A stretch of DNA of 64,000 nt from Apostichopus japonicus (Eukaryota > Echinodermata > Holothuroidea > Aspidochirotida > Stichopodidae), in the NCBI RefSeq assembly GCF_037975245.1, contig NC_092580.1:14669001-14733000 (forward strand), in the 5' to 3' direction. The position numbers and the translations under genes were made by a program. This document shows, piece by piece, positions 1-64,000 of this stretch. Positions within the stretch are counted from its first letter, which is position 1, and the number at the start of each line of letters is the position of its first letter. Below the pieces are notes generated by a model. That model had not been told where the DNA came from. It searched no databases and saw only the letters and a list, made by a program, of their open reading frames with translations.

Positions 1-65
1 ACCCACCTTACTATGACTGGGCTGGGGATCGAACCCTGAACCTCCCGATTGCTAAGCCTCATTGC
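1..65 (-). repeat. tRNA-derived SINE head (partial)
   Basis: On the reverse strand the sequence contains a good RNA polymerase III B-box (GGTTCGATCC, in reverse orientation near 28-37) in a tRNA-like context that runs off the left edge of the window. I read it as the head of a tRNA-derived SINE rather than a working tRNA gene, because no cloverleaf can be completed from what is present. Confidence 0.4.
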
Positions 66-1114
66 TTCGTCTCTAGTCTTGGTGTTCTAATTAGTTACTC
101 TGTGGGTGTCTGCTACTGCTAAAATGCTGTCTTGAGCTCTCACACATTTTATATTTAAATTAGCATTGACATCTCTCATAAGTTTTTAATAAAATTTTTG
201 AACGTGGTGCTGCAACCACAGCCACCACATATGGATTTTGGATGAAATTTTCGTCTCAGAAATCTTGTTACACAAAACTTGATCATAAATAGGTAGAAAC
301 GTAGCAAGTTATAGTTTAGTTCTTAGTACCCACTTATCATCAAACTGATCGCAAAATGCTGTGATATGTTTCACTGTAGGTTTGACTTTTCAGTGGTTTT
401 CATCGAAAAGGCTCGTAAGTTGTTAATGTTTGCCAGGGTAACACATCACTTGAAAGTATTGTTTATACTGTGTGATTTGTGTGAGGAGCTTAGAGATTGT
501 GAGCCTCAGCGGTGATATGCCTACCAATCCCACAATTTGACGACAGATAATAATTTATCTGGTATATTCGCATCTTAAAATGCTATATACAAAATGAGCA
601 AAGTGCTATATGAAAGTGTCAAGATGTTTAGCAGGTTTGTATAAACCGAACCATAAGATTGTCAGTATTATTTGACGATCAAAATTTCATAAATTGCCAC
701 AATAGCTAACTTAGCCCCCCCCACCCCCCCCCTGCTTGAATATGAAAACGTTAAGTACTCGTTGAGTACATGTTTAGAGGGGAGTTATATCTGGAGAGAG
801 CACTCAACTTGTGTTTCCTATCTATCACCTTCCTGCTTTTGACACTAACATGTTTAATATTACTTTTCAAACAATTCGTTTTTAGTTCAATCATTTACCT
901 ACCAAAGTTAAACTTATCTCCAAGGAGGAGGAAGGCTAGTCAATAAAGGATTCCTTTGTAGTTTTGAAAGTGTCATTCATATATTTCGATCAGTTTGTTC
1001 ATTAGGGTTAATATTATAGTTAGTTTGGATTTGAGGAGTGTTGTCAAGTGATCTACGATCCTCTTACTTCCTTCTGCATGCATTAAGTGTGTTCATTTAT
1101 AATACATATATTTA

Positions 1115-1345
1115 TGCCTCTGAATCATAAGGTCCCCGGTTCGAGTCACTCCCAGATTAATGTATGTCGTCCAGTTACAGAGATGTTGACAATTAACAAT
1201 TCATAATCATGGACGTTAAATATGAATCTAAGAGACTGACTTCGGTCAGCTTGCGGCTTTGATAAGCCAATGAGGCTTCTTCGCGAGTTCCTGCTTGCAG
1301 GAGGATCTAAAATACATACATATATACATATATATATATAGGCAC
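1115..1345 (+). repeat. tRNA-derived SINE with (ATACAT)n tail
   Basis: A tRNA-like 3' half with B-box (CGGTTCGAGTC, about 1138-1148) is followed by about 170 bp of unrelated body containing short hairpins (for example GACTTCGGTC and GCTTGCAGG), and ends in an ATACATAT-rich simple tail. This is the usual layout of a SINE: tRNA head, body, low-complexity tail. The A-box side is missing or diverged, so it is probably 5' truncated. Confidence 0.5.
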
Positions 1346-2085
1346 CATTGTCAAGTGGTCAACAGTATATATGAGACAAGTGTTAACAGAAAATTCTAGT
1401 TTTCATTGATCTTATTATATATCATTCATGCTTTGAATATTTTGTCTATTTTCACGGGTCTGAGAGTTATCTCTGATTAATTCCGAGTTTAATTCATGGG
1501 TTACAGCAGCAGTCTGCCAAACTTTTAGGCCCACGACCCAGGAGCTTCCATGAGGACTGAACCATGACCCATCAGACCTCCACCTCTCATAATCATTGAT
1601 CAGAATGCATGAAAGCTAGCTTCTTGGACTATGTACGTCTCGGAAAACTGTAGACAATTTATTTTCTTATTCTCTGGAAGTATCCTGCAACCCAACTAAA
1701 CAATTTTGTAGCTCACTACTGGGTTACAACCCATAGGTTGTGGACTGTTAGGTTTACAAGGTTTGAATGAAAAAGGGTGATTTAGGGCTCTATGAGACCT
1801 CTACTTTACACTGACCTCATGTTAACGTTGTCTTTGAAATCTTTCTGCAATGTTTCTCCTGGATGGTTGATGCAACAACATGTTTTGTCTTTAAAGCTTA
1901 AACAGACTATAATGTGAAAATTCTCTATATATTTTAACATTATTAATCAAAATCATCATAATGGCTTATCTGGTGTAGGCAAAGTCTCCACCCAAATTGC
2001 TGAAGAATCCATTCAGTGTCAAGGGTCATTGTTCATGGATTTATACCTATTAATCGTAAATGTTTAATTTTAATTTTCTTGACAG

Positions 2086-5000
2086 GGTGGATTATTGGAC
2101 GCGAACGTCAAATCTTTATGGAGTTGACATGTCCTGTCTGGTCCCTCATTCCAAGAAGTCTCTTTCCAGTGAGTATTGCAATTATAAAATTACAAAATCA
2201 AATCATAAGTTGCATGGCCATGAACCATCAATTGTTTTTGAAATTGAATTTAAATCAAGCAAGTTTAGGTACCTACACAAAAGTAGAATGCATATTCTAT
2301 ACCATTTCAACCAATTCTTACGTCACTAAGTGTGAACTATCTTCATTGGGTTTACATGGTTAAACAGGGTTTTCGTTAGTAGCCGGGACCCGGGTCAAAT
2401 GACCTGCTTACTGCACGTACATGACCCGGCTACTTTGCGACGCTCAGTAAAAAAATAAAAAAATAAAACATTAAATTAAATTAAAAAAAAAAAAATGACG
2501 AAAAAAATCGAGAGGAATAAATACCCACAACCAGGTCAGGTGTGATTGAAACTGTCACAGCAGGCCGAGGGGTGGGTGAGAGTAGAGGTAGGCGAAGGGC
2601 TTCTCTTGACATACAAATTGTTGCTCAACAGAGATAAAAGCTGAATAAAAAACAGAAGGTTCTATCACAGACCTAGTTGGGTATTTTTCGGCAGTAAAAT
2701 CCTACTCACTTTGTAGGTACCGTAGACCTATTATCATTTTGTTATGATCGCACTTCATTTAATGCAGCAAGTGCGTCACACCCTTGCTAAGTTCGGTTCA
2801 GTGGCATAGCTACCTCCCTAGGCTCCATGACCCGAGTGTTAATAAAAAAATTCAGGAGAAAAAAAGAAAAATAGGACAGAAGAAAGGGGTGATTGGGAGG
2901 GGGCAATATCATTGACCAAACAACTGTATATTGCACCATTTTGCATCTAGAGACTTTTTAAATTGCAATTTTCCAGCAAAGGGGAGGGGGGACCCCTCCC
3001 CTTAGACCCCTCCCCCATGTCCGCGTACAGACAGTCCCGCCTACTTTTCAACTTGACCCACCTACTTCATTTCTTAACAAAAACCCTGTTAAAGCAATTT
3101 AGCTGTTATGATTCAACCTGCACAGTTAATGGATAGTATTGATCTATTTGGGAATAAAAGTCAATTTGTTTTACAGGAAAGTTGTATTGTATGTTGACGC
3201 TATGCTTTTACAATATCCATGAAGTTGTGTGACAACTGAAAAGAAAGCAAACCACTATGTCAAAGGTGCTATTCCTGGATTTCTCAAGTGCTTTCAACAC
3301 GGTCCTACTCGAATCTGTTAAAGTGGCCAAGACACGAAAATTTCAAAGTCGTATATATTTGGGATCCATCAAAGAATGTTCTCTAGAACATGTATCAACC
3401 AATCTGCCAGTTTAAAACTTTTTTTTTCAAGTCGAAAATTGAGAATGAATTTACCCTCTTCGGCGTTTGAAACTTTGTTTGCTCGAAAATTTTCCGATTC
3501 GTATGACGTCATGTTATGAACACGTTTGTTGTCGCTGTTTACGATCCTCCAAACATACCATTCACGTACACATTAGACAAGTACACATACCACTAGTAGT
3601 TACTAAACAAAACACCGATCACAAGTGCGATATCAAATCAAAATTTCCTGTGAAATGGCGGATCCAGAACCAATTGCGGCAACCGAAGTTCAAAGTGATA
3701 GTGGTTCTTCATAAAGTCAGTGAAGTTGGGCTATAATCAGAGTGCCCTTTCTCATATTCGAAGCAGAGAGTGAAGGCGATGATCATGCCTATATTGAACC
3801 GAACGTTGAGGGTGGACCTGAGGTGTTAGAACCGTATCAGTTCGAGCCTGTTAAACGAGCCGAAATTGAAGCTCCACAACATATCGAAGAAGAAACCCGT
3901 TCAAAACGATTGCAAGGAACATACAACGTGGTAAGAATTTATTAACGAAGCATTTAAAAACAAAATCCAGTCCATTTTGTGCATGTGTTGTTGGAATTCG
4001 CGGAACCCCCTAAACCGTATTGTGCGTTGTGTTACGGTAACTTACAACCCATATGTACAGTGTGTTGGCTATTACATATACTTTATAGTAGTAGTAGGGT
4101 TGGTTGCATACTGAAAGTTTGGCTCGGGGATGTAAGTTGCATTATGCAGCCATGCTAGGTAGGCATATGTGAAATTTCATACTCATTATTACTAGGCTAG
4201 TACTTTGGCCTGGAGTTTTGGAAATCAATTTTCTGAAACAAAAGAATGTTTCATGATACATGGAAGGTGTAAATTCACAACAAATGTAACCATAACTGTA
4301 CATTGTATGCCTGCTTGTTATTGTGGACATCATGGGCCAACATTAATACATTTTGAACTTTCATAATTTTTTTCCCCAGGCAGTACAGATACATAGCCTA
4401 AGGTCAACAGGTTCAATGGTACTGGGGATTCCTAGCAAGACATGTCAGGGTTGTGCTACCATTATGTGCAGTCCAAAGGATCAGAAGTTTCCAGCCAATG
4501 GTCATTACACTGGATTCAAGTTGCCAGGAGAAAACTCATTGCATAGGAAGCCTTGGTTGAGAAATTCCTCCAGAAACACCTTTTCTAAACTACGATTGTG
4601 TTGGATTATCAATCCGTCAGGGTTTCATCAGTGTTGATATATTGAAATTCAAGACTTTTAATTTAGGATGAAATGGTTATTTTCCAGACCCAACATCAAC
4701 AATGAAAGAAAAGGCATGTTTTGAAGCATTTGGACACAAGTATTGGCGTGACCGTGATGTCATATAATATATGCATAAGGGAACGGGCATTGACCTTTTT
4801 AGGAGCATTTACCTCCCAGACATGTTTGCTTCGTACCTTTAATCTGGAAGCCAAAATATCCATATCACCAATGATATTTGACAGAAAAGTCATATAAAAG
4901 ACCAATGGAGGCAGCAGAGCTCTTGAATGTTTAGACTTTGTTTCTTCAGCAGCAGTTGGTTTGTTTTACAATCTTTCTTCAGAAACTCAGCACTACACCC

Positions 5001-8000
5001 TCTTAATGGTCTTCGATTGTTTTAATGCGTGTGATGCTGTGTTTCACGTTGCCCGTCAGTGTTGTACGTGTCGTCGTGCGTGGGTAACATTTTTGCATGT
5101 GAGTTGCGTCGTGCAGTGTTTCTTGGTTGATAGCGATGGACATGCAACTGCTTTGTAGGCTTAAAGCAAAAATATTCATGTAAGTTGTCTTTCTTTAAAC
5201 CTCCTTTGATGTCACAAATTACATTAGTGTAATTTAAGAATGATAATGTCTATGGAAAGTACAGTTTTACTTTTATGTCATATAATACAATGATTGTTGT
5301 TAATGTTAGTTTAGTCACAGGCTTGTTCAGATTGTCCAGAATGACTGTCTAGAACTGATATTGAATAAACTTTGTTCAATGATTTAAGACTTGAACTACG
5401 TTGTGCGAATTTTTGGCTCTGTGACTTTAAAATAAATCGCTTTGAGATTTAAACACCCTTTGGAATAAAATCTTTTTACCTACCTATTTTGACCCATCCT
5501 CATTACCCTCACTCCTTCCCTAACATAAAAAATGGTTTTCCTGGAATAGGAATACAAATTTATTGCTATAACTAACTTATACAGCATATTCCAGAAATAA
5601 ATTGGGGCACTGAATTTTTCACAAGAAGATGTAACGCATCGCTTCTGAAGCTAACCTCATAGCTTATTAGTATACAATAGAGCAATGAAGGGGTGTTAAT
5701 TTAGATGATACAGTAAAATCTCTTCGTCTATTGCGACTTCAGTGTAGTAACGCTAATACTAGTACTACTAGTGCTCGGCTGCGCTACCTTCAAAGGATCG
5801 CCACTTGCCCCATTGGAGGTTTCCTGTTCCCCGATCTGGTCTTCAGAGTAGTTTTAGACAGAGTAGTTTCGTGACAGAAGAACGACTCTTTTATGTCGAA
5901 CCGTTAAAGTCAATTTGTTTTATTTCATAAAAAAGGAGGGATCGTAGTATGCTTCCGTGAAGTTTTCGCTTCATACGGAGCTGCATACTGGCTAGGCCCA
6001 GTGAAATCGGCGCTGGTGTTGTGCACTAACTTGGTCATAATCGCCGTGTTTTTTTCGTCCTTCGGCCATCGATGAAGGCTAATTGCATGTGTTATGTTTT
6101 GTGCAGCACCCAACAACACAACGGACCGGCATTTCTCTCGGATATTTAACAACATGTTGTAAAACAAACTTGAAAATTCTAACGATATAGCGTAATACAC
6201 TGGTTGTCCTCTCAGTGTAAATGTGCGTGTATGTGTGACAGTATGATTGTTGCGCATCCGGTACGTGCCTGGGCTTGGCACTTGTGTTCCTAACATGACG
6301 TCATCATTGTCTTGTTTTGAAATCGCATTTTCAGATATCTATTTTCGGATGCGAATATTAAAACGTTAATTTCTAATTAGTCCTTGAGGTTTTCAAGGTG
6401 ATGAGGATAGTTTTGAACAAAGATTTTCTCATAGATTCAGGGGAAGTTACTCTTGATAAGTTGGATTTTTCGTGTCATGGCCTCTTTAATTAAAGATTTA
6501 TACTGGATTTAATACTGAGTCATGGCCATGACATTGTCTAGCTCATTTCTTAACGGAATGGTCACGACAAGTTAAATTGGAGAAAGTTCGGGGGGGGGGG
6601 AGGGCTGGTGGGGGTCCATTGTCTGATCTATTGTTTACGTTACACACGGACGGAATTAAATCAAAAGCTTATCTTTCAGTCGGTAAATATGCTGATGACA
6701 CTGCATTATCATGCAAAATATCCAAGAGTTTATTTGTCAATGATCATTTGAATTATCAACAATCTGTTACTGATATAGTTTCAACATGCGCTCGAAAGAA
6801 CTTATTACTTAATCCCCCCCCCCAAAATCGAAGGAAATGTGTTTTGCCAACACTGACATATAGCACGACAGCCTAAAGTTGACATCTAAATCATAAAGCG
6901 TTAAAATACATGGATCAGAGGATGAGAGAACATCGAAAAATGACTACTCATGGGTATGCATTGAAGACAACCTTACTGAGAATCAATTGTCATATATCGA
7001 AGATATTAAGCAAAGTGTATTATACTGTTTCTAGTTTAGGTGCCAAAGGAAAATGTTTTCAACTTTCTCATTCTACCTCATATTATCTATGCTGTACCTG
7101 TCTGGTACCACTGCATATCATCGAGAGATGAGAATAGGGTGATAAAGTTTCTTAAAGGCATTGCCGCGCTCTGAAAAAGTTAACTTTCCGTTGCTTGCAA
7201 GTGAAGTTTTTTTCGTGTCGCTACAAAATGCAGACAGTAATGAAATGTGATACCTTGTTATCTTATATCTAGACCAGAGATGTCCATTGCTGCTATGTAC
7301 ACTGTGTTGTGGGTATTGACCGTAGCTGTATGTATTGACTGTACACTAGTGTCTAATTACCGACAGTAGCAAGCCGTGTGTGTATTTTCTGGGATCAATG
7401 GTGGTGTCTAACACTTCTGTTACACCTCATTCGAAACTAGGTCAGATTACCGCCATGAGACGTTTCTTTGTGCGTGAGTCAGTTTATGTCGCAGATATTG
7501 AATACAGACTACCAGCCATTGAGAGAAATTGCAATTGCAGCTGGTAGGAGTGAATTTGTCAGAATGATGAACAATATTAGGAATGACAAAAACCACCCAA
7601 TGCATGTCCCACTTATGGGCCTTTTGATTAAATCCACCAGAAATTTGAACATCTTTCCAAAATTGATTTACACTGGAGTTTATTAAACGAAATGTGAAAC
7701 TCAAAAGGAATAAAAGTGTGTAACTTTGGATTCATTGTCAAACCATTTTATAGACATATAAATTAAATGCACTGCATATTAAATCATGAACATTTGCCTT
7801 AACTCTACCAATTTAAGTAACAATATTTAACCAACGTTTAACTGAAGTTTTTTTAGTAAATAGTTGGATTCATGGAAATCAGACTATTTTGTACACAGAA
7901 AAATAAGATGTTTTATATTAACCCAGACAGCGGTATTTTAAAATCATGAATATTTGCCTTTATTCTACCAATTACAATAACAATATTTAACCAAACAACA

Positions 8001-11000
8001 ACTGATATATTTACAGATGTGACAGCAAACATTTCTGGGTGGTTTAATCTATAGAGCGTTAGGTGGCATTGATTTACTTAAATAATGTACTTCATCTGCT
8101 CTTATTAATACTCTTAAGTTGAATTTCAAACACATTTCACAACCTTGGCTTAATTTTCAGGTCGTATTCACGTTGAACTTGTTCCCGATGCTGATCTGAT
8201 TGCCAAGGAGTGTAAATGTATAGATCTGGACCTGATGAACGTAACGGACAAAGATCTTCAGCAACTATCGGTGAGGCAGTAAATTTTATCGATTAAGAAA
8301 CCATTCTACAGAAATTTATTACCATCTAAGCTTTGGGTATTAAGCTCCAACCTTGCAACCAGAATTGTTCGTTCGTGTTAGGTTATCACTTTCATAATTT
8401 AAAGTTTAATAATTTACAAAGTGAAATAATGGATGTGAAACAAATCCTAGAGGGTAAACCCTGACAAGTTTTAACTGATTTATGACCCTGTTGTGTTCAA
8501 AGGGGTCAATGCTATGTAAATCACAGCATACACGCTTTGGGTAAGCCTGTAGTTTAAAGGGTGTGAAGACTAGCGCAAAAAGAACTCCTAATGCCGGTAA
8601 TCTGACCTAGTTTCGAATGAGGTGTAACAGAAGTGTTAGACACCACCAATAAAGGAAACAGCGATGGACATCCCACGTCCAGCTAAATATAACAAGGTAT
8701 CACGTTTCATTACTGTCTGCATTTTGTAGCGACACCAGCAAAACGTCACTTGCAAGCAACAGAAAGTTAACTTTTTCAGATGGCCGCACGCAGTTTTGGG
8801 GGAGTCTTTTATGCCTTTAAGTTGGGATCTGTATTTGCATGCATCTCCATCTTTGCAACGAAAATTGTTCATTTTGGTTTTCACTTCAATGTCAATTTGT
8901 TTCGTGTAGTGGTCTGCTTCAGTTCAATTGAACAATGATCATTTATTACTTTGAATGGAGTTAATAGTACAAAGTGAAATAATGGATGTGAAACCAATCA
9001 GATGAGAGTGAAACCCCAGATGTTTAACTAATTTATTACCCTATTGTGTTCTATTGTGTTGGTTAGTACTATCATGAGAGAATTCAATACAGTAGTTTAA
9101 TACTTACACAAGACAGTAGTATGGACATGACAGTATAGATGCTATTGATTTAATACTATCATGAAGAAAGTACAGTAGTTTAATACTCACACAAGACAGT
9201 AGTATGGACATGACAGTATAGATGCTATTGATTTAATACTATCATGAAGAAAGTACAGTAGTTTAATACTCACACAAGACAGTGGTATGGATATGACAGT
9301 ATAGATGCTATTGATTAATACTATCATGAAGGAAGTACAGTGGTTTAATACTTACACAAGACTGTAGTGTGGATATGAGAGTATTGATGATATCTTTTGT
9401 ACAGTCAGTAACACTCCCATGAGTTGTGACCGTGATAAACAAATACAAGTGATGACAAATACTGGGGTTGGGCATAAGAATGACATTTAAGAACACTTAA
9501 GTAGGTAATTGTATAGGAAACTCAGGGCATTGGGCACACTCTTAGTTCTAATGGTCACACTTGGGACTGCACATGGCTCTGATAGTATTATGTCTAGTAC
9601 TGTATTTTAGTATTCAGTGTAGCATTATATTTACATTCTTGAGGTAGTTGATTGTTAACATCTTTTCCTAACATTATGATTCGGTTCAAGGAAGAAACTA
9701 GATCATAATACTCAGCAAATGTTGCTTTTTTTTTGGCTTTACATCCATCTTTCACCTTTAATTTGGTTGAGATGTGATTATTTGTCTATTTCTACCACTC
9801 TATAAATGAGGAGGATGAATTATAACTTTTTGTTTCATTTATAGGTCTGTTAGAGATTATCTTTAGTGATTTCTCATTTCTTATGATAGTTTGTCTGTTT
9901 TATGTCATCACTTCTGTGGGAAATTCGGTCTTAATTTGAAGCGTTATTCGTAGTGCATTGTTTTGCTACCTGTTTGTATTCAATAAATTGTTTTTTGATT
10001 TCAATTGATGGTTACTTTCTGACTATCTGGGAGAACCATCAATGTATACAGAGCAATATAATTTGAAGGCTAGAGAAATTAAGCGCAGAAATAATTTCAT
10101 ATTCCACCCCCCCCCCATCCCATACTCACCCGCCCTTTCAATTTATTCATGGTGTATCCAAATGTTGACTAATAGCTTTCAGAACCTTATAAGCCATAAA
10201 CAGGCTGTCGCAGCGTTCAGTCAACTACCCAACTGACTGACTGTTTGATACTATGATAGTGCAAAGCACAGACTGTACAAAACTGTGCTGGCCTACTTTA
10301 ATAGTGGGACATAATCAACTGAAATGCTAGCCATTTATTGGGACATATTGGGATATATCAACAGATGGAAAAGATGGCAATATCTTTATAGAGGGGGAAT
10401 ATTTTAACAGTCCTGCAGAAACAGCATAAATGGTATCAACGGAAATAAAATACATTCGTTTAGCACACATCAAAAGCACAGCGAGATAAGAGGATGTTAC
10501 AACAGGGACACAAGGAAGCCACAGCCCTTTATTAGGATGTATTAACAGAGGGTAATAGCGGGAAGTACATATATGTTATGCGGTTTTTTACCAAGGGAAA
10601 AACAGCCAATTATTGGCACATTTTACCGGAGAACCACAAAACCAAAAGCTGACCCTTTGTTATAGTGGGACACATCATCAGAAGCAAAGCCCACTGATAG
10701 TGGGATGTATTAACAGTCATTCGACAGGAAATATCCGGATACAATATTATAGGACATATCCAGAAGAAATGAACAGAAATTTAAAAGAAGCATAATATTT
10801 GTAAAGCTTTGATGTCATTCAGTCTATAACCATTATCTGATAAAATCCTCCCTTTTTTGGTTATCTCAACATCTACAACATATTTTACAGCCTACTACAT
10901 TTATTGATGTAATCAATGTATTTCATTGTGTTAATCACTTTCTTTATCCTCTTTTTTTTATCTCATGATTAATTACATTAATCCCTCATTTCTTGTTGAT

Positions 11001-14000
11001 CCCAGGGAACCTTCTCTTTTGACTGTTTTGGTTCGGATCAGTTGTGCGGGTTCGTCTCCTGGTTCTCAGTCAAATTTAATTCCACGGATCAAGGCAAAGA
11101 GCTGGTGGAGTTGTCTACCGCACCAAATTGCCAGTGAGTGGTGTTCAGTTTAATGAAGTATACTACCTTACAGGATTGGCAATTGAATTTTTTCTTGTCA
11201 GATAATGACATGAACACAAAATGCATTTAAACTTAGCTTGCTAGGTTTTGTAAAAAATAAAATTTGCTACAACGAGTTCTGTTACTGTAGGGGAACAAAT
11301 ATCTGAATGTAGCCTACATCATAATATGATCTACCTTAAAGATCTCAGCTGAAATTGTTGTCTAATGCTAAGTGGGGACTGAGAAAGAGAGAATTTATAA
11401 TTTCATGCTATTCTTAATAAATGCAACATAATGAAGTTTAATGCACTAGGATATTAAAGCACAATACAGGGAAATGTTTCAATGAGATGGCTGGCGTTAG
11501 TTAGATAGGTTTGTAAAGTTGTAAATAATGAAACAAACCTCGCTGCTTTAAACTATCAATCCTGTTAAACAATAGCGTAAAAGTCTCTGTTCTTTTCAAC
11601 AAAAACTAAACCACACTTAATTAGTCAGTATGACCTGTAATGTTTTCTAGCGAGGTTTCCCCCTTCTGTGACTTCAATATTTTATACTTGTTCAGGTTGT
11701 GTTTTGATTTGTTCTCTTCTTTTTCTTAGCCTTTTTTTTTCTTACGGTCACTAGCTTTGATAAACATTCTTCATTTTTGCTAGTGCCCATCATAATTTTG
11801 CGTAATTATAACCAGTTTCTTACCATTTTGTCATGTATTACTATAAAGCAAATGAACGATTTGAATTGAATTGAATAGTTTACATGACATTTATGCAATA
11901 TTGGTGTCATGTAAAGCTCATTTGTATTCCCCAAACCCCCTCCCCCACCCCCCTCCACCTACTAGCTTTGTCATCCATCAAATATTTACTTGCTGACTAC
12001 TAGAGGTTCCCAAATTTACATTGAAACTCTCTTAAACTATTCCAGGTAAAAAATTCTCAGGGAGAAAGGTCCAGAAACATATCAGTGTATGATAGAAAAA
12101 GGGAAATTTAATTTATAATGATTTAGTTGAATTTTTTAAATGATACCTATTCCTCATACAAATGTAGGTTATTAGTTTAAGATGTTCGTTTCAGCTTTGC
12201 GATTTCGATTTCGATTTAATTTAAACCAGTATAAATATAGAATATTTATAAATAGGCGTCCATCAAAAAACAGTTCTTGTTAAGATTAAACAAATGATAT
12301 GGTAAATGGTAAGTGAAAGAAATAAGATTGTTAAATGGTTTAAACATGATGAAACAGTCGACAGTATCAGAGAGGCAGATCAATCTTCTTCTTTTTGTCT
12401 TCTAGTCATTGATACAAATGACAAAACTGTGTAATCAAATATCTGATATGCAAACCTATATTCTGGTTTTATCTTTTCTTTCATATTAAATTCCAACACT
12501 CACATATAGGCTATTTCTCATTCCTTGAAAGACATTTTTCATCTTCTTCTTCTTTTGTTGCTCATCCAACAACCTCCTCCCCCACACCCCTCCCTCCCCA
12601 TGTTTTTTTTCCCATTTTGGTTTCTTTATAGTCAGCCAGAATTTGCATAATTGCCTCTTAAACTTCCTTCCAATGATTTCCTTTCATTTCAATGACCAAA
12701 GTCATAATTATACATGTTATGTTTTCCATTATTGTGATATGAATTAGATCTGTTAATTAATGTAATCTATATGCTCGCCATGCTATTTTTACTGCACCAC
12801 CTGATTCTATAAATAAAAGGAATTTTATTGAATATTAATTAATTTTATGCCACTTTAAGTATAATTAATTAATTAATGGGTCAGACTGAGATATATATAT
12901 CTCCAACCAACCTATGGGCTGTTACAATCGAATTATATTCCCTTCCCCTCGCCCCCATTCCTTTTTTATAGTGTCATCATTCAATTGACAATTTGAATTA
13001 TTTATTTACCAGCAATGTAGCTGTCTAATTGAGTATTGTTAATTTATTGATACTTTAAGATGAACTCTACCAAAGAATGTAAACTTTATATATATGACAA
13101 CTTACCCGTTGTGAAGCTTGAAACAAGAGATTTGAAGCTTGAAAGAAGAGACTTGAAAGAAGTATGACAAACTTTCTGTTCTTTTACCTGACAGGCCAAC
13201 TCACTGGAAGCAGAGTGTCATGTACTTAGGAGATACCGCCTCTGTGCAGCAAGGCTCTCAAATAGAGGGAACTATAACACTTTCACCTAACTCCAAAAAT
13301 CCAAGGTAAAGCCTCGACTATGAAACAAGTTTAAACTAGAACAACCTCAGTTTCATAGACCTAAATGTGGTGATTCTAGATTGCCTCTGGTGAGTGAAAA
13401 CTGGTTTGTTCCTATATAAACTTTGTATCAAATCCCAGTGCCATGGAGACTGTAATCATGTGATGATGATGACAATGTTATTTCAAAGTCTCTTTGTAAA
13501 GAGAGTAGATTTTTTACTTTGTACACAAGATGTCAGCCGGTGAACGGTCTAGTATGTACTGTGTGTCAGAAAAGAACAGATACTACTCACAGTCCTGGCC
13601 TACAGACCGATACACTGTTTCCACTGTGTAAACAAGTACAATATCATGTGATGATCTTTTTCAGCTTCATATGAACTTTAATTGTATACATTTAAAGGTA
13701 TTAAAATTAAATATATGCATATATAAATCATGAAATAAGTAGATTTTAGGGTTCCCTCACCCACAAGTTTTGAAACATGGTTCATATTTAGGGGCCCATG
13801 TCAACTTGTGATGTCAGTGATGGGTGCAGCCCTGATTAGAGGTGAGTCACTGTGCTTCCATGCTTCCATCCCCCGGGTCGTTGTCAGTAAGGAGCCCCAG
13901 GAGAATATTGGATGATAAGCAGTGCATCCTTATTTTCATAATATACTAGGGAAAAATATGAACAGTACTAAAAGATGGCCCCAGGGATACATTCGTCCAG

Positions 14001-14274
14001 AGGGCCCGACCTTGTTCTGGACTCCTGAATGTTTCCTTTATTTTTGATATCATGTCAGTGGTCACCCTTTAGTCAAGATCACTACTGTATATTGGTGGGT
14101 GGCTTTGGATGACGATTGATAATCACGGTTTTATTACCAATAACTAAATATTTCGCTGATGAAATTTAATTTTTTATTTTTTTTTAAAGGTTTTTGGATG
14201 TTGAACTCATGTTTTCAGTGGATGGAGAACCTCAGACTACAAGCAAATACAAATTAAATGATGGCATGTCGTGA
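2086..14274 (+). CDS. PRMT6: PRMT6-like protein arginine N-methyltransferase, 3' part (five exons)
   Basis: Exons at 2086-2168, 8161-8270, 11006-11133, 13195-13305 and 14190-14274 have consensus acceptors and GTGAGT/GTGAGG/GTAAAG donors, and all phases join without a break, giving about 172 C-terminal residues. The product should transfer methyl groups from S-adenosylmethionine to arginine in histones and other nuclear proteins. What is seen is the end of the catalytic core: the YGVDMSCL segment typical of PRMT6, the beta-barrel dimer/substrate region with a GFVSWFSV strand, an LSTAP turn, and the family THW loop (PTHWKQSVMYLG, just after the acceptor at 13194). The SAM-binding motif I and the double-E loop must lie in exons left of position 1. 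The stop is TGA at 14272-14274. PRMT6 is preferred over PRMT1, PRMT2 and CARM1 because of GVDMSCL and the barrel sequence; the paralogue call is less certain than the family. Confidence 0.88.
2365..3088. mobile_element. 724-bp inverted-repeat DNA element (MITE-like)
   Basis: The ends are inverted copies: CAGGGTTTTCGTTA at the left and the complement of CAGGGTTTTTGTTA at the right. The element is flanked by TTAAA on both sides (2360-2364 and 3089-3093), consistent with a 5-bp target-site duplication. No long open frame is present. It includes an A-rich tract near 2447-2510 and a CAGTGGCATAGCTAC sequence near 2801 that resembles another hAT-type terminus, perhaps a nested end. It sits inside an intron of the PRMT6-like gene. 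Superfamily is not assigned. Confidence 0.65.
3655..4540 (+). pseudogene. P2X7 C-terminal (zinc-binding domain)-like coding pieces inside the transposon
   Basis: A first exon starts at ATG 3655 with an acidic leader, shifts frame before about 3765, and then encodes an acidic stretch containing LEPYQFEPVKR, ending at a GTAAGA donor near 3931. A second piece begins after a TTTTTTTCCCCAG acceptor at 4379. It encodes YRYIA, a stop, WYWGFL, HVRVVLP and AVQRIRS, and in the next frame FPANGHYTGFKLPG. The order and spacing match the cysteine/tryptophan-rich C-terminal domain of P2X7 receptors, which ends in ILPSC, WRIRKEFP and YSGFKSP. No CxxC-rich middle exon was found between the pieces. There is no channel domain, so it is not a P2X receptor. 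It is broken by at least two frameshifts and a stop. Confidence 0.68.
5921..6132 (-). pseudogene. THAP-domain exon remnant (transposase N-terminus)
   Basis: Read on the minus strand from ATG at 6132: MPVRCVVGCCTKHNT, then after a frame shift SLHRWPKDEK, FVHNTSADFTGP-like sequence, and after another shift CSENFTEAYYDPSF. This reproduces the THAP C2CH zinc-finger plan: paired cysteines near the N-terminus, the FHRFP-like motif, and the CS.HF element. The final histidine position reads as N here. THAP domains bind DNA at the ends of P-element- and Kolobok-type transposons. The position close to the right inverted repeat and the inward orientation fit the start of a transposase gene. Two frameshifts make it nonfunctional. 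Confidence 0.7.
7153..7456 (-). mobile_element. Copy 1 of a MITE family with CTTAAAGGCATTG ends (truncated)
   Basis: The segment begins TTAAAGGCATTG, continues through GAAAAAGTTAACTTTCCGTTGC and the conserved internal block with TTTGTAGCGACA on the complementary strand, and ends in CACCTCATTCGAAACTAGGTCAG. It is an inverted copy of the elements at 8553, 52701 and 62954. The distal end is lost. Confidence 0.65.
8553..8821 (+). mobile_element. Copy 2 of the CTTAAAGG MITE family
   Basis: It starts TTTAAAGGGTGTGAAGAC and ends GGAGTCTTTTATGCCTTTAA, inverted copies of each other. The internal blocks GACCTAGTTTCGAATGAGG and ACTGTCTGCATTTTGTAGCG are shared with the other copies. A central section present in the 52.7-kb copy is deleted here. 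It lies in a PRMT6-like intron. Confidence 0.7.
9066..9395 (+). repeat. Tandem repeat, 82-88 bp unit, about four copies
   Basis: TACTATCATGA recurs at about 9066, 9154, 9237 and 9319, each followed by CAGTAGTTTAATAC and ACACAAGACAGT. The middle copies are nearly identical and the outer ones diverged, as expected for an ageing array. Intronic. Confidence 0.85.
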
Positions 14275-14429
14275 ACGAGATGTGAAGACAAGACGGTGGA
14301 TGAAACATGAGGATATGACAAGGAGGTATGTGGTCCTTCTCTTTTCAATTGATGAACCTGAGTGTAACATCTATTAATATCTGCGTGATATAACTCATCA
14401 TGACAGATTAGTTAAAGGAAACAGTCACC

Positions 14430-16375
14430 CGGAGAAGCTGAATGACTAGGAGTCATTTGATCGCCTCTACAGAGGTATCTGAGATGATGATGATGATGAT
14501 ACCACCATGATGACCATTAGTAGTATGGGATTCAGGATCATTGCAACTCTTGTTGCTATGGCTACCATTAACAGTACTGGATCAAAATAAATTTTCTTGC
14601 TTGGGACACTTTATCATTAGCAATACTGGCATCATTAGCAATCATTAACAACACTGGATGGAAGATGCTCTGATTACCACTCTGATTACAACAGTACTGG
14701 ATTCAAGGACTAACCGCCATGCTGATGTGATGACACCATGTAGGATTGATGATTGCAATTCTTGTTGCTATGGCTACCAATAGCAGTACTGGATCGAAAT
14801 TTTACTTTACTTGCTAGGGACACTTTATCATTAACAACACTGGATGGAAGATGCTCTGATTACCACTCTGATCTCAACAGTACTGGATTCAGGGACTTAC
14901 CACAATGCTGATGTGACGACACCATTACCAGTGTAGGATTGATGATTGCAATTCTTGTTGCTATGGTTACCAATAGCAGTACTGGATCGAAATTTTACTT
15001 TACTTGCTTGGGACACTTTATCATTAACAACACTGGATGGAAGATGCTCTGATTACCACTCTGATCTCAACAGTACTGGATTCAGGGACTTACCACAATG
15101 CTGATGTGATGACACCATGTAGGATTGATGATTGCAATTCTTGTTGCTATGGCTCCCAATATCAGTACTGGATCGAAATTTTACTTTACTTGCTTGGGAC
15201 ACTTTATCATTAACAACACTGGATGGAAGATGCTCTGATTACCACTCACAACAGTATCAATAGGTTCAGTGATTCACCTCTTGCCACAATGCTGGTTTGC
15301 TCCCACTGGAGCAAAATAGCAGCTCTCTTGCTGTGACACTTTATTACCAGCAGTACTGTGTGGAAGATGCTGTTATTACCAATATTGGGTTCAAGGAATA
15401 CCTCTCGATGCTGCAATGGTTTGATGATAGCATCTTTCATTGCTATGACTACCTTTAGTAGCAGTGTATAAAACTATAACGTTTAGCTGTCAGTAGCAAA
15501 ACTGGATGGAAGATGCTCAAATGACCATTTATAGCAGTATTGAATGATGCTATGCTAGTTTTAAGATAACAACACTGGTTGCTATGGGTACCATTATCAA
15601 TACTGGATCAAAATAACATGTCTTGCTTGTCATCATTGGCAGTACTTGATAAACGATGATCAGACTACCATTTATAGTAGTAATCGATTGAGGGAATCTC
15701 CTCTTGATGCTGTGATGTTTTGATGATAGCATCGTTTGATGCTATGGCAACCATTATCCATACTGGATGAAAATATGATCTCTTGCTGCTATATATCATG
15801 ATCAATATTGTATTGAAGATGCTCTGATTACCTATAGCTATAGCAGAATCGGATTCAAGGAATCACCTCTTGATTCTGTGACCATTGATGATAGCATCAT
15901 TTAATGCTATGGCTACCTTTAGGGAGCAGCGGATGAAAATATCATTGTTTGCTGTTATACATTCACTAGCAATACTGCCAGGAAGATGCTCAGATTACCA
16001 TTAATAGCAGTATTAGATTCAAGGAATCACCTCTTGATGCTGTGACCATTGATGATAGCATCTTTGAATGCTATGGCTACCTTAAGGAGCAGCGGATAAA
16101 AATATCATTGTTTGCTGTTATACATTCAATAGCAATACTGCCAGGAAGATGCTCAGATTACCATTAATAGCAGTATTAGATTCAAGGAATCACCTCTTGA
16201 TGCTGTGACCATTGATGATAGCATCATTTAATGCTATGGCTACCTTTAGGGAGTAGCGGATGAAAATATCATTGTTTGCTGTTATACATTCACTAGCAAT
16301 ACTGCCAGGAAGATGCTCAGATTACTATTAATAGCAGTATTAGATTCTAGGAATCTTGTTGATGGGGTTTTAAGA
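14430..16375 (+). repeat. Degenerate tandem repeat array, 140-190 bp unit, 3' of the PRMT6-like gene
   Basis: The phrase GGAAGATGCTC(T/A)GATTACCA recurs at about 14661, 14847, 15040, 15226, 15363, 15509, 15812, 15985, 16144 and 16305. Around it the blocks CAGTACTGGAT, TTGTTGCTATGGCTACC and CACTTTATCATTA also repeat. Neighbouring units are most alike, showing local duplication. A possible polyadenylation signal AATAAA at 14586-14591 lies in the first unit, so the array may begin within the 3' untranslated region. No protein-coding signal. Confidence 0.85.
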
Positions 16376-16399
16376 TAACATCACTTGTTCCTGTGGCTA

Positions 16400-17729
16400 C
16401 CTTTAGTACTACTGGGTGCAATGAGTTTTTATGGATGCTATGATTTATCAATTTATCATCAAACTGTAGGACAGAATGGAAAGGTGGACATTGAAAAAAC
16501 CACTGTTGCAATGATTCCAGTATTATTAGTTTTCATGTTTAATAGTTGTGGGTTAAAATACAATGATACATTTAAATAGTCTTTGCCTGGTAAGCAGTAA
16601 AAATATCAGAGAGGAATAAAATTTGTTTCCAAATGTATTTGTTTTTCAGTTGTTGGTTGTATACATTTATATCCTACCACAATCTTCAAGGCTTTTAGTG
16701 ACTTGAAATTAACTTCCATACTTTCTTTCCTGCAAAAGAGAAGTAAACATTGTATCAAAACACATAGCTAGACCTTTATTTGGAGGGGGGGGGGCTTAAT
16801 TCTTTTCTAGGGGGACAGGCATGACCTATTTTCTACAATAAATTGGGGGGGGGGCTGACAGATATTTGGAGGGCTTAGGCCCCTTGCAAGGCCTCCCCAA
16901 ACTATATTTACTGTTATTCATAAGTTTGTCTGGTTTCATGAAATTGTCACAAACCCTTTCTAGCTCTAGGCATGTATATGTCACTAAGTCAATACATTTA
17001 ACATGACAAAGACAGTTTTTGTTTGTATTTCTAATATTCAGTTCAATATGTCTTCATCACAGGTTTACCTGCACCTTTCCCCTTCCCCCTTCCACATTTC
17101 CCCTCTTCACATTGGCTAACATCGTTATGCCCACTCCCAACCCTGTCTAAAGTATAGAGTAGTCTGTCATTGTTCTCAGGTTATACTGACAAGAACTTTG
17201 CTCTTGCTTTATAGTATCATCATTGCTGTTTTGTTCTAACTTTGTTGGGCCTCTAACCTACAGTATTTCTTTTCAGAATTTGACCTTTGTCCTTATTCTC
17301 TCTCCCCCAAAATACCATTATGCCTAAACTCATCCTAAAGTACCAGTATCATTGTCAATTCATGATGAGGTTGGTGTGACATTTGTGTTTTGTTCTTCTT
17401 CAACCAACCCTACACCTTATTCCTCACCCCCCCCCCATCTACCCTGTCATGTGTCCTTGCTTTTCTACAAACCCCCTGCTGTGCACAAAATCTTCCAATT
17501 TCTGCCATCACACTTTTCTCACTTCATCATTGGGCTTACTTTTATGACATTTGTTGCTGTCATATGTTATTTTCCCACCCACCCATCCTCATCCCCACCC
17601 CTTTACCCCTCCCCCTCTGCTACACATTGTCCATACAATATGTTATATTCCCACCCATCCTCATCCCCACCCCCTTACCCCTCCCCTCCACTACACATTG
17701 TCCATACAATTTTATAAACTTGGATATCA
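16400..17729. other. Non-coding, with G/C homopolymers and a C-rich tandem duplication
   Basis: No exon is recognisable. There are G-runs near 16786 and 16844 and a pyrimidine-rich stretch whose 70-bp unit (CCCACCCATCCTCATCCCCACC ... CACATTGTCCATACAAT) is present twice, at about 17573-17640 and 17648-17712. Open frames here arise from the C-rich composition and carry no family motif. Confidence 0.6.
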
Positions 17730-18185
17730 TTATTCCCAGTCTATACTCTCGGTCTTCGCCATCACCCCGAGAAGTTCATCGTGGGCCCGATTTAATTGTC
17801 TCTGTAGTTTCCGTTCCTTCTCTTTCGTCTCTTCGAGTTTTTCCTTCAATCTCTCTTTCTCTTTCTTCAAGGCGACCTTATATTTTCCTCTCTGTGATAA
17901 TGTCTTCACCAGTTCTTTCTGTTTCTCTAGTTCACATAATCCAACGTTAATTCTTTTCGACGAGTGGACTGCTCTATCCGTCTCTAAGTTCATTAAATCC
18001 CGTTGCAGTTGACTCTGGAATTTTTCTATCACCTGTTTTGATCGTTTCTGTCGGGTTTCTAGTTTTTCCAGAACTAGATCGAGTCGAGCCTTTTCATATG
18101 AATTTGCGAAAGCGATGTGAGGGTAGACCACGGTCTCATCGTCAAATCCCTCCGCGTAATTTCTACCTTTAAAAGTTCCTCCCAT
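17730..18185 (-). CDS. Single-exon coiled-coil protein, 151 residues, unidentified
   Basis: An uninterrupted frame runs from ATG (complement of 18183-18185) to TAA. Residues 1-30 are non-helical (MGGTFKGRNYAEGFDD...). From about residue 31 to 143 the protein is rich in K, E, R, L and Q with heptad-like spacing (for example LVLEKLETRQKRSKQ and KEKERLKEKLEETKE), predicting a long alpha-helical coiled coil. No signal peptide or membrane segment is seen. Its frame has normal coding composition, unlike the C-rich opposite-strand frames over the same bases. No intron is needed. I do not recognise the family; cytoskeletal or ciliary coiled-coil proteins look like this, but that is only a resemblance of composition. 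Confidence 0.65.
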   Translation of the reverse strand: MGGTFKGRNYAEGFDDETVVYPHIAFANSYEKARLDLVLEKLETRQKRSKQVIEKFQSQLQRDLMNLETDRAVHSSKRINVGLCELEKQKELVKTLSQRGKYKVALKKEKERLKEKLEETKEKERKLQRQLNRAHDELLGVMAKTESIDWE

Positions 18186-21100
18186 TATGCCGGGATGATC
18201 TCCATAGAGTCAACTGTGTTCTGTCTTTACTTGAATATATATATATATTTTTGGTCTTCTTTATCGCAGTATAGATCGTTTGAATTAAGCCTTATAAGTT
18301 TGTAAAAAAATGTTGTATATGTAATAATATAATTTCTAGAAAAATCACTTTGAAAGATTCACTGTATTAAATATGGTGTGTGTCTGTGTCACGTCACATT
18401 GACACAACAACGTTTGTAAACAGATGATGTAATCACGAGTACCGCATTAGTGTTGCAAGAAAAAGGGAAAACTTGGCCAATATGTTGATCGTCATAAAAA
18501 TCGGAAGGATCCTTCACTGAGACGTAAGGTTTGAATTAACTCACTTGATAGACATTGAGGATTTTCCCGCTCAAAATGGTTTATAAATTAACAAGTTTGA
18601 CGCAAAGAAGAACAGGCGAGTAAGGAATGGATTGTCATGGAAACATTCAAAGTAAACTTGATCATAACAAGCGATAACCCTTGGCCACAGAAAATTTATG
18701 CATAAACTTTATATCATGGAAATTTTCTGTGAACGTGAAAGCAAGATACGGATAAGTATATATCACTGAAGCCTGAATGTTTTTTTTTTTTTTTTTCTTT
18801 TTTCGAACTAATAGCTGGTTCCGTAAAATGGTATGTAAAGTGATGAACTCGGAGAAATTCCCTTCGCATAATAGAAACACGAATAAAACCTATTTGTTAT
18901 CCTGGAAATGAAACAAAAGGAGTGATTAATGATAGCCTTAAGATGATACAAACGATTATCCAGTTTCTTTATCCCCGGTCATGATTCATGGTTGTTATCA
19001 CACACGAAGTATAACTGTCGTTAATTTTTTCACTTTCAAAACGGATTTCCGTGATTGTTAACATCAGTTACGGAAAATGATGCCGGAAGAACGGATGGTT
19101 TATGTTTTTGATGATGAAATAGGTCATCACGTAATAAGTCATCGTACTGTCGCTTTCTGCGCTCTCTGAGTAATGTGAAGTCATGACTAAACAATACAAC
19201 AGGTTAGAACTGAGAATGTAAACACGCGGGCTAACGGTTGAACAATGAATCTCGGGAAACTAATGTTTGCAGAAACAATGTAAAGGAATTTGTCTCCTAG
19301 CGACCGTGCTACTTGGTTTACGCACCGTAACTGTTAGCTATTGTATTGCGTCGGTTCTTTCTTGTTCTGTATTCCTTGAAATAACATGAAAAAACAAACG
19401 CGGGAAATTATGTCAGCTTGCTCGATATCCTGTGATGTTAGATTGATTGTGTGTGTTTGCTTGCCTGAATCCGTCCGATACATGGCTAGCTCTGTAGATA
19501 AAACTGCGACACCACGCACGCAATAGGGGACCTACGGCCAAATGGACACGACAACTTGGCTAGCTTGCCCATCAAATAACCTCATTACGTTTTAAGTATG
19601 AGCTTGAAATTCCCTTACGATGCCTCAAATTGGTGTCAAAATGTATATCATTGTTTACCAGAGATTTTGATCGGAAATGACATGTACACTATACCGTAGT
19701 CCTAGCTTTAACTGTATCGTAACCGAAATGAATTTATTTAACAACTGGTCATTGTTAGTCTCACAAGTTTCATTGTCTTCGAGTCCATCATTTTGCTACT
19801 TGAATCTTTTCAGCTGTTATTCAGTTAATTGTTATGATTCCGCCTAATGTTTGATTAAATTTTGTGATCGTTCCTCGAGAAATACCACCTATTGTCTCCT
19901 GGTCTAGAAATATCGTTAAGTGGCTACATATGCACGTTGGCTCGGTAAAATTATCATTTGCCTGTTAAGTGCATGTCTATTGACTTGCGTTGTCACTCAC
20001 TTGCAATATGCAATTAACCACGATAAATTGACGTTTGCAGATGAGACGAGCGGCGCGTGCAAGGTAAACCTAAAACCAGTTCGTTTACTCGTATGTCTAA
20101 ATTGAAACACGGCAACAGGAAAGCTTTCCAATAGTATATAAGCTTATTCCACGCTGCCCTTAATTGATCTTTTTTAGCTGAACCGGTCACAATCCGATCT
20201 GCCAACTCAGCAGCCGGCTATTGCTCGCGTAGTTCGCTTTATCGGGTTGTTTGTTCATATTTGTTTAACAAGGTCAAGGTAGAGGGTGGGCGGGTGGGGG
20301 GGGGGGGGCACTGATGGGAAGAGACACTTTACCGTCCTGACTCGGGTGCCTTCATATTTATGGTCTTACTTATCTTCTTACTAAACTGCCATGAAAAATT
20401 CAATTTCTAGTCTTCGTTTAACATTTGTGGGACAAACCAGTTTCCCTGTAGACAAAGTACGGATACACCTTCATGGACTATGGGATAGAAATCAAGTCAT
20501 GTCCCGATTAAGCCCTTCGTCAGCCTATATAGGCATATATGCACCGCGTTATAAACTGTATAGCCACTCATGGATTGAAGCAAAGAACTGAGTCTATCAG
20601 TGCACGGGACTGATTCTTTGGTTCTCTTATGAACTGAAGATACAGTGTCGTGTTGAGACCAAGCCTATATAATGTCGGGTTTACTTTTACTCACATAAAA
20701 TATAATAGATACCAATTTGTATTCGTACGTCATATTAATGTGAACACTGAGTATCATTTAATTACATGTAGCTTTCCCCTCCCTCCTTCCCTCCCTTTCC
20801 CTCCCCACCCCTGTCCATCAGTACAACCTAACAGAGAGGAAGAGCGGGGGCGGTAGACACGTTTTTTCTTGACTTACAGCTACGATGATGTTATCCTGAT
20901 GTAAGAGTTTAGATTTTTCAGTTTGAATGTGTTTACGATCATCGCAATGAATCATGGGTAGTAGAAATCCTCGTTGTTAATATACTTGAAGCATTGCTCC
21001 ATAGATTTTGACAAGGGTTTTAATGGTGCACATTTTCTCTTAAAGGGATTATTATCTCATAGCTCCCGCTATGGCCGGAGACTTTACATATATAATTCAG

Positions 21101-21611
21101 CATGGAATATGAAAAGATCGGTATCTATTGCCTTGTCTATATGAAATAAGAATCAGAGACAGACATGGCGGCATGAACTACCACCGGCTCAGTGACTCAA
21201 CCGGTCGGCGCTGGGGCCTTGAAACAGGCGGCGCAATTGGCTCGTCGGACAAAACTAGCATCTTTCGAGACCAAGGGAGAAAACTGGCATTCGGCAACTT
21301 TCATCTGGCAGTGCAAAGGACCCGGCGTCGCACCGGGTCTGAACCGGTATGCCAATTCACCCCTGATCACAATGTTACACAATAGTTAGTTTCTATAACG
21401 CTAATAATCAATTTATCATCTTTTTTCTTCACTTTTCGTTCAAGAAAATCATAGACTCCGACTTTATTTAAGCAGGCTTTTGTGGTCAGTTCATCCTTTC
21501 TCATTAATACAAAGGACGTCCTAAGGGATTTTGGCTGGGAAGGATGAGCGGGAAAGGTGAAGAAATGTCAACTTCACCACGCTTAAGTTAATACCGTGGT
21601 AATATATGGCC
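18186..21611. other. Intergenic, no supported gene
   Basis: No exon could be supported. There is a poly-A/T tract near 18780, a G-run near 20300, a pyrimidine tract near 20770, and a GC-richer segment at 21170-21390 with open frames in three directions but no family motif. A short frame at 19920-20082 encodes a hydrophobic segment before a GTAAAC donor-like site, but it starts with GTG and lacks support. Confidence 0.5.
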
Positions 21612-24600
21612 TTAAAAGTTCAGCGGGGATCTCTTGTAGTAACCAAAACTATCCATGAGAGGGCAAAGGTCACTTCCGTAGTTGGAGTATACAGAGGTAC
21701 CACAGAGAGAGTACAAAAGAGAGTACGAACTCTCTGGTTTTTCGTTAAACTTTGGCCAATATGGAATATGCGGCGGTTGCTTGGCTCTCATTTCTTCTGA
21801 CTTTGGTACATTTGGATTGGCGTTGTGAAAGAAATTTCCGAGATATGAGGACATATCATTGATCAAGTTGGTTTCCTCATCGGTGAAAGAATATCCTCCG
21901 AGGGGCGCCGTACGGAAAATATACGGCAAATCACCCCCGTGGCAGGATCGTCCGTAGCACATGCTGAAACCGTCAGTCCATCCCTCTTCGAAAGACCAGA
22001 CCGCATCGAGGAGAAAATGAAAGACTTCATTGTGACCCAATTCGTTGAAAATTCGGCTGACATTCATCGTTGGACACATGAAGATGTAATCAGTTGTAAC
22101 TTTACTGAGTATTTCCCTTTGATCACCCTGCAGCTCCGGCGGGTACTGCTGGAGTGCATCCCGTGTGAAATCTCTAGCCGCTACCCGCAACACCGCACGG
22201 TACTGGGCTTGCGTCATCGGTTCGCCGAAAATAGAGTAAATGAAAAGCACGCCCTCTTCTATGAGCGTCCCAAGCATGATTGGTTTTCTTTGGAAGTGAC
22301 CCATGGCGTACGCCTCGAGGATTTCTTCCGGGAACTCCCCCTCGCCGACAGTGGGGTTCCATTGCTCAAAGAACTGCAGGATCTCCCTAGGGTTAATAAC
22401 TTGCGTCGTCGTTTCGCGGGAGGCATCCAGGGTTTCTGTCGCGGATCGTGATCGGAAGCAGGACAGGTTACGGGGCGGACAACCCAGCTCACTGGCGAAG
22501 ATGTCGGCCATTTCAAAGGCGTCTGGAGGGGTTTTGTAAGGCAATGCAAACGGGTTGCTAAACATTATAGCTTGCTGGAAATAAGGATCGCTTTCAGGTG
22601 ACATCAGATGAAAACCTACAGACTGAGCTCCTGCACTCTGCCCTGATATTGTAATCTGTGAGATGAAAATGAAATATTGAATGGAACAGAAATATTCATT
22701 ATGTCTGATAAAGCCATGCATATGTCTGTGCTTTGAGCCTTGGCAACCAAATACTGTTGATTATGAACACTACCAAACAGAGAAGAAGAAAATAATAATA
22801 ATAATATTATAATAATAATAATAATAGGGGAACCACGTTGAAGTTCTTATACGCTTCTAATATCGCTAAAATAATCGGAATGGTGCCATTTTCATAGTTA
22901 GGCTTCCTTTATGTGCCCACTGCGATAATACAATTAACTAAGTCAAACCATTCCACCAAGGCTGGTCTTTTCATCTTTAGTATTCTCACCCGATTTGGAT
23001 CTCCACCAAACTGTTCGATATTCTCATATATGAATTTCATCGCCAGACGTTGATCCTTTAGGCCTAAATTAGCCAGAGGGTAGTCATCACCAGAATCGGG
23101 ATCAGTAACATTCCCTAGGTATAACCAGCCAAAAACCTCTGTAGAAAAATGAAGATAAAACTATAAGAAACATTTTATTAGTGTTGCAGAACTACTGGAT
23201 TGTATAAAAAATCGGTTCTTGGTTTTAAACACTACAGCTAACAATGGCGTGCAGTCGGGACGAGTTCGAGAAATACCGGTGTTAGGTCTATAACCCATTT
23301 CTCGCCATGATCTCTCGTATGTGATTTTATTGTGTGCTTATGTAAATTGGTCCCAGTAGCCTTCTCTATGTTTACTATCAATGTATACTATCATGAAACA
23401 CGGTTAACCGAGATTGATAACCCATCTCATTCAAAATAACTAAGTTACCTTTGCGCGCAGCCATTTACCGTTCTATGTACCGGTATATTTAACTGACTTG
23501 TATATCTCCGGGTAACCAGGAACGTCCATCAGGGTAATAGTTGGAGGTGGCAACCATCTTACACGATCGATTGGTATCATGATATATATCACGGGCACAA
23601 TAATTCGGGAATAGTTATTCAACTTCGTTTTTGTTGGGCAGGGGTAGGGATGGGGTGAGTTTCAATTGACCAAGAACCTTAACCTATAAGAACACCACAT
23701 AAACCCTCGCATTGGTTAAGCCTTTGATTTGTCGATTACTTTCTGTACATCTAATCAGTACTGATTTAGTTTACGTTTCTTCTGCTTGTCCATAGCGGTT
23801 AATCCTTTACTCATCGTTTAACTGTTTACATTTACCGTTAATCGTTGCTGAGTGGCGGTAACTACGATATACTTACCTAGACGATAGTTAATCGTCACTA
23901 TCACGGTGTCTGCGTACTCAGCCAAGTACCTGCCGTCATAGAGAGGCACACCGCCTGCTCCGTCTCGGAAGTTACCACCGTGCATAAACATGAACACTGG
24001 ATGAAGGCCATCAGAGGAGAGATTGCGCTTAGGTGTCCAAACGTTCAAATAAAGACAATCTTCGCTTATCTAATAAAATTAATTATATACGTAAATGAAA
24101 TAACAGAAAGCTGACTGTGATTTTTTTTATAAGACACTGTAAAAGAGCAAAGAAGTTTATGGCTAGAACGAGATTCGAACCAGTGACCAGCAAAGAAATT
24201 GCTAGCTAGGGATTGCTCCCAAACTCATGGCTGGATAGTTATGCTGGCATAGAGCACTGGATCAGTAAGCCAGAGGTCTTTTCCATCATCTAATAAATTA
24301 ACGATGACAACTAAACTGAATCAGAGTTTTTGAATGCTAGTCATTAAAAGAAAATTAAGTGAAGGCACAGGTGTAGGTGGCGGGGGGGGGGGGGGGGCGA
24401 AAATGTTGGTTTATTTTTCGGGCAAGTCGTAACAGTCCCCCTCCCCAGATCAAATTGGGCTCCTACGCCTATAACCGTAAGTAACATGACACTGTTTATT
24501 ATAACGTTCATCAAATGGATTTCAGTAAGTCGACTAGCAAGCGTTGTTAGCGTGCGCTACTGAGAGGGGTAGCCGGAGTGGTATAATGCAGGGCAGGGGG

Positions 24601-25702
24601 TGCGGGATATGGTATAAGGTTTACATTATGAGCTGAGGGGGTGGGGATAGGATGAGCATGGGGTGGGAAAGGCGTCTAGTCAAAGCCTATACCAGCGTCA
24701 ACTGTAGGCTTTCGAACTGGACGCAAGCAGGTCGCGATGTATATATAGGCTATGTTATCTACTAACTACTGAATGCCGGTATACTGTCAGCGGTGTAACT
24801 CTATCAGAGGGTGAGTAGTTACTCCCCACATAATGCGACCTCAACCCCCAATAAAATCAGTGACCGATGTACTATACACATTTGGGGAATTGTCTCGTTT
24901 CAGACCAAACATGCACACAATAGAAGTTATATAGCGGACGATGTATATTAGTTAATGGCTTGCTATGCTGTGGTATGCAATGCAAAATGCTATTGTGCCA
25001 TATTAAGTCGGGATTGCTGGTGCTGGTATGAGGGGTTACCCCAAGTGTAATTGTGAATGTGTCCCTCCCATACTTTCAAACGCAAACAATGTAGTTTCAT
25101 ATAGGCTAGATTTCTTAGTGCCCGTTGTATAGCCCTAACCTGTTCATAACCGTTACTACCGATGCAAATTTGGCAATGAGCTTTGGCTGAAATATAAGGG
25201 CAGGCCGACTGACGTTTTGTTTTAGAAAAAGAAGGGCTGCTGGGGGTGCCGCTTGTGTCCAGTGATATATTTTGGTACTATGGTGTGTGATGAGAGCTAC
25301 GAAAGTAAATATTTAATTTTAAAGACAATGTTGTAACTTGTGTAAAAAAGGTATACATTCTGAGCTATAACCCAGCCTGATTGTGCCAACATAGATACAT
25401 ACCTCCGTAGGACAGGCATCCGGCGGTTCCGCACACTTTTGTATGCATCCCGGGGGATATTTTTCTACAGGTAAAATGTCGGTCCATGGCTCCGGTGGTT
25501 GGGGTTCGGTATATCGCAATGCACCTGTTGGTGGTTTACCGAAAGGTATCCCCAAGAAACCATAAGACTCCTCAAGATCCGTTCCTTGAACTACACCGAA
25601 TGTTGTCGGCACTTTCAAATCTGGGTCGAAGGGAAGGATCGCGAGAGAGGGCGTATTACAGTACAGGACGAGGATCGTCAAACAGAGAAAACGGGACATC
25701 AT
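21612..25702 (-). CDS. Secreted type-B carboxylesterase (cholinesterase family), complete, four exons
   Basis: Exons, in transcription order, are 25702-25403, 24069-23877, 23138-22990 and 22655-21612. Phases match at all three introns, giving 561 residues, the normal length for the family. Residues 1-21 form a signal peptide ([15 protein letters not shown]...), so the enzyme is probably secreted or lumenal. It should hydrolyse carboxylic esters. Visible parts: the [11 protein letters not shown]-terminal motif (about 51-60); HGGN of the oxyanion hole (about 130-133); [10 protein letters not shown] (about 102-111); the nucleophile elbow GQSAG with Ser221; the acid Glu348 in LIEEG; and His453 in [11 protein letters not shown]. 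All three catalytic residues are present. The elbow has Q where E is commoner. Similar sequences are often named crystal protein-like or para-nitrobenzyl esterase-like. No GPI or membrane tail is seen, which argues against acetylcholinesterase. Confidence 0.93.
22793..22827. repeat. (AAT)n microsatellite
   Basis: An imperfect run of AAT/ATA trinucleotides in the third intron (in transcription order) of the carboxylesterase gene. Confidence 0.85.
24155..24290 (-). repeat. tRNA-like SINE fragment in a carboxylesterase intron
   Basis: On the reverse strand, CACTGGTTCGAATCTCG provides a B-box and the preceding 90 bases contain a loose tRNA-like arrangement. No intact cloverleaf can be drawn. Read as a degenerate tRNA-derived SINE. 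Confidence 0.35.
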
Positions 25703-25713
25703 TGTTCCTTTAA

Positions 25714-28700
25714 TACCAGATTGTCGATAATTTGTAACACGGTATACCTTGTACGTCTAGTTATATTCATGCCAGTACAGTCGATTATTTATCGTTATAC
25801 GAACAATTTATCTTTGTCAGATGAGGACAAGCAAAGGGGTCAAAGGTTATTTGCATTTAGGATTTATTTATCTCAGTTTCATCTAATCTTAATGATTAGC
25901 AGCAAGAACAAACGGATCAGTTGAATTTCAATCAGTTCAACCTCTGATTTGTTGGTTTTCGAATTTTCGTATAGAAAAAAGTTTCCTTTTGGTTATTTCA
26001 ACTACGACATTTTGTTGAGAAATTAAGGAATCTGTAATATAAACGCACCTTTTTGTTACTCTTTGTTTTTGAGAAAGAAATCAAATACTAGAATCTGGAC
26101 ACAGAACGCACATTAAGATAACCCGTTTTTTCTGGACGATTAGAGATGATTTTGTGGTTAGTTTCCTCACATCAAAGTTGCATGTCCCACTGCCCTTCAA
26201 AGTGTGGTCACCCTTTTTCTCTTCACCCCCTTTCTCTTCACCCCCTCCCCTATTCCCTTTAATAGTTCCAAGGGTATACATTGGAATGTTCCCTAATTTG
26301 TCACGAGCTTTACATATTTCATCCAGACAGAGGGGGGTAGCTTGAAATTACTTTAGGGGCACAAAGATTTTCCAGGGGAGGGAAGTAAAACATATTTTGC
26401 AGAAAAATTCTGACTATTTGGATGGGGGTGGGAGAGGAGGGGGAGCACACATTTGGGGCAACTCGGCCCAAAGCCACCCCCCCCCCCCCGTTAAATTAGA
26501 CAATTAAATGTCCGAATGGGGGAAAACTAATTTGAGAATGGCAGCAAAATGCTTATTGAAGTCTTACCATATGTGACCATTATTTGACTTTCTAGCATAT
26601 TTGTATCAAGCTGTCAGTTCACTTTCCACTTTCTTTGTCATGAACGACCACAAGTGAAACTGGATCGGATTTACCAACGTTTCGATAATTATGATACTTG
26701 CTGCACGGCAGTTGTAATTAACAATTATTTTTGTTGGTAGGGCGGTGGGAGGAGGGGGGGGGGGTCGTAAATGAAGAGACATCTTATTGACTAACTTTAA
26801 TTATAAGGAAAACATTTGCATCAGTGGTCACGAATTTGGACTATGGTAAATGCACAGCCCCAGTCCCCTTTCATCGAGAATGTGACCGTGTAATTATGAC
26901 GATGGTACGTGAAATGTGTATCACGTGTTCCTTTGGAAGGGAACGAATACTAATGGGTAGGATACATCTATACAGACTGTCTTTACCCATTATACTGCAA
27001 ATTATGTTTCTCGTAAATTCCCAAACCAGGTATAGGCTAACTTTTTTGAATTTTGCGGCTGATTTTGTAATAGGCTAAATTTGCTCCCTTTATGGGCGAA
27101 GTTTTTTTTATTTTTTATGAAATGGGTCGCTTTCGTTTGATGAGTGTGATCTACAACAATAAAATAATGTTATTGTATTTCTCAAATTGATATTGTAATT
27201 TGAACAAATTATCGGAACTTAAAAGCAGTTGTGTTATGTCATTGTGAATTTTTTTAAGCTTCAATGTAGACAAATTTCTGTGTAACCGGTGAAATATGCG
27301 GCAGGCTCATACAGTCAGTCGGACGTCAACCTGACCATAAAAGTAATTTGAGAAGCACTTTAAGTTAGTGGTCTAATATGGAATACCATATGTATCAAAA
27401 ATGTCCAAACTAATATAAGTATGTCCAAAAATAAATAATTCTATAGGTAGTATAGTAGTAGTAATCATGGCATAAAGTGTAGTGTATAGTGCTTATACGT
27501 TGCGATTGACAAGTAATACGATACCTTGTCTTGACAGCAGTATGGCTTCCTCCATTGTCGTTAATATATTTCGTATTTCTCAAGAGAGATCATAGAGGGC
27601 ATTTCATTTGTCTTTGGTTTGTGCTGTAACGATCAGCTTTCTAATATTATCTGCAGGTTATAATATTGTATTGTATTTTGCATGTATTTAGATTAGATTT
27701 TAAGATGCATATAAAATTAAGCCATTTAAAGTATGTGCGTTAACGAAAATAGCACAACTTATCGCTTGATAAGTTATCAAATTTTTCAAGTGTGCAGCAT
27801 TGATCAGTGATTTGAATAAGAACGGGTTGTGGCTCAGAGGTCCATCAAGTCAACGCCCTTGTAATGGGGATTGGCCCCTTCCCATTAAACAGACATAAAT
27901 TGCTGCATTCTGAGGCATATTTGGGCTATAAATTAGGTATTTCATAAGGTCTACACTGGGATTGTGCAAATATGTGCTTTACGTTTTTGGTTGTGTTGAC
28001 AAAAAAAGTTTGGGGGGGGGGGGAGGTACACCATCCACATAACCCATGGATGTATGCCTAACGGGGGAGGTTTCTAAACTACAGAAATTGAAAAGTTTAC
28101 TGATTTATCAAAAGGTGCTGTTCTTTTTAAGAAAAGGGGCTCTTTAGAGGTTTCCTTGTCACTGTGACCTGCCCCCACCCCACAGTCACATTGTTTTCAG
28201 GCTAGAAGGTTTTTTTCTATAGGATGTTGCGAACATTTCCATCTTATCGTTCACATGATAAGGTGAAAACCTGAATCATCCCCGACACCGCGTCCTCTCT
28301 TCAGTTTCACCCATCTGGATACCTCAGACTTCATAGAACCGTCATATATGTCAAATCTGTGCGTTTCGCCATAGGACGCACCAAGACTTAGCAAGAATTA
28401 TTATATATTTCATAGCTCATTACAGTAATAGCTGATTACTGTAACTCATGGAATATGTCAGTAAATGTCGACGTATATTTTGTCGCGATCGCCAGGTCTG
28501 ACAAGCAGTGCGGGGGGGGGGTCACGGGAAAGGGTCTCCGAACTTGCTCATGATTCCCCTTGGGCCAACCAGTACTATACATCTTATTGACCGCCCTTCA
28601 GTATGCGGCGATGATAAGAAAGATCTCATGATCAGGAGTGTCAATACTGAATATAGTGCCACGAGGTGTGGGGAGGGGGAGGGGTGCTACCCCAGACATT

Positions 28701-29129
28701 TGCACGTACGGTGAACGTCACGCGCACGCGCACATACTACACGTACGAAGGCCTGTTGAAAAGATGGCACGGTACTACTACTACTATTTAGTGAGATCGT
28801 ATCGGAACAGAAAATCGACTTCTGCTGTGACCAGGACACCAAGTATTGCATAGCCTAAGCATCTTACTGAAAATCAAGGATGTGCACTTTTACCATTAAA
28901 ATTCCGGACGTTTATAGGCCAAATAGTAAGTAGTATTAATGCATGTGCTATTTCAGTATTTGAGTTTATTGGCTAGTTTAGTGTAACGATAGGCTAGGAC
29001 GACAACGTACACTGCGTATAACTAAACGAACCAATGTCAGCCAGAATATTAACACTAGGCTGCAGCTGCATTTGTAGACAATACAGACTCGCATAAATGT
29101 GATGTAGCCTAACATTAACAATGCATGCT
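25714..29129. other. Intergenic, no supported gene
   Basis: This stretch lies upstream of the carboxylesterase start. It has G- and C-runs (26480, 26750, 28010, 28510), but I see no exon with a recognisable family or paired splice sites. The carboxylesterase promoter should lie just right of 25702; no clear TATA box was identified. Confidence 0.5.
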
Positions 29130-29490
29130 TGCTTGCAGTAAGAAGCTTGCTGATGACACCAAACTATTCTTCTGAGGTCTCTTTCAATAGCGATTCTGAG
29201 ATTGACAAATTTCAAATGCATTTGGACAACGTTTTTTGATGGTCTCAGGGATGGCAAATACTTTTTAATATTGATAAATGCAAGTGATGCATATTGGTAG
29301 AAGTAACCAAAAGTATACCTACAATCTTAATGGTGAGGAGTTACAGGAGGTCTTTGTTGAAAGAGACCTAGGCCTAGGTATCTACATGTATTGACTCATC
29401 TCTGCAACCTTCTAAACATTGTCTCAAAGCTGCGAAAAGAGGTAATAGGGGTTTAGGTATGATCAAGAGGAACTTCAGTGTTCAAAGTTA
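29130..29490 (+). mobile_element. CR1/L2-like LINE reverse transcriptase fragment
   Basis: In shifting frames the plus strand encodes LADDTKLF (catalytic ADD box, near 29143), NIDKC and HIGRS, YNLNGEELQEV, ERDLG, DSSLQPSKHC and AAKRGNRGLGMIKRNF. This is the conserved order from the YADD box through the thumb region of CR1/L2-type LINEs. Several stops and frameshifts show it is inactive. It is distinct from the LINE at 3.2-7.1 kb. Confidence 0.75.
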
Positions 29491-29604
29491 AAGTCTGCCA
29501 AAGCAAAAGTATGATGATAATAATAATTCCAGACCAGATACTAAATGCATTGTTACACGTGCACACTTTGGCAGCCGCTGCTGTGAGTATCCACCTTTAT
29601 AATC

Positions 29605-29868
29605 AGTGGCAGAGAAAGGTCTGTAGGGGCGCTTTCGACACAATTTAAGCTGAGCGCCACCACAGGTTGGCGCGTAGCATACAGAAATTTTTTGAGTAAA
29701 GATACTCCCTAGATCGCCAGAAATTACCCTTTCAGGGCCTTGCTAATTTGCAGATAAACGAAGAATAAATATGTGTCATCGCCAAATTACACAAACAAAA
29801 TGTGACAAATGTCAATAGGTAGATGAGAACGCAATAAAAGGAGTCAATAATCGCGAATAAATAAAAGG
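29605..29868 (-). mobile_element. hAT-type MITE, family B, truncated copy
   Basis: It begins CAGTGGCAGAGAAAGGTCTG and is an inverted, diverged copy of the elements at 35979 and 52148, sharing GGGGCGCTTTCGACAC, CACCACAGGTTGGCGC, TTGCTAATTTGCAGAT and GTCAATAATCGCGAATAAAT. The distal end is missing. Confidence 0.7.
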
Positions 29869-29975
29869 CCGTGGCTATTCTTACGACGAGTCGTAACAAT
29901 TATTTATAAACTATTCTTACGACAAAGGCAAATTCAAGCGCAGTAAAGTAAATAAAGCAACTGCGCATGTAGTAG

Positions 29976-30039
29976 GGGTAACCCTAACCCTAAACATAAC
30001 CCTAAACCTCAATCCTAACCCTTACCCTAACCCTAACCG
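29976..30039 (-). repeat. Interstitial telomere-like repeat (CCCTAA)n
   Basis: About 60 bp of perfect and degenerate CCCTAA units (TAACCCTAACCCTAAAC..., ACCCTAACCCTAACCGG), i.e. TTAGGG on the minus strand, the animal telomere repeat. It lies about 100 bp left of the adducin-like exon. Confidence 0.8.
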
Positions 30040-30139
30040 GAAATTATTGTTTCTCCTCGTCGTAAAAAAGCAAATCGTTAAAAGCAAAGATGTCATTGAT
30101 TATGGAGGATTTTGAATTTTTTGCTTTGAATCTTGACAG

Positions 30140-33100
30140 GTCTCAACTATGAAGTGTGGCCTTTTGCTGATCAGTCAAGAAGCCTTGATTTGCGGTGAGA
30201 TCTTGTACTTATGACTACACGGGGATCGTGGTCGAGGAGGAACAGAAGGATCAAATCATCAGGGCCCTTGGACCCAAAAACAAGATCCTATTCTTGCGTA
30301 ACCATGGTATCGTCTGCTGTGGTGGGTCCATAGAGGAGGCATACTTCCTAGCCCTCAACTGTGTAGCAGCATGCGAGATACAGGTAAAGAATTAGCTGGA
30401 CATGGTCCAACGTGGTCGGATTGCTCGTTAAACTTAGCAGTGTGAGGCCAAATGTTCTCTGGGTTATGTTACAGCTTGATCATTCTCCCCCGTTCCAGAA
30501 TATTTTGGAGACCTGTGAAAGTTACAGAGTTTTCCTTTTTTAAGCTGATTTTTAAAGAGCCGGGAATGGGGTGGGAGGGGGTCGAGGGATGAAAAGGGAC
30601 AAGATAAGTCAACTCCAAACACAAAGTAAATGGTATGGATTGAGTTAATCTTTGATATGACCCTCTCCTCTGAGAATAGTTATCTGAAATTTTCAAACTG
30701 TTTCCAAACAATGTAATCAATTTGGAAGATTTATTGTCTTGGTAATGATTGTATCTCCTAGCCTACATGGAACTTGATTTTGCCATTAGTGTAGTCTACT
30801 TCTGTATCAATATGTAGTCATTACACTCTCCTCAACTCTCTCCATCTCCGAAGATTCCGCTTCTGTACAAACTTTTGTTTGCTTTTTCCCCGAGTCAAAC
30901 TAGGCTCTGAGTCACAGCAGAAAGCCACCTGCAATAGCAAAGCCCGCTCCATGAAATGAAAAGAAAAAAACAGCGGTTGAAAAAGAACGTTTAATTTGTC
31001 CCTCAAAAAGAAAAGCGGTTTGACCGTTTTTCGTTATCACTTTCCAGTCCAGACAAACAGCTGTGGAAATGGTTATAAAACAATAATGCCTTTACGTACG
31101 TGGTGCTGCCTATTTAAGCAGAAAAAATAGGAGTTTAAAAAAAAAACAATAAATGTGCATTGTCAATAAAAATTTTCCTGCATTCAAGCACTTCATTCAA
31201 GCAGCCCAACTCTCAATACTTGAAGTGCTTTTGTTCATTTCTCTATTAAGGTTTCTTTTTGGTTTTGGTTCTGTATTCTTCCTCCTTTTATTTATCTGCA
31301 CATTAACTGCTTTGCCTGCGCTTGCTCACATTTCAAGTTTTTATGTATTCCTTTTTCTTTTTTTGGCATGCTAGCACTCACATTTACTTTATATTTTCAA
31401 ACTTGTTGTTATATAATATGAATACAAGATTCAACATTTTTGAATAATAACATTTTTTTGGGACAAATTCTGGTAATATTTCCCCTTCCCATTGAAGTTT
31501 TCACTTGGGTTGGGACGGGGTGGAGGATGGGAGAACGTTGGCCGTCAGAGGGGGCTAAAATGAGATGTCACGCCATATCAAGATTTGTGGTCAGTGTTGT
31601 TCTGCATGTCCTGCTTAATGTACAATGGTAACAATGCTCTCATCTTCCGGATGATTCGACCAATCAGCATTCACTCCAGGACCATGTTAAGTTGTCACAT
31701 TTTGTGGCATTCTGTTCCTCTACTTCCTTGGACTCTTAAAAGCCATTGTTATTAAATGAGACGAGCTTCTTTGAACTGTTGAGAGAAGAGCGAACAAACA
31801 AGAAGACTTATGAAACAAAGAGATAGCAGTACAGTTGCCTTTAGTTAAAATTGGTCGTAATTATCAAAATGGGCGTTTGTGACAGTCAATGATTTACACA
31901 CTTCCTGGGTTTGGATAAACCGTTACAAGCTTTTGTCACTGGGTCCTGTCTTTCTTCCAACCTGTTGTTGACAAATTACCTGTTAAGGTTAAAGTTAAAG
32001 TTGAAGGTTTACAGTCTTGTATGAGGCTAAAGCCTCCTCACACGACTTTACAACTTAACCCCTAGTCATTGGTAACTTGTCACACCCACACACCAAAGTG
32101 TGCACAATTCAATCAATCTCTCCTGGGGCACCACAGTGCACCACAACCACGTGTCCCCCGGGGGACTTCCCATAGGGTGCAGCCACAAACCGGCGCACGC
32201 AACTATATTTACAAGTTACCTCGCAGGTCCCCATTTTACACCTGGGTGAAGAGAGGCAATGGAGATAAAGCGCCTTGCCCAAGGACACAACGTAATGATC
32301 TGGCCAGGGCTCGAACCTGTAATCCTTAGATCACAAGTCCACTGCCTTAACCACTTGACCAGTTCCTCCTGTCAAGTGTTACGAGTCTTACTTTTTATCG
32401 CTCTTTGCTATCATCTCAGTGAAGCTTGAACATATATGCAAATGTAAAGTTGATAGGAATTATTAAACCTATAATGCATTTATCCATATAATTATTATTA
32501 TGATGAACCCCTGCATGTACATTATATCATAAATAACACTATCACATTTCTGCTTTCCATCTTGAGAGAGAGATGTATATTTGACAGTATATATATCTGC
32601 AATATTTTATGTCATGTTTTCATGCCATGATGGCCGCCTTTATATATATTTTACAAATGGCAGAAGTATGAGTTAATTTTGTATTAAACACATATAACAC
32701 AGAAGTATGAATTATATTATATTACACAGAGAAAATTAAACTGACATGAAAACTGTGATGAATGGTTTCATCCTCTGCTGATTCTTGTCTTGGTCAAAAG
32801 AGGGACGAGAGAAACACAACAGAGGTTTTTATAAATATGAATTAACAGCTCACACCTCGTTTTCCTTGATTTTGCCCTCCCCAGCCAATCGACCTAAACG
32901 CTCAAGTCCATGCCAAGTCGAAAGGAATTATCCAGAGGGAGTACCAAGACGAGGCTGTACTGTACACTGCTTACGCTCCCAATCCATTCACGTCGATGTC
33001 AGAGTGAGAAATACTTGATTACAAAATATAAATTGCGGACAAAACTGGTCAAGGTTTGTTCATCTCATTTTACAAGTCTGGTAGATAATTTTTTTTATCT

Positions 33101-34393
33101 GGGTTTTTTTTTTGGTGGGTGGGAGGGTCCAGGGGGTGGGCATATTGGTCTGATATGAGGGCTCACTGACACGGCTTTGGTCTATGACCTTTCAGCTCTT
33201 GTCCCCTTTCCCTTCCCCTACCCCTCCCAAGGAAAGGGAATTGCCATGAAAGACAGATTTGCACCCTTCTTTAGATGTTGTCAGTATAAGTCTGTCTGTT
33301 TCACTCTTCAAGGAGAGTGAGAAAACCCATCTCGGTACGTTTCCTCCTCCGCAACACAGATTTGAACATTGGAACTCCTCAGCAGTTCCATTTTTGGCTT
33401 AAATCATGCTACCCCCCTCCCCATCCCACCACATTAAATTCCTGCTCCTACCACTCCTATTCTGTTAAACTCTGCTATCATCCCAACCCCCACCCCCCCC
33501 CACCACCACCACTGCTACCTACTTACACCATCACCCTAGCTTATGCCCTGCTCGTAGGCTGAAATAGAATGGTCTGTCGTCACACCTCTGGAGGGTGGTG
33601 TTGATACACTCTCAGTCGATGGATTACATCATCATCATCTCTCACTCATAGATCTACTTTTCTGTCCTCTTCCTCGCTACAGATGTGAAGGAGATTGAGC
33701 TGATCGTGCAAGCCAAGGAGACTGAAATTAAAGAAACCAAGGAGGAGAGTGAGGATGGAGAGAAGAACAGAACACAGAAAATTACAACCAAGACTGTGAC
33801 GATTCACAGAGGTAATAGTCTGCCAGAGCTTACCACTTACGGCTGGTGGAGAGAGAGAGATGGAAGATCGTTGTCATTCCTCCTGTTCAAGACACGTCTA
33901 CATAACCTAGCTGTGGATTGTGATCTTACAATTTATTTTAGTCCTGTATTCTCCAGCTTCCTCCCTCTTAACCCAGCACAACCCTCTTAAAACTTAAAAT
34001 AAGTTGGCTATAGTGTGTATGTGTGTGTGTGTGTATGTATGTTTGTAAGTTCTAAAGCCATGAGAGACCATACTATGGCCCACTCGATACATCACTTGCA
34101 TAAATAGGTGCATTTCTGTTAGGTTTGATACAGTCATGGTAGAATTTAATTATGATCTCGTCAATGCCTCACTCTTGTACGATCGCAGTTTTCCATCCTC
34201 TCTCTCTCTTCACAACTCTTTCAGATCAACGGGGGAGAAGAAAGACAACGATGACAGGGCACACTCCCCCACCCCGAGCATGGAAGGTTCCCCCTCGAAG
34301 GACTCGTCCCTCACGCCGACCAAGAAGAAGAAGAAGTTCCGAACGCCATCATTCTTGTCAAAGATGGAGAAGGACAAAAATGCGGAGAGCTAG
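30140..34393 (+). CDS. ADD1: Adducin-like protein, incomplete locus with frame breaks
   Basis: Four segments are clear. 30140-30383 encodes the end of the class II aldolase-like head (MKCGLLLISQEAL, YDYTGIVVEEEQ, LRNHGIVCCGGSIEEA, ACEIQ). 32885-33003 encodes VHAKSKGIIQREYQ and PNPFTSMS of the tail. 33683-33811 encodes a K/E-rich stretch (VKEIELIVQAKETEIK). 34225-34393 encodes the MARCKS-related end KKKKKFRTPSFLSKMEK and stops at TAG. Adducin caps actin filaments and recruits spectrin under the plasma membrane; the basic tail is the calmodulin-binding and PKC-target region. Oddities: one extra T near 30209-30212 breaks the first exon; exon phases do not match at 33003/33683 and 33811/34225; the head's N-terminal two-thirds and the neck are not found. 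It may be a decaying or partial copy, a misassembly, or a gene with undetected micro-exons. The paralogue is not resolved. Confidence 0.78.
32015..32372 (-). repeat. Full-length tRNA-derived SINE
   Basis: On the reverse strand it begins with a clear tRNA-like head: A-box CAAGTGGTTAAGGCAGTGG and B-box ACAGGTTCGAGCCCTGG. A conserved core follows (GTGTCCTTGGGCAAGGCGC), a pattern common in SINEs of aquatic animals, then a long body to about 32015. It lies in the long intron of the adducin-like locus. Confidence 0.8.
33480..33520. repeat. C-rich / CCA simple repeat
   Basis: A CCCCCACCCCCCCCCACCACCACCACT tract in an adducin-like intron. Confidence 0.8.
34014..34050. repeat. (GT)n/(GTAT)n microsatellite
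   Basis: GTGTGTATGTGTGTGTGTGTG followed by TATGTATG, between adducin-like exons. Confidence 0.85.
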
Positions 34394-35739
34394 AGGAAGA
34401 ATCGCTACTTTTAAAATGACGAGTCAAATTTCTTTTCAAAAGTTTGTTTGTGTGGAAAGTTGGTTGTAAACGTTAGTAAGCAGTACTATTAGAGTTCAAC
34501 TGTCCGACGCTGTGAGAAGGAGAGGCGGCCAGCATATATCCCAAGTACTGATCACAATAATCCTTCCTCCACTCTCGTTATTACGATTTTTTAAATATTT
34601 TTTTTTTCTCTTTGCAAGTACTATGATTATAGACGCATTATAACAGCTACATTTAAGTCAAGTATATGCCTACTACGCGATGCGAGAAGCTTCTCTCTCT
34701 CTCTCGAGTGTCCACGGCGAAGGGGAGTAGTCAGGGCAGTGGTCAACGGTATAAAAATGTCCAGGTTTTTTTTGTCCAGATCTTTTTTTTCTTTTTTTTT
34801 TGTTGGCTTCCATTATATAAGTTTATTGGGTTGTTGTTAAATAGTGAAATTAACTCCGAAATTTATCAGCATTACGTTCCAGGGAAAAGTTTTCTCCCTC
34901 TCTTTATTTTGTTATCGTTGTCGTGAGTAACCTCTACCGAGGTACAACATGGGAGGGGACGCTCCGACATTGCGACGTCTCGTCACGTTTTTTGCAGAAG
35001 GGGTGAAGCGTTCCTAATTCTATCACAGTAGACGAAGCTCTGTACAATTTTCAATGCACGTTCAATAATTGCAGGAACCACTGGTTTCTATTGTGTGCTC
35101 ATTGTCTCCATGGCAACTGCCTGTTTTTTTTTATGCGATTCACACATGTGGTTCTTTGCACTTTTGCTTAATAAATGTTGCAATATCGTGTCCCAAAAGA
35201 AGTGGAAAAATAAACAGGCATTCCTGAAATTCCTTTTCTTTTCGTATTTATTTCTTCTCTGTCTCTCGCTCATTTCTAGTGAGTAGAAGAAAATAAAAAG
35301 AGCGATTTGAGAAGTTGTCTGGTCCTTAAAAATGGACTGGAAGTTTACCTGGCTAAACATCCCCACATATCGTATATATATCAGGATGTTTTGAATAATC
35401 TGACAGACTAGTTTGCAAAAAAATATTGTTTTGACAAGACAGGATGATATTGCAGTCGATATGAAAGCTAGATGACATTTCTCAATAATCGTTTTGCCCT
35501 TTGAACCGCCTTGTAACTAAAACACTACAGTAGGTCTATACTACACTCTTTAAGCCTATTGAAACATTATGTAATGTGTTTTGTAATGCATAATACAACA
35601 CAGCCCACCCCTCACCCTTTTCTTCTCCAACTTTCAGTAGAAAATTATGTCATGACTTAGATCCTTATAAACCCAAAATACATCAAGATGACAACCTGAA
35701 GAATAGGACATTAATGAATCTTGTTACTCTTTACCTTAT
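34394..35739 (+). other. Probable 3' untranslated region of the adducin-like gene and following spacer
   Basis: No exon is seen after the TAG stop. T-rich tracts at 34590 and 34765-34800 and candidate AATAAA signals near 35170 and 35209 fit a 3' untranslated region of about 0.8 kb. The end is not proved. Confidence 0.4.
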
Positions 35740-35747
35740 TTCACAGG

Positions 35748-36653
35748 CATAGGCGTTTTTGTGCTGAAAATTCCGGCAATATGCTGAGAATTTTTCGGGC
35801 ACCTATACTGGAAGAAGAGTAATTTGCAGTGTGTTTTTCAAATTTTGGTGGGTGAAAATTCGTCAATATGCTGAGACTTTTTCGAGCACCTACTGAAAGA
35901 ATAATAATTTGCAATGTGTTTTTCAATTTTTTGGAGGTGAATATTCGGCAATATGCTGAGAATTTTTCGGGCACCTACCAGTAGCAAGAGTCCATACAGT
36001 GAGAGGGGGCGGATGCTCCCCTGGCGGACTCAAATGGACTGCTGGCGCCCTTTTCTGCTTCTTACCACTTTCTACTTATTCGCGATTATTGACTTTTTAA
36101 TTGCACTCTGAAATACCTATTGACATTTGTCACATTTTGTTGGTGCAATTTTCTGACAAATGGCGATGACACCTATTTATTCTTCGTATATCTGCAAATT
36201 AGCAAGGCCTGGAAAGGGTCATTTCCGGCAATCTAGGGAGTATCTTTACTCAAAAGAACTCTGTACGCTCCGCGCCAACCTGTGGTGGCGCTTCGCTTAG
36301 ATAGTGTCGAAAGCGCCCCTACAGACCATTCTCTCCTCCCTGACCAATACCTCTAGCTCCGACACTGGCACCTACTGAAAAAAAAAGAAAAATTTGCAAT
36401 GTGTATTTCTATGGTTTAACTTATATTATTATCATTATTGTTTTAAGGACTTCCTCAATAATTATAACCAATTTGGAAGGGTAATAAGACGGAAAATGAT
36501 TTTATGTTATTGGCATGTGATGTAATAACTGATGAAATATATGATATGCACATTAACGTGTGGAACGCGCGCGGAACGCGCAAAACATTTTGGTTATATT
36601 TTTCGGGCAAGACGTTACAGCCCCCCAACTCAAATGAGGCTCCTACGCCTATG
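35748..36653. mobile_element. hAT-type non-autonomous element A with perfect 8-bp target duplication
   Basis: It begins CATAGGCGTTTTTGTG and ends with the complement of CATAGGCGTAGGAGCC. TTCACAGG stands on both sides (35740-35747 and 36654-36661), a perfect 8-bp target-site duplication as made by hAT transposases. Inside are three copies of a roughly 95-bp subrepeat (GGCAATATGCTGAGAATTTTTC...GGCACCTA) and a nested element at 35979-36367. No transposase is encoded. A related right end, with GGGCTCCTACGCCTAT, is present at 24455-24471. Confidence 0.85.
35979..36367. mobile_element. hAT-type MITE, family B, nested inside element A
   Basis: The termini CAGTAGCAAGAG and (complement) CAGTGTCGGAGC are imperfect inverted repeats. 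GCACCTAC is duplicated exactly on both sides (35971-35978 and 36368-36375). The target lies in the subrepeat of element A, so the order of insertion is certain: A first, then B. 389 bp, non-coding. Confidence 0.88.
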
Positions 36654-36661
36654 TTCACAGG

Positions 36662-37959
36662 AGTTTTCATCAGTTGGAGAAGCATTCCTAAAATCAGTCC
36701 TTTGTGTTGAATTTAGAATTATGATATGAACTCCGGAGATTTACAAACTTCTAAACAATCAGATAATATAACATCAAACTTTGCCTAACAAATGTGTCTG
36801 CATTCGTAATAAACTGCTTTGCTGAATAGGAGCAGGCAATAACTTACTTATAACCACTTCGATACACAACACTGTAGCATTGAACCAGAGAGCGTGAAGA
36901 ATTGATCCCTATTCCCCGGCCATATACTTTGCTTAAAATTCCATTTAATTATCTAACGTAGAGGAAGTGAGTTGAATTTGTCGAAGACTTTAGTGAGAAC
37001 CAGAGAGGATAGGAGGGATCCATCTCTTATTTGCAGCACTCCCTTGTGGGCATCAACCAATTACTTCACTGATAAGGACCACGGGTGCAGATCCTGGTAG
37101 GGACAGCGGGACGCGTCCCCACCAACTTTTTTTCAGTGGTGGGGACAAGATATTCCCACCAACTTGTCTTGACCAAACGCTGCATTTCAAATTCCCTGTA
37201 TTGAACTTTGTCGCAGTTTGATCCAGCATTGTGCAAATGATAAACTATAAAAGACGAGAATCATATCTATTGACACTGTTAGGCATGACTTCTCCGCTGA
37301 AGTATTAACACATACAATCATGTGAAACAATCTATACAGGAGACTGGTAAATTGTGGTCAGCAAAACGGACTGGGTGCAAACAAAAACAAACGTTAACAA
37401 CTCACACTGTGTGTTGGCAATTTGAGCTAGCTTCACGTCCTGCGGTGTTTCCAATTTCAGTTGAATTACTTGAAGATTTGGTCAATTTGGGGAAATATTT
37501 TGAGAAAATAAAAATTTTGGAAGGAAAAGTATTTCGATGTTTCTAATTATATGTCTCTTAAGTAAGAATAAACTGGGCCTTACAACCTGCTACACTATAC
37601 TACACTTTTCATCGTACTGTGAGAAGTATGAGCTTTCTAAGATTAACATACGAGCATGGAGGAGCAGTATTCATATAAGTCGATGTAAATTAAACCATCA
37701 CTATACGTTCTCATTTTATTATATTTATCCACAGTTCTTAAATATAGGACGAAAATCGCATTTGCGGCAGTCAGGCTATTTCTATGAGAGGAACCCAGAC
37801 CCATCGTATACAAAAGTCTACTGTGTCCCAGGTTTTAGCACCAGTGGAGTTCTATCAAATTGTAGGCCTGAAAAAAAGCCTTATAAATATGCTAACATTA
37901 GGGTTATTTCTTTCTCATTATTGTGAAGCACTGCCTATTACATTTAATATGTGATTAAT
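36662..37959. other. Spacer, no supported gene
   Basis: Short open frames at 37322-37546 and 37537-37926 have no recognisable motif or splice context. A short inverted pair (CGTCCCCACCAACTT / GTGGTGGGGACAAG) near 37109-37150 could be a transposon end. Otherwise nothing is recognised. Confidence 0.4.
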
Positions 37960-40512
37960 TTGGAAAACCCCCTCTTTTCAGCCCCCTCTCTTGTCCTCTC
38001 TGAAACACCCATCGACATTAAAATTAGACGTGGAGTAGAAGACACCCTTGTCTTTGTTATACACCAATTTCGTGTAATTATCTGACCGGGAAAGATGCGT
38101 CGAGCGCACTCTTATGACACTTCTTTCGCTCAGTTTGCAACTTCTGAGGAACAATAGAAAACTTTTAGGGGCAACAAAAGATTTTAAACCTTTGTTCGTC
38201 GTAAAAGTTTTTCGGTCTTACTTTTTCAAGTTTGAGGTGAAAAAACTTGTTGTCGCAAAGTCGATAAATGTGTATCTTTTCTGGTAGTTCGCGACATGCT
38301 GATTACGAATCTGAAGTTTATTTTGGAATTGGGTACCAAAAAGAGGTACTTTTTTAACTTTTCAGACAAAAAACCTATTTTTGGCGCAAATAAAATTTGC
38401 CAAAAATTGACCCAAAATCGATTTCGCCCAAAAGACGTATCAGGGAGTAATCGATGCTCAGGAGCCCAAATCTGCAACTCCCAGGTGCATATCTGCCTCC
38501 GTTCGGGAGATACGTGGTCCCAAAGGACCCGCTAGAAATACGTGTTCTTTATAAGTGCACAACTTGGAAAAAACCCCTTTTCAGCCCCCTCTCTTGTCCT
38601 CTCAGAAACACCCATCGACATTAAAATTAGACGTGGAGTAGAAGACACCCTTGTCTTTGTTATACACCAATTTCGTGTAATTATCTGACCGGGAAAGATG
38701 CGTCGAGCGCACTCTTATGACACTTCTTTCGCTCAGTTTGCAACTTCAGAGGAACAATAGAAAACTTTTAGGGGCAACAAAAGATTTTAAACCTTTGTTC
38801 GTCGTAAAAGTTTTTCGGCCTTACTTTTTCAAGTTTGAGGTGAAAAAACTTGTTGTCGCAAAGTCGATAAATGTGTATCTTTTCTGGTAGTTCGCGACAC
38901 GCTGATTACGAATCTGAAGTTTATTTTGGAATTGGATACCAAAAAGAGGTACTTTTTTAACTTTTCAGACAAAAAACCTATTTTTGGCGCAAATAAAAAT
39001 TGCCAAAAATTGACCCAAAATCGATTTCGCCCAAAAGACGTATCAGGGAGTAATCGATGCTCAGGAGCCCAAATCTGCAACTCCCAGGTCCATATCTGCT
39101 TCCGTTCGGGAGATACGTGGTCCCAAAGGACCCGCTAGAAATACGTGTTCTTTATAAGTGCACAACTTGGAAAAAAACCCCTCTTTTCAGCCCCCTCTCT
39201 TGTCCTCTCAGAAACACCCATCGACATTAAAATTAGACGTGGAGTAGAAGACACCCTTGTCTTTGTTATACACCAATTTCGTGTAATTATCTGACCGGGA
39301 AAGATGCGTCGAGCGCACTCTTATGACACTTCTTTCGCTCAGTTTGCAACTTCAGAGGAACAATAGAAAACTTTTAGGGGCAACAAAAGATTTTAAACCT
39401 TTGTTCGTCGTAAAAGTTTTTCGGCCTTACTTTTTCAAGTTTGAGGTGAAAAAACTTGTTGTCGCAAAGTCGATAAATGTGTATCTTTTCTGGTAGTTCG
39501 CGACACGCTGATTACGAATCTGAAGTTTATTTTGGAATTGGATACCAAAAAGAGGTACTTTTTTAACTTTTCAGACAAAAAACCTATTTTTGGCGCAAAT
39601 AAAAATTGCCAAAAATTGACCCAAAATCGATTTCGCCCAAAAGACGTATCAGGGAGTAATCGATGCTCAGGAGCCCAAATCTGCAACTCCCAGGTCCATA
39701 TCTGCTTCCGTTCGGGAGATACGTGGTCCCAAAGGACCCGCTAGAAATACGTGTTCTTTATAAGTGCACAACTTGGAAAAAAACCCCTCTTTTCAGCCCC
39801 CTCTCTTGTCCTCTCAGAAACACCCATCGACATTAAAATTAGACGTGGAGTAGAAGACACCCTTGTCTTTGTTATACACCAATTTCGTGTAATTATCTGA
39901 CCGGGAAAGATGCGTCGAGCGCACTCTTATGACACTTCTTTCGCTCAGTTTGCAACTTCAGAGGAACAATAGAAAACTTTTAGGGGCAACAAAAGATTTT
40001 AAACCTTTGTTCGTCGTAAAAGTTTTTCGGCCTTACTTTTTCAAGTTTGAGGTGAAAAAACTTGTTGTCGCAAAGTCGATAAATGTGTATCTTTTCTGGT
40101 AGTTCGCGACACGCTGATTACGAATCTGAAGTTTATTTTGGAATTGGATACCAAAAAGAGGTACTTTTTTAACTTTTCAGACAAAAAACCTATTTTTGGC
40201 GCAAATAAAAATTGCCAAAAATTGACCCAAAATCGATTTCGCCCAAAAGACGTATCAGGGAGTAATCGATGCTCAGGAGCCCAAATCTGCAACTCCCAGG
40301 TCCATATCTGCTTCCGTTCGGGAGATACGTGGTCCCAAAGGACCCGCTAGAAATACGTGTTCTTTATAAGTGCACAACTTGGAAAAACCCCCTCTTTTCA
40401 GCCCCTCTCTTGTCCTCTCTGAAACACCCATCGACATTAAAATTAGACGTGAAGTAGAAGACACCATTGTCTATGTTATACACCAATTTCGTGTAATTAT
40501 CTGACCGGGAAA
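37960..40512 (+). repeat. 606-bp satellite, four tandem units plus a partial fifth
   Basis: The unit begins TTGGAAAAACCCC(T)CTTTTCAGCC and contains GACCGGGAAAGATGCGTCGAG, TTCGTCGTAAAAGTTTTTCGG and CCAAAGGACCCGCTAG. Units start at about 37960, 38564, 39167, 39773 and 40379; the fifth stops after about 130 bp. Units 2, 3 and 4 look almost identical, while unit 1 differs at scattered sites and is 3 bp shorter. Open frames of 70-83 codons occur on both strands of every unit, but they carry no motif and are probably incidental. Confidence 0.95.
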
Positions 40513-40529
40513 GGCTTTTTGTCTATATG

Positions 40530-40620
40530 ATTCCTTTTTTTTTGTCTATTGTTCCTTTGAAGTTGCAAACTGAGCAAAAGAAGTGTATAGAGAGGGCGCT
40601 CGACGCATTTTGATCTTTTG
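40530..40620 (-). repeat. Inverted fragment of the satellite unit at the array edge
   Basis: The reverse complement of this stretch (AATGCGTCGAGCGCCCTC ... CACTTCTTTTGCTCAGTTTGC ... GGAACAATAG) matches the satellite segment AGATGCGTCGAGCGCACTC ... CTTCTTTCGCTCAGTTTGC ... GGAACAATAG. The array therefore ends in a fold-back arrangement. Confidence 0.85.
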
Positions 40621-40628
40621 CCATTTCC

Positions 40629-41090
40629 TCCTTCCATTCTGAAGTAGAAATATTAGAAACGAATATTATTTCTCAACCGTTGCTGTGGCGCAGTGGGTAG
40701 TGCCTGTACCTGGAGTGCAAGACAAACTCAATGTCTAGGGTTCAAACCCCAGTTAAGGCAGTTTTCCTTTTACTATTCTTATACCTCTTTCCTTCCATTC
40801 TGAAGTTCAAATATTAGAAATGAGCTATATTTCTCAACAGTTACAGTGGCACAGTGGGTAGTGCCTGTACCTGAAGAGAAAGACTAACTCCTTGTCTAGG
40901 GTTCGAACCCCAGTTAAGGCAGTTTTCCTTTTACTATTCTTATACCTCTTTCCTTCCATTATGAACCTTAAATATTAGAAACGAGCATTATTTCTCAACA
41001 GTTGATGTGGCGCAGTGGTTAGTGCTCTGGACTGGGAGAGGCAGACAAACACACTGTCATGAGTTCAAGACCCAACCAGAGCCTTTTCAT
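40629..41090 (+). repeat. Three tandem tRNA-like (SINE-head) units, about 160 bp each
   Basis: Units start at CTTCCATT near 40631, 40791 and 40951. Each has an A-box (TGTGGCGCAGTGGGTAGTGC or close variants), about 40 bases of spacer, a B-box (GGGTTCAAACCCC, GGGTTCGAACCCC and, weaker, GAGTTCAAGACCC), then GTTAAGGCAGTTTTCC in the first two. Acceptor-stem pairing is poor, so they are tRNA-derived repeats rather than genes. The A- and B-boxes could still support RNA polymerase III transcription. Confidence 0.75.
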
Positions 41091-41099
41091 TTTAATTTT

Positions 41100-43582
41100 C
41101 TGTTCTTTGGAGCAGGTGGAAGTATAAAGGTAAGAAACGAAGACTATTTCATTGGGAACCAAAATGGTGTAATGGGTTGTTCCGTCTGCGATGATACTGA
41201 GCAGCATGGTTCAAGCCCCCGGTGGGTGAGTGAGTGAATTCTGTAAAAGGAGTTCGCCGCCACCCCTCCCACCTGACAAGGTTCCCAAGCGGCATGCAAG
41301 CTGTGCGGCCCCCCCCCCCTATCTGACAAGGTTCCCCAGTGGGTGAAGCGAATTGGCTACTACCCCTCTCCCTGACAAGGTTCAGTGGAGAGGTATCCTC
41401 TATTCCTGACAAGGTTCAGTGGACGGGAATATATTTAAAAAATACCTGGTTGGTATTTTTTACAACATCTCACCTAATGGTCTGGTGATGGACACAAAAA
41501 AATAAGCAACACAAGGTCCCTGGTTCAATTTCAACTCATGCTCTTCTTTTTTATTCTTCCAGTGAAAGCACAAGTAAAAAAAAACTCACCACCGATTTTT
41601 CACATTTTCTTTTGCAGCTTACAAGTAAAATAAAATAACCAAAACTTGAAAATAAACTATGTCCACTTAGTGCCAACAAAATATTGCATCTATATCAAAC
41701 CCCCCAAAGAGAGGAGTTTTAGCATTCTCTAGACAAGGGGCAAAGAATTGTGATTTTCTTGCCATATAATTTGCACAAAATCCCACTTGACTATCTGACT
41801 GATGTAGAGTCAAGTGAGTTAACATTGGTTCAAGAATTAGGTGAGAACCAGAAATGATCAGACAATTCAAGCTCCCTAGACCACAACAAGGTGTACAAAC
41901 TCACTCTTTGGACATCAACCTATTCAGTCACTGATAACGTTTTACAGTACATAAGCTTCATGGCCAAAAATGGTTTAAAATCCAGTCTTCCTTTTATGTG
42001 AAATATAGACCCAAAGTTGTTGAATATGTAGGAGCAAACGGACATTACCCCTTCAATACACTAAAATATTTTTAATAGCAAAGCCATCTAGTATATATAG
42101 ACTACACAGAAGAAGGCAACTTTTCAGAAAGTCTGTTGACCCCCTTGAGACTCAACTAGTGACAACTGCCAGGGATCACTTGAGGTGTGTTTTAAGATCA
42201 TCCAACACATGATTATCACTTCTGAAGCGGATATAATACCTGATTGACTGTTTATGCATTGTTCAAGGTTACTTCAGACCTATCTGTAATTTGAGCCACT
42301 TCAAAAACTAAAACTGATGTTGACCACATTATGTTCATGAAAAGGAAATGATTGCAATGGAGAACTCACAGTGGAGGCACCATCATACCAGGTGTGCGAT
42401 TCATCCGACCTTAACTTTTGGAGTTATCAAGGTGGTCAGAATTTGACCCTAAGTGACCTTTGACCTCTTCATAGAACATTCAGTTCTTGTACATTTCTGA
42501 GCATGAGGATGATCGCAGCTTTGATTTTGAAGTTATGTCGACAAGGATTTCAGGCTTTTAGCAGCTGATGGCTCCAATTTACATTTGACCTATTAACAGA
42601 ACTGCTCAAAGTGTAATGCTCAGTGAGGGGGACCTAACACCTAACTATGACATTTTACCGATGCTGCAGATGTTCACTAAACTCGACTACGAGGTTTTTG
42701 TATTTTGGCCGCTGATGACCTCAACGGACCTTTGACTCCGCTCAATGACTTGAGCAGCCAAAGAATTCAGTGCCGTAAATTTACATCCTAATTTTCATGA
42801 AATTCATGCAAAATATGCTTGGTGAGTCATCACATACACATACGTTTACCTGCATATACCATACAGTGGCATACACGCCTAGATTCCCTTTTGCATTTTG
42901 GCTAGGAATCAATCGAAGATTCCTGGCCTAGGATACTTATAAATTCCTCTCTTCTGAATTTACGAACTCTTTATGCATTAGATTATCTTTTAGCACCATC
43001 ACATAACCATTGTTAACGAAAAACCTTTTATAATTTCCATCTGTAAATCTGAGAACATTTTCAACACGATACCCTTGAGCAGAGTACTTTTGAAAACAAG
43101 CAAGACAGAAAAAACACAGGTATTTTTTGGTGCAGGTTAGAGATGGTCTTATGGTATTGCAGAAGTATTCAAGACTATGCATGAAATATAGATAGATTTC
43201 TCCAGAAAAAAATCTGCCAAAATGTTCCTTAAAATTGTGGAAAGCAGTTTTTCAAGTGTTTTAAGTACAGCTTTCATAACAGTATTCTCCATTTGATCTA
43301 TTGCTATATCAAGGTAAAAAAACTGCATATCCTTAATGCTTCAATATTTACACACATGGTCATACAAAAAAAAAAAGTAGAAAAGCTGTCATATATATCT
43401 TTTAAGAAGCTGCAACATCGGTGGCTCAAATAGTTTGTGATCTGTTCGAGACCGGCAGGCCTATCTGGAAGCTGAATTGAATCACTTTCTGATTCTTCTT
43501 CAACTTAGTCCAATTTCTAATCCCTCTGAAGGAAACTTCCATCTGCTTGTCTCTTTGGATTGATGAAGCTTTCGGCACGTCG
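41100..43582. other. Spacer with degenerate repeats, no supported gene
   Basis: CCTGACAAGGTTC is repeated four times between 41270 and 41420 (a degenerate short tandem repeat). The 42400-42760 stretch carries TGACCTTTGACCTC and resembles the repeat at 47.2-47.8 kb in wording. A minus-strand frame at 42937-43182 has no recognised motif. Confidence 0.4.
42464..42477 (-). promoter_or_regulatory. Perfect DR1 nuclear-receptor-type motif
   Basis: TGACCTTTGACCT is, on the minus strand, AGGTCA-A-AGGTCA, two perfect half-sites one base apart. That is the consensus for RXR/HNF4/PPAR-type dimers. It is in a repeat-like region with no adjacent promoter, so function is unproven. Confidence 0.35.
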
Positions 43583-43813
43583 CTACCAGAAATGGAACAA
43601 ACTTTTCTGTCTTCTTCTGCCTTCAGACCGTACTTTACTCAGAGATGAGATGGAGGCTTTCATGTCCATAATGAGACTATCGGCTACAGGGGCTTGGGAT
43701 TCCAATTCATTGTCTCTGTCTGATGTTTCGTCATCTTCCCAAGTCTCTTCCAAATTTAAAGTCTTCTGGAGGTCTCTCGGGAAGCAGTTCCATGGTGGAC
43801 ACCGTAGTTGGTT
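43583..43813 (-). CDS. Candidate terminal exon, unidentified
   Basis: After a pyrimidine-rich acceptor (CTCTTTTTTTGGACAG) an open frame of 76 residues runs to TAG. It is acidic then basic (LEETWEDDETSDRDNELES, then SLSKVRSEGRRRQKS). The composition is coding-like, and no domain is recognised. It could be the end of the gene whose exon candidates lie at 46.3-47.1 kb, but the phases do not join directly, so any link would need further exons. Confidence 0.3.
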   Translation of the reverse strand, partial: NQLRCPPWNCFPRDLQKTLNLEETWEDDETSDRDNELESQAPVADSLIMDMKASISSLSKVRSEGRRRQKSLFHFW

Positions 43814-46255
43814 CTGTCCAAAAAAAGAGTATGCAAGAAAATTACTAGATAGGAATACACAGGCCATGTAGACCAAAGTAATCTGCATGTTACATTTGAA
43901 GACTCGAATGAGTCGACGATAGCCAATAAATTTAAGGGCGAACACAGATTTCTTTGGGTTATGGGAGGGGGTGGGGGAGTAACACTTTCTTGGTGGGAGG
44001 GGGTCAGAGCCACAGACAGAGATGTAAGAATATTTAATGATTTCCATAACTTATGTAATGTCAGAAATGTCAACAACAAAAAATTCATTTATAACCCATC
44101 TACTAGTAAAATGTCTAGTATTGTTGTATCAACTACAGTAGTTACAGAATTTTATTATAAAATGTAAAAAATAATGAAAAATAAAAAAAAAGAGGAATAT
44201 ATTACAACATGAAGGCCAAAAGTATTTGAGTTGCAATAGATTTACAAGCTATATTACAATGGTAAGACATGAAGGTAAACTTCATAAAAAAAAAAGACTT
44301 TAGAAACAAACCTCAGTTAATTTGTTGTGAACAGTTGAAAAACAGTGCTATCAGGCCAGGCTGGATTTTTTATGCCACTTTTAATTTTTGAGGGAACGAC
44401 CCTTTAATTTGCCAAGGTTCATTGGTTTAGAGTGACAAGACTATTTAGTCTAATACTAAGGAACATTGCTTAGGAACATTGCTCAGTTCCTAAGATCCAA
44501 CACAAAATCACCAACAGAGTTTTACCTGTCTCAAATGACATATTTACAGTGGTAGTACAAATTTGTCAATTTTTAAAACAGATGGTGTTTAATTTAAATT
44601 CAATGGATGCAAGGGTGTTGTTGTTTTAATATCAAGTTAAAGGAACATGCTTTGGTTGAGTGAGTTATTAGAATTTATGTAAAGCAATGGGTTAACATTA
44701 ACATAAAGCCCGTACTAGAAGAGCTGATAACATCATCAAGTTAGCCTTTAAAGGAACATACCTGAGGTTTAGCATATTTTAACGGTGAATAGCTTGAAAC
44801 TGGATCAGCAGTGTATGAGTGTAAAATCTCAAATTAACCTTGTTCTGGTGGACTACATTTGCCATTAAGGTAGATACTGAACAAGTGACGGATATGAAGT
44901 GATGCTGTCGAGTAAGGAAACATTTCTTTTACAATTTTATTAATTCTTATTCTCATTTCATTATCTGACAATAAGATGGATGGAGAAATGTACTACATCT
45001 CAAACCTGCCCATATTCAGAAAGCAAAGCCAGAATATTAAAGTGGAGGGTGGAGTGGAGTCTATAAGTAAGTGCTTACTATTTTGAATACATGTGCTGAA
45101 AATTTCTCCATTTTGTTTATCATTATATTGATGATAATACTAGAGTTTCTGTTAATGGAAAAAAAAATGCCCAAAATCTTTGCACTTGTATAGCAAGTCA
45201 GTCAATTTCATAGCAATATTCTCTCGGGTAAATGGAGCAACAGAGTTGGGATTGGGTTTAGTGGTACTGGATTTGTGTTTTGGTGGGGTTACAGACAAAA
45301 TCTAAGAGATGGGCAATCTAGGTCCCACCCCTGGCTGCATCCAAAATAGCAAAGTACTAAGTAACTGGGTGTTTATTTACAAATAAATTAGAGGTCTTTA
45401 ATTGAGATGGAGAACAACACACAATAACTGCAATGTCCCTAAATATCCCACCGAAACCCCCCCCCCCCTCTCCCATCCTCCCAGACCAAATCTCTCCTAG
45501 TTTCTTTACGTGTAGGGTTTCCAGAAAGATCTGACCTGACGCAACGTTAATATTGATATACCCGTTTCAAGAGTTTCCTCTAAATATATTTATACTTATT
45601 AGGAAAAAATTATCACTGCACAGAACAAAGCCATATTTGTCAAAACAAACGTGACACAATGCACACACAATTTAAGGGACCCCCCCCCCCAAAAAAATAA
45701 TGCACAGTTGCATAAAGTATAATATTGTTTCCAATACACTAGTTACTGCACAGCTACTTTGATGATGGGTAAAAAGAGCAATTTGCTTTGCGTGAATACT
45801 TATTCAGTTCTGGGAAAAAGGGAACAAGCTTGTTATCCTTACAATATTCCCCCCCAAAAAAAGGAAATAAACTTGATGTATTCTTTAACGTCAGAAAATT
45901 AGACTCTCCTCGACTCTGATTTACTCCCTCGCCTTCGGTAACACTTAATATCACTAAGTGATATTTCATCAAATTTAAACGTCCCTGATTTATGCTTGAC
46001 ACTCCTGCTAAACGCGCTTGGGTTTATTTAGCAGCGAAGTAAATCTTTGTATGCAAGACAGACTCATTGGTTAGTTTTGAAATTCATTCCAACTTTCTTT
46101 GCACATGACCGTATCTGTGACCCGCTCGCCAACAATAGTCCTACAACCCATTGTCTCCAGGATACTGCTACAATTAATTTTATACAATTCGAGCGTCATA
46201 TCCATCTTGTACTCTCAACGTACCAAACCCAAATGGAAGAAACTTGAAAATGTAC
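43814..46255. other. Spacer or intron, no supported gene
   Basis: A-rich tracts near 44165 and 44290, a C-run near 45460, and otherwise unremarkable AT-rich DNA. Confidence 0.4.
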
Positions 46256-47097
46256 CTGGCTCTTCCTCCTTCTGTACGGCTTTATGAGATTGAACGACCC
46301 TTTGACCTAGCATCTTGATCTCTGCTACCAGTCTCTTCACGGAATCCTCTGATTTTACTACGCTGCCCTTCAACGTCTAAGCAGAAAGATGGATTAATAA
46401 TCAATCATGCATATATGGATTAATGATCAATCACGCAAAGATGGATTAGTAATCAATCACGCAAAGATGGATAAGTAATCAATCACGCAAAGATGCATTA
46501 ATAATCATTGCTTACAGAATTCTCTTTAGTTATACAACCCACAGGGGAAATGACTTCCACCCCACCAAGTTGGGGAATATTTTCACTTTCATTAAATGAC
46601 GTGTTAACTTTTCCCCCATAAGGTCTGTTCATACCACCGTCTCTTATGCTATTGTCGCATTACAGGAGCAGACGTCACTTACCCTCTTCGTTGGGATCTG
46701 GGTAGGAGTTGAAATTTAAGCCCCAATGAATGAGCTGGAGCTTGCGGATTAAACACCAAATGTTTCATCACCTACAGCAGTGGGTAGTTTCACTCAACAT
46801 TCTATTAAACACTATTAAAGCAATAAAACTTGAAATTTTCAACAGGTTACATGATGTTGCATGTTAGTCGCAATATAACCTTGCATCTAATGATATTAAA
46901 CACCAACAATGTTAGGACAGCCCTTGAACAAAGCAATTAAACTTACATTAAACTAATGAAACTATACTCAAATTGACAGTTGCATGATCCATTAATTAAT
47001 AGTTTTGTCATCTCACCTTCATTCTTTCATGGATTGCTTCATTAGTCATCTTAATTCCTTGCATACCTTGAAGGTATCTTTATCAATCATATCTTTC
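46256..47097 (-). CDS. Candidate two-exon coiled-coil gene fragment, unidentified
   Basis: Exon 46376-46256 has an acceptor (CTGCTTAG) and a GTACAT donor. It encodes an amphipathic segment containing VVKSEDSVKRLVAEIKMLG and HKAVQKEEEP. The upstream exon (47097-47027) has a CACCAG acceptor and GTGAGA donor; in the joining frame it encodes MTNEAIHERMK from an ATG at 47049-47047, and the two join in phase. The helix-like composition suggests a coiled coil. The part of the upstream exon before that ATG is in another frame and would be 5' untranslated. I do not recognise the protein. Confidence 0.4.
46385..46508 (+). repeat. Tandem repeat, about 30-bp unit, four to five copies
   Basis: GCAAAGATGGATTAATAATCAATCAC-like units repeat with few changes, immediately 5' (on the minus strand) of the candidate exon at 46256-46376. 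Confidence 0.9.
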
Positions 47098-47229
47098 CTG
47101 GTGAGAAAAACAGAAACGAATGAAACTTGCCTAATAAACTCCCTTGTAATGGGATCTAAGCATATATTACAATTAAAACATAATTAAGACAAGATGGCAA
47201 TCCACGGCATCTCATCTCTTCTATGATGG

Positions 47230-47805
47230 AATGGATGTACAATGAACTTTGACCTTGACCCTTAACAACTGAATAAGTTCTAATTTACAATTTTCCCCAT
47301 TATAGTCTAGATATTTTGTGGTTTAATGACTTTTTCCAACATACTGACAAGCAGAACAGCCACAGTTTCTGGGTATTTGACCTTTCACCTTTGACATTTA
47401 TACCAATCACCCAAGATCAAGATTACAGTACATGGTCAGGCACCTACCCACCAAGTTTGAACCTGATTGGACTTACAGTCTAGGAGAAGTTCATGACACA
47501 CTCTTTTGCACAGTTTAGAACAATTTTAACTTTAACTCAATTGACTGTTAACAATAAGCCTAAACAGCTAAAACTGTCTTGTTTTAAACTTTGTCTCTTC
47601 ATTTTCTACATATAATGTGGTTTAATGCCTTTGTCCAACAAGTTGGCATGCAGAAAATGGCTACAAACCAATTTTTAGATTTCTTGACCTTCGACCTCTT
47701 TGACGTAAATCAATCACGCAGGCATGAGTTAACATGGTCAGGCACCCACCCACCAAGCTTGAACTTCACAGAACTTTGGGTCTAGGAGGAGTTTGCAACA
47801 TACTT
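47230..47805 (-). repeat. Two diverged copies of a dispersed repeat
   Basis: The blocks ATGTGGTTTAATGCCTTTGTCCAAC, TTGACCTTCGACCTCTTTGAC and CATGGTCAGGCACCCACCCACCAAG recur in the same order at about 47300-47510 and 47600-47800. Both carry direct repeats of TGACCT-like half-sites, as does the 42.4-kb region. Confidence 0.65.
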
Positions 47806-47814
47806 AATTTTGCT

Positions 47815-50800
47815 CACTCACTCACAAAAACAGGCACACCCACCCATCCACTCACACACGCCAACCTGAATACATAGGTTCCTTTGCTTTCAGCAAGGCA
47901 CCAAAAACAGTTAAAACAAATCAAACACATTGTATAACCGACCCACCCATCCAGGGGTCCTGTCCTTCTTCTTCGGGCGTCGTCCAGCAGCGTCATCATC
48001 CAGCGTCTTAATCCATCTTCCGTCTTCATCCATCATCTTAGATCCTAGTTGTCTTACATTTTATATTATCTCTGTCCACTTTCCGGATCTGCAAGAACAA
48101 GGCATACAAAAAAAACAGAGGGGGGGGGGGGTTATTTTGTGTTGTTAAGTAGTTTGTTGTATGTACATATGCCGTTGCGAGATTTATTGCACATACAGTG
48201 TAGTACACATGGTCGAAAAATTGCTAACCAATACAAACTAAGCAGTGCCGCACTAACAAAGCCAGTGGTTTCTTATTGGAAAGATTTCACCAATCGTATT
48301 ACTTCTTACAAAAATCAACAAAACTTAATAATATCCGGCATGTTATGGGCAAGGTTTGTAGGTATAGTAATGCTGCAAGTTGAAGAAATAACCAGGAATT
48401 GTTGCAGATATTCCCCAAGAGAAGATATTTTTTTCGGGACCTCTAGATAAATTGCAGGAATCCTGCAATTGCACTTATCCCGCAATCTTGTGTCCTAATG
48501 CAAACATTGAATATACAGATACCCTCGTTCAGGTCAACATTTAACATAGTTGACCTTCTTCCATGCAATAAAGTTGGACCCAAATAACAATTATCCTGCT
48601 GCAGTGCAATGTTTGCATGCATTTAATTATGGATGTAGTTATTAGCACAACCTTGCTGGTAGCTAGACCCATTATAAACCTAATTTTTATCCTAAAAATG
48701 CCAAAGTATGTACAAGTCCCTGTCAATGATTTTTGTTGTTTTCTTCATCTTTGTTAAATTCATGGATTTGCCCCTGGTTGCATAGGATGATTGTAGCAGA
48801 CCGTTCCTTGTCTTAAGAATTCAGAAGTAAGGCCATGCAATTAAAACAAACATCAACATGAAAGTGAAAAGGCCTATGACACTTTTACAGGTTTTGTTTA
48901 TATTTGGTTAGAAAAGGATGATCTTCAACAAAAATCGGAAATGGAAAACTGATTTTCAAGATTCTGCGTTTTTTCAAGATTCAGCCACCTTAGTAAAATG
49001 CTCAGTGAATGATAAAGACCTATATATACACTAACAGGTGTTTTTCAACTGGTGGATCGAAGGTCAATGACTACCAATTTCAGAGGCTGTATATACTTTA
49101 TTACTCTACCACATTAAGTCTCTAATTGGACTAATTTATATACTTTTTGGGAGACTAAATCAATTCAATCAAGTAATGAATAAGGAAAGGCAACAACCGC
49201 AATTCAAAGCTGTGATTAAAATGTTAAGATCGCTTGCAAGTTTCTCCAGAAAAAACCCAGCTCAACACCATTGTGAATTAAGTGCTGGTGAATGGTGATT
49301 TATCAGGGGATGCCTTGAAAAAGATGGGCGTGTGAGGGGATCAGGGGGTTAGACCTAGGAAATTTGACACCAAAGTTCCTGCAAATGATGTGTCAGATTT
49401 TGCCCCCCCCCCCCCCCACTGAGTCAGCACTTAAAGGGGTCTTAGATTACGAAGGTATTTAGCATTGAACACTTCTTCTGTGCAACTCGATTGCGGCTAT
49501 TCACAAATCCTAATACAAAGTGCCTGTATTGCCTGAATGATGTTTAGCACTAGTCACAACATAATGGTAGAAACTTTTCAAAGAGTCAATCTGCTCTTTA
49601 ATACCAGAGTCTGGCATGGCTGATATTCATCAAGTTGGAAGAAAAAGTAAATTCATGCACACACACAAATCTTTGAAGTCAGCATGTCCCCCATTAATAA
49701 TGTCCTAATTCGCCTCTATAGCCGTTCTATAAATAAATATCTTGGATTTACAATATCCTGATCATAAAACATGGACACAGAAACTGGAAATGTTGAAGAT
49801 GTTGTAGAAATATAGGATGTCAACATGTGGCAACAACATGTGGGCTTACAAGAAGATGGCTTCCGAGAAGATAAGTAGATATAGCTGAAACAAACATTAC
49901 CTATTAAGATTATCCAATTGACACAGCCAATAGTTGTCCATGTATGAAACTGAGATATGATCTATCTTATACGTTTCACATGCAAGGTTACATAATATTG
50001 CTTCCCAGCGAAGAAAAATACAGTTAACATACTAAGGACTCGATAGGTTAGTTTGCACAGTAAAAGGAGTCACCAGTTGTATGATACACAGGTAAACGGA
50101 AGTCAATTCGCTTACAACAACGTTGGCTGAGAGAGGCCTACATGTTTCAGCACTACGCTATTTACTATACCCACTATGTATTGTATGATGTTATAAAGGA
50201 TGTCTTAGCAATCGAACGTATTGTAGACGTTCACAGACGTTCCATCGCGTATCGTACTTTACCTCCATGCTTAAACTAAGGTCAGTTGATAACGTGTAAA
50301 CAGGACGCAGTCGATTGCTCACCAACCTTGAACTTGATCATGTGTGTATTGTACGTTCATTTGCCAAGGGACTCGTGCACGATACTCACTCGACGTACAT
50401 CGTTATGACAAAACGATTAGTTTCGATATAGAGGGACTGGGGTTGAGAGTGGTAAAGCCTCCCAATCATTCTTCCCCGTCAATCCGTCGAGTATCCCCCC
50501 CCCCCCCCCTCCCCAACCGAACCTCGTTTTTTAAAGGAATATCTAATGATTAGAGAAACTTATTCTAATGTTAAATCAGCAAAGAGCAAGCAATAATGAT
50601 TTTATCACTAAGATTTGTTTAAATTTATTAGTTACACCGTCATTTAACTTCCCACTCAATCCTACACTCCCTGATACCCTTCCATCCCAATGCAGGAAAC
50701 TTCATCGTTACACGCAGCACGCAACGATCTTTGTTCTACTTAATTGATCCTTACTGAGTCTTTCAACTTAAAAGCATATTTTTTCCAAATAGATTAGTGA

Positions 50801-50888
50801 AAGTTACACAGTTTAAAGTAATAAATTAGAAGCATCTCTTTGTTAAAGCATTGTATTATCGGCCTAATCTTTCGATAAGCGTAACTTA
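47815..50888. other. Spacer, no supported gene
   Basis: G-run at 48120 and C-runs at 49403 and 50495. Short frames such as 48049-48450 lack motifs. An ATGATCAAGTTCAAG start followed by GTTGGTGAGC on the minus strand near 50340 could be a first exon but has nothing to support it. Confidence 0.4.
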
Positions 50889-51205
50889 GGGTTGAAAGAA
50901 ATCAGTGAAAGCAGGCAGTAATGATATTAACTTACATATATATTTTTTCAAATTTCTTATTGAACGAATTATCAGCCCCCCTGGTTACATCGTCATTTAT
51001 CCCTCCCCATCCTGCCCTACCCTTCTTCACCTCACACACTCCGCTCTTATGGTTAAAAGAAATCAGCGAGAGCAGGCAGTAATGATATTTACTTGAATTT
51101 TTTCAAATCTCATCTAGGACAAATTATTAGGTCCCCCTGGTAACATCATTTACCCCCCCCCCTCCCCATTCTACCCTACCCTTCCTCACAATCACCGCTT
51201 CTCTT
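50889..51205 (+). repeat. Tandem duplication, about 160 bp, two copies
   Basis: GAAATCAGTGAAAGCAGGCAGTAATGATATT at about 50898 recurs as GAAATCAGCGAGAGCAGGCAGTAATGATATT at about 51059. Both are followed by the same TTTTTTCAAAT ... CCCCCTGGT ... CCCTACCCTTC order. Confidence 0.8.
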
Positions 51206-51654
51206 ACACCTAATATATGAGATATCCTCGTTAGTAAAGCGTGATGATCATTTATCTAATGCATGCATATAGGCCTATATTCCAAGCTTTCTCCAAGAAA
51301 AGAGTTACAGTACCTATTACCCAGATGTTTAAAAATAGTCTCCCTCCTCATAAAACGTGATGATCTATGTCCCTCATTAATCTAAAGCATGGGTGAACTC
51401 TCAACTTTAAGCATATTACAAAGTTTTTCCACAAAAGAGCTACAGAACCTACTACACACAAATTATGTAAATGTTACTAGACGGCATCCGTAGGGACATC
51501 GTTTTTTTGGTCCGCGTTTGAGTTTCCATCATATCTTTAATCTGCTTTTCATGCATATCTTTTATTGTGATTGTTATAATGACCACATCTAAGGACTGTT
51601 GAGTCGTATTTCTGTATCCAGTGGAATTGTCTCGCTGAGATATAAAAGGATGAA

Positions 51655-51820
51655 TTTTCCGTACGTTTTCACGGTAGGCCTCTCTGTTCAAGGTCAATGC
51701 ACGACTATAACATTAGGTCCACTAAGTGCGGATATTGGTCTCCATTTGTCACTTTTGCAGTAAACCCAACCGAGCTAAGTATCTACGGTGTCTCTTAAAA
51801 GACATTATTATTAACAAATT
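51655..51820 (+). repeat. Diverged segmental copy, paired with 53295-53455
   Basis: The blocks TTCACGGTAGGC, CTGTTCAAGGTCAAT, CTATAACA and GTATCTACGGTGTCT appear in this order here and, slightly changed, at 53295-53455. Confidence 0.6.
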
Positions 51821-52147
51821 CGAAAATTTTTTAGTCTCTTTAGTGTCATTTTAAAAGTATTTCTGATAACATTACGTACAGAATTCTTTTCTATGAGAAA
51901 GGTACATATGAGAAACATGACAATGACCGTGATAAAATCAATTTCAAGATTACTAGCGATCAATTCGCTCAATTTAATTCAAAAAATGGTTGAAAAGTGA
52001 CATGAATTCCTCCTCAATTCATTCATTTTATTTGAGCATGTTGAACGCTTGCGATAACATGTCATTACGAATCATTGCAGACGCTCACCCAAACCGTTAA
52101 AAAATACCGTCCCTCTCCCCCCTCCCCTTCCTACACTGCGCTCCCAA

Positions 52148-52519
52148 CAGTGGCGGAGCGTCCATACAGTCAGGGGCGGATGCCCCCCCCCTAACGGACT
52201 CAAATGGATTGCTGGCGCCCTTTTCAGCTATTTACCACTTTTTTACTTTTTCGCGATTATTGACTTTTTTATGGCGCTCTCATCTACCTATTGACATTTG
52301 TCACATTTTGTTGGCGATGACACCTTTTAATTCTTCGTTTATCTGCAAATTAGCAAGGCCCGGAAAGGGTCATTTCCGGCGATATAGGGAGTATCTTTAC
52401 TCAACAAATTTCTGTACGCTCCACGCCAACCTGTGGTGGCGCTCCGCTTATATAAAGTCGAAAGCGCCCATACAGACCATTCTCGCCCCCTCTGACCAAT
52501 ACCCCTAGCTCCGCTACTG
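52148..52519. mobile_element. hAT-type MITE, family B, full-length copy
   Basis: It starts CAGTGGCGGAGCGTCCATAC and ends with the complement of CAGTAGCGGAGCTAGGG. The body closely matches 35979-36367 (GGACTCAAATGGATTGCTGG, TTCGCGATTATTGAC, CACCTTTTAATTCTTCG). The flanks no longer show a clear 8-bp duplication. Non-coding. Confidence 0.85.
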
Positions 52520-52700
52520 GGTTAAGTTGTTTATTTATGTGCGCAATCACATAATGTAACATGTCACAAGAATGGGGTGACAGGGGAGCGGTTGGTTGAC
52601 AGGGGAGCGGCCTCTTAAATGAAAGCTCCCTGGTGTACAGTAGAAGAAATGAAAGTCATAATAATCAACAAAGGTTGGTAAGGATTAACACCCTCTGCAC

Positions 52701-53064
52701 CTTAAAGGGAGTGAAGACTCGCGCAGAAAGAAACGTCTGATGGGGTAATTTGACCTAGTTTCGAATGAGGTGTAACAGAAGTGTTAGACACCACCATCGA
52801 TCCCAGATAATACACACACAGACTGCTACCATCGGTTATTAGACACTAGTGTACAGTCAATACTTGCAGCAACAGTCAATACCCACAACACAGTGTACAT
52901 AACAGCGATGGACATCTCAGGTCCAGATAAAAGATAACAAGGTATCACATTTCATTACTATCTGCATTTTGTAGTGACAAGAAACAACTTCATTCTCAAG
53001 CAACGGAAATTTAAATTTGTTCCAAGGTGGCACTCAGTTGGGGCGAGTCTTCAATGCCTTTAAG
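52701..53064 (+). mobile_element. Longest copy of the CTTAAAGG MITE family
   Basis: The ends CTTAAAGGGAGTGAAGACTCGC and (complement) CTTAAAGGCATTGAAGACTCGC are inverted copies, and GCAC stands on both outer sides. This 364-bp copy holds internal blocks missing from the others, such as CACTAGTGTACAGTCAATAC, also seen inverted at 7335-7350. Non-coding. Confidence 0.85.
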
Positions 53065-53294
53065 GCACCGTATCCCCCTTCCCCCTATGCCCACCTTCAT
53101 TAAATACTGACGCCACAATCCGAAAAACAAAATGTTGGTACGCCTTGCCTAAGTGTTCACGGTGGTCTTGAGGCCCTCAGACCTTCGGGGTCCACTATGC
53201 CACTGACCTGTGATTCTAGACGTATCCATGGCATATTTGATACTACCATCATTACATCAAACTCTCACTTTGATATTTTGACTGTTCAATGTCT

Positions 53295-53455
53295 CGTACC
53301 TATTCACGGTAGGCTCCTCTGTTCAAGGTCAATAGACAGCTATAACAATAAGTTTAGAAAGCTGTTATTTCGGTAACATTTGCTTCCAGTCATCGCTAAC
53401 AAGCCACACTTTCGTATCTATGGTGTCTTCTAAATGCCATCATTAGAAAAATTAT
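53295..53455 (+). repeat. Diverged segmental copy, paired with 51655-51820
   Basis: See the shared blocks listed for the partner; here they read ATTCACGGTAGGCTCC, TGTTCAAGGTCAATAG, CTATAACAATA and GTATCTATGGTGTCT. Confidence 0.6.
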
Positions 53456-54299
53456 GTACTCGATACCGTTGGTTTTGTTTTTCTAAAACCCTCTATAAAA
53501 GTTTGGTTTATCATATTATTATATACCATTCAAAATTCAAGGCAATCTATATAGTGGGGGGGTTGGGGGGGTGGGTGGTAGTGAGGGTGTAGCACCGACC
53601 GCCTCCAATCATATTTATTTGACGGTTGATGGTTTGTCAGAAATAACATTAAAAGTCAGTCAATAGTTTAAATATTGACATTTTTTCACAAAATTGCAAG
53701 GGTTTATGTCAAAATTTTGACCTATCATCTTTAGAAGTTGCTGTTGAATTTCAAATTTTGGCGGTTTGTCTGGAAACTTTAATGTGTCCCAAAATTTTGA
53801 CCTTGTGTCTGGAAATTTGGCCATTTTATCTCACAAGTTTTTATCTCAAAGTTGTTTGATCCAATACATCATTCAACGTCCACTTTGTCTCAAAATTTGT
53901 ATAACTTGTCTCAATTTTTGCACATCATTCATCTCAGAAGTTTTACTATCGAAACAGACATAGAACCTTGAGATTTGGACGGATGAGAGCAAAGATGCAC
54001 TAGGCTATAACACTAATTAGGCTTCTGATATTGTCAGACTGTTGCAGACTATACAACCAAGTAAAATATTTATCTATGCAAATGATCAATCTACACTGTT
54101 TTAATGACCTACATTCATATCATAAAGATATAAACTAACCCACCAGAAGTTAACTTATTACAAAAATTATATTTAATCCTGAGGAATTACTAGCTCTCCT
54201 CCCACCCCAACCAAACAAATAAAACCCTCCTTCAACCCATTTTCATGTTTTCTGGAATTTCAATCCACTCATTTCCACCCTTCACCCAAGACACAAGTA

Positions 54300-57200
54300 A
54301 AAGATTACACAATAATAATTGAAGTTGGCCTTATATTTAAATTTATTCACAGGCAACATATCCACTTAACACTAAAACTGACAGGTCAGTTGTTAAAACT
54401 CTGGCATGAAAATTCACAAATTGCAATAGCTAAATTACTTTGCACTAACAGTACTCTATGATCGTCGCCTAGACACAATGTCATGAGAAGTGACATAGAA
54501 CGAAGTGGTAGGAAGAAATATTTAAGAAAAAAAGAGAAAAAAAAATGCAGTTGTATGGCAACTACAGTCAACTACTGATTTTCAATCAAGCAACCCCAAA
54601 CCAGCCTCCAAGTCTACCCCTTACACTAACATTGCATTATCATCAATTTATGCTACTTTGTACAACATCAATATGCAAGGAAATTTGTCAAACATCTTAT
54701 AAAAAAATAAAAAATAATTGGGACTTCAATTATAATAAGTTCATTACATTCCCAAAGAAAACTATTTCCTCTTCTTCTTCTTCCAGTGAGCAAATGGCAT
54801 TTGGTTTGATCTTATAAAATGCATATAAACATGCTGTCCTTCTCAAAAGTTTACAAAATTACAGGATGTTGTTTGCGGTAATTTCATAATCTTCCAATGT
54901 TTTAGTATTGTCATGGCCGAGTCCGAACAAAATCTGACCCGTTCTTATATTTCAGCAAGTAAAGTAACATCTTCTGCTGCAGCTATTGAACATGCTGCAA
55001 ACCCACACCTGAAAGTTCCATTTTTCCTGTTCATCAATGACATACATTTTTTACACAATTTTTCTTCTTTAAAGATTAATATGACTAAATTTTTGATTGT
55101 GATTACAATTTTAAGCGCAGATGATAATACACCATATAAAACCAATAAAAAGTTTACATCATTAAAACGGAAATTATATTGCATCATGGTAATAATTGAT
55201 TACTAAATTTGCCAACAAATTGGATATAATACATAGCAACAGGCAATAATGGAGACAATAAAATGGGTCCAAAAACCAAGTAATCAAAAAAAAATTAACA
55301 TGTTTTACCAACTCAGCACCAAGTCAACCTTCATTCAGTTTGGAAAACTTAACACTTTAACTTCAATTGGAAAACACATAACAGGAGCTATCCACAACAA
55401 CAGGAAAGATATAAACATGCAATGATTTCAACAACTGATATAGAGCAACTCTACAAGACTTTCCAGTCTTATCAAATGTCTAATGCACAGAGGCATACAT
55501 TATCAGTATTTAACCCATGGAAATATGTTAACATTTAACAAGCTCAATAAAACATGATAAAACTGATTTCTTGTTAGGGAAACCTATGAAAGGTTCATAT
55601 CATGGTGAGGCATGTGCTTTAAAATCATGAACATGGTCATGAATACATTAATGTTAAGACTGATCTTAAAAGAGGAAAATTCCTGAATTATCTAATGTAA
55701 TGCAATGCTTTGAAGGCAAGAAAGGAAGTGAGGCTTATTTCCACTCAATGGCTATTATACTACTGCTGTACTGGGTGTACTAAAGTGCACATACACAGCA
55801 TACTTTGGAAGTGCAAAGGACAGGAAGTTAGCATACAATCCCAGCTATATTTAGTACATCGCTAAAGCTTGATTCATCATATGTATACACAAACTATATA
55901 TGCTTTCAAGGATAGAAAGGATAACTCAATATCTCAAGTAAAGCTGTACTATGTGTGAGGTGGATTTTGGCATATATGCTTTCAGCAAGGGGGAAAGAAA
56001 AAGGACTGTTCTATAACTTTCAATAAAATACTTGGGTATAATACAGCAACAATACTGTTACAGTACACAATGTCAAGGATGGGGAATCCAACTACATTAT
56101 TTCTTGTTGCTGAGCCTTCATCAGGATAGCTTAACTAGGGATTCATCTCATGATCGGTTTTAATATGATCAGTTTTTAAAACACACACTGCAATACACCT
56201 ACTTATTCAACTGTCATAAAGACTTCAAGTGTGTACACACTGGAAAACAATTGCGGTAATTTTTTCTTTTCTTCCAAAACATTTTCCTTTCAACAGGGAA
56301 CAATATCTCTGTTGGTATTTATAAGCATTTCACTTTGATGGAAAGCTGTGGAAAGAGTCACAAGCACTGATTACCTGTAATTTATTGGGATTGAAGAAAA
56401 TAGCTAGCATTCCCAGGCCTCTATTAATCAAATCTGCAATCTGTTGTGTCTTCCTTTTCTACCTCTCTGTAACTGCTTCAGCAAATCAACTCTGACCATA
56501 GCATTTAACCACTGCATGTGCAACAACAATCTTATTTCTTTTTACCTATAATAGTACTAACCATTTAATGAAAAAAAAAATGAGAAAAGGTACTATCGCA
56601 CGAGAATGCTGTTGATGTCATTCATGAATACCTCCCTCTATTATTCACCTCATAGTAATGACACACCACTCTGCATTTATAGGCTTAGAGCTAAAAGTTT
56701 ACATAGGCATATCAAACTTTGAGATGAATAGAAGCTATTGGAACTAAAAGAAGGACGTATTCATGTTAAACTTCCAAAAAGCAGACTTTTTCTTTCGGCT
56801 CTGTCTATTTCATTTCAGTATTGTAAAGTTAAGAATAAAAGTTTAATGCTAATGCTAAAGCCATCAGCTATTTAAAAGCAAGCCTTGAAAAAAAGAATTA
56901 GATGAAAAGGTAAGATAATAGTTAAAATTTTAAAAAAAGTACCATAAAACTATACATGAACTTTAGACATGAAAACAACATTAAAAGTATCAAACTTTTG
57001 TGGTAACGCTTGACACCAGGGTCATTCATATGTTACTAGTTTGCATCAAACTTAAAGGGTGTCCTATTAACCACAGCATACTAGCTATTACTATGACACA
57101 GGAGGAGATTATATCTATGGATTGATTATGTGCGTCCTCTGCTGTACGAGGTCCATATCTTGAAAGTGAAAACTGTTTTATATGCAATCTGAATGAATTC

Positions 57201-58007
57201 CAGTTATTTATAGAACAATGAATACTAGGATTTGTACAGTACTGGTTGGTACTACAGTGAAACTTGGGCTAAACATGTTCACACAGAGAAAGACTGGCAT
57301 CCTCTACCTCCCTGAGGGAGGAAGGGTGGGGGGGGGATTAGAGGTGGAGGGAAGGAGGATGACGCACCCTCTACATCCAGAGTATCTCTCTTGTATGTCA
57401 CTGTATCCTCTAGTACTGATCCTTTGCACCTTCCCCAACAATAACAGTGACAGGGCACTATGAAGAAACATGGCAGCTTCTAAAACCTTACTTGGCTGTA
57501 AGGTAACCAGTGACCTCCTGTACAACGTTGCAACATGGAACATGAGCATCACAAAGTTTACACACACACATACACACATTATCATAGTAAGAATTACATA
57601 TAATGATATTGATGTGACATGAGAATATTTTAAAAACTGGAAACTTATAGTGGCAACAGATGGCATTGGCATAAAACACATCAAGGCTGTTGCTGACAGG
57701 TACAAACCTTTTCGAAATGGCAGTATAGTGTGGGTGAAGACGGTGAAGAATACACACAGTATGGTATGCGGCACACCCAGATAGCTACGGTGGTTCCCAA
57801 CACCTTCCTCAAAATTACAGCCATCTCGTACGCTGCTCTCAACATATTTGTGCTGTCTCTATCTCTCTTGCAGTTACTTCAATCCTATGGCTCTGTACAT
57901 ACATACATGGCAAACCCTCCTGTGGTATAATATACTTGTTTTTGCCAAATGCACTTTTTTTTTTTTGATAAAGATTACAACCAATAGCTAATAACAACAA
58001 TAAAGTC
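54300..58007 (-). other. Probable 3' untranslated region and downstream DNA of the L1-family gene
   Basis: Between the L1-family stop codon (58008) and about 54.3 kb no exon is supported. The sequence is AT-rich with many TTTATT (AATAAA on the minus strand) candidates. Nervous-system adhesion genes often have long 3' ends, but the actual end cannot be placed. Confidence 0.3.
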
Positions 58008-61000
58008 CTACACGAAGGTTGAAGTCCCGCCCTCCCTTTGATCCGTCGACCGTGTCTTAGGGTCGTGGTATTCTTCGATGAAGCTACCTTCTTCGTTAAA
58101 CTTGCTAGGATCTTCGTCGTCGGCGTACTCCTTCAAGCTGTCGCCCTCGCTCCCTTCCGGATGGCTGTTCAGGCTATCTTGAGACCCATCAACATCATCT
58201 GGGAACTCACTGCTTTTCAAAATGGTTAAAAAGAGAGGACAATGTTTAGAATACTTCCTTTTTTCTAACTTTTTTTTTAAGCAGATACAGTCAATGAATT
58301 TGTACATAGTCATATTACTACATCAACGGCAGAGTTTTACACAGAATGCAATCAGCATCACAAGTTCCAAGCCCTACGGTTCTGTCTTAAAAAATGCATA
58401 ATACATGTAGAAATGTTTCGCTGTGTTGTTAATTAAAATTACAAGGGACCATCTGTTTTGTACTTACGAGTCCTGGTTAAATTCAGCGAAGCCATCGTTG
58501 TTCTTGAGTGGAGCGTTCTCGTCTTTTAACTGTTTCTCCTTGTCAGATACTGATGGAAGAACGAGGAAAGGAAAATTGCAGATTAGCAGATCCTTTTTGG
58601 GCAAAAAGTAACTTAGAAGGGTATGAATATTCATTGCAGATTAGCACATCCTTTTTCGGTATAAAAGTAAATTTGAAGGGTGCGAATATTCATGATTTTT
58701 GCATAGCATGTTAACTTCCAACATCTGATTGGCTACTATGGTCCACTGAACAGCAAGAAACTCTGAGAAGAATTCTTGAGATAGCCTTCTGTTCTGAATG
58801 CAAACACATTTCTAGACTAATTGCATTTGGTAACATTGCTTTCAGCTTATAGTGGTATTGATGGTTTGCACTGAAGCCTGTCAGTAAGTTCTGAACATAT
58901 TGTAACACTGGCCACATATAACTATGGTACTACCGTCACAAATCGTTGCAAAAGTACCTGGATAAAGAAAATTGCCATTTGTTTCTTCCATCTTGTTTAC
59001 AAGATATATATGAGGGGTAGAATTCTCAACTTTTAGGTCTGATTTTGACATTTTCTTGGGTTTTTTCGAGCGAGAGAATATTCCTGAGGGAGCACTCTCT
59101 TAGAAATATGGGGAGAAAGTTGGAAAATCCAGTGATTTTGGCACAGTCCTTCACGTTTAATAAGTTCTGATACAAACACCCAATCTGCTCTCAGTCGTAT
59201 TTTCTCTTTCAAGCTTGCAAGCTATATATATATCTTTTTAAAATTTCAGTTGGACATAATCAAAACCTTCTATTATTTCTAAAACCACAGAAAATACACC
59301 CAATTGTATAATTTATGTAAAGACCATTCTATTCAAGGCGGCGGCGCAATGCATTCGCTAGTTCCTTGACAGTCGTTTAGATGGTGTTTAGTACTCACCA
59401 TTATATTTGCCTCCCTTTTGAGATTTCAGTATACATACAATCAAGATGATTAGAAGTAACAGGATGATGATGCAGATGATGGCGATCAACCAAGGAGCCA
59501 GGGCCGCTCCACCAGTAACCAAACCTGTGGAAAAAGAAAGATGTGTAAAAGTAAGTTGGCCTGACGTTTTGATCCTAGCAGGATCTTCTTCAAAGGCTAA
59601 ATGACAAGTAACAGTAACAGAAGGGACAATAACACACACAGAATACAGACAGGTTAATGAGCATGGTGAACACAAAGAGATAGATGTAAGGGGATAAGTA
59701 GATAAGGGATGGAGAGAAGAAACAAAGAAACCAACAGGGGAAGAGGAGAGGTAGGAGATAAACAGTGGAGGGACAAAAAGAAAAATGATCAATTTTGATC
59801 ACCGTCAAGAAACATGTCATCATGGCGATTCTGCTGAAAATGTTTTGTTTTTCCTTTATAATATTTAACTCACTTATTCACAGAGGAAAAGAACATATCT
59901 ACAAACTAGTTGCATGTTGCTGAAATTCTGAATACTGAGAAGCTTGACAGCTAAGCAAACATTCTGAATGTATCGGGGTTCGAGGGATAAATCAATGATC
60001 ATATTATATTGGAAAAGTAAAGCTTTTGAAGAACAAATACCATTACGACATTACAGACTACCCACTGTGATCTCCTATAGCAAAAAATTGAGCATTCAAC
60101 CATGTCTTCAGTTAGGAACGTGATACTAAAAATGGTAGTTCAACTACAATATTTTTCTGCTACCAGAGTATCTCTTTATGAAACAAAATGCCGAAAGAGG
60201 GACAACGAAGATCAAAGGTTCAACACCTTACTCTGATTGCATTAACAGCACTTTCAAGCTGACTATCATGGTTTCCCATATGCTTCCCACCCCCTCCTTT
60301 GCTCCCCACCCCCTCCTTTTCCTTTCCTGATACTAGTAAAATCCCCTTGAAGCCTATTAAAGTCAGACAAGGGCACTGTCTGGTATGAATTCTCAAGCTC
60401 TGATCTCCATTCTGCAAGATTACAGTCATTTTGTCACATTTAACCTGCTTATACTTAAAAAATAAAACTACAACCTCAGCAGGATGACTGAGGATAAACT
60501 TACCTGCCCCGGTTGTCTCAAACTTATCGGTGCCACCCTTTGCAATGCCTTCCTTGTTCTTAAATTCCAAAAATACCACATACTTTGTGCTTTCATCCAA
60601 GTCTTTTACAAAAATATGATCATCGTCAAGGACATCAACGAAAGGTGTTAGTTGGCATTCGTCATCGTCCCCTGTGAATTGAATGAGAATTATCGGAGAT
60701 AGTTCTTCATATAAATTACATATTACAAATTACAAACTGTGTTTTATTAATAAAATGATACAACCTTTGTTTTGACCATTAAGTTGACCAGGCTGTTGTT
60801 CTTTATATTGTATGATACACTTACTCATGACTGTAGCATAGCTAAATTGCAACATGACAATAATTAATATTAATATTATTAAATTTTCAACAAATTTGAC
60901 AGGTTCTTATACCCAGAAAGTACAAAAGCTTTACAATTCCTTACCTCAACATTTTCACTCACTTTCCTAACTGCTCTAGATGCAACCGAGCAAAGTTGCA

Positions 61001-63702
61001 ACAAAGGGTTAGTAATTCACTAACTGACCATCAGAAAGTTCCGGTTCCCTCCACCATGTCATATGCATATTTGTAAGACTCGACTATTTATTGGCAACGA
61101 CCAGGTTTAAGTCACTGATAAGGATTGCACACTATAAAAGCCTTTTTGCCATGATGTTCCAATTATTGATAAAGATTTCAGAGGGTTAATGGTGGGTCTC
61201 TGTTCAATCGAGTCACTCAGGTGAACCATATGAAGCCATTAACATTTCCCTTACCTAAACTCAGAGCTACCAAATCGGTTCTGTCACCAACTTTATTATC
61301 ATTATTATCAAAAATTATGAATGAAAGGTACATGGCTTTTTACCCATTTAACAACTGCAAATTACTTTTGAGAACTTATTGCCAAAAAATTAAATTCCCT
61401 AAAATCCTCCAGCATGTCACAAAAGAAATTAAGTCATCTTTGAGACCACTTGAAGTCCCGGAGACAACATTCTGACCAGCGCCCAGTTTTAATTTCCCTA
61501 CATGGAGGGGGACAATAATTGTCTGAAGAACATCAAATTTTTTTTTCATGCATTGATCATAGATTGAAACCTTTTGTGCAAATGATTTTAAACCAACATG
61601 GGATTTCGTTGATTGGTAATTTTTTATCTGTTCTTGTAAATTCTAAGTACAGAGTACATTGACAGCCAAGCAATTATTCCAAATGTATCACATTTGGAGA
61701 ATAAATCAACAAGAAGATTAAAAAAGGGAAAAAAAGCAAAAAGCTTTTTTTTTTAAAGAACACTTAAGGTGATAACATCACAGACCACCTACCATGATTC
61801 ACTTCCTGGCCAGTCAGAAATAGGTTACATTAAATCAACCATATCTCAAGTTTATAGAAACAAAGACATTTGAGATGTGTGCAATATTTTTCATGTTAAG
61901 GTAAAGTGTTGTACTGTCTTCCACATTAAACACCCCTCTAAAGCAATGTCATAATTACAAACATGATGGAGCAGTAAACAAACCTTCTGGCTTATAGCAG
62001 GCCCTGACTTCATCTGGTTTAGCTACATCGTCAGCAATCTTTCCCCATGTAATGTTGAGAAATTCCTTACCGGCTAAGTTCAAGGTTGGCTGACCAGGCA
62101 TTTGAGGCTCTATTAGATTGAAAAAAAAAGAAGGAATGGCTGTTGAATGGCAACCTCCTGGCAGATTTTACCACTTTAATAATATTAGATCCACTTTACA
62201 GTAAAATACATAAAGAAAAATAAACTGTTCCTAGATATACTTAAAATTCAATTTGAAGAGAACATGACATGTTTTTACAGCAAGGCAGAAACTGCATCAT
62301 CCAGATTGCAAAGTAACGGAACACAGACAACCTAACACTGATTCTACTCAAGGAGGCAGAGTTTTCAAGACATATTTTTTTACTTTTTGGAGTCCAAAGA
62401 GCAAATTTTGTTTTCCGAAAAGAGGGAACAAAATACCAACTTTAGAATGACTAATATGTACCCAAAAAAAAAACAGATTTGGGCAAGTAAAACTCCCATT
62501 TAGGTATTACATACAACCTACCACTATTGTATATTTTCAGGGACTCCAAAGTGATACCAAGTTATCATTTCATCTAATTGAGGATAATTAGTTACAATGT
62601 AATCTGAATTTGATGTGCACAACTAAAGTTGATTTTGGTTGCCAAAACAGAACTCTGGATGTCTCGGACAATAATTAAATATTTGCCCTGCTGCTATAAA
62701 AAAATTTCCCTATTAACATTCTTGAACTGAGCAATGCTGTGCTTCCTTGAATGGTGAAAGCCATTTACTAACAAAACTGATTTTACATCATGACTGAAAC
62801 AGAGTATTACTTTTATTTCAAAACCTTATAAAGTATGAACCAAACGCAAATACCATATCTGGCACAACTTGTACACACTTTTGTAAGGATGGAAATTACC
62901 ATTACATTACATTTCCTTCTTCATTGAAACATCTACACAGCTCATTAATTAAAGCGATGGACATCTCAGGTACAGCTAAAGATAATAAGGTATCATGTTT
63001 CATTACTGTCTGCATTTTGTAGAGATAAGCAGAAAAATTCTCTTGCAAGCAACGGAAAGTTAACTTTTTCAGAGCGCGGCACGCGGTTTGGGGCGAGTCT
63101 TCAATGCCTTAAAATTCAAAGCTTGCAATATGTAGCTATTTTTAGCCAACATTAATGTACTTCAGTTGTATAGGAAAAATACACCAGCATCGATCTACTC
63201 TTGATGGGTACAAATAATTTTTGTCTTTTTTCTTCCTTGACTATATCTACTTAACTTGTAAGGCTCATTGTCTATGCAGTTAGAGCAGCTTGAGAAATGT
63301 TAACGTAATGGAAGTCACTTTATCAACTAAGGCAATGAAAGCAAAATCCCTCAACTGGGTTGTAATTTCAGAATCGGGTAATATCAACGTCCGGCGGGCA
63401 CCTGGACACCCGATGCAAACACCATTGCACACAATCATCATTCGGCAAGTGGTTAAAATTGGTGACATACAAGGCCGGGTTAAAATGAGCATTTTATAAA
63501 AACTTCAAAGCATATATCTTACTCCCTGCAGCTGCTGTTGTGGTGTCTCTCTTGGCTGGAGCGCTGTCTCCAACTCTAGTATAGGCGGTAATAAACACTT
63601 CATACTTGGTGTCTGGTTCGACATCTTCCATTCTAGAACTCAGTATATCTGGATTCTCAAAGGTCTCGTTGTGCCAGACACTGATAGTGTCATCATCATC
63701 AT
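58008..63702 (-). CDS. L1-family neural cell adhesion molecule (neuroglian/NrCAM/neurofascin type), 3' six exons
   Basis: Exons, in transcription order: 63702-63523, 62109-61984, 60671-60504, 59524-59399, 58549-58468 and 58212-58008, in phase throughout, about 262 C-terminal residues. The first exon ends one fibronectin III domain (KYEVFITAYTRVGDSAP). The next two form the last domain (FLNITWGKIADD, then KYVVFLEFKNKEGIA). Exon four gives a membrane span (WLIAIICIIILLLLIILIVC) and the family KGGKY juxtamembrane motif. The last two give the cytoplasmic tail: VSDKEKQLKDENAPLK, GDSLKEY and FNEEGSFIEEYHD, the ankyrin-binding site, usually FIGQY. The product should be a type I neuronal or epithelial surface adhesion protein tethered to spectrin through ankyrin. 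It ends STFV, a class I PDZ-ligand form like the SFV end of NrCAM. Immunoglobulin domains and earlier fibronectin domains lie right of the window. Confidence 0.93.
62954..63113 (+). mobile_element. Partial copy of the CTTAAAGG MITE family in an L1-family intron
   Basis: It begins at AAAGCGATGGACATCTCAGG (an internal block) and ends GGGGCGAGTCTTCAATGCCTTAA, so only the right half is present. Confidence 0.75.
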
Positions 63703-64000
63703 CTTAATTAATAAGATATCCAAAGCAAATGAAATGAAAGAAAACCATTCAGCAAACAATTTCAAAAGAGTCAACAGATAAGAAAGTTTATTCAAAAGAC
63801 AACTAGTATATTCAATTCAGATTGGGAGGGGAGGATTGAGGGGGGGGGGTGTAACACTTGTGTGCACTACCTTTACCTTGAACACATGAAAATCTGCATC
63901 TATCCAAAGTATGGCAAAGTTTTCTTTAATTTTGAATTACTCATCACAGGATTTCTTCAAAATCAAGAAAATCAATGAAACCATTTCATAATTCGAAAAA

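Follow-up and report, generated by a model that had tools for sequence, protein, structure and literature searches.

The window, a stretch of 64,000 nucleotides of Apostichopus japonicus DNA, contains at 3322-6485 an element that very probably (about 0.93) descends by internal deletion from a Kolobok transposon of the Kol0 kind and is non-autonomous. It holds the remnants of two convergent genes, a THAP exon on the minus strand near the right end and exons of a P2X7-like tail on the plus strand near the left end. The P2X7-like piece is most likely the wreck of KolX, the transposon's own second gene, and not captured cargo. Non-autonomous derivatives of this kind are already known and KolX has already been described; literature searches on Kolobok in sea cucumber and on KolX in Kolobok returned nothing beyond PMC9587614.

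Ends, copies and insertion site

The element body is bounded by TTAA at 3318-3321 and 6486-6489, identified by empty-site comparison as the left and right copies of the target-site duplication. The left terminal inverted repeat (3322-3340, plus strand, AG terminus) was placed by repeat search and a genome-wide pattern count, and the right one (6467-6485, minus strand, CT-3' terminus) by repeat search and end comparison. An inverted-repeat search gave arms of 29 nt with 86% complementarity. Including TTAA, 21 of the first 23 nucleotides of the two ends match (17 of 19 within the body), while the maximum in 2000 shuffles was 13. The termini, AG...CT, satisfy the 5'-RR ... YY-3' pattern, which PMC9587614 gives as the Kolobok rule that separates this group from piggyBac. 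They also fit Xenopus Kolobok elements, which have AG ends and TTAA (PMC6004289).

The end pattern TTAAAGWGGCCATGACACGAAAA, with at most one mismatch, occurs at 473 places genome-wide (233 + 240), and its reversed sequence, used as a control, at none (0 + 0). Among the first 100 of the 473 end places, 28 of 33 neighbouring pairs span 3114-3221 bp, and 34 ends lie outside such pairs. When the right end was used as a DNA query, the 40 places scored (of 331 candidates) were 98-100% identical, and we take them for family copies. In 20 full-length copies that were compared, TTAA stands at the start of 19 and at the end of all 20, and the 60-nt flanks share no more than 42% (left) and 43% (right) pairwise identity. 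Since TTAA is present in nearly all copies and the flanks differ from copy to copy, the ends of the window element are true transposon ends. Relative to the main subfamily, the window copy has a deletion of about 60 bp at 5126-5128, where most alignment rows break (query 1810/1811). Rfam at gathering thresholds gave no match in 3000-6900, and no tRNA was found in the window by ARAGORN with the bacterial code.

The host sequence is itself repetitive. Its left half (3181-3321, plus strand) is a repeated retrotransposon-like fragment of which other copies span the site, and its right half (6490-6873, plus strand) is a reverse-transcriptase-like fragment with a YADD motif, matching PF00078 below the cut-off (E = 0.0077, 16.4 bits); the repeat match of this half covers 6490-6593. 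An uninterrupted empty site was found in three of the four retrotransposon-like relatives fetched (L050, L051 and L053), and these sites, compared with the filled site of the window, show the TTAA duplication. The fourth relative, L052, has a gap of its own at the insertion site. The coordinates of a TTAA-flanked element with inverted repeats given in the earlier note proved exact.

Remnants of the two genes

The THAP remnant, an N-terminal transposase exon with a broken frame, lies at 5743-6129 on the minus strand. The tblastn query that located it was an open THAP frame from a shorter relative, L047, whose protein aligns to 6129-5743 with 41% identity (E = 4e-17, 4-sequence database) across five stops. 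THAP matches were obtained in all 20 family copies. Stops interrupt the aligned stretch in the window copy and in 15 of the other 19 copies of 3.2 kb; in the four remaining ones THAP aligns over its first part only.

The KolX remnant is in several pieces, all on the plus strand. A putative start, an ATG with its first codons, lies at 3655-3714, where it is closed by an in-frame stop. Every one of the 20 copies has a stop within 30 codons of this start, at one shared position in 19 of them; the stop of the window copy is slightly earlier. A putative N-terminal coding remnant follows in another frame (3763-3930), assigned by motif, place and order only: it contains LEPYQFEP, resembling LEGYQFEP and LEAYLFEP near the KolX start of L054 and L055, although this 8-residue match is not significant (E = 0.61) and Pfam gave no match for 3763-3930. 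GTAAG, a possible splice donor, follows. The C-terminal exon, corresponding to the P2X7 ballast domain (PF20478), has lost its frame and lies at 4378-4497; tblastn against KolX last exons gave E = 5e-5 with a 4-sequence database and 0.001 with a 10-sequence database. A zinc-binding KolX exon is not detectable in the window element.

By Pfam profile the window copy is weak. A stretch of 57 aa matches PF20478 below the cut-off (E = 0.012), and in a six-frame scan of the element with stops as X, THAP and P2RX7_C were both absent from the matches at E <= 1. The identification of both pieces therefore rests on sister copies and BLAST; relatives L013 and L039 exceed the PF20478 cut-off (2e-7 and 2e-10). 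No P2X channel family appeared among the same six-frame matches, in a scan insensitive enough to miss the decayed THAP and KolX as well. Both remnants, THAP and the KolX last exon, are present in 20/20 full-length copies, the latter always within the same ends. This bears out the earlier note in that convergent THAP and P2X7-tail remnants (both broken) lie in one mobile unit, of which many copies carry both. It speaks against a separate insertion of the P2X7-like piece, as does the early stop shared by 19 copies. In the window copy, this piece presumably does nothing as a protein.

No transposase core was detected in any of the 20 copies at E <= 0.01, with four Kolobok transposases (T33, T37, tp54 and tp55) as queries. 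For this reason we file the family as a non-autonomous derivative and not as an autonomous member.

Relatives with transposase and KolX

Matches to the P2X7 tail are numerous in the genome (150 listed of 470 candidates). Among the 33 best-scoring places, a Kolobok transposase stands within 10 kb of 27, convergent in every case; among the first 67 of the 150 listed, 33 have a transposase at this distance or less, convergent in 32 cases. A crude shifted control gave a mean of 0.1 and a maximum of 2. No partner within 10 kb is listed for six of the 33 top-scoring places or for 22 of 55 transposase clusters; the two of these clusters that were read, L054 and L055, both have KolX. Identity to the query varies among the linked transposases from about 35% to 95%.

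THAP, transposase and KolX were found together only at L054 and L055; at two other KolX-bearing loci, L033 and L045, no THAP was seen within 3.5-4.3 kb upstream of the transposase. L055 (G000:C16, locus 381-8063) is a 7.7-kb TTAA element with TTAA and AGGAGAAATAAAC at 381 and 8063. It has a THAP (PF05485, 2.5e-12), a transposase in a 646-aa frame (PF20700, 8.9e-7) and convergent KolX exons, the first of which matches PF20478 (1.7e-7). Elements of the same layout as the window element, with open KolX and transposase frames, thus exist in this genome. L055 resembles the window element in its TTAA and AG ends and in the course of its genes, THAP and KolX each reading inward from opposite ends, and differs in having a transposase, open frames, a length of 7.7 kb and another terminal repeat. 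Over the KolX last exon, L055 and the window copy are 45% identical. The THAP of L055 matches none of the 20 family copies at E <= 0.01, the link being made through PF05485 and L047.

Neither an autonomous element nor a transposase source with the terminal repeats of the window family was found among the end pairs, open THAP relatives and transposase places. The longest end pairs, L040-L043 (3.7-4.8 kb), were rejected as autonomous elements, being family copies with inserts. None of 17 transposase places on C2-C9 is within 80 kb of a perfect end among the 100 of 473 listed. The stretches of L033, L034, L035, L037 and L038 that were examined, from elements possibly longer, gave no terminal repeats, and those of L045 and L046, also possibly longer, gave a repeat match of only 11 of 14, which we take for chance. 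In the open THAP relatives L047, L048 and L049, matches to a transposase or to KolX do not fall below E = 0.04. L048 has a single recognisable end; L047 and L049 are relatives of about 2.1 kb with the family ends and no KolX piece detected. The earlier note had held that full-length relatives lacking the P2X7-like gene would refute its reading. Relatives without a detected KolX piece do exist as these short forms, but KolX is present in L055, whose layout is complete, and for this reason we read the short forms as probable products of further deletion.

Classification, alternatives and meaning

The TTAA duplication of 4 bp, the AG...CT termini and THAP agree with the earlier assignment to Kolobok. 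A DDD/E transposase with THAP, also expected of this group, is present at L054 and L055, while the window family keeps the THAP remnant only. According to PMC9587614, Kol0 elements encode a transposase and KolX in diverse animals, the latter resembling the ballast domain of P2X7. The window family shares with this lineage (type Kolobok-1_XT, in the same paper) the TTAA duplication, RR/YY termini, inverted repeats and remnants of THAP and KolX; it differs in that neither a transposase core nor the zinc part of KolX is detectable, and in the window copy both genes are broken. The KolX of Kol0 is found here as a remnant. KolobokP was rejected, as it has long direct repeats at its ends (about 450 or 660 bp) and the longest reported in 2500-7300 has 26 nt. 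T2-MITEs of Xenopus, presumed non-autonomous Kolobok elements in PMC6004289, have TTAA Kolobok-type ends like those seen here, but the window family is 3.2 kb long and still has recognisable pieces of both genes. With the tail of vertebrate P2X7 (ballast or ZCD domain, PMC7016195) the element shares a homologous C-terminal domain, PF20478; unlike the receptor, in which a P2X channel is fused to this domain, no channel domain was found in it, and the tail here is a transposon gene.

The ancestor probably had a THAP-plus-DDE transposase gene running inward from one end and KolX, with its P2X7 ballast fold, inward from the other. A deletion from this complete parent would have taken the core of the transposase together with the zinc-binding middle of KolX, leaving the element ends and some of either gene. 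Both genes would have died, and a transposase acting in trans would then have spread the dead form to many TTAA sites.

The earlier note had regarded the P2X7-like tail as unexpected cargo, that is, a host gene captured by Kolobok and then spread. The presence of both genes in one mobile unit in all 20 copies and the abundance of P2X7-tail matches suit such a capture, which is nevertheless very improbable: KolX is described in PMC9587614 as a Kol0 gene of diverse animals, 27 of the best 33 P2X7-tail places are convergent to a Kolobok transposase, and the wide identity range of the linked transposases is unlike a single recent capture. The related proposal that transposons spread channel-less P2X7-tail genes holds insofar as most of the best-scoring ones stand beside a transposase, while the direction of capture published in PMC9587614 is the reverse, vertebrate P2X7 having obtained its tail from KolX. 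A piggyBac-type element with a KolX-like gene would share the TTAA target, but we give it hardly any credence, as the termini fit Kolobok, the THAP exon is at the same end as in L054 and L055, and transposases of the same-layout loci match PF20700. That unrelated gene fragments came together between fortuitous TTAA sites has a negligible probability given 473 end matches, 20 same-ended copies at different places and the empty sites.

A derivative of a Kol0-kind element remains the preferred reading, and a function for its remnants is very unlikely. P elements make short repressor proteins, and by analogy the THAP exon of the 2.1-kb form could give rise to an independent DNA-binding protein, in competition with transposase at the ends, the end-exon remnants being retained for this use. 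L049, with an ATG and an open frame of 175 aa through the THAP zinc ligands, speaks for this; against it, the 195-aa THAP frame of L047 has no ATG at that place and most of the 3.2-kb copies have stops in THAP. If true, such derivatives would regulate the family.

Where a P2X7-like tail occurs beside THAP between TTAA sites, the transposon's own gene is a better explanation than a captured receptor part. The linkage of P2X7 tails to transposases agrees with the idea, published in PMC9587614, that the vertebrate P2X7 tail came from Kolobok. Because 27 of the best 33 P2X7-tail places adjoin and face a Kolobok transposase, genes annotated as 'P2X7-like' in genomes of this sort need a check on whether they stem from transposons.

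Ends, family and insertion site of the element

The window element belongs to a repeat family with true ends. TTAA flanks it on both sides, at 3318-3321 and 6486-6489. Its inverted arms measure 29 nt (86%); 21 of the first 23 nt match, while 2000 shuffles gave at most 13. A DNA search of the genome (671,581,487 bases in 35 contigs, with the window at C20:14669001-14733000) returned 84 pieces from the 40 scored of 515 candidates, at 89-96% identity to the window, the window itself excluded. Twenty full-length copies were obtained from the window and from 19 of 20 further fetched places cut at both ends; L022, whose right end was not found on cutting the fetched place, was left out. TTAA is present at the end of all 20 copies and at the start of 19, and between any two copies the identity of the 60-nt flanks does not exceed 42% on the left and 43% on the right. 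Members of the main group share about 98-99.7% identity; the window copy and L013 stand outside it, at 95-97%. Genome-wide, the end pattern (up to 1 mismatch) gave 233 + 240 matches, versus 0 + 0 in the control. Among the first 100 end places listed there are 33 neighbouring pairs less than 12 kb apart, 28 of 3114-3221 bp, one of 1447 bp and four of 3721-4818 bp, these four being the same element with inserts; 34 ends are unpaired under that criterion.

The element moved by TTAA insertion. It splits a repeated, reverse-transcriptase-like sequence (3181-3321 and 6490-6873, with a YADD motif). When the flanks were joined in silico, other genomic copies were continuous across the insertion point (best 85% over 12-238 of 245), and the two host halves overlap by four bases, TTAA. 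Three of four fetched host-repeat copies align contiguously at this point and one has its own gap there. The joined site matches at least 38 other places, two of the 40 matches listed being the window's own halves.

Remnants of THAP and KolX

A Pfam scan of the six frames of the window element found neither THAP nor the P2X7-tail domain, and the window copy was therefore identified through sister copies. The THAP remnant (6129-5743, minus strand, near the right end) was recovered by tblastn against a 4-sequence database (E = 4e-17) with the open THAP frame of a shorter sister form, L047, which itself scores 51.9 bits with PF05485. THAP was detected in 20/20 copies at E <= 0.01. Four Kolobok transposases used as queries matched none of the 20 at the same threshold, and the longest stop-to-stop frames are 108-137 aa. 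The sister form is about 2.1 kb long with the same ends (L047 111-2181 and L049 290-2394, 89% identical); both loci retain an open THAP frame, without ATG in L047, and searches of both gave no KolX or transposase match.

Near the left end, on the plus strand, an ATG is followed by a stop within 30 codons in 20/20 copies. The stop position is common to 19; the window copy stops slightly sooner. This common early stop suggests that copies spread after the death of KolX. Downstream, also on the plus strand, lie a coding remnant with LEPYQFEP and then a C-terminal exon remnant (4378-4497). The LEPYQFEP match is non-significant by itself (E = 0.61) and was read as the KolX start because the starts at L055 (MEAFGLEAYLFEP) and L054 (MEHFGLEGYQFEP), two loci with a Kolobok transposase, resemble it. 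The C-terminal exon exceeds the PF20478 cut-off in relatives (L013, 2e-7; L039, 2e-10); the window copy matches weakly (E = 0.012), and gave E = 5e-5 by tblastn against the 4-sequence database. The last KolX exon was detected in 20/20 copies at E <= 0.01.

By analogy with known Kolobok elements, as described in PMC9587614 and PMC6004289, the THAP transposase of a complete element would bind the ends and join them to TTAA. The window family retains the ends but not the enzyme, so its movement must have depended on a transposase from another source; a search for that source, in which 100 of the 473 end places were listed, found none.

KolX as a Kolobok gene

The TTAA-flanked element with both remnants, proposed in the earlier note, is borne out by its ends and by 20/20 copies, and its assignment to Kolobok was right. 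The P2X7-like tail had been considered unexpected cargo; this reading is not supported, since PMC9587614 describes KolX, whose fold resembles the P2X7 ballast domain, as one of the genes of the Kol0 Kolobok lineage. The window element is a non-autonomous Kolobok of a kind already known.

P2X7-tail genes were compared with Kolobok transposases using a PF20478 search (at least 150 matches listed, from 470 candidates) and a transposase from locus L037 as query (91 matches). A transposase lies within 10 kb of 33 of the first 67 P2X7-tail matches listed, convergent in 32, and of 27 of the best 33, convergent in all 27; a crude shift control gave a mean of 0.1 and a maximum of 2. Conversely, 33 of 55 transposase clusters have a listed P2X7-tail match within 10 kb and 22 have none. 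Two of these 22, L054 and L055, were fetched for a THAP exon upstream, which is found at 6 of 53 transposase places (42 THAP matches compared). Each carries THAP, transposase and convergent KolX exons despite having no listed partner, and the linkage count is therefore a lower bound. The ends of L055 are TTAA plus AGGAGAAATAAAC, at 381 and 8063.

Two KolX-plus-transposase pairs, L033/L034 (C5, C9; 99.8% identical over nearly all of the fetched 8.9 kb) and L045/L046 (C9, C21; 98.8%, 9.4 kb), represent very long elements or else segmentally duplicated DNA. L045 also has a cysteine-rich open frame (172-408, CPCKGLGAYCNSFCTCGTKRKACQN) upstream of KolX and in its orientation, possibly an additional KolX exon that bears an extra metal-binding motif.

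PMC7016195 reports, as ancestral synteny, that ballast-domain genes are linked to two markers in animals ranging from sponges to echinoderms. If these ballast-domain genes are Kolobok genes, one of the markers might be the transposase.
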